A DNA stretch of 64,000 bases. It comes from Pyrenophora tritici-repentis (Eukaryota; Ascomycota; Dothideomycetes; Pleosporales; Pleosporaceae). The notes below the pieces were generated by a model. It was given only the letters and a program-made list of their open reading frames with translations. It had not been told where the DNA came from and did no database searches. How positions within the stretch are numbered: the first letter of the stretch is position 1; each line of letters begins with the position of its first letter. Both the position numbers and the translations under genes were made by a program. Positions 1-64,000 of this stretch are shown here, piece by piece. The stretch spans positions 4,526,001 to 4,590,000 of the forward strand of contig NC_089390.1 in assembly GCF_003171515.1 (NCBI RefSeq). Direction: 5' to 3'.

Positions 1-25
1 GCTGCAGACCGTCACCCCAGGGGCT

Positions 26-33
26 TGACGTCA
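26..33. promoter_or_regulatory. Perfect CRE (ATF/CREB) palindrome upstream of atfA
   Basis: The 8-bp palindrome TGACGTCA lies about 457 bp upstream of the atfA start codon. Atf/CREB-type bZIP proteins are known to bind this site, so it is a candidate for autoregulation of the adjacent gene. The site is seen directly; its use is inference. The same octamer also occurs by chance inside coding sequence elsewhere in the window. Confidence 0.5.
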
Positions 34-489
34 CTATTGACTTTGGACACGCAGACACCAGCATTGCAAACCAGCTCGCCGCCGGTCAACAAGATCGATA
101 ATTCGGATTGAGACGGCCCTACCCCGCATCGGCTGTGCTCGATTCCTTTTTGCTGAGGTACGTAGTTGTGTCGCGCCCGTCGCTGTTGTTATCGCTGCCG
201 ACCGCTTTTGCCACGTCCCCAACGTCTGCGACTGCGACTGCGACTGCCCTCTTGCGCCCACCCTTTGCTGTCTGTCGCGTCGAGTACCTGCAGCTGTGTA
301 ATCCATATCTCTGCGTGCGCTGACACGGCTGTCGAACAGAATAGCGTGATTTGCGAGGCTCGAGTCGGTAGCGTGCGCCCAGTTGGTGAGCTGCGCGCTG
401 TAAAGTCGCGTGTGGAGAGCAAAGAGGTCAAGGCCCAAGTACCACAGACGATCGCCCAGGACACCGCTGCTACGTCACCACCCCAAAGT
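34..489 (+). other. Promoter and 5' leader of atfA
   Basis: This stretch holds no gene of its own that I can support. It includes a short run of CTGCGA-type repeats near 225-250. It is most simply the core promoter and transcribed leader of the downstream bZIP gene. Confidence 0.5.
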
Positions 490-2517
490 ATGGCAGCCGC
501 AACTCAAACTGCCCGAACCTCCTCCCCGTCTGCCACCATGTCCTCTCCCAAGGACAGCAAAAATAGTCTTCCTCCTACTACCAAGACGGCCGAAGGTATG
601 TGTTATTCCCCCGTGTGCGACTATCATGTCCTGTCCCGTCGTCACTACCATGTTACCACCACCTTGCTGCACCTTCCTGCCCTAGCCATCATGCTGCATT
701 GTGCGCGCACATACATCATCGTCTCTTTACATGTATTCATTCCTTGGTCGTCCCAAGTCACGATGCAGGACTATGACTAACCATGTCATTTACACAGAGT
801 CCGTAAAGTCCGAGTCATCTCCAAAGGTACAGCGTAAGTAGCTTCCGTCCCATATCAACGTCTTCGAACGCTGCTCAACCTTCTCCATCACCACCGCCAT
901 CATGCTAACACTCCACAAGCTGCGACGACGGAAGCCGCCAGCAACGCAGATCCAAAGCCCGCCACGTCAAATGCCCAGCCGCTGGCACCACCACCCAAGC
1001 CCGCGCCCACAACTACTGGCGACACGCCCGATTATTTCAACACGGTCCACAATCCCTTTTCGCTCGAGCCAAACGTCTTTGAGCAGTCATTCGGCGGCGA
1101 ATCTGGAAGCCTACAGACGCCTGGTGGTCGTCCGATTCTTCCGCCCGTCGCGAACATTACGTCACCGGCACCGCTGCCGGGCATCACACCTGGTTGGCAA
1201 GGCTTACGCGCAGGCCCCTTGAGCCCTGCTATGCTTAGCGGCCCGACTGGACAGACAGACTACTTCAGTGAGTCGTTCCGAGGTTTCCCCACGCCTAACG
1301 AATCCTCCCTCCGCACCGGCCTTACTCCTGGCGGCGGCGGTTCCATGTTCCCTGCGCCTAGCCCCAACTCGCAAGCCATTTTCAATCTCCAAGGTGCCGG
1401 TGTAACGCCCGGAACTGCCGATTTCCAGCAATCTGCCCTGCGTGCTGCAGCCCAGCACCAGGCTAACAACAAGCCCACATCCAACGCTCCCACATCTCAA
1501 CCTGAAGTAGCAACCGCAGGAATGGATCGACCAAACAACAACTACCAGCAGGCCCAACAGCCACAGCATCGTGCACAGAACGACCCATACTCTAATCATG
1601 ACGTCAGCAGTGCAGCTAATGACCTCCTCTCTTTTGCGAGCCAGAACGGTGCTGCGCGTAACAACCAGCCACCCTACTCCATGGCCCCCCAGCAACAATC
1701 AATGAACGCAGGGCACATGCCCGTCCAGCCCGTCAGCGCCAACCATGGTCGTCGTGATACCAAGGGTTCCATCAATAGCGTTCAATCTGCAGAAACCGGA
1801 GACTTCTCAGAGAGCGGCCAGAGTGAGCAAAACAAGACTGGTACACGGTCACGTGCCAAGAAGGGTGCCGCTAATGGCAAACAAGCTGCCGGTAACAAGC
1901 GCAAAGCCGACGACATCCCCAAGAATTCTAGGAAGAAGAGCAACGCAAACCAATCTATGGGCGACGAAATGGACGAAGGCGATTCCGACGAGGAGAACAA
2001 CATCAAAGAGGAGGAGTATGACAGCAAGGGCCGAAAGATGACCGACGAGGAGAAGCGTAAAAACTTCCTCGAGCGCAACAGGTATGTCTCGATGATTCTA
2101 GTCAACCGTCACACTGCTAACGTATACAGGGTTGCTGCTCTCAAGTGTCGTCAGCGCAAGAAGCAATGGCTAGCCAATTTGCAAGCCAAGGTTGAGCTGT
2201 TCAGCACTGAGAACGACGCTCTTTCTGCCACTGTCACTCAGCTTCGCGAGGAGATTGTTAACCTCAAGACCCTCCTTCTCGCTCACAAAGACTGTCCAGT
2301 ATCACAGGCCCAGGGCCTCCAGGGACCTGCTATGAACAATTTCCTGGGAAGTGATATCAATCACCAAAACCCATACGGCATCGCCCAGATGCAACCCAAT
2401 GGTGTACACATGATGCCAATGCAACAAGGCCAGATGATGAACCGGTTCGTATACCCATCCCACCCACCCCGACAACACTCTCCCGAGGCACAACAACACG
2501 GCCGCTATCAATCGTAA
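490..2517 (+). CDS. atfA: AtfA/Atf1-type bZIP stress transcription factor
   Basis: Four exons (490-595, 798-833, 920-2081, 2130-2517) join in frame to encode 563 residues. The N-terminal half carries the segment NPFSLEPNVFEQSFGG and the run ITPGWQGL typical of fungal AtfA/Atf1 proteins. A basic, acidic, Ser-rich linker leads to the bZIP at about residues 425-490, with basic motif ERNRVAALKCRQRKKQWL and a leucine heptad. The tail is Gln/Met/Pro-rich. Known family role: nuclear effector of the Sty1/Hog1 MAP-kinase pathway in osmotic, oxidative and spore stress responses. The 48-bp last intron splits the arginine codon of the basic motif, so intron retention would break the DNA-binding helix. 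The start at 490 is the first ATG that reads through the small second exon; the two small N-terminal exons are the least certain part. Confidence 0.9.
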
Positions 2518-3843
2518 GACCAAGACAGTCGCTCACTCGCGTCCAGATAACTGGGAGTAATCTTGGTCTGATCCCGTCACACGTGTACACCGCCATTGTC
2601 ATGACTCTTTGTTGTGGCTATGACGCAACGCGTACGGCATCTGCAGCGCCGTCGATCACGATCCGCCCCGTACCAATTTTTAATCTACCTCACCTTTCCC
2701 TTTCTCTCTTTATCGGACGCATTGTCGTCACTCGCAATGCATGAACCGGCGCTTGGCGTTGCGTCATTGTTGCATCCTTCCTACATCAAGGAAACGCAAC
2801 CGCACTCCCGGCAAGACCAAAATACATTTCGCACCTTTCCTTATCGGGCCGGATGGCTGAAGCGGCAAGGAAACATGGGCCTGGCTACCTGCTACACACG
2901 CGAACACGAATTTTCTCTTCGTCGTCGTCGATGGTCGATGCTACGACGTTATTCTTCCTTCCTTTGAGTAAACAGTCCATCGTTGATGTGTATATACGGC
3001 TTTTTGTGGGTTCACATTCTGGATTGAGGCTGGCATGGAAGGCGTTGGGTTATCGCTATGTGGATACCGAGGTGTCTGATTCTGCGCCTTGACTCTGCTA
3101 GCCGGGAGGCGATTATACACCGGGTCGTTCTTTTCTTTTGGTTCCTTATTGACGTCTTTGCGCGCCAGTCTAGTGTTGCGCCGGGCGTTGGGGGGTCTTT
3201 TGTATTTCTTGGCTTCCAATCTTTTAGGCTTCGAGCCTCTTTTTATCTCTTTGTTTCCCCAGGCGGTGTACTACATGTCTCGGTGAGCCTCATTTGTTTC
3301 TCGAGTCTACGGTAAACAATAAGGTCATGGCGTAGATGAGAGGGAAAAAATTACTTTATACATTAGGATAACGTGTTGGGTGTAGCAGGTACGCTAGGTG
3401 TGAGGAGCTGCGGGATTGTGTACGCATACGCAAACAATTGAAAGCTGTTTTGTTCAAGTCATGTTTTGCGTACTTGAGTGATGTTTAGTGTAAATGGCAT
3501 GTAAGTTGCATAGTAGGACTGAAGAAGTAGGGGTTATAGCTGCATCGCCATATTACTAGATCCCTTACATGTAGATTAATGTACGTATGCACTTTAGGTG
3601 CTGCTGTTTGTATCCGAGTTACTATGTCACACATTCTCGCCTATACCTCAAATGTAGTCCCGCCCACAGAACCCCGCTCTGCTTACCCCACCACCCCAAC
3701 CTCTCACCTGCCATCTCCACTAAGCAAACCCCTCTCACAACTACCCTAATCACGCCCTGCTCTCCACTTTCCCATGTATCCCTCACCTTTTTGCTCCCCT
3801 ATATATTCTTTCTAACTTTATGCTTTGTCATCAAATCATCCAA
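2518..3843. other. Intergenic, no gene seen
   Basis: This is the 3' flank of atfA and the 5' flank of the tRNA gene. Short ORFs here lack codon structure or recognisable motifs. I see no repeat or RNA gene. Confidence 0.6.
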
Positions 3844-3941
3844 GGCACTTTGGCGGAGTGGTTAACGCGCTGGCCTGCTAGTCCCTTTGGGAAAGTTAGC
3901 CAGTTCCTTCGGGAGCGTGTGTTCGAATCACACAGGTGTCG
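3844..3941 (+). tRNA. tRNA-Ser(GCT) with a 17-nt intron
   Basis: The sequence folds as a class II tRNA. The acceptor arm pairs GGCACTT with AGGTGTC, the anticodon stem CTGGC pairs with GCCAG, and the T-arm is GTGTG-TTCGAAT-CACAC. The long variable arm (TCC-TTCG-GGA) is characteristic of serine tRNAs. The anticodon loop CTGCTAA gives anticodon GCT. A 17-nt intron at 3881-3897 lies at the canonical site after position 37, where the tRNA endonuclease cuts. A T7 tract at 3952-3958 is a fitting Pol III terminator. Confidence 0.92.
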
Positions 3942-3951
3942 CAAGAAACCA

Positions 3952-3958
3952 TTTTTTT
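3952..3958 (+). terminator. Pol III T-tract terminator of tRNA-Ser
   Basis: Seven consecutive T residues begin 11 bases after the tRNA 3' end, as expected for RNA polymerase III termination. A second T-run follows near 3964. Confidence 0.75.
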
Positions 3959-4337
3959 GCTGGTTTTTTGCAGGTGGGGAGGGAGAGGATAGGAGAGGGA
4001 AGGGGGAGTGGAGGAGAGTGTAGGGGGCTTTTTTTTTAGTAGAGTAGAGGATGCTTCCAATAGTACGTAGAATTGTGCAAATGTGGAATGTATCTTATAG
4101 TCTATAGCGTAGATTCTTGAATTTATATGTCGCTAGTTATCTACAATTATAAGAGTCGTATGACGCCTATCACAGCTTTACGACTATTCTATGGTAGGAC
4201 TAAATGTAGACATGACATGTCAACATCTTGGATAAATTGTCTCCACGCCTTCCTTGCTACCAAAGAAGTTCATAAATACAACTCTGATAACCACCTAGTG
4301 AAGATATCCTCTTCACCCCAAGATATCCTATCCACAC
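3959..4337. other. Intergenic, no gene seen
   Basis: A GA-rich stretch (about 3975-4020) and a T-run are followed by AT-rich DNA. It lies between the tRNA gene and the 3' end of the GTPase gene. Nothing else is recognisable. Confidence 0.55.
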
Positions 4338-5098
4338 CTACATAATCCCACACATATCCATGCCCTTACTCCTCCCCCCCGCCTCCGTCGTCGTCTTCGC
4401 ACAAGTCTTGGCCACATCCTCCAAAACCTCCCTACACAATTCCCCCGTCATAGCACTACACTCAGCATAATGATCACACAGCATCGTCTGCGCCGTTTGC
4501 AACCCCTCATGCGGCATAACGCTCTCCCCCTTCCCCTTGCCATCGACCCCATGCTCCGCTGCCGTCCACTGCTTGCGTAAATCGCGCTTTAGTCCCAGCA
4601 CCATGACAGGCAGGTTCTCGTCGTACGCAAAGTGCTGGTTTACAATGGGCAGCCAGGTCGTGTAGAGTGAGGAGAGGGTGGTGCGACGTGAGATGTCGTA
4701 GCAGAGGATTACGAAGTGGGGGTGTAGTAGAGTGTAGTGTGTAGGTGAGGAGGTGTCGTAGAATTGGAGGCGGTAGGGGCGCGCGTAGAGGGTTATGTCA
4801 AAGGCGTAGGGTTGGTCTTGGGACCGGAGGGTGGGGAGAGTGTAGGGGGGCAGGGTTGTGCTATTGGGGGGTTGGATACCGAGGGAGAGGCGGCTGAGGA
4901 CGCTTGTTAGAGAATGGAAAGAAGGGTGTGTGCTGGAGGGATAGGAGGTGTTTTTCCGTATGCGTTGGGTTGGGCGCATGTGTAGATGGACGTACGCGCT
5001 TGTGTTAGATGTACTCACGATAAAAAGGTCGATTTGCCTACTTCGGCGTCTCCGAGTAGCAGCACGGTGATCTCGGGTGGTAGTGGCGAGTATTCCAT
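4338..5098 (-). CDS. Atypical Rho-like small GTPase with CAAX box
   Basis: Two exons (5098-5019 and 4893-4338) encode 211 residues. The P-loop GDAEVGKST is at about residues 16-24 and is essentially canonical. The G3 region reads FYDTSSP rather than the usual DTAGQ, G4 reads LGLKRDLR as in Rho proteins, and G5 reads CSAMTGE. The C-terminus CGIM fits a prenylation (CAAX) signal, with Met favouring farnesyl transfer, so the protein should sit on membranes. Missing the G3 Gly-Gln pair, it may hydrolyse GTP poorly (inference). The 125-bp intron was placed using the donor GTGAGTAC and an acceptor preceded by CTAAC; the join restores FLS-RLSLG. Precise subfamily is not assigned. Confidence 0.8.
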
Positions 5099-5930
5099 TT
5101 TGAGTTTTTGAGTGGCCTTTTCAGGCGCGAGAATGCGTTCAGAGCAGCTTCATTGTTGCGGTCTGGTGGGTGAGAGTTGCGCGTATCGGACGGAATGCTG
5201 GGGCGCGGAGATAGGCGATAGCGTTTTTCCTTGGCATTGTATTGGACGTCGACTGCAACTTGGGATGTTGTGTTATTTCCTCCTTTTAGATTTGTATCAT
5301 TATTCTATGGTACATGGAGTCTTATAGTAGATACTGAGCGAGTGGGGACATCGTCGTAGATGCGCATTGCCGGCTAGCTTCACCATGTCTTCTGGGATAA
5401 CGTTAGACTTTCTGACAATGGCCCTCGGTTATCCGTCGCAATCATTCATGCCCTCATCAGTCTGCGCGCTTCTATTTGAGAGCTACAATGAACATGTACT
5501 ACGTTCAGTATTGCTCTGCGACGTCACCCACTATGACCTGTAATCACCGTGTGTCGCTCCACAACCTTGGCAACGCCTTCGACACCGTTGACCGGGAGCC
5601 TGGATCTTGTATAGCCTGCTTTTATCTTGCTGGATTACCATCGACAAGATATTTCGCGTTAGAACAGATTACGCTGTGGCCAAAGCACAAGATAACAGTC
5701 CCGACCTGCTAAAATCCGTAGGCTAACTACGCCAGCCAAGTACGCTTGCCGTCTTGGAGTCTTGGGAAAAGCATCCTGAATTACTGAATGAGGAAGCTGC
5801 GTATAAAGCGCTTGCCAGACGGAAAAACACCAAGCATTCAGCCTCAAATAAATATGGCGACCATGGCGACTTCATGTTTCTGCACGACCTACATCTCCAA
5901 CTCGTCGCAGTATTCTTACAGCTGCCCGCC
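5099..5930. other. Divergent intergenic region
   Basis: It lies between the minus-strand GTPase and the plus-strand carboxypeptidase and should contain both promoters. An in-frame ATG at 5754 would extend the carboxypeptidase by 59 residues but would bury its signal peptide, so I treat that part as leader. Confidence 0.55.
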
Positions 5931-7397
5931 ATGAAGGTCTCCACCCTCCTCGGTCTGCTTCCTGGAACCGCTCTTGCATCTGATGCTTTGAGCGTTGCAT
6001 TCTACGCGAAAGAGAAGAGCCAGTTGTACGACTTCATCTCCGCCAACAGTGAGATTGACTATGGCTGCCGACCGGTCGTCATGGCCGCTGGCGATGAGCA
6101 CAAGCTGCATGCTGTCATCCCGGAAAATCACTTGCATCACTTCAAGCGCAGTCTCAACCCTGACCTTGTCCGTGTCGAGATTCTGCACAACTTGAACAAA
6201 AGGCAAACAGCGACTGCGCCGATTGGAAAGGGCGATCGATTCAATGGAGGAAAGGTTGCGCCTCGTGGTCTCGGTACTAGAAAACCCAGCGAATATGCGC
6301 AGATTCAAAGCGCCGGTGTATTCAACGCGGATGAGGTCTATACCGCCATGAAGGGCTTGGAGAAGGAATACGGTATGCCCATCTTCACCACACCCTACAA
6401 GACATTCGAGAACAACACCATCATCGGCGGTGTAGCGAACAAGGCCGAGAAGATCAACAAGGACAAGCAATACATCTACTTCACCTCTGGCATCCACGCC
6501 CGTGAGCGCGGAGGACCCGACAACTTAATTTATTTTATCTCCGACCTGCTCTACGCCAACGAGCACCGCATCGGCCTAACCTACGGAAACAAGACCTTCA
6601 CCAACAGCCAAGTCAAAAAAGTCCTCGGCGCAGGCATCGTCTTCATCCCTATGCTCAACCCAGACGGCGTCCGCCACGACCAAGCAAACAGCAACCTCTG
6701 GCGCAAGAATCGCAATCCAGCCTCATCCACGCCCGGCGTCCCCCTCAGCGTCGGCGTCGATCTTAACAGGAACTTTGATTTCCTCTGGAACTTCACCTCG
6801 AAATTCGACCCCAGCGTCGCTCCCGCTTCCACAAACCCGTCCTCCCAAGCCTTCTACGGCACCGCCCCTTTCTCCGAACCCGAAACAAGAGACATGGCCT
6901 GGGTGTACGACGAATACCCAAACATCCACTGGTACATCGACGTCCACTCCGCCGCAGGTACTCTGCTCTACTCCTGGGGCGACGACATTGACCAATCCGC
7001 CGATCCATCACAGAACCTCTTCAACACAGCCTACGACGGCAAGCGCGGCCTCATCGAAGATACTCTGTACCAAGAATACATCGACCAGGTGGATTGGGAT
7101 AACGTGGCCCTCGCCGCCAACCGCACAACCGCTGCCATGAACGGCGTTGGCGGCCGCGAGTATGTGCCCCAGCAGGCCGTGGGCTTGTACCCTACATCCG
7201 GTGCTAGCGACGATTGGTCGTTTAGTCGCTGGCATGCGGATAAGGGTGTAAACAAGGTTTATGGATACACCATGGAGTTTGGGTATCCGACGAACTTTTA
7301 CCCCACCAGCGAGGAGTATGTGCAGAATATTCTGGATACGAATGCCGGGTTTATGGAGTTTGTGCTGACGGCTGTGGAGATTGGGTTGAAGGCTTGA
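5931..7397 (+). CDS. Secreted M14 zinc carboxypeptidase
   Basis: A single exon encodes 488 residues. The start is chosen at the ATG that opens a signal peptide (MKVSTLLGLLPGTALA). A pro-region of about 115 residues follows, then the M14 metallocarboxypeptidase domain. Visible motifs are the zinc-binding HxxE in SGIHARERGG, the NPDG segment, the substrate-binding DLNRNFDF, the third zinc ligand in IDVHSAAG, and the catalytic Glu in YTMEFGYP. All catalytic residues therefore look intact. Known family role: removal of C-terminal amino acids from peptides, extracellular or vacuolar. The long pro-region suggests secretion as a zymogen (inference). No introns are apparent. Confidence 0.9.
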   Translation: MKVSTLLGLLPGTALASDALSVAFYAKEKSQLYDFISANSEIDYGCRPVVMAAGDEHKLHAVIPENHLHHFKRSLNPDLVRVEILHNLNKRQTATAPIGKGDRFNGGKVAPRGLGTRKPSEYAQIQSAGVFNADEVYTAMKGLEKEYGMPIFTTPYKTFENNTIIGGVANKAEKINKDKQYIYFTSGIHARERGGPDNLIYFISDLLYANEHRIGLTYGNKTFTNSQVKKVLGAGIVFIPMLNPDGVRHDQANSNLWRKNRNPASSTPGVPLSVGVDLNRNFDFLWNFTSKFDPSVAPASTNPSSQAFYGTAPFSEPETRDMAWVYDEYPNIHWYIDVHSAAGTLLYSWGDDIDQSADPSQNLFNTAYDGKRGLIEDTLYQEYIDQVDWDNVALAANRTTAAMNGVGGREYVPQQAVGLYPTSGASDDWSFSRWHADKGVNKVYGYTMEFGYPTNFYPTSEEYVQNILDTNAGFMEFVLTAVEIGLKA

Positions 7398-7715
7398 TTC
7401 TTTTTTGTGTTGGTGGGATGTGACTTTGGATGGCGTGCACTAGGGGAAAAGGGGGGTTGTGGTTGAAGAATTGGAGAGAAGATTGGACATTAGAGATTAT
7501 TGTGTAATGCAAACGATAGAAACTACTATGCTGGGAAGGAGGATGGCTGGCCTGGGTATCATCCGTATGTAAAACGCTAAAGAAAAGAAAAAGACTCCCC
7601 CAAATATCTTACGTGGAACCCTCGTGACCAACGCCAGAAAATCGCTGGTCTCTCAGACAAAGTGTGAGGATCCAGGCGCAGGCGTAACCGGTTTGTCATG
7701 GGAAACCGACTCGCT
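7398..7715. other. Convergent 3' flanks
   Basis: This short space lies between two convergent genes and should hold both 3' UTRs. No other feature is visible. Confidence 0.5.
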
Positions 7716-8531
7716 TCAAGCAACGATCTCGGGACTATGAGTCTCACGCTCATCACTGCCCTCAAACACCTCCTCTTCATTCCCATCCTCATCCCTATTC
7801 CAGTCCTCGTCCTGATCCTCCCACTCTCCCTCATCATTCTCAACCTCTTCTTCTTCCTCAGCCCCCCTACCCCCCTCTTCATCCAACCCTCTCAACCTCG
7901 CATCCTCCGCCTTAACCTCCCACCCAAACCTCCTCCACCCGAGCCTCAAAACACAAGGCCACCTCCCCGCCCCCCTCAACGAATCCCACCAATCTTTATG
8001 CTCAGTATACTCCATCTTCCGACCCGATCCCTCAGGCTTCTCCAAATCAGCTACGTGCTCAAACAACATCTTCTGCGCCTTAGTGTTGATATCAAGCCTG
8101 TCCAGTATCGACTCCTTGATATCGCGGTCGAAACACAACCACTCAACTACCCCGTTGCCGACGCAAAACCCCAGTGCGGAGCCCCCGTGCACAAACACAG
8201 AGGGCAGGTAGCCGACTTCCAAGGCGCCTTCCGGGATGATGTCGGTGGCGGTGGTGAGTAGGTTCCGGGAGAGGGGGTCGTCGGAGCCTAGGAGGGCGGC
8301 GACGTAGCCGTGGGCGCGTCCTCGGAAGAGGCTCTTGAAGGTGTGGAGGGAGAGGTATGAGGCGGAGTAGTGGTAGATGCGTATGGTGGACGGGAAGCGG
8401 TAGTATTGTGCCTGCTTCAACTTGATGCCGTTTGGACCGCGGATTTTTCGGAGACCAATACGTGTGTCCTTTCTCTTCTTGTTCTTGCCGTCGGAGCGGC
8501 CGCGCTTCTTGGGGGTGTGTGGCTTGGCCAT
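7716..8531 (-). CDS. Uncharacterised protein, basic N-terminus and acidic tail
   Basis: A single exon encodes 271 residues. I do not recognise the family. The N-terminus is strongly basic (KKRGRSDGKNKKRKD), which would suit nuclear localisation. A central segment of about residues 45-190 is non-repetitive and looks like a folded domain (FRGRAHGYVAALLGSDDPL, GYLPSVFVHGGSALGFCVGN). The last 60 residues are almost entirely Glu/Asp, ending ETHSPEIVA. The central segment has balanced composition and normal codon use, so the ORF is probably real. It converges on the carboxypeptidase gene. Confidence 0.7.
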   Translation of the reverse strand: MAKPHTPKKRGRSDGKNKKRKDTRIGLRKIRGPNGIKLKQAQYYRFPSTIRIYHYSASYLSLHTFKSLFRGRAHGYVAALLGSDDPLSRNLLTTATDIIPEGALEVGYLPSVFVHGGSALGFCVGNGVVEWLCFDRDIKESILDRLDINTKAQKMLFEHVADLEKPEGSGRKMEYTEHKDWWDSLRGAGRWPCVLRLGWRRFGWEVKAEDARLRGLDEEGGRGAEEEEEVENDEGEWEDQDEDWNRDEDGNEEEVFEGSDERETHSPEIVA

Positions 8532-9517
8532 GGTGTTGGTATTGTTTGCGGCTATTGTTGTGATAGTGGGACGGAGTTGAGTGGGTACGGGTAGGACCAG
8601 TAGGTTGGTTTGATGGAGTATTTATTAGAGGTAGGGCGTGGGACTAGCGTGAGGGCGTGGTCTGGGCGTAGCGTGCTTTCACGCTCATAGTGAAGTGGCG
8701 CTGGCAGAGGGCGCAGAATTGAGTGGAGTGGAGTGGAGAGTGGCAAATGGGCATTGAGGAGGTAGGAGACTCTCCTAAGATAGAGGCATTATACTTTCCT
8801 CTTGCCTGTAAACTAGAATCGTAGATTGCACTGCTTCTGTGCCAGTGAGATGTATAGGTTTTGGTGTTTTTCTATCTTGGCTGTATGGAGCCAAAGCGGC
8901 TATTGTGCCGATAATACGTAGCCCGTATAATCTGAATAGAGTAACTTGGTTTGTTTTTGCAGACGTCATGATGATATTATATCTCTTAAGGTAACTTTTG
9001 CCTTCAAATCCGGGCCCTTAGTTAAGATATTAATATTAGTGTTGGAAGGTCTATAGCACTAGTGCTGAAAGGAAATAACGATAACTAGGAATGCATTCTG
9101 TTCGGTGATTGTGATTGATTTATTACGAACACAGCTGCTACGAAGGTATACCTAAGCTCTGCGCAAGGTGGGCCGAAGTCGGGCCGAAGTGTCCAGCAGC
9201 CGACGTCTCTACCGATACTCACGATCCGACAATTAGTCCTTATTTGAATACTCGGGAAAAGATAAGACTACCTCATCACAAAGAAATAACTAGAAAGCAA
9301 GGAAGATACTAGGAACTAGTAGTAGGAGTATGCACTCTAATCTTGATAAACTCAAAGTATACATAGACCTCTGTAAGTTTTCAAAGTAACTCTAGGTATG
9401 GTCTGTATACCTACCAGATACCTAAGAAAATCTCATTCACATGCACACTGACCTTGGAAGGACAGCTAGCTACCTCATTATATCCTTGCCAATGAAGTCC
9501 TAACATTATCGTGGTCC
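8532..9517. other. Intergenic, AT-rich, no gene seen
   Basis: The first 200 bases are the likely promoter of the minus-strand gene at 8531. The rest is AT-rich with scattered stops in all frames. I see no transposon ends or RNA genes. Confidence 0.55.
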
Positions 9518-11080
9518 TCAACTACCCAAAACCCTATTAACCTCCTCCCTCTGTCTCCCCAACAACTCCGCCAACTCGGTCCTACGCCTCTGTAGATCCA
9601 ACAGCAGAGCCTCCGTATTCCTCTCACGCTCCAAGACCGCTGCCTCCCGCCTATCTAAGTGATGGTGTCGGACGTTCTGCGCGGTCTGTAATGCATCTAG
9701 AGCTTGCCCGCGGTAGTTGAGGTCCTCTTCACGCTGGATGAGCGCCTGTTCTCGACGGGTGAGCTCGTCGGTATGCTGCAAAGAGCTCGCTTGTAGTGTA
9801 GGGCGCTGGGGTACTGCATTGTTTGCATTCGACATGACGTTGTCCCGGTTGGGTACGTGGGTAGCTGCAGGGCCGGAGGAGAATCCATGGTATGTGGGCG
9901 ATGAAGGGATGGCCAAAGGTGAAGTCATGGCGTGGAAGACAGGGGAGGATGGTGCAGGCGGGGCAGTGAATGTGTTCTCCGGTGTGCGGGCTAGTACGGG
10001 TGCCATGCCCAAGCGATCGAAGACTTGATCTGGCAAGGTGGGTAGTGTTGGAGAATTCGCTGCTGGAAAACCTTCTGCCGGGTTTGTATACGAAGGTGCG
10101 TCGTCAGGAGGTAGCCGGAAGAGGTTGAAGTGACGGCCAGTATTCAGGATACGGTTAAATGCGCCGTTTCTATTTCTAATGTCTCCACCTCCTAACGTGT
10201 TGGACCTGCCGAGTCTATTACTCATCTCGTTGCTAGTACCACCTATGTCTCGGTGACCCGAGACACTGCGATAGCGATGTCGGCGCTGACGTGCAACGTG
10301 CGCTCGATCCGTGAGCTGTGCTCGCTCCCGTATATCTGCCACATCGCGCGTAAACTCCTGGAAGCTGCGTACCTGTGTCGCGTACTCTTCTTCAGATTCC
10401 GAGTCCGAGTCGATGACGATGGGAGCCTGTGGGACTTGGGGGCGATTCAGGTTGGTATGGAGGGCTTCGAGACGAGGAAGGGGGCGAGGACGCTGATCAT
10501 TAATGGCTGGTAAGTGGCCTGCTCTCTGGCCATAGGCTCGTATGGAGGATGGGGTACCTGCACCAGATGGTTCGTTCAAGTCATGTATGTTTGTTGAACG
10601 AAGTACACTAGGAAATACCCTCGCCCTGGGTATCCAGAATGCCCGGCAAAGGGGACACCGCTTCTCGGCATGTGGTGAACTGCACAATAGCTGCCTCAGG
10701 CATTTAGCGCCAATATGGTGGTTGCAGCCTGTGATACCTATGATGCGTAGACAGAGCTCCTCAGTATAGCTCTCCAAGCATATGGCGCACTCATCGTTCG
10801 GTGACATGGGGGTCACATGTACAGTGTGATTGCTGATGAACGTAGCTGCGGTACTCGGAGTGCTTGCTGCAACTATAGCTGGTGCGTTCGCTGCAGAGCG
10901 CAGCAACTCAGTCGAGAAGTGGGTGGTAGGCAACGGGAGCATTGGGTTGGTGACTTGTCTGCGCTCTCTCGCGTTATTCTCTGCGTCGAGGAAGGGTTGC
11001 ATAGCCGCATAGTCAGCTAGATCGCGTGAGCCTAACATTATTGAAGCGCAAGTCCTTTGTGTGGTGGTCTTGGATGACAA
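9518..11080 (-). CDS. RING-finger protein with C-terminal coiled coil
   Basis: A single exon encodes 520 residues. A RING-type zinc finger lies at about residues 98-146: CAICLESY, then C119 with H121/H122, C127, and CPLCR at 142-146. Such domains usually act as E3 ubiquitin ligases. The middle, about 160-430, is disordered and Pro/Ser-rich, with an acidic patch (DSDSESEEE). The final 85 residues are a strongly charged heptad-rich helix that should form a coiled coil. A second ATG at residue 15 (MLGSRDL) is an alternative start. The substrate is unknown, and I recognise no specific named orthologue. Confidence 0.8.
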   Translation of the reverse strand: MSSKTTTQRTCASIMLGSRDLADYAAMQPFLDAENNARERRQVTNPMLPLPTTHFSTELLRSAANAPAIVAASTPSTAATFISNHTVHVTPMSPNDECAICLESYTEELCLRIIGITGCNHHIGAKCLRQLLCSSPHAEKRCPLCRAFWIPRARVFPSVLRSTNIHDLNEPSGAGTPSSIRAYGQRAGHLPAINDQRPRPLPRLEALHTNLNRPQVPQAPIVIDSDSESEEEYATQVRSFQEFTRDVADIRERAQLTDRAHVARQRRHRYRSVSGHRDIGGTSNEMSNRLGRSNTLGGGDIRNRNGAFNRILNTGRHFNLFRLPPDDAPSYTNPAEGFPAANSPTLPTLPDQVFDRLGMAPVLARTPENTFTAPPAPSSPVFHAMTSPLAIPSSPTYHGFSSGPAATHVPNRDNVMSNANNAVPQRPTLQASSLQHTDELTRREQALIQREEDLNYRGQALDALQTAQNVRHHHLDRREAAVLERERNTEALLLDLQRRRTELAELLGRQREEVNRVLGS

Positions 11081-11823
11081 TGCGAAGGTTAAGTAGAGAT
11101 TGAGCAGGTAAGCGACCTAGAACACCAGAAGAAGGTCACCGCTTAGCCGCGGTGAGTTCAATTACATCCCTCGCCGCGGGCAGACGTGTTCGTCCTGGTG
11201 AAGGCGAGTCCTTAGCGCGGATATACAAACGGCGCGTTTGCGTTCGTGACCGCTACTTGCCACTGTGGGGTAGAAACGACAAACAGATCAGTGATTTGAC
11301 CTCGAATTAGCTCAGGAGAGCGTATAGACTGTGAGAAGAGACTTAGAATAAGAAATACAAGTAGTTATAATGAGTTAGCAAAGGAGGGTCTTAAGTGATG
11401 CGTATCAGATTTTATACTAGGATAGCTCGTGACAGTTAAGAGAGAGAGCACATATTTTGTGGAGGCTTTCAAGGGTAGATCAGGGTCAATTTATAGCTGT
11501 AATTGGGTAGGGAGAAGGGGGGTTGTTCAAGAGCAGAAGCCTTGGGTCACATGTGGGTGTCATATGTGTAAGGTTACAAACATGTATATCAGCAATATTT
11601 GACAACAAATGCGGACTTGCTGATCTCTTGAGAATTGGTGAGAATTGGATAGAAGAAGGTAAGACATTCTATGATTAAAGAGACTACAGCCTGATATGAC
11701 CCTAAGTATGAAGTGTAAAACGCAAAATAAGAACCATCTCCTAAGAAGATGAGAAGTATAATATGAAAAAAGAAACATTCCTCTAAAGCTGAAAGACACA
11801 AGCTGTGCTGCTTTTTCATGACC
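11081..11823. other. Intergenic, no gene seen
   Basis: It contains the RING gene promoter (right of 11081) and the 3' flank of the following minus-strand gene. Short ORFs look random. Confidence 0.5.
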
Positions 11824-12576
11824 TCAGGGTCTGTAAGGAGGAGGTGGCGCATCATACTCCCCCAACTCTGTAGATACGGTAGGCGTATAAGCTGCCCCTT
11901 GGTGGCCATGCTCATATCTGTATGTCTCCCAATCATGATTGGCAGTATGTCCAGCACTATACGCCTGATCGCCAGCCATCTCGTATGTGAGGCCCGGCGA
12001 TGTAGGCGTAGCGCCAAAAGCTGGTGTTGACACGGAGAAGCCCGCATTGCCATACGGACCATTGCGCGGTATAGCAGGCGACAAGGCTCGACTTTCTTGC
12101 TCCTGTGCATTCTGTGGACGTGTCCCGTTTGCAATGGGCATGCGCGATAAGGTTGCGAAAGAGTCGCTGCGTTGTAGGCTAGGCTGAATGATGATCTGGG
12201 GTTTACGCTGCGGGACCGGCCGTCTCGGGATGTTGAAGCTCTGGGTGTGGGGAGGGGCGTGCGGCCGGTGTTGGAACTGCGTGTTCGCTTGAGGCTCTGC
12301 CTGGGATTGACAGAATTGCGGGCGAGGCTGCTGCGGCACTACGGGGGCATAACACGCGTACTTTTGCGGCGGTATCGCGGGCGGTTGTTGGTGTTGGGCA
12401 TGGTGATTGGCTTGCTGAGGCCAGTTCTGCTGTTGTTTGGTGCAAGTTGCACCCGGGAACGTCTTGTTCCGCTTATGCTGCGTGTCTTGATCGACCCTCT
12501 CTTTCTCATTCTTTTTTCGGTAGTGTCGGTGGAGGAGATATCCACCGGCAACTATCTCGAGGCCACCAAAGATCAT
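11824..12576 (-). CDS. Uncharacterised Pro/Gln-rich protein with short N-terminal hydrophobic segment
   Basis: From the ATG at 12576 the exon encodes 250 residues. The N-terminus MIFGGLEIVAGGYLLHRHYR is a hydrophobic stretch followed by basic residues, compatible with a signal anchor. The rest is low-complexity: Gln/Pro/His-rich with PPPPYRP at the C-terminus, which resembles a PY-type ligand for WW domains. An upstream ATG at 12648 is in frame, and another at 12806 opens an out-of-frame ORF that stops just after the chosen start, so it could act as an upstream ORF. No family is recognised, and the start is uncertain. Confidence 0.6.
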   Translation of the reverse strand: MIFGGLEIVAGGYLLHRHYRKKNEKERVDQDTQHKRNKTFPGATCTKQQQNWPQQANHHAQHQQPPAIPPQKYACYAPVVPQQPRPQFCQSQAEPQANTQFQHRPHAPPHTQSFNIPRRPVPQRKPQIIIQPSLQRSDSFATLSRMPIANGTRPQNAQEQESRALSPAIPRNGPYGNAGFSVSTPAFGATPTSPGLTYEMAGDQAYSAGHTANHDWETYRYEHGHQGAAYTPTVSTELGEYDAPPPPYRP

Positions 12577-13146
12577 TTTGCCGTCTGGAGTAGAACACAA
12601 GCAACGTTTGGGGCAGAAGATGCTGGGGAGGACAGTGACCCAAGGCAAACAGTTTTTTTGCTGGGCAAGGAAGGGGAGGAATGACTGAGGCCATGATGTC
12701 GGACGAGGTGCTGCGCCTCTATTGTCGGGCTATTTGGGAAAGAACTACTGGCTGCCGCATTCCCGCGTGGTGGCGGAGTCTGATAGCGCTGAGCGGACAT
12801 GTCCAATCATCATTGCTCGCTTAGATACCCATTTATGGCGGCATACCCCTGCCAAAAAGTCGTCGTTCCCGTTGCGTGGAGAAACGGTTGTGACAAAAAG
12901 TGTGACTAGTCTTGATATCTCAGTCTAGTGTTGAGGTGTGAAGGATTCTGTATCGCATCGAGTGTGTCAATGCTTTGGATCAAATTGGGCGACGTTTGGC
13001 GAGGTATTACCGAATACAGTAAAGCTTGCGAGATGAACCGACATTCTGGCTCTGGCGGTGATGTCCTGTCGACTTTATCACCCTTCATATTCTTCAGGCT
13101 CCCAAGTCCTCCATCAATTCAAACTTAATCCAACAGGAGGACTACT
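12577..13146. other. Divergent intergenic region
   Basis: This is the space between the minus-strand Pro/Gln-rich gene and the plus-strand transporter. It presumably holds both promoters. No other feature is visible. Confidence 0.5.
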
Positions 13147-14588
13147 ATGGAGTCGAAGAGCAAACATGAAGCATCTCTTGGAGAGCTCGAGTTACAACCA
13201 ACACGAGAACCAGCAATTGAAAACCCAACTACAAGGCTCAACCCTCCCATTGAAGAGACAAGTCTAACAAAAAGAAACCTATTCAAAGTCCTCGCAGCAA
13301 GCATCTCATTCTTCTTCGCCGGAAATAATGATGGAAGTCTAGGAGCACTAACACCCTACATCTTACGAACCTACAACGTAGGCACCGAATACGTAGCGTT
13401 GATGTAAGCACCCCTTTCCAGCCCAAACCCCCCTTAATACCCTATACCAACTTACCACTAGCTATGGCGCCACGTTCCTCGGCTGGCTCTTCGCCGCCGC
13501 AAAAAACAGCCACCTAATCCGGTACCTAAACCTCGGTGCCATCCTCACCCTGGGCGCCTTCATCCAACTCCTCGCCCACACCCTCCGCTGCTGGACCCCA
13601 CCCTGCGCCCTCTACGTCATCACCTTCTTCTTCCAAGCAACAGGCATGGCGTACAATGAATCCCACGCCAACACTTTTGTCGCCTCCATCGACGGCGCAC
13701 ACCGACTGTTGGGTTTCATCCACGCCATGTATGCACTAGGTTGTCTAATTAGCCCGTTTGTAGCGACTGCTATTGCAGCGAGAGTGGGCGGGGAGTGGAT
13801 GTTGTTTTATTTGTATCTTGTAGGCATTGGAGTGGTGAATGTGGGGGTTGTGGGTGTAGCGTTTAGGGATTGTTTGGGTATGCATGCAAAACCACAGCAG
13901 TCTGCTGCTCCTGGAGACCCTTATGGTGAGGGTAGTCGCAGCAGGATTGCTAATCGTGATATCATCGATACGCTCAAGTCGCCGTCGGTCTATTTGCTTT
14001 CGCTCTTTTACTTCTTCATGTTGGGCACGGGGATCACGGCTGGTGGGTGGGTGGTTGAGTATTTGATCGAGGCTCGGAACGGCCGTCTACCTGATATCGG
14101 GTATGTTCCTGCGGGGCTGTGGGGTGGAGTGTTTCTTGGACGAGTGGTTTTGGCGGAACCTACGCATCGCTTTGGGGAAAGAAGGATGACGATGGTGTAC
14201 TGCGTTTTGATACTTGCATTACAACTGGTCTTTTGGCTGGTCCCGAGTTTGGTCGGTGGCGCCGTGTCCATCTCGATAATAGGTTTCTTCTATGGATCTA
14301 TGTTCGCTACGGTAAGGCTGTCTCAAAGTGCAAAGATTGAGTGTACATGCTAATTTTTGATAGGGAATGAGTATTGGATCGAAATTGTTCCTAAAGGAGA
14401 TCCAAACTACGGCACTTGGATTTGTCTTTGTACTAGCGCAAGCCGGGGGCTCGTTCTTTCCGGCTGTCACGGGTATCATTGTTAGTGAAGCAGGAGTCAG
14501 GGTCATGCAGCCTGTGCTCGTAGGCTTGATAGTCTCAATGGGAATCTCGTGGGCGCTGGTACCAAAGGTGAAAAAGCGGAATGAGTGA
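13147..14588 (+). CDS. MFS transporter, BSC6/fucose-permease-like
   Basis: Three exons (13147-13403, 13462-14311, 14364-14588) encode 443 residues. A hydrophilic N-terminus of about 45 residues precedes a series of about 11-12 hydrophobic helices. The first helix carries GNNDGSLGALTPYI, the typical opening of the BSC6-like MFS family. Further signatures are GMAYNESHANTF, the RLLGFIHAMYALG helix, and GVFLGRVVL...HRFGERR between helices. Known role: plasma-membrane secondary transport of small solutes; the substrate cannot be read from sequence. Both introns (58 and 52 bp) have good GTAAG donors, and the joins keep the helices intact. The divergent neighbour has no obvious functional link. Confidence 0.88.
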
Positions 14589-14766
14589 GCGGTCATGCAT
14601 CATGAAAGGATACCCCACGCTCTACAGACGAATCGAAGACGAACTCGGATTTTTTTTTCTTAGTTTGGCGACGTAATAAAAAACCCCACCTGTTGTATTG
14701 AAAATCAGCCGACGTATTCTCCAACCATGATGTACATATGGTAGATGTCTACTCCAAACCCGGTAA

Positions 14767-16751
14767 TTATGCAGGGATGATATTAGCCACACTCCTCCAA
14801 AAGTCACATCGAGCACCTCGTCCATTTTCCCAATTATACGCATTTCCCAGGGTAAACTCATTTACAAGTCCGGGTCCCATAGCATACGTTAAATTGACCG
14901 GCGCTATCGTTCGACTCGGGTCTTGAATCAGCTGACCACCAGTCTGATTAAGGTTGACGAGATACGGTTGTGGGACGGTGTAAACAGGCCACTGGGTTGC
15001 TGCTCTAACTTTGGCTGTTGCATTTGAGCCGGCAGCAACAGAGGCTGGGATCGAGGGATTGCCTTTCGTAATGAAGTTGCCCCAAATCGTCATGAAGGCG
15101 CGTTGGAAGTCGACACTGAGGAATGGCACTTTTCCAAGTGGGCCAAGGTAGCCGGCCACATCTATGGCATGTGTGGCTGGCAAGGCGCTGTATTGATATT
15201 GGTACGATGTACGACCGCCGCCGGAGTATGCTGCAGCGATCCAGTATGAGGGACAGATGAAGGTTAACTCTGCATAAAGATTCTATGTGGTGTTAGCAAT
15301 GCGAAAAATGTGCGGAGGAAAGTGAACGTACGTTTGCTCGTTGTTGTTGCCCCACAGCGACCGAGCTTTGGTCAAGTGCACTGGGTCCTGAGAGACCGGT
15401 GGTTGCGAATTTGACCGCATTGGGTGACTCCGTATTGTTTTTGATAGGGTACCAAGCCAGGACTTCGGCAATATCCGAGTCCGAAAAACCGGGTAGGGTG
15501 CCTCGAAGCCACGACATAAATTGGTCTTGAGAGGTGATATTTTGCGGTACAAACAACGGCCCTTCGTCTGTATATATTTTGTTAGTTCCAGTATATTATT
15601 CATTCTGATTGCTTGATTCTTACCGGCAGCATTTCCAACCAAGGCGGTTCGCCCATTCACACGCTTTTCAAGCAGCTGCTTACTCGGTGTACTTTGCACA
15701 AATGATCCGTCGGTAACGGGAAGGAAGGTCCATTGGCCAGCAGCTCCGGCAGCTCCAACTTGAGTTGAAGCGTTCTGCAATGTTGCGGTGTCCTTTGAGA
15801 GAAGGCACTCAAAAACCGTGGAATTCGCATCTTCGCATTCGTCTACCGGGCATCCCGCGCGCTCCGCAAATGCATAGTAGCTCTTTGTCGGTATCGAAGC
15901 ATTATATGCGTGCTGTTTTGGCAAATACGGCGAGGCAGCGATGATGTTGTGGAATAGCGAGTTTTTGTCGTGCCCACCATATGCCATGTCGTGTAGCATA
16001 ACGGAGCCACCACCGGAGCTTTCGCCTGAAATGGTCACAGCTGAGGGATCTCCGCCAAATTGCGATATATACGCCTGAATCCATTGTAGCGCAAGATACT
16101 GGTCATGCAATCCAGCATTGACAACACCTTTCCGGGCTACTTCATCCGAGGCCAGGAATCCAAAAGGACCAAGCCTATACTGGATAGACACGACGACAAA
16201 GTTCAATCCGTTGGTGGTGAGGATATCGGTAAAATCTTGCTGACCGCTCCCCAATCCGTAACCGCCGCCATGAATCCATACCAAGACAGGAAGATTGGTC
16301 GCATTGGCTGGGCTTTGGACATTCAAGAAAAGACAGTCTTCAGAGCCTGGTGCAAGCTGAAACGTTGCGGGCGACCCACCAGCGGCGACTTGTTTACACT
16401 CAGATCCATAGGTGTCGGCTTGTATGGTTCTGGTGCGATTCACAGCTGGGGTATGTGGTAGTTGCCAGCGGAGTTTACCTGTCGGAGGTGCAGCGAAACG
16501 AATACTAGGAGCTTACGTCAGTCAGAGTCAATATTGTTAGACTTTTGCTAACCCTACCCTTTCCATGTGTTGATACCAGTACTCGAGTTGCTGACGCCCC
16601 GGTATATCTCATAACCAAGGTCTACCTCAAGGCTGCCGCTTGTAGTGCTGTGTCTCTGGCGTAGCAGCTCACTGAAAGGCTGGGAGTGCGGCGACGCCAC
16701 TGCCGTACAAGAAACCGATAAGACACCCGCAAAGAGTGAAATTAGCTGCAT
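14767..16751 (-). CDS. Secreted type-B carboxylesterase/lipase
   Basis: Four exons (16751-16558, 16504-15624, 15567-15332, 15282-14767) encode 608 residues. A signal peptide (MQLISLFAGVLSVSCTAVAS) is followed by a carboxylesterase type-B alpha/beta hydrolase domain. Visible motifs are the joined entry motif KGIRFAAPPTG, the SEDCLFLNV signature, the oxyanion-hole HGGGYGLGSG, and the nucleophile elbow GESSGGGS with the serine near residue 227. The late PATHAIDV segment fits the catalytic-His region. Known family role: hydrolysis of carboxylic esters outside the cell; the natural substrate is unknown. All four exon joins restore the family sequence, including GNAA-DEGPLFVPQN, so the gene appears intact. 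Confidence 0.9.
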
Positions 16752-18717
16752 GATAACTGGAGTTGATGAGCCAGGCTTGTTGCATGTACCAGAAACGCGC
16801 AAACAACCTTCGAGTTAAGTAGACGTTTCTAGTCACCGTAATTTCACAGTCGTTCTTGTCTCCGGTTGAGATGGCATCCGAGTTCCGGTATTTCATACCT
16901 GAGCGTTACGTGATGCCACGCACACAAATTCCCGATAGAACCGCGAAGACTCTTGGCATTGATCGAGCAATGGCATTGGACTATAATCGCATCTAGCGTC
17001 CATCGGTGAGTTTCCGGATATTGAGAGGGCACGGCTCAGCTGGTACACCTTGGCCCGCTGACAGGTGTGGAAGAGCCCGGCAGATTGGCTCGGCCCAACT
17101 ACCGCCCAACGCACTTTCCAGGTTGCGTTTATTTACAAACAGAGCATGCTTTGACATGAATGAAACCCAACAATGAAAAGTACAGCTAAACAGCCGAACA
17201 CAAACATAGAAAGACCATGTGCGTTCGATGTCAACCTTCCCAATATGAGCTACATGGGTAGTTCCGAGCGGTAAGTAAGCTGACATAGGCACGGACTTAT
17301 GGACCTCGGACCCAAGGCTGGACGTCGTGCATCTCCCGGATGGACATTTTCACAGCATCCGAAAGCCAATCAGTATCGCATCTGCTTAAGACGGATCTTG
17401 TTCGCAATACTGTGGTTGTGCTGAGAGCCAAAGCTCGGGTAGACACTGAGGACTTCGATTCAACACGTGATAAGTCTGCTGTCTTACTGAATAGGGGTCG
17501 CTCCTTACCTGGATAACACCCGCTGGCTCATACACTAGTTGTGTTCTCCAGTTAACCACGTTTCCCACGTGGCCTTTCTCCGCAGTGTCGGGTTTATTGT
17601 CGAAACTGATACATAGTATCTTGGAGGAGTTATTATGTCGAGCCGACTGACATACCACTAACCTCAACGTGAATCCGTATTCGGCGCTAGTTCTTCGAGT
17701 CTTCTTAACAGCATTTCTAGACGTCATTAATACCACTACGCTCTCACGACTGAGTGAGAAAGGGGTCTTCTTAAATTTTCTGACCAGATGCGCCTATCGT
17801 ACTTCAGTCTTTCCACCAGAACTCCTTGTGGTGAATCATCTATACTAAGTATTCCTAGAATCTGCAAAAGTTAGAGCACCCGTACTTGTACGAACAGAAC
17901 TTGCAATTGATAGGAGACGATAGGTTTTCCCCTTTCTCTATTTCCCGTCCGATCACGTATGCATCTTGAGTGGATCTAATCGCCAGAGATAGGTGTGGCG
18001 CATCTATTTGAATGTGAGAAATACAATCTTCTCGCTCCGACGGTGATAAGTCCGACCCGAAGTCCAATTTGGAAGTATTCAAGGATAAGTTTTCCGAGCT
18101 TTATAATGTCCAGGACGAATGTATGTCCCCCAAAGTTAACCAAACCGGCTACTTACCTAGGTAAGGTCTGGAACCAGAGGTGATCTGCGATTTAATTCAC
18201 AAGAACTAGTCTATCGGGTCACGGTCCACCGGAGAGTGATACCCGTACTAATCTTACTCCAGAACGGCGAAAAATAGTGGAGTGTAAAGCAAAGTGTATT
18301 CATTGACGCATAGAATGGAGCCAACATAAAGAAAGGACGTCGATGCAAGCATACGCCAAGCAAGGCGTCCAGCATGTCGGAGTTCGGCTCACATCAACAC
18401 GGGAAGAACGGTTTCTCCAGTCTTGGCACACATCATCAGTGGGATACTCACACTTCCCATAGAAGACCCACTGGGCAGCTGATTCCTGTTTGGTGTATTC
18501 GAGGCACTACTACTGCGAATCAACCTTTCATTAGATGTAAGGCCCGCCTACCGGGGTGATACAGAACGCCTTACTGACGTGGAGCTCGCCGCCTTATCAA
18601 CTAAGTCACAGTGCCGCGATCATGAATCCCTATATAACCTCCATGTAATCCCAATTCGTCTACCTAAGCAGCGTTTATCCCAACCAAACCAAAAAATACA
18701 CGTCCAAAACAACAACC
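16752..18717. other. Gene-poor gap of about 2 kb
   Basis: No ORF here shows a recognisable domain, signal peptide or plausible splice structure on either strand. I see no terminal repeats or RNA genes. The right end should hold the promoter of the glycoprotein gene at 18718, the left end that of the esterase. Confidence 0.5.
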
Positions 18718-19831
18718 ATGCTACCAACCCATCCCCTCCTCACACTATCTCTCCTCCCCTTAACCTCAGCCTGGGATTTCTACGCCAACCACACAATCGG
18801 CTCCTGCGTCGAAGTCGAGTGCCCCGCCGCCGACCCTGCTGAAGCAAAAGGCCAGGTCCTCTCTGGATGCCGCGTTCAAAACCAAAACCACCGCACCATC
18901 GGCCTGCGCACCTTCTCCACAAATATCACTGAAAACACATCTCAGAACCTCACCTGGACAGTCGGCATGACACTCTACGACGGCATCGACGCCCAAGGCC
19001 GCAACGCCAGCGGTACACGAACCGTCGAAAAAGACTATTATCTCGGCACGCCAGCGAATCTGAATCTGTCGAGGAGTGATCTGCCGTACGAAGGCTGTGC
19101 GTTTCTTTTCAGGGAGAATAAAGTTACCGGGCCGACGTCGCTTGGGAATGCAGGACCATCTTGTAGCGATGTAGTCGGGGATTGTGGACCGGCTTTGTTG
19201 ACGCAGGCGAGGGGGTTGGTGGCGAATAGTAGTATGATGACGGCGGGGGATGGGAATCAGACGACGGAGCAAACGTGCACGCGTCTTGCGGCTCAGTTTA
19301 ATAGCTCTTTGCCGGGCGCTTGTGAAACCTTCGCGGGACAGGATCGTTGGAATGGTATTACTGGTATAAGTGCGTTTTTTCCACCTTTCCCACCCCTCTT
19401 TCATATTGCCCATAGCTCCAGCAATCCTAGAATACTAACACATCCCCTCCTCCGCAGCACTAACCGGCCCCTCTGCAATCTATCCACCATCACCCTCAGC
19501 AAACGCATCTTCAAACTGCCACCCCACACTCCCCAAATCAAACAACTTATCCTGGGCGGCGGCATACAACCAAACAGGTACCTATTACGCCGGATCTACG
19601 ATTCAGATGATCAACGGCGTGGATCTTGTTTTGACTTTGTTTTGGTCGCCGGATGGTGATGTGCAGGGGGCGTTGGAAGAGCCGGATGTTGATGTCGAGT
19701 GTTTGTGGCCGATTGCGCTGAATCAGCGAATGCTGGATACCCAGGCGGATGGAGGGGCTGTGGGTGTAGGTTGGAGCTGGACTGCTGTTGTTGGTGCTGC
19801 TTGTGTGCTGTTTGCGGGTATGCTTGTGTAG
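18718..19831 (+). CDS. Secreted or GPI/membrane-anchored glycoprotein, unknown function
   Basis: Two exons (18718-19363, 19458-19831) encode 339 residues. The N-terminus is a signal peptide (MLPTHPLLTLSLLPLTSA). The ectodomain has about ten N-glycosylation sequons and paired cysteines (CVEVECPA, SCSDVVGDC). The C-terminus is a hydrophobic segment of about 20 residues (WSWTAVVGAACVLFAGMLV) with no cytoplasmic tail, which fits a GPI-anchor signal or a single membrane anchor. The 94-bp intron (donor GTATAAG, acceptor CCGCAG) joins WNGITG to ALTGPSAIYPP. I do not recognise the family. Confidence 0.75.
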
Positions 19832-20320
19832 TGGTTTGGGGATTCATTGCAACTGGGTAATATGAAACACTTAACATGCTGGTATGTTAAAGCTGCTGTA
19901 GGCGACAGTCACGTCTACCGAGTGTACCTACATTGGCAAGTATCACCACCCAAGTGCGAGGTCAGAGGAAGCTTTCCAAGTGAAAATAACGCTCATTATG
20001 ATGATGCTACGCTAACCATGTCCGCCGCTCAATGCTTGAACGCCATTTATCTCTCGCGAGTCCGTCCCTTCTTGAGCGATCTAAGAACCCCCCCAAAAAG
20101 ACAAAAAGATAGAAAGAAAAAGCATACAAAGTACTATTACAATAGACCATCCGTGCCCAGACCGAGAACTCCGACGAATACCAAGTCCCTAGTGGACAAA
20201 AAATTGTAAGAAAAGTTCATTTGTCGATGGTATAACGCAATCATGTCCAAACCAAAAAACGCCAGCTTCATTGAAGAACCTTTCTCTTTGCCCAATATAT
20301 TTGCTCCATGCCATGCAAAA
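19832..20320. other. Convergent 3' flanks
   Basis: This is the space between the convergent glycoprotein gene and the giant gene. An A-rich run near 20095-20130 fits 3' UTR sequence. Nothing else is recognised. Confidence 0.5.
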
Positions 20321-23300
20321 TCAAGCAATCCTTCTCTTCAAACCACCAAGTAACCCCTTGAGGCCACTTGATTCTTCCTTCTTCTTCCTCCTGTCTCGTC
20401 GCTCAGTCTCGCCTCGCTTGGGCCGCGGGCGCTCTTCACCACGGTCCCTAGTGCGTGGACGATCAGATTCGACACGACGACCAGAAGGCCTCTCTTTCTC
20501 GGTGACGGAGATGCGACGTGTCTTTGGGCGTTCTTCGAGCTTGGACGGCCGCCTGCTGCGACGACGCTGGCGACGCTCCTCATCTGAGATGGAAGGTACA
20601 CCAACGACACCGGCAGAGTCTTCAATGATTGGTGAGTCGTCGATCACTTCAGCGTCCATCTCATATTCGAAAGGCTCGGGCGGTGGCGGAGGAAGATCAT
20701 CGACAGGTTGGGGGACAGACATTCCTCCATCACGACCGCCAGACATCTCATGTTCTGGACGGCGCATGTAACGTCGCTCTTCCTTCCATTTGTAGTAGTC
20801 CGCTTCCTCTTCGGGCGATGCGAATTGGCGGCGTTGGGCGTGTGAGTGACGGCGACTGCGATGAGGACGTTCGGTACGTTCGCGGCTCTCGTTCGATGAG
20901 TGATCCCTACTTGAAGGCCTGTCCGTCTCCAATTCTCTCCGCGATACCTTGACAAGACCCTCCATGGTGTTGGCGCGTGCGCGAGTCGACGATCTCGTGG
21001 GCTTTGAGGTAGGTGAGGCAGTTTCGGTTTTTGAGCGACCGAAGATGCCAAAGAGGCTACCACGCTTCACGTTTGGTGGAGTATCGCGGGTACTCAGGCG
21101 TCTACGTGGGGCACTGCGAGGAGGGGTTTCGACGTCTAGAGGCGGAGGCGGAGGGGAGGAAGAGTCAAGTTCGTCTTCTTCCGCAACTCGTCGAGCAGTA
21201 TCCCGAGATGGCTCCATGAAATCCTCATCCCTCGGTCTTGGGGCGGTCAACTTGGCTGCCTCACGCTCTGCTCTCTTCTGTCTTCGTAGCCTTCGAGCCT
21301 CTTCTTCGTCGCGCAATGCCTGTTCAGCCCTCTCTTTTTCCAAAAGCTTTGCCTCTTGCTCCTGCCGCCTTGCTTCTTTCTCAGCCTCATGCCGTTGCCG
21401 TCTCTTCTCATGTCGAATACGCCTCTCCTCTTCTTCTGCGGCGGCCTTCTTCTCCTCTTTGAGTCTGCGCCGTTCTTCAATCGCCCTTACAAGTTCTTCC
21501 TCTGCCCGTTTAACTGCACGACGACGCTCGCGATGCTCTAGTTTTCTTGCTTCCTCTTCAGCCTTGAGCCTAGCAGCATCTGCCGCGGCGAGACGCTCTT
21601 TCTCAGCTCGTCGAGCTTCGCGTCGCCTCTGTCGTTCAGCCTCCTCTTCTTTCTCATCAACAATGCGGCGCTTGACATGTCTGTCCCCAACTTTGACGTC
21701 ATGGTGCCGCGAGCGATACTCTGGGTAGGCTCTCTCTCTGTCGCTGCTGCTGTTGGTTCTCTCGGCCTCGCGGAGCCTTTCTTTTCTGCGCTCGGCGGCC
21801 TCGCGTTCGGTCATGCTGTCGCGTCGCTTAGTCTTTGGCGGCTCAGGAGGAGCTGTTGAAGGCATTGCTGGTCGATCCCGCGTGCTAGCACCACTTTCGC
21901 GTCTGCGACTTGAGTGATGGTGACCGTCTCGATGGGCACGTGAATGACGACGGCGCGTTTTCTCTTGAGTAGGAGTCTCAGATGGAGGTCCGTCTTCGAC
22001 AGCAAATTCGCGATCCCTAGCAACATCATCGTCGGCAGATGTGTGCACAACAGGAATTGCAATCGTTGGAGGCGGGGGTGCGTCGATAGTTTCACTCCTC
22101 TCGAGAGGCTCTTCTGCAGGGACTCCTTGGTCGGGTATCTCCTCCATAAGTTCCCGCGCTTCGACTTGATTGTCTAGTTCTGGCACCTCCTGGTGGGCTT
22201 CTTCTTCTTCCAGTGGCTCAGGAGCCTCTTCCTCAACTATGGGAGTCGCGTCGACCATGGCCTCTGGTTCGATCGGAGATGCCTCGGGTTCAGCAGGCTC
22301 AGGTTCCGGCGCTGCAGCGACCTCTGGTTCGGGAGATTGCTCAGGCTCCTGTGCTGGTTCTGGGATCTCTGGAGTCTCCTCAACGACTACCTCGGCGGTT
22401 TCTGGCATCGGTTCATCTTGTTCTTCGGGTTCGATTACAGCCTCCGGTTCTTGCGTTGGCTCAGGCTCTTCGATGTGCTCCTCTTCGACAATGGGTGCTG
22501 CCTCGATCTGAGGCTCCTCTTCAGCTGCAGGCTCAGATGGCGGCAGTGACTGCTCCTCGGCCTGGACTTCGGCCTCCGGCTCTGGATCAGCTGGAGGCTC
22601 GTCTTCGACCACGGGCTCAACCACCACTGGTGCTTCATCTTCGATCTGAACCTCGGATGTTGGCACAAGTTCTTCCTCCGCAGACTCCTCAACCACAGGT
22701 TCTTCCTCCGCAGGCTCCTCCACCACAGGGTCTTCATCCGCAGAGTCTTCCTCCACAGGCTCTTCCTCTGCTTGGGGTGCTTCAGGGATTGGCTCGGGTA
22801 CTGGAGCCGGTTCAGGTTCCACTACATCGTCCTCATCATCGGGTGCAGCCACCTCAACTACACTCTCTTCTGCAACGTCCTCCGTAGAACCCGCCGGTAC
22901 TTCCTCACTCGCTTCTGCCTCTACGGGTGCAGCTTCCTCTGCGGGCTCTGTATCTTGCATTGCCGGGGCTTCCTCGACAGCTGCCACAGCATCTTCCTCA
23001 GGTTCTTCTGCCGGTGGAGGCTCTGGTTGGTCATCCAGCTTCTCTTCCTCAACAGCGGGTTCAATTGCATCTCCATCTTCCTCTACGACTGATTCTTCAG
23101 GAGCCGGTGCAGGCTGGTCTTCTTCTTGCTCTTGGGTTTGGACTGAGTCAACCTCTGACACGGAAGCTTCGCTCGCATCCTCACCCTCGTCTGCGGCATC
23201 CTCAACCTGCTCTTCCGCTGGCTCTTCAGCTTGAGCCTCAACTGCCGAAGATTCTGGCTCGATTGAAACTTGAGAATCGTCCCAGCCAGAATCAGCCTCG

Positions 23301-26300
23301 TCTTCGTCAGGTGCAGTCGCTGGCTCTTCCACCTCACCGGCCGCGTCAACTGAAACATCACCAGCATGCACTGCGACGTCATTTGGCACGATGGAATCCG
23401 CTTCGTCTTCAGCCTCCTCAGATACAGGTGCAGCGGAAGTTTCCAACTCTTGGTTTTCTTCCAGCTCCACCGCATCGGGAGTTTGTTCTTCCGTAGCGGG
23501 TGGTTGATGTTCAGCACTGTCAACATCTGGCGATTGCGACTCAGCCTCCTGGGCTTCGTCGTAACTCTCAGGCTCGCTCACCACGGATGCATCGTTTTCT
23601 GGGTTTGGCGCGTCACTCGGCTCAGGTACGTCTGCAGGAGTAGTAGCATCTTCCGCGGACTCAGCAGATTCTCCCATGGAGACCAAGGAGTCGTCGTCTG
23701 TGGCTGTTTCCTGAGAGATGATGCTATCGTCAGAATCACCTTCTGGCAATTCCTTCGAGTCCTCTTCGGGTGAGGTTTCCGATTCAGGCTGTGGCTCGGG
23801 CGGTGCGGACTCAGTTTCCGGGATGATTTCAGATGTCGCAGCTGGGACTTCGAGTGATAATTGCGGGTCAGGGTCCGTGACTGCAGGGTCCTCCATGAAC
23901 GACTCGGGATCAGCGCTTTCGTCTCCGTCCTCGGTTTGGCCAGCATCTTCCTCTGTCACGGGAGCAGTTTCTTCAGGCACGGGAGCGGTCGCAACCTCAG
24001 AAGCGGTGAAGTCAGAACCCGCGTCGTCGTCTGCAGGCATTTGGTCATCCTGCGGCGCTTCGGGCTCATCAATAATCACAGAAGGTTCGGCGTCTTGTGG
24101 CACATCTTCACCCTCGTCTTCTTCATCTTGACCGACAATGGAGTCCAGCGTATCGTCAGCATGTGAGGCTGCACTTGCGTGAGCTGCTTCAGAGACTTCA
24201 GACCCAGACCAGTCGTCATCTTCCGACTCGGAATCGCTTCCGATATCAGACTCTGGCTCTTTCGCTTCCTCAATTGGTAGTTGAGGCTCTTCATGGCCAC
24301 CGTCCTGGAGGACCTGTGTTGATTAGCACGAGATCGTTTTGAACAAACAAAGGAGGCTGTGAGAGGTCAAACGAGGAGTTGATGATAGTATACGTACCAC
24401 CTCCGACGCATCCTTAGCCGGCATGTCTGATGCAGAGCTGCTTTCGCCTTCTGCTAGCGTTGGACTTGCTACGGGGACATCCTGCTCGATCGTTTCCGGG
24501 ATGACTTCAGTAGCGGTGGGATCAGTCAAGGTATCGTCAGGTACGGTGTGGTTGCTTGTGGGCGGTTCACTTGGCGCCTCAAGGTCAGCCTCCTCTAAGA
24601 CCGAACTTGGGCTGGCTTCGCTCGTCGCGTCAGCTGGGCATGACTCGCTCGGAGTCTCGTCGACTTTGGCCAGATGTGCTTCAGTGTCGGCTGTACCCAG
24701 TCAGTCCCTGTGACGCGTTTCCAGGCCCAAAATTGCAAAAAGAAAGTGTCGTGTCAAAAGAAAGTACGGTCACAAAAAAAGCGAAGGTAAGAATCGGGCT
24801 TGCCGGGGATATCGGGACCCAAAAGACAAGCGGCAGAACTAGCGCTTAGCAAAACCACGCATCTCTGAGTCTCGGCAAATTGCGTGCATGCGTCGCAGCC
24901 CAAATGCAATGGCTCAACGCATGCAGGCACGTGATGATAAGCTAAATGCTGGAGCGATGGCAGAATGTGCTGGCAGTGTGGGCCAGTGGAAATTTCTGGG
25001 GCGGCCAATGAGGCTTTCCCACATACAACACGCTAACGCGATTCGCGACGTGCATGCCGCTATCGTGAAACCGTGCGCATTTGGACCAGTACGATCCAGA
25101 GTGAAGATGCATGCGACCTGAGGATGGGAAGCTTAAAGAAACATTTGTGTACGTACCAGCTTTTATGCTTTGAGATTCCACGTCATCGGCGATGGCCGCC
25201 AGTTGTTCGTCGTCTTGGGCAACTTCAACGCTCTCCACCGGCTCCTCATCAACGGACACCTCTTGAACGGCTGCAGCTTCCGATGCATCTGTTGCAGAAG
25301 GAGTCAAATCGCCCTCATCGACCGTGTTCGATTGTATGGGAGTGGGCTCGGCTTCTGGTGTCACTGAGGCGTCGCTGGCAGAGGCGTTGGCGTCTTCACC
25401 GCTAATGTTCGCGTCCTCAGTGCCTTGAACTTCATCTGTTCCAGTGACTTCCTCAGTTCCTGCATCTGCAATCGGTGCATCGACAGTGGCATCTGTCTCG
25501 GGTGTATCAAGTGACTCTGATACCTTGTCGTCGGCGATTGTTACACCATCTGCTGCATCCTTGGCATCGGCATGTTCTGCTGAGGCACCATCATGGCAGT
25601 CCTCGACTAAAACAATGTTGACCGTCTCAGCCGTCTGTGGGATTGCCAACTTGTCTTCCGCCTCGGTGATATCGAACGAGCTTTTGGCAACGCTGGAGTC
25701 CTCCGTGTCTGGATGTTCGGATTCGTCGGTTTCGCTCTGGCCCGCTCGTGAAGAGTCGTCGTCGTCGTCCCTTTCCCAGTCCGAGATATCATTCTCGGAT
25801 TCCTCAGCACCTAGCTCCGCGGAAGGGCTTATGTCATCGAGAATGTCCTCCAATTCGGGGGTGGCAGCAACTTCGTCGGGTGCAGCACTGGTGTCATGCA
25901 CACCGTCTTCGTTGGAAGCCTCGGTGTCGACCAGATTGTCCACTACCACTGGAAGCTCACTCTGGGTTACGTCAGCCACAACATCCTCCGATGATGCCTC
26001 TTCGACTACGTGATCGTCGACGAGAACTGGGTCGGCGGCAGCCTCTGCTACATCAGCTACCACCTCGGTTGCCGGTGCGTCTATGGGCGACTCGGTCAGA
26101 TCGTCTACAGTGTCGATGGCGCTATCCGCTTCACCAGAAGTAGCTGGGGTGGCGTCATCGATAACGGCGGGCTCAGTTGTTTCCATTGTATCTTCGACCT
26201 GTGCTTCAGCTATGAAATGTCAGAATGATAACATATCTCTTATGTCGTGTGGCGAATGTGAACGAGTGAAGTAAAAGTACGACTTACTTGCTGCATCGGT

Positions 26301-29300
26301 GGTGAGTGGGTCCTTCACGCTTTCGCTCTCACTTGACGATGCATCTACAGGAGCAGACTCGGCCGCAGGTATTGAAACCTCGCCCGACTCCTCAGCAACT
26401 GGCTCTTCAGTGACAACGGGGTGAGCCTCCTCGGGCTGGCTCTCTACCGCGGGTTCCTCAACGACAGGAAGGTCTTGTGCAGGCTCTGTTGAACTGTCGC
26501 TTACCTCCTCGTTATCTTCGGGGGAAGGAACTGGCGCCGGTGACTGTTCTTCGACGACGGGAGACTCTTCGCTAGTGGACTCTTGTTCCGGAAGCGAATC
26601 GTCAACCGACACGCGTGCTTTTTCCGTGGCTTCAGCAGCAGGCGTAGCCTCTTCAGCAGCGGTAGATCCTTGAACACTAGTAGACTCTTCAGCGGCTGAT
26701 GCCGGATCGGTTGCCGGTATCTCGTCGAGAGGGGGAATCTTCTCTTCTTCAACAGCGACTTCTGGCTCTGGCAGTAGTGCTTCGTCCACAGCAGGCATTT
26801 CTGTTGCAGCGATCGCCTCAGAGTCATCATGCACCTCTTCAGCGACTGGTGCCTCGTCAACCACCGATGTCTCTTCAACTGTCGGTATCGCGTCGGCAAC
26901 ATGCGTCTCCTCTGGGGCTGATGTTTCCGCAGTAGGCGTCTTATCGAGAGCAGGCGCGTCATCGGCAGCAGGGGCCTCTTCAGTAGCTGGCTCTTCGGTA
27001 ATCGGTGTCTCCTTTGTAGCTTGCGTCTCTTCAACAACTAGTGGTACTTCCGCAGCAGGCGCCTCTTCAGCAGATGGAGTCGCGTCGGCAGCAGAAGTGT
27101 CTTCGGCAACGGCTGCCGCCTCTACAGCTGGTGTCTCCTCGGCAGTAGATGCGTCGGCAACAGGGGTCTCATCAGATGGGGTTGCTTCGGCAGCAGGGGT
27201 GTCTTTTTCTGGAGTAGATGTCTCTTCAGGAGCCGGTGTCTCTGCTGCCGGTGTCTCTGCAAAAGGCGCATCGTCAGGAGCAGGCGTCTCCTCAAAGACT
27301 GGTGTCGGTTCGTCAACGGGAGAATCTTCCGGAGCAGGCGTCTCTTCTGCGGCTGATGTTGTTTCCGCAGATGGGGCCTCTTCTGTAGCCGGTGTCGCTT
27401 CAATGGCAGGTGCCTCCTCGACAGCAGGCGTCTCTTCGACAGGAGGCTCTCCAGCAGGCGTATCTTCTGCGGCTGGTGTTATTTCTGCAGATGTGACATC
27501 TTCATCAGCAGTTGCCTCCTCGGCAGCAGGCGTCTCCTCAGCAGGCGTTGCGTCAACAGGAGCTGGTTGCTCTTTGTTAACGCTCTCCTCGACTGCGGAT
27601 GGTTCATCCACTGTTGGTTGAGCTGGTGTCTCCTCAGCAGGAGCTTCGTCAACAGAAGCTGGCTGCTCCTCGGTGTCAGCGACCTCCTCGACTGCGGGTG
27701 GTTCGTGCACTGTTGGTTGGGCTGGTGTCTCCTCAACAGAAGTCTCCTCAGCAGGTGTTTCGTCAACAGCTGGTTGCTCTGTGTTGACGCTCTCCTCGAC
27801 TGCGGGTGGTTCGTGCACTGTTGGTTGGGCTGGTGTCTCCTCAACAATGACGGCCTCTTCGGAAGCTGCTGTTGCTTCGTCGACAGGAGCGTCTGCCTCA
27901 ACAGGCTTTGCTTCGTCTGTAACCTCTGGCGCAGGCTCCGCTGGTGCAGCATCTTCCGCTTGGATAATCTCTGGCTCAGGGGTCGGCTCGCTTGGTGATT
28001 CGGGTTCGTCAGGGGGAGCCTCTGATGTTTCGGCAGGTACCTCTGCTGGTGCAGGAACTTCACTTTTCACTGTTGAATCAGCCGCCGGCTCGTCCACTGG
28101 AACAGATGTCTCCTCGGCTGCTGGTGTTGTCTCAGCTTCAACAACAGCTTCTGGAGCGCTGACATCTTCTACAACGGGTGCTGGCTCATCTTGCGATGGC
28201 TCCTCAGCATCTGCTGGTGTGTCTGATGTCGGCGGTTCGCTCTCAACAGGAGCCTCTGTCGAGACAGGCGCCTCTTCCTCGCTAGGAGGACCATCCTTAG
28301 CGGTCTCTTCTTGAACCTCCGCGTTATCTTCGCTAACAGCAACCTCGCTTGGCTCGGGAGCTACTTCGCTAACGGCGACCTCACTGGGCTCGGGAGCTGC
28401 TTCGCTTGGTGGTACCGACTCGCTCGCGACCGATTCGGGGGTAACCTCCGCGGGGTCTTCGACGATTACGCTTTCGGAGACATCTGATCTTGCGCCTTCC
28501 TCCCCAGAGCTCGCCTTTTCCTCGCCTGTGGTGCCTTCAGTCTTGCTCTTTGACTTCTTGTCCCCCTTGCTGATCTTCGGCTTCTCGATAGATGATACTG
28601 AGAGTGAAGAGCTCCTTCGCTCCTTCTTCTTGATGATGCTGATGGGAGTCGTGACCTTCTTCTTCTCCTCCTTTGGGGGCGGGGGCGCTGACTGAGAAGT
28701 CGCAGATGACTTCTTGACACGTACAAAAGCGTTGGCCTTACCCTTTCCGAAGGCATACTGTAGCTTTTTTTTGCCAAGAGTTGAGGCTTCTGGGTCTTTG
28801 GTGTCAGAGGCAAAATGGACAAACTTCTCGGTTGGAGACTTCGGGGGCTCTTGAGCGGCCTGCTCGGACTCACCACTCTTCTCACTCTCATCAACTACGG
28901 GCTCAGGTACCGTTTCTACTGGCGGTTCCGGTGGCGGCGGTGGTACAGACTCAGCAGGCGGTGCCGGGAGACTTGGTTCGGGCTCAACAGGGGCATCATC
29001 TGCCGGTGCTGGGGGAGGGGGAGGGGGAGGAGGCAGTGAAGCGCTGTCGTCCGGTCCTGGAGGTTCGTCTTTGATGTCATTGGCTATGACTTCAACGGCT
29101 ACTACGTCATCTCCGCTACTTGGAGGAGCCTCTACTTCTTGCTCTGGAGTGGCTTCTTGAGGGGCTACTTCTTCGGCAGAACTTGTTGAGGGCTCTTCTG
29201 CTGGCGTGGATTCCTCTGAAGGGGATACTTCTTGTGGAGGGGTTGATTCTGCTGGCATATCCGAAACCGGTGCTGACTCTGAAGGCTCGGCTGCAATTGG

Positions 29301-29567
29301 GGCACTGGCAGATTCTACAATGGTCAATTGAACATGCTATGCAGAACATATATCAAGCATACCTGCTTGGCCGCCATCGCCCCCTTCATCGGCTACCTGT
29401 ACAACTTCCGAGTGGGAAACTGTTGGAGGCCGCCGAAGCAGAGGCTGGTACGGCTGCGGCTGCGGTGCAGTCACCGGGGCATAGGGGCTCCTCCTGGTGC
29501 TGGGCGCTGTATTGCCGCTGTATGGATTCGCCCATGGCGATATGGAGACATTTTGGAATTGACGCAT
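20321..29567 (-). CDS. Giant (about 2,856 aa) acidic repetitive scaffold-like protein
   Basis: Five exons (29567-29363, 29314-26288, 26209-25157, 24690-24398, 24313-20321) join in frame to 2,856 residues. Donors are GTATGC, GTAAGT and two GTACGT; acceptors are TAG or CAG. A short Pro-rich N-terminus precedes about 2,200 residues dominated by Glu, Pro, Ala, Thr and Ser, with repeats such as EETPA and EEPV. A highly charged Arg/Glu/Lys-rich segment at about residues 2,290-2,600 should form a long helix or coiled coil. The basic C-terminal 250 residues include SLFGIFGRSKTE and end in SGLKGLLGGLKRRIA. The long low-complexity body flanked by conserved-looking ends suggests a tether or scaffold, as with the Woronin-body tether leashin; that comparison is inference only. 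An in-frame ATG at 29576 would add three residues. Confidence 0.8.
27547..27846 (-). repeat. Approx. 100-bp tandem repeats inside the giant gene
   Basis: About three imperfect copies of a 90-120 bp unit lie head to tail. Each encodes a variant of ETPAQPTVHEPPAVEE followed by a short Glu/Gln/Pro spacer. Copy number is likely to vary between strains. The repeats stay in frame. Confidence 0.75.
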
Positions 29568-29576
29568 TGCGAGCAA

Positions 29577-31587
29577 GCAAACTCAATGTCTTGTTTCGAG
29601 GTGGAAAGATTGAATAAGTTGTGCTACATGCTATATCTGACGTTCTCTTCGCTCCATTGCGGGTGACAACAAAAGGCCGTAGGCAATGGCGACATAAAAC
29701 GTGGGGTTCAAAGACTGAATGCGGAGAGACGAGCAAGAGACCAGTTAGATGAGAGGCAGCCCAGATAGTGGGTGTGCCATGTGCGTGGCTTCTAATGGGT
29801 CAAAGCTGAGACGGAACACTGAGATCAGACGAAGGGGAGTTGCAGGACAGCTGTCACAAGACGTGATGCGAGAAATGGTAAGAAGTTGCGTCGCGCAATG
29901 TGCGCAATAGTTCGGTAAGCCTCGAGTTGGCATATTCCGTGTAATCGCGCGGGCTCAGGTTGGGAAAGCGACCTTGGCCTGTGCGTCTCATTGGACCACG
30001 TAGGGAAACATAGTTCGTCCAAAGCGAGCGCATTCGAGTCCCGGGAGTTGGGCTCTTCGGCTTACAGAGCAATTTTGGTAATTGGCTCGATGGCGGGTTC
30101 TAGTTGCAGAAGGTGTCGCCAACGCGGAGCCTGGTGCAGCAATGGTGGTATTCTCCAACGGCCGGATTGGCGACCACCGGAAGGCTTGTGCGCGCGGGGA
30201 ATGCGGTAAACGAGCAATTAGCAGAGTGAGCCCGTCTGAATTCTATCTCGATGCCCGAAGAGGGTCCGCAATGCAGGGGGACGCATCGGGGCATCATGGC
30301 TCAGAAGAAGACCGTCAAGTGTTGTGAGGTTGAGTGACGTGGCCGTGGCCTAGGTACCGGCGAGCTGCGCAACTAATCCTCACTAAGCGACTCATGAATT
30401 GGCGACCCGACCCGACCTTTCTCTGTGTTTCTTTTTGTCCCACCATCCATGCGACGTGGGACAACGAGAGAGAAGGCATGACCCCACCCCAACCTCCCTG
30501 TGCCCAGTACAGCGAAGCAGCATATGGTCGATTGGCATCCGGTATCATTTCACTTGGCTCTTGTTCCAGATCGCCATGATGCGACATTCTTTTTCGCCTC
30601 GCCGCACCTATTCCCCGAAGTATCTGGCCAGTCACCGGAATGCGGCATTATACAGCGGTTATCGAGCATGGCGAAAATCAAAGAGAAGGGTGAAGGCATG
30701 TTGATTACATGTACCAATCCATTGGGCGAATCTCGCTTTCGTACGTGTTCGCAGCTCAGTGCTCCGAGTCCCAATCAATGTAGATTACGACTGGCATGAC
30801 CGCGGTCCGCGGGGTGAAGGTGCATACATGATGTAGTCATCTCTGCAGCTTCTAGTTAACCTTAGATTGGCTGATGTAAGTGCTGATAAGTCACGTGATC
30901 TCTCGGCACGCCTACCCTCGCATCAACCTTCCACCATTCTGTTAATGTTCTTCAATCGGATATGAAATTGAACGGGTATATTGCTTTATCGCTGTTTCCG
31001 TGAGGTCGTTAATTGCCCCTCTGGTTTGGCTAATGCTTATTCGTGCGCTTATGGCGAAATATGCATACATACTGCAGTTCAAATGGATCGCTACATGGGC
31101 CTTGATGACGCCTGTGCCGCAGACTTTGCAAACGATTATGCGGGTATTCGTTTCTGGAAGAGCCTGCTTGAGGTAGCCAATCCCCAAAGTTCAGTTCCAG
31201 ACCCATGGCGCAGCGGGATAGCAATCGATCCACATTCTGGTACGCATGCCTGCTTCTATTTATGGGTCTGAGTTCTCTCGCACATAAACGTAAACGTAAA
31301 CTCACTCAAGGACAAAGTATGAGTCCCGCGTGGCTTAATTGACGTGGCCATATCTCTTTCGTGGAGACTCTAGGTGGACCAAGGTGCTTCTTACCAGACA
31401 TGTCTTCGTGATAACGATGATCACGTGATGTCAGATCAATGTCGTATAGGACGGCAAACTCTCCCTACCACCTGGGTAACGCAAAATACTTGACAATATG
31501 AGTAGGCACCTAGTAGGTGTATTCGACGCCTATAGTGAAATTTATACACTAGTATGTCAAGTTTTATGTCACCCGAGCCCTACCCTA
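29577..31587. other. Intergenic, no gene seen
   Basis: The left end should contain the promoter of the giant gene. The rest has only short random-looking ORFs. Two TCACGTGA palindromes occur near 30,892 and 31,422, which bHLH-type regulators could bind (inference). No coding relic was recognised. Confidence 0.5.
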
Positions 31588-31595
31588 CTATCTGG

Positions 31596-31757
31596 TAGAC
31601 TCCGCAACAATCAATTCAATCCGGTCACTCTCCTAGACCCACTTACCTATCTAGGTAGGGCTTAAACTCCTATAGGTAACTACTAGGCTTAAAGCGGTAA
31701 TCAATCAATCCAATCTGAACCTTCTAGGACCCACTTAATTGATTGTTGCGGACTGTG
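31596..31757 (+). mobile_element. 162-bp hAT-type MITE, copy 1
   Basis: The element begins TAGACTCCGCAACAATCAAT and ends in the near-inverse, giving about 21-bp terminal inverted repeats with three mismatches. It is flanked by perfect 8-bp direct repeats CTATCTGG (31588-31595 and 31758-31765). An 8-bp duplication is typical of the hAT superfamily. It has no coding capacity. Confidence 0.88.
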
Positions 31758-31900
31758 CTATCTGGCGAACAGATGTGGCGGATGTGAGAAGCAAGTAATT
31801 ACCCCTAGATAACACATCAGGGCTCATGAATTTTATACGATAGATATTGCTAGACGACGCTACATATTCTTGACCTGGTGCATCTTTCATGCCAGTCAGG

Positions 31901-32062
31901 CACAGTCCGCAACAATCAATTAAGTGGGTCCTAGAAGGTTCAGATTGGATTGATTGATTACCGCTTTAAGCCTAGTAGTTACCTATAGGAGTTTAAGCCC
32001 TACCTAGATAGGTAAGTGGGTCTAGGAGAGTGACCGGATTGAATTGATTGTTGCGGAGTCTA
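31901..32062 (-). mobile_element. 162-bp hAT-type MITE, copy 2 (inverted, identical)
   Basis: By eye this is the exact reverse complement of the copy at 31596-31757, over all 162 bases. It has its own, different 8-bp target duplication CAGTCAGG (31893-31900 and 32063-32070), so it arose by separate insertion rather than by local inversion. The two copies are only 143 bp apart. Confidence 0.88.
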
Positions 32063-32070
32063 CAGTCAGG

Positions 32071-33446
32071 GGTAAAAACCATGTAATCATTTTCATCAAC
32101 ACGCTGAGAGCATCGCTACACACCAAGCATCGCCATCGGTGACGAAGAAGCTCATGGGTCTAGCCAGTTATTCGCCGCTTGCATGGGCTAACAGATGCGA
32201 GCATCTGCTGAGAGCTGACCCTTGCTCAGATGCCATATTGGTTGGCGGGAACGAGTGGCAAACCCCTCAGCTACTGGTGATTTAGTGTGGTCTGATATGT
32301 ACGAATTGCATTAAAGTGACTCCAATTGACCTGCAACACGTCTTCACTGACGCTCTGTCCGTATTTCGACCAATCAAGGAAGATAGCAGCGGTGGTTTTG
32401 CCATGCACTACAACGCGACATCCTAGGATTGGAATGATGGGCGAGTTACTGACCTCCTTACTCGATATAAAGTTTACTGGTGGCTGATCAAATGGCAGAC
32501 AGTCAGCACGAAGAGTTCAGCTTAGAGACAAACTGCCTATGTGGGCTTGTAGATTCTAATGTCCGTTGTTCTTCGTCCGCATGACCTTCGTTGTGGGTTG
32601 TCGCCTTAGCGGGTGGAGAGTATTATTGGATAGATCACAATCGTCCAGAAGACCTGAAAGTAAGTAGAGTAGCGGGCATGATGAGTCATCTAGTAGTACA
32701 GTGTTGTTGTTAATATTGATGGGAAGTTGGATAGCGAGTTAACTCATAGCTGCGAAGAGGGCGGACTCTTTACAACAGTAAAGATTGTCAGGACCCCGCC
32801 CAAGATGGGCCGGGTCGGACCAAGATGGGCTGGGATGAGTCATCATCAGGTATTCAGTATGAGAATACGCTACCAGAGCTCGGTAGCGATTCGTCTAGCC
32901 TTAGCAGACACAATACTATGCTATTAACGAAGAAAATTGTCCATCTAGTGCTTTCACCAATCATTGAATCTGACAAAGATCTCGTGCAGAGCGGTCCCTC
33001 CTGCTAGAAAAAATGGTCAACATGTTAAAGATATAGGTTTTGCCGCAAGGTAGCTAGGCGGTAGAAGTATATAAGCATCCAGTATGCATAATTTCCGAAG
33101 CATTTGAAGGTAAATCCAAGAAGCCTGGTTTAGAGGATCTACATATATGGTCAGACTCAGTACGATATTCAAAGATCCGCCCAGTGAGGGACAGATTTGT
33201 TGCCTTTTTTACCAGAGTTTCTTGTCATGCTCTATTGATCCTCTCATCAGTTGAACACTTGTAGCAGGATTTCCAAAAGAAACTCAAACGATTGGCCAAG
33301 CAAGTACTGGTAGACTCGCCACCGCACGCGGGCAATATCTTTAAAGCACGGGCAAGCAGGCTAGCTTGTTGCGGCTGTAAAAGGCCCTAGATCTGGTTCG
33401 GACATTTTATGAACTGGCACTGCGAAACGTTGTTGAGATAGTAACA
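32071..33446. other. Intergenic DNA with a coding-like relic at its right end
   Basis: Bases 32,071-33,050 show nothing recognisable. From about 33,070 rightward on the plus strand there are protein-like reading frames interrupted by stops near 33,260 and a frameshift near 33,385. The last open frame runs into the hAT insertion site (YELALRNVVEIVTCAA). I do not recognise the family. Confidence 0.35.
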
Positions 33447-33454
33447 TGTGCTGC
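33447..33454. repeat. Left 8-bp target site duplication of the hAT element
   Basis: TGTGCTGC here is repeated exactly at 36596-36603 on the other side of the element. A perfect duplication suggests that the insertion is fairly young. Confidence 0.8.
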
Positions 33455-36400
33455 CATACTTGTCAACGAGCGAGCCGGCTCGCTCAGCTCGCTCGGCTTG
33501 GACGTTTTGACCAAGCCGAATGAGCTGAGCGCGCAGTGCGCGCTTGCAAGCCGAGCGAGCTTAGGGATAGGCGCTCGCTCAGTCAGCTTGCTTAGCTTGG
33601 TTGGATGGGGCGGTTGGAAACTTGGGGCTGAAGGACTTGGTGGAGGGGCAATCTCACGATGATTTTTAGGTGTAGTGCGTAAGTTCGAAACCTAGTTATA
33701 ACCTAAAATACACTCTTTTTTGCTATATTTCTAGCAAATAAGCTACTAAATTTCCGGCTAACGGCCTGGCAACAATATTCTCCTTCTGCGACACTTCACT
33801 TACTACTTATCACCCACCACACTCACCTATACTCCATCAACGCGTCTCTATTTGCAGCTATTATCTACCTCGCCGTTGCTATAATGCCAGCAAAAAGAAC
33901 ACGCGTTAATGCTCTAGAAATCGCGACAACTTCGAAGCGCCCTAGAGTCGCAGCGCGTCATCGCGGGACTGCCAGCCAACCTGTGCTAGTAGATACTCGG
34001 CCATTCTCACCATCTCCACCTCCTCCACCGCTGTCGCCGCGTCAAGCTCTCGTCGCCGCGCCACAAGCACCAAATTTTGAAGCGACCCTCCGAGAGTCGC
34101 GCGCCGAAGAGACAATCATCCCACCACCTGAGGGCAGCGAGCATGCCACTGTTGCAGCTTCAGGAGCAGCTAGCGAGGCTGTCGACGAGGGTTTCGTATG
34201 GGTAGAGGACAAATACGACGGCTTTAATTGGAGTCGCTACCCAAAGCACTGCAAGCCGCCCACATCACTTTCGAACCGAGCAAGCTGGGTATACAGCCAT
34301 GGCTATCGCATCGCCTTGCGCAGCAACGTCGCAAAAGTCACGTGGATCTGCCACTATTGCTATAAGCACAAGTTCACTACTGTTGGCCGTGGCATACATG
34401 ACGTCTCGCAGTCTCCATCAGCGCCAGCACGTCATCTCGGAGAAGACAAGAAAGGTCATGGCTTGAAGCCTCCAAGTAAGCGCACTACCGTCGCTCCTCG
34501 GAAAGAAACTCTCCTCGAACGCGCCCTTCAGAAGGGCTGCTCTCAGGCTGTTGCCAACGAGCTTACCAACTTCAATATACAAGAGTTTAGGCTTGCGGCC
34601 GTCACCTGGCTCGTCGAAAACAACCTCCCACTCTCACAATTCGAATCATCGTCTTTTCGCAATATGATACAATTAGCTAGCGTAGAGGCAGAACGAGCCC
34701 TGTGGGCATCTCATAACAGCGTCTCACGATACGTTATACGCCTGTACAACTACCTGTTACCAAAGGTTGTCGCAAGCCTTTCAGAATCAATGAGCAAAGT
34801 CCATATAAGCTTTGACGGATGGACGACAAAAGGTGGCAAGCGCGGTTACTTAGGTATCGTCGCCCACTACGTTGATAGCTCTGGCGAGCTCAGGGACTTG
34901 CCTATTGCGCTCCCACAACTGACAGGTGCCCACACCGGCGAGGCCATGGCTGAGGTCGTGATGGCAATATTCAAGCAGTTCGAAATCACTGTGGGCAAGC
35001 TCGGTTACTTCGTCCTCGACAACGCACATAACAACAACACCACGATCAACACTCTCGCCTTGCAGATGGGCTTCAGCGCTACCGAGCGTCGCCTTCGCTG
35101 CGGTCCTCATACGCTTAATCTCATTGGCCAGATGCTACTCTGGGGTGAGGAGAAAGAGTCCTACGACAACGAGGAGACTGAGCGCGTGAACGAAGCTGAG
35201 AACATGGCTACTTGGCGAGGCGATGGACCATTAGGAGTGCTTCTCGCGGTTATCAACTACATCAAAACACCACAACAGTACGCTCTTTTTGAGAAGTATC
35301 AGAAGCTCGCTATTAGGGACCAGCCTGTCAACGCGCCAACAGAACAGCACAAAATCAAGGAGCCCGTCAAGCCAGTTGTTACTCGCTGGAACTCTTACGT
35401 TTCGTGTTTTGAGCGCGCTGTTGAGTTGCAATTAGCGGTTAATGGGTACGCCAACTACCATATTCAGAAGATTGAAACTGAAGACGCGTACGCCCGAAGT
35501 CGTAACAACAAGCTGCCTGCAGCGCCGGATTGGATGAGGTCTGATGGGATCAATGCCCATGACTGGCAGGTGATTGCTGAGTATATTGATGTGCTCAGGC
35601 CACTGAAACAAGCTACAAAACGGCTTGAAGGCCGCGGCAAAAGCGGTGCTTTTGGAGCAATCGCTGAGGTTATTCCAGTATTTGAATACTTACTTGGAGT
35701 CTATGAGGACCGCTTGCAAAGCTATGAAGACGTCATTCACGATGAGCATACAGAGTCACCCGAAGACCACCTTGCTATCAACCTCCGCGCTGCCCTAGTT
35801 AAAGCCCGCGAGTACTACAACAAGCTCGACCTCTCGCCAGCTTACTATGCTGCTACAATCCTTCATCCTCGCTACAAAAGCTACCTTGACGCAGCGTGGG
35901 CGGATAAGCCTGATTGGCTAGAGAGCAGCAACCGCAAGTTTCAACATTTGTGGGCGGAGTACAAAAGCTTACCGAAGCCGCGCTTACGCCCCAAAGTCAG
36001 GCACAATGATATAGACGACGCTATCAACAGCTTTATTGAGCCTGCAGGGCTTACGGAGAACGAGGAGGATGAATATGAGGCTTGGAAACGCAGCGAACCG
36101 ATCGCTAGCGAGGGCGTCGACCCTATAAAATACTGGGTAGGACTCCGCGATCGCTACCCCAGCCTTAGCAAATTTGCTATCGACATGCTATCAATCCCAG
36201 GCTCAAGCTGTGAGTGTGAGCGCTTATTCAGCGAGCTGGGTGACCTCCTCGAGCCCCGTCGGCGCAGCATTTCTCCGCAACTTCTAGCAGCAATACAGTG
36301 CGATCGACGATGGATAAGAGCTGGATTTGGCAGTGGTGAGGTGCCTGTAAAGGAGGCTATCAGCGATGAGGAGATGGACGCGAAATACGGTGTACATAAG

Positions 36401-36595
36401 TGGGATATTAGCTGAGAAACTCAACACCAAGGTTTCTATATAACTTTCCTAATCGGGACTGAGCCCATCAAGCCGAGCGAGCTGACAGCCCTGTTTCAGC
36501 CAATCCGAGCGAGCCGAGCGAGCTGCTGGCCTCCGCTCAATTGGCTGAGCAAGCCAATTGGCTGAGCTCGCTCAGCTTGCTCATTGACATCTGTG
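33455..36595 (+). mobile_element. Complete 3.14-kb hAT DNA transposon
   Basis: The element is bounded by the 8-bp duplication TGTGCTGC. Its ends form imperfect terminal inverted repeats: CATACTTGTCAACGAGCGAG on the left against CACAGATGTCAATGAGCAAG read inward from the right. Subterminal regions (33465-33600 and 36470-36590) are packed with GAGCGAGC/GCTCGCTC motifs in both orientations, as in hAT elements where transposase binds subterminal repeats. It contains one long intact transposase gene, so it could be autonomous. Confidence 0.88.
33884..36415 (+). CDS. hAT-family transposase, apparently intact
   Basis: A single uninterrupted ORF encodes 843 residues. The N-terminus has a basic cluster (TSKRPRVAARHRG) suitable for nuclear import. 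A BED-type zinc finger follows, with WICHYCYKHK (C156, C159) and ARHLGEDKKGH. The RNase-H-like catalytic core shows Asp311 in SFDGWTTK, Asp379 in FVLDNAHNNN, and Glu779 in CECERLFSELG. The last lies in the C-terminal hAT dimerisation region (YPSLSKFAIDMLSIPGSS). These are the three catalytic acids expected of the family. Known role: cut-and-paste transposition of its own element and of related non-autonomous copies. No stop or frameshift is present. Confidence 0.93.
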   Translation: MPAKRTRVNALEIATTSKRPRVAARHRGTASQPVLVDTRPFSPSPPPPPLSPRQALVAAPQAPNFEATLRESRAEETIIPPPEGSEHATVAASGAASEAVDEGFVWVEDKYDGFNWSRYPKHCKPPTSLSNRASWVYSHGYRIALRSNVAKVTWICHYCYKHKFTTVGRGIHDVSQSPSAPARHLGEDKKGHGLKPPSKRTTVAPRKETLLERALQKGCSQAVANELTNFNIQEFRLAAVTWLVENNLPLSQFESSSFRNMIQLASVEAERALWASHNSVSRYVIRLYNYLLPKVVASLSESMSKVHISFDGWTTKGGKRGYLGIVAHYVDSSGELRDLPIALPQLTGAHTGEAMAEVVMAIFKQFEITVGKLGYFVLDNAHNNNTTINTLALQMGFSATERRLRCGPHTLNLIGQMLLWGEEKESYDNEETERVNEAENMATWRGDGPLGVLLAVINYIKTPQQYALFEKYQKLAIRDQPVNAPTEQHKIKEPVKPVVTRWNSYVSCFERAVELQLAVNGYANYHIQKIETEDAYARSRNNKLPAAPDWMRSDGINAHDWQVIAEYIDVLRPLKQATKRLEGRGKSGAFGAIAEVIPVFEYLLGVYEDRLQSYEDVIHDEHTESPEDHLAINLRAALVKAREYYNKLDLSPAYYAATILHPRYKSYLDAAWADKPDWLESSNRKFQHLWAEYKSLPKPRLRPKVRHNDIDDAINSFIEPAGLTENEEDEYEAWKRSEPIASEGVDPIKYWVGLRDRYPSLSKFAIDMLSIPGSSCECERLFSELGDLLEPRRRSISPQLLAAIQCDRRWIRAGFGSGEVPVKEAISDEEMDAKYGVHKWDIS

Positions 36596-36603
36596 TGTGC
36601 TGC
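36596..36603. repeat. Right 8-bp target site duplication of the hAT element
   Basis: This is an exact copy of TGTGCTGC at 33447-33454 and defines the right border of the transposon. Confidence 0.8.
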
Positions 36604-37160
36604 TTGCTTCAGCGGGGCCAACACGCTGGAGACCCATCCAATATCTGCTTTCGAAGGTAGATTTGGCAAGTTTGCCTCTACCTCAATCACTCTCTTTGTC
36701 GAATCCTGGTGGTCTGGCCGCTTGGTGCTTACTTCAGCGCAATACGTAAGTATAATTGCTATGGGGCTTAGGACTATCACTGTCGATCGCGATATTAGCT
36801 AGCGCTAACCCGCAACATCAAAATTTCCTACGGTCTGCTAGGTACGCAAGTCTTGTTCGTAGAGTATGGGCACATGTTATACTTAGACACTCCTTTCTTC
36901 AATGCGCTGTTAGATCCCGTTTGGTTAAGAGCAGCAATTGCATCCAAAGGCGATTAGAGAGAGTCTCTCGATGCAGACCTAGGCGGAAGCGTCGGAATAA
37001 TTTGAGAAGAGCAGATACATAGGCTAAAAAGAATATCCAAAGATCAATTTGATTGTTCAAGTTTCACTTCCCACGCACAAAGCAGACAGACTGGCAAACG
37101 CTGAATTATTTCCACAACTAAATTACTCCACGTAAACTTAGCTAACCCCTTATCTTCTCA
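36604..37160. other. Right flank of the hAT insertion
   Basis: The plus-strand frame immediately right of the target duplication stays open from TGT-GCT-GCT to about 36,798, in the same frame as the left-flank relic. A possible donor GTAAGT occurs at about 36,746. Beyond that I see no gene. Confidence 0.4.
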
Positions 37161-37387
37161 TTAGCAACCGCAGGTGTCAGTGGCGCCCATGCGCACGCAT
37201 CGAGCTGGTCCGCCACCGCATCCACGTGGAAAGTCCCGGGCGCAGTCGGGACACTTTGTATAGGACGTTAGCTCTAGCAGGAGTGGTAGGGGGCTAGTAA
37301 AGGATCCTTTTGACGTACTTGGGCGAGGGCGCCCGGCATAGAGACGGTGAGTGCGAGAAGCACAGCGATGGTCTTAAAGCTGAGCAT
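37161..37387 (-). CDS. Small cysteine-rich secreted peptide, effector-like (two exons)
   Basis: Exon 1 (37387-37319) encodes a clean signal peptide, MLSFKTIAVLLALTVSMPGA followed by LAQ. A 65-bp intron has donor GTACGT, branch GCTAAC and acceptor AAAG. Exon 2 (37253-37161) encodes 30 residues with six cysteines spaced C-x2-C-x7-C-x6-C-x8-C-x-C, beginning CPDCARDFPRGC and ending TDTCGC. The total is 53 residues and the mature peptide about 30. A TATATAAA motif lies about 40 bp upstream of the ATG. Intron placement right after the signal peptide, the even cysteine count and the location beside transposons all fit a fungal secreted effector or antimicrobial-type peptide (inference). Reading through without the intron gives a stop 14 codons later. 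Family not recognised. Confidence 0.65.
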
Positions 37388-38393
37388 AGCTGCAGATGTC
37401 GTCGGAGATGTTTTCGATTATTTTTTATATATTTTAAGAAGAGGTTCGTTGAAGTCTTGGAGTATTCCAAGAGCTATTTTTGGAGTAAAGAGGTTTATGG
37501 GTTATGATACCAAATTCTGGGGGTACGGTACTGTTTTAAAGACCGGTTGGCAGATCTACAGATCTTCTACCTCGGCCTACTGGGCAGCCGGATTACAGCT
37601 GCACGTCGGATGAAGCGGTCTGCCCGGATGTTGTAATGATTCGTCACTAGGGTCCTCCTTCTCCCAATACAGAAAGTGTGGCGAGAAGGACGGCGAGAGT
37701 CATAATATTAAGCACAGCGCTAATTTGCTTCAATACCTAATGTCTGTGATGGCTCTATAGGGACACGAGATCGACAAGGTCTTGGGGCTGTCGTGAAAAT
37801 AAGGTTGGGAAAGTCTTCTTTATAGTTATCCATCGGTGAGTTGAACAAAGCGTAGCTGACCGGTTAGGTTCTAGGGGGTCGTACTCAGCATTTCCAAGGG
37901 TGCATCACCTGTAAGCCCAAGTCAATGTGGCCCAAGTTCCTTAACAGTCAGCATAGATACCTTCGGTGTTGATATGGCGAACTCTAGACGGAGTTCCTGA
38001 TACAGTTAGATCTTGTACAGAGTTCCTGAAACTTTCACTTCAACAACGCAATCTTCCACGATTTTCTTGTAATGTCACGTTACTTTCATGCATGACCAAC
38101 TGGAACATGAAATTTCGTGATACTTAGTTGTAATCGTTGTATCTATCTAATACAAAAAGAATTTCATGCAAATTGACTGCGCCATGTTCTGCACTCTGAA
38201 ATCTCTTGCACACATGATGGCTTTTGGAGACAGAACAGACCCACCATTCACGTGACACAGCATGGAGAAATACATCCTCTTAGCTGCTAATCACCCAGAA
38301 GAGAAGTAGAGGGAAAAGTCAACATCGAGTGCGAAAACCATGCCGTCGGATTTCTGCGCTCCCTTGATGGCTGTTTGGCGCCTTGGACCTTCT
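37388..38393. other. Intergenic, promoter of the secreted peptide gene
   Basis: The proximal part contains an AT-rich TATA-like stretch (37418-37436) suited to the minus-strand peptide gene. A short minus-strand ORF from 37703 starts with a hydrophobic stretch (MTLAVLLATLSVLG) but stops after 18 codons. No other feature is recognised. Confidence 0.45.
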
Positions 38394-38401
38394 CTCACTT
38401 G

Positions 38402-38529
38402 CAGACTTGTCAACAATCAATCAGATCGGCATGATTGATTCCTATCTAGGCTAAAGGCTGCCTAATGAAGTAATTCTTTAACCTATATAGGAATCAATCA
38501 TGTCGATCGATTGATTGTTGACAAGTCTG
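38402..38529. mobile_element. 128-bp foldback hAT-type MITE
   Basis: Terminal inverted repeats of about 44 bp begin CAGACTTGTCAACAATCAAT, so the element is nearly palindromic. It is flanked by the perfect 8-bp duplication CTCACTTG (38394-38401 and 38530-38537). The terminal 13 bases match the left end of the hAT transposon at 33455 in 12 positions (CATACTTGTCAAC), which suggests mobilisation by that transposase or a close relative. Confidence 0.88.
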
Positions 38530-38759
38530 CTCACTTGCAAGGCTGGCTGCCATCGCTCCTTCCTCAACAGCGCTCATGACGCACTCTCGCGTCCACAAGA
38601 CCCACATGTTTCCTTTCAAAAGCCTCAGTTTGTGTCCCCTCCATCTTTCACCTCGCAATACCACATTTCCTTCTTTGAGGTCAACCCTCAAGCTACGGGT
38701 GGGCACTGTCACTCTAAGCTTCCACTACCATCACCACCCTCACCACCCTGCCCAGAAAC

Positions 38760-39536
38760 ATGACCGACTCGAAGGCGCCAACCCAAGAAGGCGCACAGTT
38801 GGCCAAACCAGATATGTAAACACCTGTTCAGATCTGTCGCTCCCATTCCTGGGTTACCCTTCCCGATTTCTCCATAAGCTATCCGCATGCCTGCACTCAA
38901 TATTCGACTAACACGACCTCACTAGCTGACTGGGCTCTACACGTCGTAGTAGCACCTGAAGTTCTTATCACCCAGCGATGCGACAGTCTTGACCTACTAT
39001 TCAACCGATGGAGGCTGTATCGACGTGCTCAATGTGCTCAACATGTACGAAGCACATGACGAGTACGAATGGCCTACTGTCACCGGCTACGATTTTGCGC
39101 AGGCCATGCGAATTCGCCGTGCGCTAGTCAATGATGTCTTCGTTGCGCTGGAGAAGACAGGTAGGGTCAAGCTTGTGGGTGAGCAGGCGCAGAGTGTGCC
39201 GAATACACTGCAGAGCAGCGGAAAGAAGGTTGATGACACTGGTGAGTATCTTGAAATCATTTGGCCTTGGTTGCGGTGCTAAAAATATGAACAGCTGGTG
39301 GAAGCAATGCTGGACGCAAACGCAAACGCAAGAATGAAGACAGGGATTACGAAAGTGATGAATTCCTCAGCAAGACGATGCGTGAACTACTCATTATGCT
39401 GAAGGGTCCCATCTCAGTATACACCAAACAAATAAGCACCACTTGTGGAGTCAAGCCTGAAGTTCAGCTGGCCGATATCGTTCATGATACCTTGGTATAT
39501 GATTTGGATGATTTGGATAATTGGGATGATTACTAG
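38760..39536 (+). CDS. Small uncharacterised protein with basic nuclear-type motif
   Basis: Three exons (38760-38815, 38976-39241, 39295-39536) join in frame to 187 residues. The middle exon encodes a compact segment (TYYSTDGGCIDVLNVLNMYE, then YEWPTVTGYDFAQAMRIRRA) that looks like a folded helical domain. The third exon begins with GRKRKRKNEDRDYESDE, a likely nuclear localisation signal, and ends in an acidic tail (YDLDDLDNWDDY). The second intron (53 bp) has strong GTGAGT/CAG sites. The first intron (160 bp) is longer than usual here and its boundaries are less sure. No family is recognised. The gene lies next to the foldback MITE. Confidence 0.6.
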
Positions 39537-39900
39537 TGACAAACTGTCAGAACTGAGTCAAAGAGGAAGTCTGGACTATGAGATAGGAACAAGAAGCTGA
39601 TAAACAGAATGTCCAGCGCACAAAGACCAACATGGGCGGTCTGATGGACTGAGTGCGGGTGTCATACATAGGAATATCCAATAGGGCTACAACGTACAAG
39701 GGGGGATATAGCATCTCAAGAGAGAAGGCACGGAAGAGTTAAGTATCATGGATAGACCGACTACTCGGCAAAATTACAATCATGTCTAGCACTTCAACGC
39801 GCACATGGATCTCGTTATTCATACTATCGTGAGTCATGCTGCCGAACACAGTCACAACAATATCCAGTCGACAGCAACCAACCACTTCTCCCCTCGTACA
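39537..39900. other. Convergent 3' flanks
   Basis: This is short DNA between two convergent genes, probably both 3' UTRs. Nothing else is recognised. Confidence 0.45.
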
Positions 39901-41026
39901 TCAACATCCCAAGTCGGCACTCTCACCCCCCAGCAAACTCCCTATCTTGACAAGCACACCCCCAGAGCCTCTCACACCTCCTTGACCAGCCACCAGGATG
40001 AATACCTCCTCGTCTGCATCCGAATTGCTCGATGCAGTATACATAGCATGCTGTACACACCCCCTTGCAAAAACAACACCACCGGCATAACATCCCACCA
40101 CACCATCATCATCTCCACCCCCCCTTCGTCCCCTTCCCCGCTAACCCCGTAATCCGAACTCTAATCTTAACACCATCGTCCCTATCCCGTCCCCACAGCA
40201 CACTACCGCCCCTATCCTGTGTCGCAAACGCCATATTCGCCGTTTCCACAATCCAACCCGCAGCCGTCGAGGCCATACCGCCGGGTATGTACTTTGCTGT
40301 TTTGCGAGAAGGGGAGAAAATGTCTGGAGGGGGTTTGACTGGTTTGGGTGGGGAGGTGGGAAGCGCGGGGAGGATGAAGTGGGGGCGCGATGCAGATGTA
40401 GATGGAGGTACGGGTGCTGTCGCTGCTACTGTTGCTATACTGGGGAAGGGCGCGGGTGTGCGGGGTGGCGGTACTTTGAAGCGATGGGTTGTTGGTGCGG
40501 GTGTTTGGGGGTCCGATGGGGATTGTAGTTGTGGTGGGCTTGGTGGTGATGTGCGGCGGCGCTTGGTGCGTGCGGCAGTGTCGAAGAGCATTTCATCGTC
40601 ATCATCGTCGTTGTTGTTATTGTTGGGTTCGTGTTCCTGTGATCCTTCTATGCTTTCTACGCGCTCAAACTTCCTTGGTGGCTTCGGCCGCGGGGTCGTG
40701 TGTTGGAGTTGGAGTTCCCGCGCCGCTTCGTGCTTCTCCTTGCTCGGTCCATGGTCTGTCGCAGCGGTTATCTTGTGTTGCGCAGGCGCGATGACGAAGC
40801 GTTTCGCAGGTGTCAACTTCTTGAATTGCAGCTCTGGTTTTTGCGCCGGTTTCTTCGCGAGCGGGGGCGTTTGTATGGCGAACGTATTGCGTAGATTGGA
40901 TTGTGGCTTCTTCGACTTTTGTGCCGAGGGCGGATTGGGGGTTAAGAAGCGGTGTGGTGAGGGTGTGTGTGTTGGCATAGTGGGAACGACATGGGGAGAT
41001 TCAGGGGCTTTAGTTTGCGGGCGCAA
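39901..41026 (-). CDS. Uncharacterised protein, frame broken at a C7/G7 homopolymer
   Basis: The first frame (41026 leftward) encodes about 300 residues of Pro/Ser/Lys-rich sequence with an Asn/Asp run, then a conserved-looking C-terminal region (KTAKYIPGGMASTAAGWIVE, TANMAFATQDRGGSVLWGRD). It stops at 40109. A second frame, open upstream of 40101 and ending at 39901, continues the domain with CYAGGVVFARGCVQHAMYTA and FILVAGQGGVRGSGG. The two frames meet at a 7-base homopolymer (40118-40124). One base fewer would fuse them, so this is either a sequencing error or a recent mutation. The 5' end is unsettled: a likely upstream exon near 41165-41235 reads MTKVSKRRLTAMEARLR, but I could not join it in frame. 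No family is recognised. Confidence 0.55.
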
Positions 41027-42398
41027 TGTGTTATCGGTGAAAGCATCGTGGGTGGTGGCAAGGCAGCCGCGTCGTGCCGAAAACGCGGGGACGCGCTGTC
41101 ACGGGGTTGGGCCCACTCAAACAAGCAATACATACTCATGTCAAAACTGCGAATACGAGACTACAGATTTTACTTGGGAGACGGATCTTGTCGCAACCGA
41201 GCTTCCATGGCAGTCAGACGACGCTTACTGACCTTGGTCATGTGCCCGTCGATGAAATCCAGACTTAAGTTATGTATCAATGCGGGATTGCTTACTGCCC
41301 GCTGATGATGCAATCTCAGAGCACGTAAATACAAGGATCAGCGCGCGTACCCGACGAATCGGTGTTTTGGCAAAAGTCCAACATTTGGCAGGCCGGCGAG
41401 TCCAGCCATCTTTCAGACGCGTGCGGCAGGCTTGGACAGTGCCATCGGGTGGTTCGATCGCCGTGCGGGAGATCAACGGTATCCTGGCTGCGACGTGCTC
41501 TGGCGTGCTGGTTCCCCTAACAACATCGGCGACATACATGACAGCAGCCGTCATGAGCGTCAGTAGGCGTCAGTCAGGGTGAGGTATGGCGGCATAATCT
41601 GGTCGAGGCTGGGCACGCCTATCTTGATGGTGGGGGCGTGCGGAACGGAGTGAGGGCAGACTTGGGGCCTTGCAGGTGTGGCGCAGTGTGATATCGCAAC
41701 TAGGACGGCCAAGCAAGATTGCGATGCCGCATACGTACCACGGCCGCAGGCGGCCTGACAGAAATGTACATATAATGATATACTATGCAGGTAACCCGTC
41801 AGATCCGGGTCAGGATGCATCAGCTCATAACGGCAAGTAGGGCGCACAATGGACGGGAAATGGACGGTAAACAAGCCAGCCACAGCTTCTCGCATATGCC
41901 GAAACAAGGCCCATCGATAGCGCGGAGGTGTTCGCAGGAACAATTGGGCTAAGGACAAGCTGAGACAGGCAGCTGCAAGGTACGGCCCCTACGGATATAA
42001 GATGATGTGACGGGGGGACATGGTGGGCGACTGATTGGCGATTGGCAATTGGCGCGGGGGGGGGACGAGGAGCGAGGCTGGGGACCAGCCACAAGATGCG
42101 CAACTCGAGGATAGAACAACACGGCCGCGCTGCCCTAAGCCAACCTACATGACTCTCGACGAGGCCAGACGTCTGCTTCTGCACCGTCGCTCCCTTGCCT
42201 TTGCTTTTGCTGCCACTGCCACGTAGCCGTCGTCATCGTCGTCTCTCGTTTTGTTGTCGTTTTCTGTCTGTCTATGCCCACCATCCACGTTAGCCTACGC
42301 TGCATACGCGGCTTCGTACAAGAGTCGGCCCATAGCCACTCGCGCCTTCGCTCCTTCCCCCGACTGAGTACTCCGACGGCAGGCGCCATTCACTCACC
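41027..42398. other. Divergent intergenic region
   Basis: It probably contains the 5' exon and promoter of the minus-strand gene (around 41,100-41,300) and the promoter and leader of the C2-domain gene at 42,399. A G9 run occurs near 42,056-42,064. No other feature is recognised. Confidence 0.45.
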
Positions 42399-45300
42399 AT
42401 GTCGACCAAATCCGTCACCATGTCCAACTTTGGCGGCGCCCACGCTGCCGGCATCTTCTCCGACATGACGGTCGATGGGCCTATAATCGGCACCCTGGTC
42501 GTCATCATGGACCGCGCGAGGAATTTGCCCAACAAGCGGACCATGGGCAAACAGGACCCTTATTGTGCTGCACGCCTGGGCAAGGAAGCAAAAAAGACGA
42601 GGACGGATAAGCGCGGAGGGCAGACGCCCAAGTGGTGAGTATGCGCTCGAGTAGAAAACCAAAGATACGGTGCTGACATATGCAGGGACCAGGAATTGCG
42701 CTTCACAGTCCACGACTCGCCTGACTACAACCGCCTCAAGGTGTCCGTCTTCAACGACGACAAGAAGACGGAGCTGATTGGCGAGGCCTATGCGAACCTG
42801 CAGTCCGTCATTACACCCGGCGGAGGACAGAGCGATGAGTGGCTCGGCCTGAATTGCAAGGGCAAGTACGCGGGCGAAATCCGCATGGAGATGACCTACT
42901 ACGACACCCGCCCCAAGACGGAGAAGCAGGTATCTGACAGGAAGAGGGAATCGGCCAAAGCAGAAACATATGGACATGGACATGGACACGGCGTAGTAGG
43001 GGGGGCGCGAGAGATGGCGCCCATCAAGCGACGACCGCTGCCCAACGATCCCACAGGCGCTTCGCCGTCGCCCGTCCACACGCCAGAGCACCGGGGACTG
43101 CGCGGTCTGCGAGCTGGCCCACGAGAGCTGGGCTCGCCGCGACACCATCAGTCGCCCAGCGAGCAGTCGCCAGGCCACAGAAGCCAGTCGGATACGCCTA
43201 CCCGCAGGCCTGTGGCCGCAGGTTCGCCATTGAACTCGACGCCTCCCCAGCGCCCAGCGCCGCAATCTTCATACAGCACGCCGCCAAACCCGCGCCCGTC
43301 GAACCAGAGAATGCCACTACCGAGAGAAGAGAGCTTTGACATGTCATATGCAGCGCCGAAACCATATGAGGTGAAGCCAATAGACCCTCTGCCTCAGCAC
43401 ATCCGCCATGCAGAGCCAAGAAGAACATCTCAAGAGGATGACCGCTCGCCCCGTGCTCATCCGCAGCAGCACCCGGCTGAGCCTGTCCACTCGCACTCTG
43501 CTCCAATCGTCCCAACACAGCACAGCTATGAGGCTTCGGCCCACCAGCAGCAGCTACAGCAGCAACAACTGCAGATCCAGTATCTGCAACAACAACTGTT
43601 GCAGCAACAGCAGGTCGAGCCGCAAAGGATTGAACCAGCTCGGCAGGCTCCGGCTTCATACGGTCAGGAACAGTACCAGGACCCTTCCTACCAGGTTGCG
43701 CCTCTGCGCACCTCTCGAAGCCGCGAGTACAGCGACGAGCAGGTGTCGCCCATGAACCCTTACTATGGGCAGCTGAGGTTCATTGAGGCGCCTCCTACAC
43801 ACGAGGAGGGCTCCTTGCACCGAAGACGCAGTGCGATGCAGCCAATGGTCGAAGACGAGGATGATATGCCACCACCGCCGCCAACGCATAAGCGCAACGC
43901 GAGCACTGTGCCTCATCGCCGCCATGAAAGCCCCGAGCAGTACCACAATGAAGCTCCTGAACCACTCAGTTTCTCATCCCGGTCTCGGGAGCAGTCGCGT
44001 CGTCTCAGTTACGACACTGCGCCCCAAAATTACGAGTCCAACGACTACGCACCACGACAACCCGGGGAGCGGCGATACACGCATCCTCGTATGCCAGCCC
44101 AACAATCAAGTCGCCCAACATCCCGTCAGGACATGATGGTGCCCTCTCCACTGCGACAGGAGACCTTGCGCCAGGAACCGCCGGCATTGCCATCTAGTCT
44201 CATTGCTGGCCTTAATCCTGCCAGACAAGAGATTGAAGCGGTGCCGTATGAGGCGCCTCCAACATACGAGACTCCTCCACGGCTGCGTCACTACTCTGAG
44301 CCAGCAGAATACCGGGCCATCACCCAGTACGAAACGCCTGTGCAGTCTCAAGAACTGGTCCATCATTCGGCCTACCAAAACAACGATTACTACCCGCATG
44401 ACCCACCGGAGCAGCCCCGCCAGAGATCGCCTCCGGCATATGATACCGCTGCTATCGTCAAGCCACGCGCTACAAGCCCCGGTGTTAACCCACGCTACAC
44501 TCCTAACCCACCCATGGATCGTTACTCTCCAAACCTTGATATCGATCGCTACTCGCCGAATCCGGTCACTGAGCGCTCGTCTAGGATGCCTGCGCGAAGC
44601 ATGCCGACTCGCAAGTCTGTCTCACCCCGACCACCACCTCCTGCGGAGGACTTTGGTGAGCGAAGACTATCTGGTGTTGCTTTCAACCCAGACAGCTTCG
44701 ACGTGTACAACCCGAGAGTATCCAAGTCGCCCATTCCTTCGGATGATGAGCCGGAGCGACCAGGCAGTCGCATGGAGTACAACGACAAAGGCCAGATTGT
44801 CACCTTCAGCGGCCGCGTCGTTGATGCCTCTGACCATCTTCCCGTCGACAACTGGGCCCCTGAGCCAGTGCCGAAAGGCACTGTGAAGGAGAAATCTTCT
44901 CGGTCCCGACCACAGCTAAACGGCAGTCGAGACCTCGAAGCTGCCATGCAACGCGAGGAGCGTTACCAACGGGAGCGCGCGGAGCGAGAGCGCATCCGCC
45001 ATGCGACAAGCATGAACTTTGACAACAGCAGCGCGCTCGTAACGACAAGACATGACTTTAACGACACTGTGAATGCCGGCGCACTTGTCCTAGCAAGCCA
45101 TCATCACGCCGACCCCTCCAACTCTATCGGTCGCAACAGGCGAGACCAACAGCAGCGCCCAGTATCCTCATATGACACCCCACCCCAGTACCAGATGCCG
45201 GACAGGCAAGTTCTCCGTGAGCGAGAAAACCCCAACAGCTATGGCAGTAGCCCTGGCTATGACCGACGCGGCACGCAGAGACACAGCGTCGCGGGCCCCC

Positions 45301-45458
45301 CTCCCATTCCAGCCAAAGTACCTCTCGATATGGGCGGTGGCTACGGCGTTCAGAATGAAGACATGGCACTTAGCCTTGAGCTCCAAAGCATCGACATTGG
45401 TCCTGGGTCTGGGACACGCAGGCCACGAACTACGGCTCGACGACAGTATGGATACTAA
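42399..45458 (+). CDS. C2-domain ingression protein, Inn1/Fic1-like
   Basis: Two exons (42399-42634, 42686-45458) encode 1,002 residues. A C2 domain spans about residues 25-140, with GTLVVIMDRARNLPNKRTMG, then KQDPYCAARLG and, across the 51-bp intron, TPKWDQELRFTVHD. The remaining 850 residues are a Pro/Ser/Arg-rich disordered tail with a Gln-rich stretch (about 365-395) and many PPxP-type motifs suited to SH3 partners. Known family role: Inn1 in budding yeast and Fic1 in fission yeast couple the actomyosin ring to membrane ingression and septum formation, binding SH3 proteins such as Cyk3 and Hof1/Cdc15. The tail is much longer than in yeast. An ATG 7 codons in (MSNFGG) is an alternative start. 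Confidence 0.85.
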
Positions 45459-46264
45459 TGGTGCCATGAAAGATGTCATGTCTTTTTGCTTATGCGGATT
45501 TACGCCTTTCTGATGGTGTGTGTGTGTTTTTTTGTGTACGATAACAATGGTTTGATGTCATTTTTTTGGTAAGTTTTAGAACCGGTGGTTGGTTGGTGCG
45601 TTCTTGTGGTGGTGGTAGTGTTTCCTAGGAAACCAACCCCCTTTCTTCTTTCTCTCTCTTTTAGTAATTGCTCGATGTACTGTGCGATTCCAACGAGGGT
45701 TTGAGAGCCAGAACATGTCCGAGTCTTTTTTTTTCTTCATTCCTTTGATGCGCTTCGAATACACCTACCTAACCTGCTTTTATGGCTGTGTTTTTCTTTG
45801 TCGGGCTTAGAAGCAATAGCTTGCATAGATATCCAACACTCATGGGCGTGTGTCCACCCTTTTTTTTCTTGCGATTATCTCTTCTCTTCTCTTTGCTCCT
45901 GAGTGAAGTAGTTATTGAGGATAGTAATTTATACATGATCACCACTTCTGCTCCTCTTCCCGTTTGAGTACTTGTGCAAGTTGTGTGATGTATTATTCTA
46001 ACCAAATGGACGGGAATGCTAGACGGGCAAACACAATAGTCTGATACTCGATTATTACGCTCGTCTGACGAGACGGCTGGTTAGGAAGATTATATGCTGG
46101 GGGTATATACTGAAAACATCATGCAAGAACTTGTACCTCCCTCCTCACCTTCATCAACCTCACTCCAGGACCACCCTTCCCCCTCTCCTCCCCTCTCCTC
46201 TCATCTGCCCCTCCTCATCAAATACACGTTACATTACATTACCCATACTCCATGCCCATATTTC
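45459..46264. other. Convergent 3' flanks
   Basis: T-rich stretches around 45,480-45,900 and pyrimidine-rich runs near 46,140-46,200 fit 3' UTR sequence of two convergent genes. No gene is seen. Confidence 0.5.
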
Positions 46265-47836
46265 TCATTCGTACAAATCTCTATCCTTGGGATCGTTCTT
46301 GGGTGGCGGTGGGACGACAGACGAAGACGGAGGTGTCTCTCTTGATATATCCACGACTGGAGAAGCGTTTATGCGGATGGGTGGTATCTGTGGTGCGTTT
46401 TGTGCGGTGGGTTGAGGTTGAGCTGGATGAGGCGGTGGTGTCGGTTGTGTAGGTGCGGTATTTTGGTGAGGATGGATAGGCTGTGGCGTCTGCGGCGATA
46501 TAGGCGATATGTTGCTCATCTGCTGTTGCTGCGGATTAGATACGGGGTATTGCGACACCACACCCACATCCTTGCTCACACCACCATAGTACCCAGCTTG
46601 CTGCTGCGACACCCACCCCCCATTCGGCTGCGGCGGCCCATAATAGTAAACCTGTCCCGGCACCGCAACCCCCGCCCCATTCCCAGCCGTCTGTGCCATG
46701 GCCGGATGCAACGGCTGCCCCGGCTCCACAATCCCAACCGTCGTCTTACAAAACTGACCCAGCAACTCCTCTGGATACCTAAATCGAAACCCCCACCTCC
46801 ACCACGCCCTCAGCTTCGCCCCTTTCCCCATAGCCACCCACTTCTCCTTCAAAAGCTTCTGGTCCTGCTCACTCCGCCGATCCTGCATACGCGTGAAACA
46901 CAGTACCAGGAGCGAAAGGGCGATCCAGCAGATTGTCCCGCAGCGCATGGCGCTCTTGCCGCACATGAGGCGGCGGAACCAGAAGAAGGATTCTAAGAAG
47001 CCGAGGAGGAAGAGAAGTGGGAGAACGGTGGCGATGACGATGATGGTGGTGCGTAGGGAGGTATGACAGTAGAAGAACGAATAACAGTCATCATAATCAG
47101 AGCTGCTTGAGCCTGACCGCGAAGACCCAGTACGGTAGGGCGCATGCGGCGTACTGCAGCTAGTGATGTAATCACTGTAATCGGGATCCGTGCTGGAAGT
47201 GAACGGTGCGGCGTTGGCGCTGAGATACCAAGTTTCATACATATAAACCGTTTGGCCGTATGTAATGTGAGACGTAGATTTCTCAACAGATGTCGGCGTT
47301 ACTTGCGCTGTTACTTTCGAGGGTACGTCTACCGAGGCGGTGGTTGTTATGGTGAAGATTGTGGGGCAGGAGGATGGTGCTGTCATTGTTACGGGCATGC
47401 TGAAGAAGATACTGGTGGATGTTTCCAGTGTTGTTGATGCTGTGGCTGTGGCGTCGGATTCGTCAGTCGTTGCGGGCACGATGTCTGTTGCTGCTACGGC
47501 GTTTGTGGTGTAGTACGCTTCTACGATTTGCAGGTTGCGGTAGTACGCTTCTGAGGAGGTGTACATGGAATATGGGGTCAAGGTTGGTGTGACGCCATCT
47601 TTGATGGTGCCGACTGTCGTCCAGGTATCTATGGTTACGCTACCGTCGTAGTATGTGTATGCGCTTTCGGTGACTTGGTCGACGAAACGCGCAGTGTATG
47701 TCCAGAATGCGGATGTGGATGTGGAAGCGGTCCTCCGAGAAGTGGGGGTGTAGTAGTCGTCATCAGTGAGTGATTGAGCAGCGCTCGTGGAAACGATGGT
47801 AGCGATGATAGCCACGAGGGCGTAGCAAGAAACCAT
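46265..47836 (-). CDS. Cell-surface membrane protein with Ser/Thr-rich ectodomain
   Basis: The start chosen at 47836 opens a signal peptide (MVSCYALVAIIATIVSTSAA) and gives 523 residues. An ATG 37 codons upstream is in frame but would hide the signal. The ectodomain, about 21-260, is Ser/Thr/Tyr-rich. Two hydrophobic helices at about 264-287 and 299-314 are linked by a short Cys-containing loop (RRLMCGKSAMRCG). The cytoplasmic tail (about 315-523) is Pro/Gln/Gly-rich with PPxP motifs. The layout recalls fungal cell-wall stress or RCR-type membrane proteins, but I cannot assign a family. Single exon. Confidence 0.75.
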   Translation of the reverse strand: MVSCYALVAIIATIVSTSAAQSLTDDDYYTPTSRRTASTSTSAFWTYTARFVDQVTESAYTYYDGSVTIDTWTTVGTIKDGVTPTLTPYSMYTSSEAYYRNLQIVEAYYTTNAVAATDIVPATTDESDATATASTTLETSTSIFFSMPVTMTAPSSCPTIFTITTTASVDVPSKVTAQVTPTSVEKSTSHITYGQTVYMYETWYLSANAAPFTSSTDPDYSDYITSCSTPHAPYRTGSSRSGSSSSDYDDCYSFFYCHTSLRTTIIVIATVLPLLFLLGFLESFFWFRRLMCGKSAMRCGTICWIALSLLVLCFTRMQDRRSEQDQKLLKEKWVAMGKGAKLRAWWRWGFRFRYPEELLGQFCKTTVGIVEPGQPLHPAMAQTAGNGAGVAVPGQVYYYGPPQPNGGWVSQQQAGYYGGVSKDVGVVSQYPVSNPQQQQMSNISPISPQTPQPIHPHQNTAPTQPTPPPHPAQPQPTAQNAPQIPPIRINASPVVDISRETPPSSSVVPPPPKNDPKDRDLYE

Positions 47837-49056
47837 CGTGGGCGCGTCGTGCAGCGCAAATGGGAAAAACGATCGTGGGTCGCGTAAACAGGATGTATTA
47901 GATATTAAGAATCCCGTACGTAGTAGGTAGGGTTGGGTATTCTTCAAGAAAAAGCATCAGGGTAACACAATCATCTTAAACTACTCAACACAGGCTAGCC
48001 TCATCGGTTTAGTGCAAAACAGAGTGTGCACGCAGAGTCATATCGTTTCCCTCCCGTCGCTTAGGAATGGCAGCCTTGCGCTGTCCCCTCAGGGTCCAAT
48101 CAAAACACCGTCGTAAAGTTAGTCAAATTTTCCGGCAAGGGTCTAGACGTTTTGTTTTAGCGATATTGGCATCGTTGCTATCTTTGGCCTTGTTGCGGCT
48201 CCTGTGGTGGGTGCTAGGGCGGATGCAGGGGGGTTGTGATGGGTGGCCTGAGGATGGAAAGGGCTTGCACTGCCTGGATGGGTTTATTGGAAAATTGATG
48301 ACGATGGGGATGCGTGATGTGTAGATTATTGCTGGATGTCAGTGATGTTACAATGCAGATGCAAAAGGGTTGCTAGATGGGATCGAAGGGTGTGTTGAAG
48401 TGGAAAATTGGTTTTGGTGGTGTTCGTGCAGTGACGGACCCCAACTTGTGCGATGGCTTGGCAAAATGTCATTCGAGGTATCTGAGCTTTACTAAATTAT
48501 GAATTATTCCACTGTTCGGTATAGCCGGTTTCCGGATAGGTTTAATAATATGACTATTTTCTTTTGTGCTTGGCATTGGATGGAGTCTCGAGTAACTAGG
48601 GGAAGTAGTCAATCATGTCATGTACCTTGCTACTGTCACTACGTTCATGTAATAATCAAAGAGCAAAGCTGGAAAAAGAGAAAATTTGTATACCCAGAAG
48701 AAGGTTGAAAAAGCAAGCATGTATGACTAGCTACACGAACATAGGCTTGAGATGTTCGAGATCATACCTTTTCATATGCACACAGAGCACTTGGCCCGCA
48801 ATGAGTAGTTCTTCGTCATATGATTTCGAAAACATTAATATCTGTATTGATTATAACATTTATTTGCTAGTCGACGTGGTTATGCTAGTTCTGGCAGGCG
48901 CTGCGCGATGATTATGCTAGTCTCCAACTGGGTAAAGCGTAACTATCTTTACCCCACACCCTGCAGTCAGCTTGTCAGCTCCTGCAAGCTTCCTGTCACA
49001 TACACTCTACATCGTCAAAACCTCCAGAATTTCATGAACTGTATCGAAAGCCAATC
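47837..49056. other. Divergent intergenic region
   Basis: It should hold the promoters of the membrane protein gene and of the methionine aminopeptidase gene. An 85-codon plus-strand ORF from 48,067 has one hydrophobic stretch but no other support, so it is not called. No repeat was seen. Confidence 0.5.
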
Positions 49057-50643
49057 ATGGGGTCCAAGTCTCCGGAAGATCATCGTCAAGGACCCGATGG
49101 TACGTGCAGTCAAGAGTTCACTGTGCCATGACAGCTGTCCTAACGAGTCATACAGGGGGTTCAGCAGATGCCGCGGTCACTATCATCAACCCTCCAAAGT
49201 CAGCCGCTGCAAGTGGCCTGCTTCAGGGCATGCTCGAGGGGCAAGATGAAGACGGAGACGACGACGATGATGAGAAGACTGGAATTAACGTGAAGACTTA
49301 CGATGGTGAGCATACTTTACATATCGCGACCTAGCAGCTAACACTGAGAAGGTGCAAAGAAAAAGAGAAAGCGCAACAAGAAGAAAAGCAAGAAGGTGGC
49401 AGTGATACAGCAAACGTTTCCCCCAAGGATTCCGTTGGCTACTTTGTTCGACAATCAGCCATATCCAGAAGGTCAGATCGTGGACCACGTCGTCAAGGAT
49501 GACAATATCAAACGCACTACGACCGAAGAACTTCGCCATGTAGCCGCCCTGAACGACATGGACGATGACTTCCTCAAGGACTACCGTAAAGCCGCCGAGG
49601 TCCATCGCCAAGTTCGTCATCATGCACAGACGATCGCGAAGCCCGGTGTATCCATGACTCGGCTTGCGGAAGAGATTGATGAAGGTGTAAGAGCACTCAC
49701 TGGGCATACGGGTCTCGAGACAGGCGATGCGCTCAAGGCAGGTCTCGCTTTTCCCACGGGACTTTGCCTGAACCACGTAGGCGCCCACTGGACGCCTAAT
49801 GCTGGAGCAAAGGAAGTCATTCTAAAGCACGATGATGTCCTCAAAGTAGACTTCGGAGTTCATGTCAATGGCAGAATAGTTGATAGTGCTTTCACTGTAG
49901 CTGCAAATCCGGTTTACGATAACTTGCTTGCAGCCGTCAAGGCGGCTACTAATACCGGGCTTGGCGTAAGACAAATCTTGAATATATGGTCCGGCACTAA
50001 CCTATCCTTCTAGGAAGCTGGCATTGATGCCCGTATCGACCACATTAGCGAGGCGATCCAGGAAGTCATGGAGAGCTATGAGGTCGAGCTAAACGGCAAA
50101 ACCATCCCGGTCAAAGCAGTCCGCAACATCACCGGTCATAACATCCTGCGTTATCGCATTCATGGAGATAAGCAAGTTCCATTCGTCAAGACCAAGACCG
50201 ATCAACGTATGGAAGAGGGTGACATCTTCGCCATTGAGACCTTTGGCAGCACGGGAAAAGCACACCTCCGAGACGACGTTGGTGTCTACGGCTATGGACG
50301 CAATGAAAACATGAGTCCAGCTGTTCTTCATCAATCGTCCGCCAAGTCGCTACTGAAGACGATTGACGCAAACTTTGGCACTCTGGTGTTTGCCCGGCGT
50401 CAACTTGAGCGTCTCCCTGGCGTGGAGAAATATCATCTCGGTATGAGAACGTTGGTTAATAGTGGTCTTGTCGAATCGTATGCACCGCTGGTGGATATTA
50501 CCGGCTCGTACATTGCGCAGTTTGAGCATGTAAGTGTTGGATCTTGGGCGATGTATGGATAACGTGCTGATTCTCATTTCCAACAGACGGTGCTGCTCCG
50601 CCCGAACTGCAAGGAGATCATCTCAAGAGGCGATGACTACTAA
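49057..50643 (+). CDS. MAP2: Methionine aminopeptidase 2
   Basis: Five exons (49057-49099, 49156-49305, 49352-49965, 50014-50529, 50587-50643) encode 459 residues. The N-terminal extension is acidic ([10 protein letters not shown]), then strongly basic ([14 protein letters not shown]), as in eukaryotic type-2 enzymes, where it contacts the ribosome. The catalytic domain shows the His in [10 protein letters not shown] and metal ligands in [35 protein letters not shown] and QFEHTVLLRP. Known role: cotranslational removal of the initiator methionine, and the target of fumagillin-type inhibitors. The protein ends with the family-typical GDDY. All four introns are short (46-57 bp) and restore family sequence at each join. 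Confidence 0.95.
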
Positions 50644-50886
50644 GGGGATGAGACTGCCAGAATAAAGCGTACCCGACTTCAACAGTCGTGTAGCGAAGAT
50701 TCCAAAGGTGCTTCAACATGCCTTTTCATACCCGACTATCACACATTCTTTTGAACAACTATTCTCGTGGAATCTGATGACTTGTTTATTAATGTAGGAA
50801 TGAATGATTTACGCTAAGCTCAATGCGATAGACGAATACGACACTGAATGATGGAAACAACTCATGCACAAGCAACAAATGAAAGT

Positions 50887-51798
50887 CTAACCGAACACCA
50901 GCGCCCTGACTTCGATACTCTCCCTCCCCACAGCCCCCTCTGGAGTCCTGGGGTCAGTAAAAGCGGTATGCGGCACGCGTCCCCATTGTCCAAAGTTCTC
51001 ATCGCTGTCGAAACACTTGAGCAAAAGTCTGTCCTCATTTTTCATGCCTGACCAATAGTACCACTTCTGCTCTGGGTTGTATGCCACAGCCGCCGTCTGT
51101 CCATTCCTATCAGGGTACCGGTGTTCGATCGGCACAAGATCACCATCGCGCACCGTCTGACTATCCGCGACTGCGAGCGAGTTACCCATTACGGGACCAT
51201 TGAGCGGGCGCCAGACATTAACGATGCGGTAGCGGCCTCGAAGGAGTTTCTCGGCCTCTTCGGGAAGGTGGAATCTAACGCGTTGGGCTGCGGAGAAGGG
51301 CGTTTGGTCGATATGGACGCGCTGCACGGCATTGCGGTTACCCGTGGGTCGGCGAATAGTGTGATCGAATAGTAACACCCGTTGCGCGCCTTGGACATTC
51401 TTCAAGAGCAGATCTTCCACTTCTGGGTAATAAACCCGCTTTATCGCCTCGTCATCTTCGAAATCGGCCCTGTCCAAGCCGCTTTTGATATTCTGGAATG
51501 TATCAAAGGCGTTCTTGTCTAGAGTGAACTTTTGCTCTTGACCCCGAAGGTCTTCCAGTCTGACTTCTTGCCAGTCATCGCCCCAGTTTCGCTGTGGGAC
51601 GCCCGGAAGTGGCTCTACGTAGTTGTGTGGCGGTGCGCCATCTTCTGGGGCTTTGTAGAAGGAAAGCGGTGCAGTGACGGGGCCGCGTGGGATGGGCAGG
51701 CCTTGGTAGTTTACATCGCGGTTGGCCGTTGCGTTTGGAGAAGATGTTGGAGCGGAGAGTTGGTGTGCGGGTGTCGGAAGCGATGCGGTGGTCATCAT
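50887..51798 (-). CDS. CmcJ/AsaB-like protein (GA4 desaturase-type family)
   Basis: A single exon encodes 303 residues. Recognisable family segments are LSFYKAPEDGAPPHNYVEPL, the VRLEDLRGQEQKFTLDKNAF region, LLLKNVQGAQRVLLFDHTIR, HIDQTPFSAAQRVRFHLPEE, YRIVNVWRPLNGPV and DSDENFGQWGRVPHTAF. The HxD in HIDQ fits a possible metal site. Family members occur beside fungal secondary-metabolite clusters and are described as hydroxylase/desaturase-like oxidoreductases, though the chemistry is often unproven. No biosynthetic cluster surrounds it here. The first two codons are both ATG, so the start could be one codon later. Confidence 0.85.
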   Translation of the reverse strand: MMTTASLPTPAHQLSAPTSSPNATANRDVNYQGLPIPRGPVTAPLSFYKAPEDGAPPHNYVEPLPGVPQRNWGDDWQEVRLEDLRGQEQKFTLDKNAFDTFQNIKSGLDRADFEDDEAIKRVYYPEVEDLLLKNVQGAQRVLLFDHTIRRPTGNRNAVQRVHIDQTPFSAAQRVRFHLPEEAEKLLRGRYRIVNVWRPLNGPVMGNSLAVADSQTVRDGDLVPIEHRYPDRNGQTAAVAYNPEQKWYYWSGMKNEDRLLLKCFDSDENFGQWGRVPHTAFTDPRTPEGAVGRESIEVRALVFG

Positions 51799-53489
51799 GG
51801 CTCAAGGTTAACAGATCGGATGGATGAAAATGATAATGCTAAGTTGAGGAAGCAGTGCTTGCAGTGTCAATAGTTGTAAAGATGAGTTGATTGAGTATGA
51901 GCCTGATGAAGCGCAACAACAATGATTTATATATGCCCATGCGATTAGAAATGCTTTACAGTTGTTAAACGTCAAGTCGCCTTGACACTGCCGATGCTTC
52001 CCCTCATTCGGCAACATGGTGGCGATGATGCCATACCTCTATTTCCGAGGCTGCGTTACTAATACCCATACTCCAATGAGCTTCTACAGGCTGACAAACG
52101 AAGCGAATTGCGTGATGAATTCCAAAGGCTCGTAATGTGAAAATGTTGCAGGAGTTTTCGCGAACGTGGTTTGTAAGAATTCGCGCGCTTTTCCAACATC
52201 ATTGCTGAGAGATGATGCGGAGATAAGGAGACAGTCTGGAGATGCTTCGGAGATGGGCGTGCCAGCATACGTCATGAGCGACTATCCGAGGCTGAACAGG
52301 GGCGGCTCCAACATCACCGTTGGATGCATCTTAAGTCGAATATTCCGTTCAGCAGGACGAAGGCCGCCATTGTCGTCTTTGACTGCTTCCGAAAATACCT
52401 AATCTCTAGTTCCTGATCGAATGATTTGCGAACGCGATTCGATTGATCATCGACACGTTTGCCCCTGCTCGCCTTCACCGAACCTGCCGTCGACCTTTAC
52501 AGCGCGCTGCCAAGTTAGCATTGCATCTTCAAGGACGCTTAGAAGACCCCTTTAACGCAGCCCGCAGTTGCGAAAGTTCACATAAAAACCATGAACACCC
52601 CGAAGCGAGTCGTTCTTCGTTTCCATGTCCAACACGAGCTCGAAGAAGCCGCTATAAACGAGCGATATTTTGCGCTCTATGACCATGCTGATTACAAGAA
52701 CGACTTCTTCTCCCATCTAATGGCCCCCAATGAGCCCTATAAGATGCATATTGTCTTGGATCTCAACTGCAAAGCACACCCAGTTATGGCAATGAGTACA
52801 TAGAGGGGAGAGACAAGCCTCGGCTAAGGCGGCCGTACTTCGGCTAGATTATTCTTGGTAGACAATACTTTTGAAAGGCACCTCCGTAGGTTGATCCGTA
52901 TTTGACAGAAGGTGAAACTAAACTACGCTTCAGTGTATTCGAGAAGCTTAATAGCGCCGCATGCGATCTTGCTCGTGCACGTTGCACAAGGGTCAGGTGG
53001 GGGGCCGATCGATCGTAATTCTGAACGATGGGTGTAGTCCGTGCACGACGGGAAGGACCAGGCCCGACTACTTTCGTATCGAGTATCAAGGGGCTGAGGT
53101 AAGTACCTGACTGACTACCTAAAGCTACACAAAGCTGTTGTTTAAGGTGCAATCCTGCTGCTGAGCATGGATGATAGGCGCCCCTCACACTGTGTTGAAG
53201 GAAATAGCGACATCTCGCGCAGTTTGTGATATGTATCGTACATGGCAAGTATCCAGGCATAGTCAGATTGAGCAACACCGAAAGATCGCGGGATGCTCAT
53301 TAAAAATGCGGGTACTGACGTATCTATAGCCGTTCTCCACCCAGCCGCACACTTTCAAGCCACATGTCTAGCTTGGCGGAGTACTTATGCACTGTCTCAA
53401 CGTCATCATGTTCGCATATAAACTATGACATCGTTATTTCGACCTCAAGTAACATAAAGGGGGGCAACCAATACAATCACATTGCAACC
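51799..53489. other. Intergenic, no supported gene
   Basis: A 70-codon plus-strand ORF at 52,591 (MNTPKRVVLRFHVQHELEEA) has somewhat protein-like composition but no further support. The right end should hold the promoter of the SDR gene. Nothing else is recognised. Confidence 0.45.
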
Positions 53490-54624
53490 ATGCTCCGACT
53501 CTTCTCGCGAACGCTTCCAACAACGGCCAAATCAATCTTACCAGCACTCTTACGAACAAATCGATTCGTCTCTAGGACTTCATACCAAATCGTCAGAAGT
53601 ATGGGCAACGGAAAGGCTAGCAACGAGGACCTGAAGGGCTCCAAGCTCTTCGATGTTTCCCACGTCACAGCTCTTGTCACCGGTGGAGGTACCGGTATTG
53701 GTCTGATGATCACACAAGCGCTGGTTGCAAACGGCGCAAAGGTGTACATTACATCAAGACGCGAGGAGGTCTTGAAGAAGACTGAAGAGCTCTACAACGG
53801 CGGCCCAGGCCAAATCATTCCCCTCGTAGCAGATGTTAGGTAAGTCAAGCCCATGTGCAACACCATGAGCCGAATGCTGATAACCATCAGCGAAAAGGAC
53901 GACGTAAAGCGTCTCTACGACGACATGTGCCAAAAAGAGCCCAAGGGAATCCAAATCCTCGTCAACAATGCTGGTATCGCGCGCGACGACAACACCAAGT
54001 TTTCCACAAATGGCCAGCCCAACATGGAAAACCCACAAGCCATTTCCGACCACTTCCTCAAGTCGGAGCCTATGCAGTGGGCTGACACCATGAAGACCAA
54101 CGTCGGAAGCATCTACTGGATGTCCATGACCTTCTTACCGCTTCTGGCTAAGGGCGGTAATGTGACTCCAGGATACAGCTCCCAGGTCATCAACGTGAGC
54201 AGCATCTCTGGCTACATGAAGGGTAGCAGCAACGGACAGTTTGCGTATGCTTCAAGCAAAGCGGCGGCGACGCACTTGAGTCGTATGTTGGCGACTACCT
54301 TTACCAGCACCAAGGTTCGCGTCAACACCATTGCTCCTGGTGTCTTCCCTAGTGAGGTGCGTACTGTTGCTTTATTTGATCTCCATCGTACCGCGTGAAG
54401 AGACGTCGAGCTGACTAAATCAGATGACTACTGGTGGTTCCGACGAAGACAACAAGAGCCGCATCGAGTCGGGCATGTCTAACCCTGCCGGTCGGCCTGG
54501 AGCCGACACCGACATGGCTGCAACAGTGCTTATGCTGGCTGGACCAGGTGGCGTCTTCTACAACGAGCAGGTCTTGTATCCAGATGGTGGAAGCACGCTT
54601 TCGCAGCCTGCAGCGCGGGCTTGA
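53490..54624 (+). CDS. Short-chain dehydrogenase/reductase, mitochondrial-type leader
   Basis: Three exons (53490-53839, 53891-54356, 54424-54624) encode 338 residues. The first 37 residues are Arg/Ser/Leu-rich with no acidic residue, like a mitochondrial presequence; an internal ATG (MGNGKASNEDL) could give a cytosolic form. The classical SDR features are the cofactor motif TGGGTGIG (64-71), NNAG (142-145), a catalytic serine in NVSSISG, and YASSK with Tyr236 and Lys240. The C-terminal PGGVFYNEQVLYPDGG is common in fungal SDRs annotated as 3-oxoacyl-ACP or rhamnolipid-type reductases. Reaction: NAD(P)-dependent oxidoreduction; the substrate is unknown. Introns are 51 and 67 bp. Confidence 0.9.
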
Positions 54625-54971
54625 GCGTAGTACCCAGCGAGCAGCCTCACGGGTATCATTATCCATGATTAAGTAGCAAGAAAAATATAATAATACCGAA
54701 ATACACAAGATTATTAATCCGATTTTCCAGTCGCATGCAAGTTTGTGTCGAAATCCTTACCATGAGACTTCAACATCACGTCCCCTGCCCCACTTGGCCG
54801 AACCCCTCCGAACACCCCCACCGCAAAATCTCTTCCACGCTACACGACCACCCTATCCAAACCTGATAACCCCGAACCAGCCCAAAAAAATCATCGCGCA
54901 ACTGACATGCAATTATCAACAATGGATAACTAGTTTAATAATACGCAAACATCCATCAAATCAAACAAGAC
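54625..54971. other. Intergenic between SDR gene and tRNA-Arg
   Basis: This is the 3' flank of the SDR gene and 5' flank of the tRNA gene. It is AT-rich near 54,670-54,720. Nothing else is recognised. Confidence 0.5.
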
Positions 54972-55111
54972 GGCCTAATGGCCCAATGGCAAGGCGCTTG
55001 ACTACGATTACCGTCGAAATCAAGAGATTCCAGGTTGTAAGTTTCACCACTTGATGAATCGGTCCTTCGAATCAGTTTACTAACATTGTATAGCGACCCC
55101 TGGTTAGGTCA
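54972..55111 (+). tRNA. tRNA-Arg(ACG) with two introns, one in the T-loop
   Basis: Acceptor GGCCTAA (54972-54978) pairs with TTAGGTC (55104-55110), discriminator A55111. The D-arm is GCCC-AATGGCAA-GGC, and the A box TGGCCCAATGG is intact. Anticodon stem CTTGA pairs with TCAAG around loop CTACGAA, giving anticodon ACG. An 11-nt intron (55008-55018) is at the canonical place after position 37. The T-stem CCAGG (55030-55034) pairs with CCTGG (55099-55103), but the T-loop TT-CGACC is split after its second T by 57 bases (55037-55093). Without both introns the tRNA is 72 nt, with every stem paired apart from one G-U in the acceptor stem. Standard tRNA searches would probably miss it or call it truncated. 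Confidence 0.82.
55037..55093 (+). other. GT-AG spliceosomal-type intron inside a tRNA T-loop
   Basis: The insertion starts GTAAGT, has a perfect branch motif TACTAAC at 55078-55084 and ends TATAG, with the branch A ten bases from the 3' end. Its 57-bp length matches the mRNA introns in this window. It splits the B box GGTT|CGACCCC. Within it, CCTTCGAATCAG (about 55064-55075) resembles a B-box core. All of this is read directly; whether it is spliced, and by which machinery, is unknown. Confidence 0.8.
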
Positions 55112-55119
55112 ATAAGTTA

Positions 55120-55138
55120 TTTTTTTGCTCTTTTTTTT
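55120..55138 (+). terminator. Pol III T-tract terminators of tRNA-Arg
   Basis: A T7 run begins nine bases after the tRNA 3' end and a T8 run follows four bases later. Retained terminators support the view that the whole split gene is still a Pol III unit. Confidence 0.75.
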
Positions 55139-55909
55139 GTGCTGGGGAGGGTGAGGGTAGGTGAGGTGGGATGGAAGGAAGGAAGGGGATGGATTGATAT
55201 CTCCCGACTTTACCTTCTTGTCCTCTGCTCATCTTGTACTTTGAGCAAAAGGGGTTTTATCGTTGTTTGAACAGTATAGAGTGAAATTTTTCGTAAGTAT
55301 AGGATTGCTATTATTGAGAGTGTTTGTAACTTGTGTAGCTTTAGAGCGATATGTCATTCCTTAGATGATAACACTCTTCTCGTGTTAAGAATAACTACGA
55401 CCAGAGATGTGGTTGATTTGCTTTTCCCCACTTACGATCATGTTTCCGCTTTCTGCTCACATCGTCGTCTGACATATCTACGTAGTATTCAACTTGCCCT
55501 AATCAGGTGGTTCCACGATGTCCATGTACAACCGACCAATACCATGGTAGTGCAAGATACAACCCTCTTTGGAACTTTGGAACCATCTAATATGACCCGA
55601 CTTGCACCGCCAAAGTCTCGCCTTGAATTAGATATGCCGTCGACTCGGCGCCTGCCACCCCCATCTAGGCTTTAGACACGAGACGTTACATGTATATACA
55701 GGACTTGTCATCTTATGCCCGATCCCGTGTTGAAATAAACGTCGCGATGAGCACACCAATGGATTCATGGGCGAGGCAGTAACAAGCTGGAATGGAACGA
55801 TTACCTGGCGTTAGACGAACGTCAGATGAAACAAGACGAACAGTCATCTCGTAATACAACATCATATCTTCATGTCTATACCATATTCTAACCCATTTCT
55901 AACCAACAT
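55139..55909. other. Intergenic, no gene seen
   Basis: A G-rich stretch (55,140-55,195) follows the tRNA terminators. A 114-codon frame at 55,331 begins with a non-ATG codon and has no recognisable feature, so it is not called. Confidence 0.45.
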
Positions 55910-57646
55910 CTAATAAACCTCACCAAAGCCCTTTCTCTCCGCATCCTGCATCCTATCAATCTCCGTCTCACCAATCTTCTTCTCGGCATCAGCATCATCG
56001 CTCACATCCCTGTCTTCGCTCTTCTCAACAACCATGTTGCCTTTGAGCGCTTCTTGTAAAATGGGCTCTCCTTCCTTTTCTTTCGCAAAGGCAGCATCGT
56101 CGCTGGTTGCATCGCCGTCACCGAGGCGATCGGTCTTTGCGCCATTTCCCATGCCTGATTCTTCGATCCAACCCTGCTCGGCTTGTTTTCGCTGCAGCTT
56201 GCGGTCCTTTGAATGTTTGCGTTGGGTTGAGCTTGCGCGGAGGAACTTGCGGTGGTTGGTGTTGTGGTGGAGGTGTTGCATACCCGGGAAGTAGTCGGAA
56301 TCGTCGGAGAAGCCCTCACCAGCAATGCTGTGGGGCGGTTGTAGATGACGCAACACGGCAGCCGTTCTTGGCTGGGCGTGGTTATTCGACCGGGTCACGG
56401 AGGTGGTTGCTTGGTCTTCCTCGCTACTTGTGGCGTCATTGGAGGCGTCATTCGGTGATGCTGGGGTCGGTGGCATTGCTGGAATGGGGTTGCCCTTGGT
56501 ACTCTGCTTGCGCGACAGCTTCGCGGGCGAGGGTTCGTTGATGATGGGAGCGTGGTCAGCCTCTTGGGATGCAACGGGATGATCTTCCTGTTCGCTGCCT
56601 AGTGTTTCCATGTGAGCGACAGCGGGTGGAGGTAACTGCTGGTTGCTTCCAAGGTACTCCATTGTGTTCTTGCGCATCGGACGGCGGGGGTAGTTTATCT
56701 TGTCGTGGTTGCAACCATTCACACAGCCTCCCCAACGACGTATGGGAATGGTGGGCGAGGAAGTGGCTCCTGTTTGACCTCCAGCACTCAGTGGTGTTTG
56801 TCTGCTCGGCGTGGTCGTGGTAGCACTCTTAGTGTCTTCCTTTTCCTTTGCAGCGCGTTTCCTCAGTTCTGACCACGTCCGAAGCTCGTTCTGCAGGATG
56901 TATCGGCCGTTGTTCTCGCTCCGCTTCATGATGATGAATTCGCAGTGGTTGACGTTGCGGAGATCTTCAAAGTACTCGACAGACCAGTGGTACCTTTGAG
57001 GTATTAGTATGTCTGCGCTGGGATACAGACGACAAAAGACTCACCATTTCATGAGGAACACCCTCGACATCAGGCCATGAGTAACCAAGACGCACACACT
57101 CGGGAAGTTGTCGTCGCCAAAGGATCGCCACAAGCTCTCATTGAAGCCACTCACTCGATCGTAGGCATCTGCTGCACTCTCGCCGTCGGGTATGCGGTAA
57201 AAGAAGTGACCATAGTCTGCTCGCTCCTGCCACATGCGCTCCATCTCTGCCGAGCATGGCTGGAAGTTGCCAAAGTCCTGTTCTCGCAGTCGCGGCTCTT
57301 CAAACACGGTAATCTTATTGCGGGGAAAGGGAGACGGCGTGGGGTCGTCGGCGGTGAGTGTGCGCAAGATGCCCTCGGTCGTCTCGCGTGTGCGACGGTA
57401 TGGCGAGGTGAAGAACTGGAGGGTATCGTCTGGCTTGAGTAAAGAGCGCAACTGTCGTCCTGCCTCTTCGGCCTGGGTCCAGCCATGTTGAGTGAGCTTT
57501 ACCCGATGGTCTGGTATGAACTGGTGAATGTCGCGGTTCTTGTTGCCCTCTGACTGCGCATGGCGAATCAATATGATCATCTACATGGTCGTCAGTCATT
57601 GTCATGTGCGATAGGCCCAAAGTGGACCTACGCGGGGTTTCCCCAT
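55910..57646 (-). CDS. Histidine phosphatase (phosphoglycerate-mutase-like), DET1-type
   Basis: Three exons (57646-57632, 57580-57045, 56993-55910) encode 544 residues. The first exon codes only MGKPR and joins to MIILIRHAQSEGNKN, which carries the catalytic RHxxxGN signature (His12). Other family features are the SPYRRTRET segment, the acidic LREQDFGNFQ, and the second catalytic His in LVTHGLMSRVFLMKW (about 173). A phosphatase domain of about 220 residues is followed by about 320 residues of disordered, charged, Ser/Pro-rich tail. Yeast DET1 is a known relative acting as an acid phosphatase linked to sterol traffic; the function here is inferred from family only. The five-codon first exon is small but keeps frame across good splice sites. 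Confidence 0.88.
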
Positions 57647-58130
57647 GTTGAGATGCGATGTCAGGATATGGTAGGAACGGGAGCTTTGTGTCTATATATT
57701 TTTTGCTGCAGTTGAGGAATATTGACAAATCCGAGGCAGAAGCGAAGGACATACGTATGGCAGCGAAACTGCCTTTTCACCGCGTTTCAAGTGTAGCTGC
57801 AAGCCCAACCATGGCTAGGGAGTGGTAGTTCTAGCCCTAGCATCAGGTCGGCTCTGCGGGCACTTGCTAGCGCGTCATCTCCGCCCCTGCGCCCGAATCT
57901 TCTTCTACCGGTACCTAAGTATGTACCTACTTTGTATATGCGACACTCACTTTTTCAGACTTACCCAACCACGTGATTCCAAGGTTCGCATTCTCGTGTG
58001 GAGTTAGACTAATTCTCCGACATCCATCCCATCACCTGACTGCTTGCTACTGCGCGACTCAACCCAACTCTGCGGCGCGCCTCAACCCACTTTCGCGACC
58101 GAGTCTGCACCGCACAACATCCGCACCACA
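57647..58130. other. Divergent promoter region
   Basis: This lies between the minus-strand phosphatase and the plus-strand PRKRIP1-like gene. A CCACGTGATT motif near 57,970 is a possible regulator site for the latter. No other feature. Confidence 0.5.
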
Positions 58131-58763
58131 ATGTCGGAACCCATTCCCGAATCCATACCTACCTCTGCAGACCCACGCTCCAGGCGACCAACCAAGAAGC
58201 GAGCCCTCACCCCGCAGTCAGCGCAAGCCTCACAGGTTGAAGCCCTTTTCGCAAAACCCGACCGCGACATCCACATACCCAGCACTGGCGCACTCTCCAA
58301 GAACAGTTCTCTCCCTCCAGAGATTGTCGCAAATGTCCAAGGATCCAGCGCAGGTGCGGGAAGCGGCGAATTCCATGTCTACAAAGCAAGTCGGCGGCGC
58401 GAGTATGAGAGGCTGAGGCTCATGGACGAGGAGGTGCAAAAGGAAGAGGACGCCAAGCAGTTTGCAAAGCACAAGGAAGAGCTGGAGAAGAAGGACAAGG
58501 AGAAGACTGAGAAGAATCGGCTAAAGCGAGAGAAGGCGCGACTGAGGAAGGAAAGGGCCAAAAAGGGAGGGAAGCGTGAAGCGGGGAGTGAGACGGATGG
58601 GACGCCTGCGGCCGAGGAAGAGACGACGAAGAAGAAGCTTACGCCCAACTCAAATGCGCCAAAGACGGGCCAAGACGGAGACGCGCAGCACGACGCGAAC
58701 GACCAAGGCGGACAGGTCCAGAACGTGGACGAGATTGGGCTGATCATCGAAGACGATGACTGA
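58131..58763 (+). CDS. PRKRIP1-like (DUF1168) nuclear protein
   Basis: A single exon encodes 210 residues. The segment GSGEFHVYKASRRREYERLR followed by a long Lys/Glu helix (about 80-150) is the hallmark of the PRKRIP1/DUF1168 family. A basic cluster (RRPTKKRALTP) near the N-terminus fits nuclear targeting, and the C-terminus is acidic (EIGLIIEDDD). In animals PRKRIP1 is a component of the catalytic-step spliceosome, where its long helix bridges subunits. A splicing role here is inferred from family membership. Divergent from the phosphatase gene. Confidence 0.85.
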   Translation: MSEPIPESIPTSADPRSRRPTKKRALTPQSAQASQVEALFAKPDRDIHIPSTGALSKNSSLPPEIVANVQGSSAGAGSGEFHVYKASRRREYERLRLMDEEVQKEEDAKQFAKHKEELEKKDKEKTEKNRLKREKARLRKERAKKGGKREAGSETDGTPAAEEETTKKKLTPNSNAPKTGQDGDAQHDANDQGGQVQNVDEIGLIIEDDD

Positions 58764-60504
58764 ACCATGGCTGAACACATGTTGCCATTGGCCAAGGATA
58801 TATTCAGTAATGCTAATACTACTAAGCTTCATCAAGAGCTGATGAGCATCTCCCCACAAACATCTGCCGCTTTCAAAACGTACCATCATGTCTAATACTC
58901 TGCTCACCGTCAGCAATAACGCTGCCCAACGAAACCTTGCGCTGCGTCCTGAATTCATCTCACCCGATACATTCACGTCATGAAGGACCGAGAATGAACC
59001 AAACTGACAAAACCTTCCTTTGCAATTTCACGCTGACTTTGCTATGTTACCTTGGGAGTCGCGCCTTCCTCCCGGTTATGCTTGGCAGATCTGGCAAAAT
59101 TGCTTGGCAACGTCGTCACCGTCCACGCATCCGCACACATCCTCGATCCGCCATCTGTTGCCGCCTCATTCCGCGTCCAGAAACAGCCAACCACCTGAGT
59201 GTCATGAAATACTCGACAGCCTGGGTAAGCACTTAATCGGCGTGTTTCGTGACTACAGTCGTCTCTTTGTACACTAGTTAGTATGTCACTCGGCCGTGCG
59301 TCAAGAAATGGCCAACTCTGTCAAGATCAGCGAAGCAAAACCGTCTAGATCTTCGGGAGAATTACGCAGGTGCGCCTTGGCAAAGTACGCGGCTTGGTGT
59401 CTATTGACCACTCCGCTCAACCACAACCTTCACGATGCCGCATCTCACCGGCTCAGCTTGGACTTGCACACGCACACGTGCGCCTGCATACAGTCAAATA
59501 AGCTCAACACCGTCGGCCTTGTAACCATTCTTGACTGCTGCCCAGCTACTGTACAATCGCCACATGTCGGTAGTACGTACGCAGAAGAATGTTGCCGTCC
59601 TTGGCCCCGGTGGTCCGTCTGCACCCCGCGGCTTCCTGTTGAATGTCGAGATACTCTGGTTTCGGCCTTTGCTACCAACATGGCTTGTTGAACATACTGA
59701 TATTCGCCCGCCTTGTTTCCAAGTGGAGACTACATTATGCTCTTACAACGCCTTCTACGTATCTTCTCGTTTCGCCACCTATGACGACGGTACTGAGTGT
59801 GGAATGTGCCGTTAGAACCAAGGTACCACCTTGGGCTCCCGTGTTTCATGTACAATACATGTTCCCCGCGCAAAAGTCCCTCTAAGCATCCTTGCCATAT
59901 GTGCTTTAATAAGTCTAGTACCGGATTCCTGGGGCGCCGACTGAACACCGTGCTTGTATATGCTTCTTGGGCCCTACGTCGTCCTACTTTGGGTTTGCAT
60001 TGATCATTGGGTATCGGCGTTATTTTGCGACGACATGTGCCGCTCACGCCATTTTACTTTGAAATTCATCGTCAGTGGCCGCAGGCCGCAAACTCTCCCC
60101 ATCTACAATCATTGGGTATAGTTCGTTTCAGCCGAGCCCGTCACAGTGAACGTCAAAGTTCTTGGTACCTCTACCACGTCAGCGGCTAAGCCCGGGCAGA
60201 TGAATTGTATACCATCTAGACCTTGTGAAACGACAGACGATTGCGTTGCGGCTTGTCACAGGTGAGATTGAGCTTCATCAGCACGGCCTTGATCTCGGTC
60301 ATATTCCAGGAAGAGGTAACATACTGACGTCGATGGCTGCCGAGTCGCAACGTACTTGTAATATTCGAGGCTTGACTTCATGGGAGGAACAAGTATAAGA
60401 CAAGGTCGTGTCCGGACTGTAAATCCACATCAGCATCGACAAGCTTCACTCACATCTTCTACGGAACAATCAACCTCTTTCACCAACTCCAATCCTCTTC
60501 CATC
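58764..60504. other. Gene-poor intergenic stretch
   Basis: Several ORFs of 60-130 codons occur on both strands, but none has a recognisable motif or splice structure. The right end is the promoter of the proline-rich protein gene. No transposon ends were found. Confidence 0.45.
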
Positions 60505-61110
60505 ATGAGGTTCACTCTTATTGCCTTTATGGCTGCCACGTAAGCGCTTTATAGGAAGCCTATGAGAAAATGACTAACATCAGATAGTGCCATGGCAGGC
60601 CCCATGATTTCACGTCAGGCACCTGCTCCTCGTCCTGAACCTGTTCCTGCTCCTGTTCCTCGTCCTGAACCTGTTCCCCGTCCTGAACCTGTTCCTCGTC
60701 CTGAACCTGTTCCTCGTCCCGACCCCAACACTGATCCTCGTCCTGGTCCCGATCCTGGTCCTCGTCCTGGTAAGGGCGGCAAAGGCAAAGGAAAGACTGG
60801 AGGCCCACCACCACCTCCTCCAAACGGCGAAACTCCACCACCACCACCACCTCGTCCAGAGGGCGAACCTCGTCCAGTACCTCGTCCAGAGGGCGAACCT
60901 CGTCCAGTACCTCGGCCAGAGGGCGAACCTCGTCCAGTACCTCGGCCAGAGGGCGAACCTCGTCCAGTACCTCGGCCAGAGGGCGAACCTCGCCCAGTAC
61001 CTCGGCCAGAGGGCGAACCTCGCCCAGTACCTCGGCCAGAGGGCGAACCTCGCCCAGTACCTCGTCCAGAGGGCGAACCTCGTCCACTACCACCTCGTCA
61101 AAGAAAGTGA
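60505..61110 (+). CDS. Secreted proline-rich repeat protein
   Basis: Two exons (60505-60539, 60588-61110) encode 185 residues. The 48-bp intron (GTAAGC, branch GACTAAC, acceptor TAG) lies inside the signal peptide MRFTLIAFMAATAMA. The mature protein is low-complexity: first PRPEPVP-type units, then a Gly/Lys linker (GKGGKGKGKTGG), polyproline, and eight copies of a ten-residue unit PRPEGEPRPV. It contains no cysteine. Such proteins are probably extracellular or wall-associated; a specific function cannot be given. The reverse strand is also open across the repeat, which is a by-product of its composition. Confidence 0.75.
60850..61089 (+). repeat. 30-bp minisatellite, 8 copies
   Basis: Eight head-to-tail 30-bp units, each encoding PRPEGEPRPV (the last ends in Leu), differ mainly at CGT/CGG/CGC arginine positions. 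The unit length is a multiple of three, so copy changes keep the frame. Confidence 0.9.
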
Positions 61111-61582
61111 ACCAGGAAATTCACAAGGCGACAGCATTCAATGGTCACTTGGCGCAAAGAATGATCATTCCAACCAACCGTTTGTCGCTTTTCTGAGTCG
61201 GTTCATGCACAGTTAACTTGTCACACGAGCACCATGTACGCTATAAGATGAAGAAATTTGCAATCTAGATAGTCGCTGTTTAGGGGGCGGTGGAATTGTC
61301 TTTGATCTATTATATATAATGAGGCGTCGTGTCTTTTATACGGTTCATAGTCGGGAATACAAAGCAGACTTTGAAATACGATTTGTTCTGTGCCTTTACA
61401 ACATGATTTTATTGTTTGGACTATGGTATCGTTGACCGGATTAAGATGAAGCCCAAAACCACGGCTTTTCTAAACAAAGGCCAAACGATGACAGGACATG
61501 ACTTTGGTATAACTTACACAAAACACATCTATTTAAACCTCAACATGTTGCAAATGACCGTGTCCTTTATCTGTGAAACCGT
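61111..61582. other. 3' flank of the proline-rich gene
   Basis: AT-rich DNA with a TATATATAAT-like run near 61,308-61,320. No gene is recognised. Confidence 0.5.
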
Positions 61583-61590
61583 ACCCGGTG

Positions 61591-61718
61591 CAGAGTCCGC
61601 AACAATCAAGCGATAGGCAGATTGATTACCTGATTAGGTCTGTCACGGACCAGATAGTGATCTTTCGAGGCCTAATCCGGTAATCAATCTGCCTATCGCT
61701 TGATTGTTGCGGACTCTG
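61591..61718. mobile_element. 128-bp foldback hAT-type MITE
   Basis: Inverted repeats of about 48 bp with a single mismatch start CAGAGTCCGCAACAATCAAG. Perfect 8-bp target duplications ACCCGGTG flank it (61583-61590 and 61719-61726). It has the same length as the element at 38402 and shares the TCCGCAACAATCAA core with the 162-bp MITEs. Confidence 0.9.
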
Positions 61719-61726
61719 ACCCGGTG

Positions 61727-63055
61727 TGCTTCTTCGTAATCCTTTAATTTAACAGTGCCTCCAATGACGCACTTTAGAAATTTGAAAAACTCATGTCGTT
61801 ATAATGAGTATGTTGAGAGACTGATTCATCGTTATCCCGCATGCGATGATCCGAAACGATCATAGTGTTAACAGTGCCCTACTATGGAAATTATTCTCCT
61901 AAGCTCTGCCGTATCCAGCGTCCTAAAAAAAACAGCTCTACTACGCTCTGCCATGTCCAGCGATGCATTGACAGCTCTCCTACGCTCTGTCATGCCGACC
62001 ACATCGTATCCATACCCTATAATACACCCTCCATGTCAGTCTCGGGCTCCTCGAGCTCCTTCTTCTGGAAACGCGAATGCATCAGCCAAACCATGTCTGC
62101 CGGAGAAGTCATTCCAAATCGCCTCTAGCTCGGCCGTCAGCATATGATACTAGGCCTCACTGTCGATAAGGAGATTACATGTTGACGTTAGAACTGAGTA
62201 AGTAGGTACATGCGGTACTTTTGCATACAGTATGTTGGACTTTGAGCGCCGGGTAAAGCCGCGAGTGTTGCCAATGCGTCAGAGTGTTATTCAGTGATCG
62301 GTGTAGATACAGAGCCTCGGCGTGCTAGACATTGGACAATTCAAGTTTTTGCAAGTCATTGTGAGGCTGTGGTCGCTCTAGACCAATTATGGGTGGTTGG
62401 TGGGCGTAAAAGTAGGTACAGCGGGGAAATTTCTGTTGCCTGCTAATCTATGAGGCCGAAGACTGTGGTAAGCTTAGCGGTATCGACGAAGATATTGGAA
62501 ACATGCAAGTCATCATTCCAAAGGAGCGCTGACGAGATGTTGCGATCTGCATGTACAGTAGTGAGAATTTTGTCAGGTCGACGTAGCAGTGCACTGCGCC
62601 GAGTTTCATGCTCTTAAATAGACTCAGTAGTATTTCCCCCAGCCTGCATGCTCACTTTGAGATCAGTTCGGGCTGGAAATAGACTCAGAAGTCATCGCTC
62701 TTGGCATGTGGGTTTCTGGGCCCCACAGGGTCCCCTTGTCTTTGTCAGTTGGGAAAACCACGTCCCCCAAAGCGGACTCACACGGTCCTCTACCAACAGC
62801 CGATCGCTGCTTCCCCACTGTCACACATCTGTCACTCATCTGTCACTCATCTGTCAGACATGTCATGTTCAGTTGACGGTCCGACGGCGAAACGTCGTGT
62901 GTAATATGACTGCTATTTGTGCCGATGTAGCTCGTGAGCGTCTGGTCAATGGGCGTGTTCTCCTGATCTTTCAAGAAATTCAGATTTCTATATTCAGTGA
63001 AAGATTTTGACGTCTAGGCTTCTTGGAAAGCAGCACTGGATTCGAAAATAGCTAA
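61727..63055. other. Intergenic, no gene seen
   Basis: Near 62,820-62,860 there are about four short CTGTCA-type direct repeats. Otherwise I see only random-looking ORFs and no element ends. Confidence 0.45.
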
Positions 63056-63592
63056 CTACTCTTGTATGTTCATGCTCGGCCAGGGCCGTTCCAGCTCGAT
63101 TCCCGGGACTTCCTCCAGTTCCGCAGCGACCGGATTCTCATCGGCCCTGGAGCCCCAGGTCAGAACTTCGGGAACAGGGATCTCAACGGCGTTTCGGGCC
63201 TGAAAACTGTCACGAATACGGAAGCATAAGGTTTACAGGTGAGTACAACATACATGGCCGTAAACTCGCTCGCTGTGGTCCGACTAGGTAGACGGGCATT
63301 TTGGTTGGGAAGGAACTCTGGCGACGACTCGGGAGCCATAATTGATGGTCGACATGATGCTCTTATTGCGAATGCGATCCTGATACTTTGAAAACCTGAC
63401 GCATGCTTTCGCACCAACAGTATCCGTCGTGCAGTGAGCAAGCTCGTTGACATTGAAGCGCATATGGCACACCGACATTTGGCGCCCTTCTTCACAACCA
63501 GATCGACCCCAAGTATAATCAAACAAATCTTGGTCGTACTCAAGGTCTAGATGGGTCTTCAAAACGACCCATGCCTCTGTCATCGGATACAT
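63056..63592 (-). pseudogene. Decayed APH-family (aminoglycoside phosphotransferase-like) kinase relic
   Basis: From 63592 one frame reads DLFDYTWGRSGCEEGRQMS, then MRFNVNELAHCTTDTVGAKA, YGSRVVARVP. After a one-base shift near 63,300 the next frame continues NARLPSRTTASEFTA. An intron-like GTATGT...CAG of 47 bp follows, then NAVEIPVPEVLTWGSRADEN and EEVPGIELERPWPSM. This order (FNVNEL, VVARVP-NA, TTASE, IPVPEVLTW, EEVPGIELE) matches the N-terminal lobe of fungal APH-domain kinases as I know them. The catalytic HGD and metal-binding loops are missing because the relic ends at a stop at 63056. It is therefore a truncated, frameshifted pseudogene. Confidence 0.6.
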
Positions 63593-64000
63593 CTACCGGG
63601 AAGCATTGCGCGTGAATCATGTTGGACATGGGCGCGCTGGGTGATCAAAGAACGGGCGGCCACATTGCTTCCAGATCCGTACGTGGCTGAGCAAAGACAT
63701 ACCTCCCTTCTTTCTCACATCATCTTCAAGTCCCATACATGCGTATGTGGCCGAAAGCGACAGTGTGCTGACTTCTGGACGTACCCATTCCGGAAAGATC
63801 GACGTTCCCAAGCCCAATTTGCCGAGTAACTTAACTAACGTAACTGACCTAGCCGAGTTAGGCAAGTGCGCACGGAGGTTCTACCGCCTCCCCGGGTAAC
63901 TTACTGCCTGGCTAATACGACACTTTCACAACACCCAGAGCTTACGAACCCTGCAACGGCCCCGTAACTACCGGTATTCCCAGGGGCAAAATCTTAGATG
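63593..64000. other. Window end, no gene seen
   Basis: The stretch may be the upstream flank of the decayed kinase. Around 63,825-63,870 related GAGTAACTTAACTAACGTAA and CCGAGTTAGGC segments form a weak inverted arrangement, but no target duplication was found. Confidence 0.4.

Follow-up and report, generated by a model that had tools for sequence, protein, structure and literature searches.

Introns of tRNA genes lie mostly between positions 37 and 38 (PMC4090602), and a 2026 review treats tRNA splicing as independent of the spliceosome (PMC13149111). In Cyanidioschyzon merolae, pre-tRNA-Ile has an intron in the T-arm (53/54) as well as one at 37/38, introns of the D- and T-arms are thought to be removed before the anticodon intron, Pus4 is inactive while the T-arm intron is present, and the mechanism behind these non-canonical introns is described as little known (PMC9602550). 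The U6 snRNA gene of Schizosaccharomyces is a Pol III gene with an mRNA-type intron, for which an origin by reverse splicing has been mentioned (PMC10484740), and fungal U3 snoRNA genes also have introns (PMC5832005). The primary concern of this study is a tRNA-Arg(ACG) gene of Pyrenophora tritici-repentis, located in a stretch of 64,000 nucleotides (the window) and split by two introns, one of them in the T-loop. Pyrenophora belongs to the Pleosporaceae (Pleosporales, Dothideomycetes); among 120 listed matches (of 4036) to a protein encoded near the gene, those with a species name are led by proteins of P. seminiperda (86% identity) and P. teres (85%), and unnamed proteins reach 93%. Spliceosomal (mRNA-type) introns are also present in the nuclear rDNA of ascomycetes, and the intron of Schizosaccharomyces U6 is said, going by the title of a 1990 report by Frendewey, to contain a match to the B box.

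The first intron of the gene is at the canonical 37/38 site, whereas the second is elsewhere, in the T-loop, and has GT-AG borders and branch signals. Like the pre-tRNA-Ile of C. merolae, the gene combines an intron in the T-arm with one at 37/38, but the C. merolae site is 53/54 and spliceosomal signals are not among the features described in the available portion of that report (PMC9602550). The Schizosaccharomyces U6 gene is similar in that a Pol III transcript has a spliceosomal intron with, by the title mentioned, a B-box match inside it; however, U6 is at the core of the spliceosome, which fits an origin by reverse splicing, while the host here is a tRNA with an additional endonuclease intron, and the best-scoring U6 of this genome is intronless. 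Fungal U3 likewise has a spliceosomal intron in a small structured RNA, but is not a tRNA; the rDNA introns are of messenger type in a structural RNA not made by Pol II, but the transcript is made by Pol I and is an rRNA. No report of a spliceosomal intron in a tRNA gene was found in the open-licence literature. The intron type is known, and the tRNA host and the double dependence on splicing are new as far as that literature shows. Very probably this is a working nuclear gene for tRNA-Arg(ACG), equivalent to the three other copies found, with the T-loop intron removed by the spliceosome, the 37/38 intron removed by the tRNA endonuclease, and a B box within the T-loop intron.

Structure of the gene

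The features are listed in Table 1. The preliminary description had proposed a tRNA-Arg(ACG) gene with an 11-nt intron of the endonuclease type and a 57-bp insertion between T55 and C56, and the exon and intron layout read from the sequence agrees with both, as does the presence of the Pol III terminators that it had placed 3' of the gene. A pattern of GTAAGT, TACTAAC, and YAG occurs once in the window and in none of 100 dinucleotide shuffles.

Table 1. Features of the twice-split gene (positions in the window) and of the retrotransposon family with a matching primer-binding site (locus numbers)
Feature	Position	Strand	Remarks
tRNA-Arg(ACG) gene, twice split	54972..55111	+	order: exon 36 nt, intron 11 nt, exon 18 nt, insert 57 nt, exon 18 nt
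5' exon, tRNA positions 1-37: acceptor 5' strand, D-arm, anticodon stem 5' strand, anticodon	54972..55007	+	same in all four genomic copies found
A box, Pol III internal promoter, TGGCCCAATGG	54979..54989	+	from sequence; consensus from general knowledge
Anticodon ACG	55004..55006	+	ARAGORN on spliced product
Ordinary 37/38 tRNA intron, 11 nt	55008..55018	+	10-12 nt and diverged across the four copies; G third-last in 4/4
Middle exon, positions 38-55: anticodon stem 3' strand, variable loop, T-stem 5' strand, T54 T55	55019..55036	+	
T-loop intron, spliceosomal type, 57 nt	55037..55093	+	
5' splice site GTAAGT	55037..55042	+	4/4 copies
B-box-like CCTTCGAATCA within T-loop intron	55064..55074	+	TTCGA core 55066-55070
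Branch site TACTAAC, branch A = 55083	55078..55084	+	CTAAC in 4/4 copies
3' splice site AG, first AG past branch site	55092..55093	+	4/4 copies, read from sequences
3' exon, positions 56-73: C56 G57 A58, T-stem 3' strand, acceptor 3' strand, A73	55094..55111	+	identical in four copies
Pol III terminator, T7	55120..55126	+	from sequence
Second T-run terminator, T8	55131-55138	+	from sequence
LTR retrotransposon family, presumably Ty3-type	L119 (site at 804, element orientation), L113-L117	L119 complementary strand	18-nt site matches 3' end of mature tRNA-Arg(ACG)

With both introns removed, ARAGORN reads a tRNA-Arg(acg) of 72 nt, which provides the cloverleaf expected of a nuclear tRNA. Neither the genomic sequence nor the sequence lacking only the 37/38 intron yields a tRNA with this program; from the sequence lacking only the T-loop insert it predicts a tRNA, but with the anticodon intron misplaced and the identity given as Cys(aca). 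It had also been claimed that removal of the insert restores the T-arm together with a fully paired acceptor stem; the acceptor stem contains one G-U pair (G2-U71). The minimum-energy fold of the spliced 72-mer (ViennaRNA) keeps the acceptor and D stems in an incomplete cloverleaf, as is often the case for tRNA sequences that lack modifications; the unspliced sequence gives no better fold than its shuffled versions (z -0.44). With the bacterial code, ARAGORN detects no tRNA anywhere in the window, and Rfam at the gathering score misses the split gene, its only match in the window being another tRNA at 3844-3941. The latter (about 3844-3942) is an ordinary tRNA-Ser(GCT) with a 17-nt intron in the anticodon loop.

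Copies in the genome and the search for an uninterrupted gene

The 5' half of tRNA-Arg(ACG) has four matches in the genome (40.9 Mb, 41 contigs), two on contig C1 and one each on C4 and C5, and none in the controls. All four loci found have an insert at the same site, T55/C56 (controls 0). The exons are identical at 72 of 72 positions, so that the stems are intact in the sister copies as well and a single 72-nt spliced product is predicted, and runs of at least four T are present downstream of every copy. Hardly any similarity is found in the flanks beyond the tRNA region; the four loci are therefore not recent segmental copies.

A check for an uninterrupted nuclear tRNA-Arg(ACG) elsewhere, suggested in the preliminary description, returned none by BLAST or by two patterns. 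BLAST with the spliced tRNA (the query having one extra A in the anticodon loop) at E values up to 10 found the four loci and nothing else in the genome. A pattern with an ACG anticodon loop at one end and an intact B box at the other matches at no place in the genome (controls 4); a wider anticodon-to-B-box pattern matches at 8 places (controls 15), and ARAGORN calls no tRNA at any of them. The loci run through ARAGORN, which included 28 stretches from matches to the Rfam tRNA family (RF00005), contain a single ACG tRNA, on the mitochondrial-looking contig C41. These results apply to one assembly and to searches that score the best candidates; in the RF00005 profile search of the genome these were the best 63 of 1172. 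The B-box pattern GGTTCGANYCC is present at 221 places in the genome compared with 425 in the control, and ARAGORN calls a tRNA in 12 of 30 such places that were fetched, six of the 12 being SINE-like repeats.

It could be argued that an insertion inactivated the gene before its copies spread, so that none of the four loci works, and that the function rests with an intact tRNA-Arg(ACG) that is absent from the assembly or was missed. The scoring of best candidates only, including the 63 of 1172 for RF00005, leaves some room for a missed gene. However, the exons of the four dispersed loci are all identical although both introns have diverged, the splice signals are retained in 4/4, neither BLAST nor the two patterns found an intact copy, and a retroelement with identical LTRs has a primer-binding site for tRNA-Arg(ACG) (see below), so this explanation is considered very improbable. 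Of the 404 arginine codons in nine long mechanical open reading frames of the window, 203 are CGC or CGT. In eukaryotes, CGU and CGC are read by a tRNA-Arg with inosine at position 34, derived from ACG, and the mature tRNA-Arg(ACG) would decode these codons (and CGA). Unless the genome has another ACG gene, the spliced product must be functional. The tRNA-Arg(ACG) is probably essential.

Two further searches for T-loop insertions yielded candidates that were rejected. A relaxed pattern for other tRNAs split in the same way matches the four genes and four more places (controls 7 in all), and ARAGORN finds no tRNA in the 300-base middle of the four extra loci. Matches to the T55/C56 pattern in 2 viral and 23 prokaryote contigs were taken as chance, with 0 of 25 in a tRNA context as judged by eye.

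Signals in the two introns

The T-loop inserts of the four copies are 55, 57, 55, and 56 nt long. Each starts with GTAAGT, has a CTAAC ending 9-11 nt before the intron end, and stops at the first AG thereafter. The splice signals had initially been described from the window copy as GTAAGT and a perfect TACTAAC branch site; the former is present in all four copies, but TACTAAC is limited to the window copy, the other three having CACTAAC or GACTAAC. The inserts are diverged between the splice signals, and the four intron bodies show no likeness beyond them. The consensus of the U2-type 5' splice site is GTRNGT, and a 5' splice site, branch-site distance, and 3' AG of the U2 type are found in 4/4 inserts. 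In the shorter introns at 37/38, which are 10-12 nt long and diverged, the G third from the 3' end in 4/4 is the base that pairs with C32 under the A-I pair rule.

Removal of the T-loop insert by the tRNA endonuclease, with the spliceosomal likeness incidental, has a parallel in the C. merolae pre-tRNA-Ile described above with introns at both 53/54 and 37/38, and removal by the tRNA endonuclease has reportedly been proposed for the non-canonical tRNA introns of that species. It is nevertheless a poor candidate here, to which little probability is given: GTAAGT, CTAAC, and the first AG after it are kept in 4/4 inserts, and in a consensus fold of the four loci no helix joins the insert borders and 0 of 22 predicted pairs covary, which is a weak test with four sequences, two of them lacking the first 16 nt.

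Another alternative is that the insert belongs to an overlapping gene transcribed by Pol II, with the tRNA as a bystander. A scan for protein-gene introns by the joining of open reading frames does include the window insert among its 31 candidates, but the scan is noisy (23 control bins), and it covered the other three loci, whose inserts are not among the candidates. The flanks of the four loci are hardly alike outside the tRNA region, while the insert borders match the exact T-loop in 4/4; an overlapping gene is thus extremely unlikely, and an intron of the tRNA gene itself is the preferred reading. An earlier strict scan for protein-gene introns gave six best candidates of 51-84 nt. TTTT is present in 7 of 28 unique candidates of the noisy scan compared with 0 of 4 tRNA introns, a difference to which no evidential weight is given. 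A recently spread introner-like element was also considered and rejected, as a genome search with a 63-base query from the window intron, which sees close copies only and did not return the sister introns, gave no further match.

A B-box-like sequence within the intron

The consensus of the B box is GGTTCGANTCC, with the core TTCGA. In the exons the A box is intact, but the insertion divides the B box into GGTT and CGACC; the intron of all four copies contains a weaker B-box-like site. TTCGA is the sole 5-mer common to the four intron interiors, with its first base at position 28-31 of the intron. Among 20,000 joint shuffles, 1 had TTCGA in all four and 38 had any common 5-mer; the four introns may share ancestry, however, so the shared motifs are not independent.

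The intronic sites were scored with a matrix of 11 B boxes of this genome, from tRNAs of the RF00005 search; tRNA-Met (GGATCGAAACC, a misfit to the motif) and boxes known from the GGTTCGANYCC pattern only were left out. The intronic sites score 6.4-9.8 bits compared with 11.1-16.5 for the matrix boxes and, being below all 11 of these, are weak. Single-intron shuffle probabilities are 0.007-0.046, and the complementary strand of the introns reaches 6.6 bits. A further candidate, GTTCAACCC, which scores 8.8 bits, is located close to the intron start in one copy (L011). The B boxes downstream of three U6-like loci score 9.8-13.0 bits on the same matrix. That the B-box core is retained although the four introns have diverged suggests a reason why an intron of this kind could reach fixation.

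Four U6-like matches (L046-L049) were found in the genome, with the best 47 of 2354 candidates scored. The top match, L046, has no intron. A B box of the GTTCGA type, judged by eye, is located downstream of the terminator and outside the RNA in L046, L047, and L049, the last of which is below the family cut-off, while L048, close to L046, resembles a U6 fragment with the 5' part replaced. The B box of SNR6 in budding yeast is reportedly also downstream of the terminator.

A retrotransposon primer-binding site

The reverse complement of the CCA-ended 3' end of the tRNA (13-mer) occurs at 11 places in the genome, two of them on C41, and once in the controls. In five of six fetched loci the complementarity extends over 18 nt, positions 76 to 59, and ends next to A58; in one it is 16 nt. 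The 18-nt site corresponds to the last 15 nt of the 3' exon plus CCA, and the best other catalogued tRNA matches it at 12 of 18 positions. In the regions that were compared, the five loci are nearly identical members of a single family and for this reason count as one event. A complete element has two identical 212-bp LTRs, with the primer-binding site starting 4 nt past the first. Of its three open frames searched, the first matched no Pfam family and the other two match reverse transcriptase, then RNase H and integrase, an order which is taken here to be Ty3-type.

A young retroelement thus seems to prime on CCA-ended tRNA-Arg(ACG), which suggests that this tRNA is matured. Because the site is wholly within the 3' exon, it speaks for 3' processing and not for the splice junction. 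An 18-nt site that stops at position 58 is the expected remnant of reverse transcription up to m1A58; this modification needs a folded T-arm, and the primer-binding site may therefore reflect a folded T-arm as well.

Proposed pathway and implications

In the proposed pathway, Pol III would transcribe the gene with TFIIIC on the A box and the intronic B-box-like sequence, the latter replacing the split exonic B box in TFIIIC recruitment. Of the two introns, the one in the T-loop would probably be removed first, by the spliceosome, since a folded T-arm is needed by RNase Z and by the enzymes that modify the T-loop. End processing and T-loop modifications would follow, and the tRNA endonuclease and ligase would take out the 37/38 intron last. 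This order fits that of intron removal in C. merolae and the behavior of Pus4 there, as given in the available portion of the report (PMC9602550).

It is likely that cytosolic decoding of CGU and CGC is wholly spliceosome-dependent in this lineage: every tRNA-Arg(ACG) gene would have a fixed U2-type T-loop intron that also bears the Pol III B box, so that intron and core are hard to lose, and each molecule would pass through two unrelated splicing machines. If splicing takes place in the way the sequence indicates, tRNAs would be added to U6 and U3 as substrates of the spliceosome, two splicing systems would act one after the other on an apparently essential tRNA, and the translation of common arginine codons would be coupled to the activity of the spliceosome. 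The gene finders used (ARAGORN and Rfam RF00005) miss the gene, and tRNAs reported missing in fungi may be hidden likewise. The origin of introns in Pol III genes is testable by comparing relatives.

Other repeats

A tRNA-like repeat of about 84-86 nt (GGGGGGATGGCGCAGTGGTAGTGCGCC...) is present at L052, L065, L093, and L095 and also at L057, L067, and L078. Four copies that were compared are identical and have the same downstream sequence; the repeat is probably a tRNA-derived SINE, and a second type related to it has a longer middle. Repeats ending in GGTTCGATTCC occur in pairs 5,500 bases apart (L053/L054, L060/L061, and L074/L075) and probably represent the LTRs of a different retroelement, in which a B-box-like sequence is located close to the LTR end. 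Several tRNA matches on C41 (183,218 bases) form mirror-image pairs, a pattern that would be expected if parts of the mitochondrial genome were present in the assembly as inverted copies.
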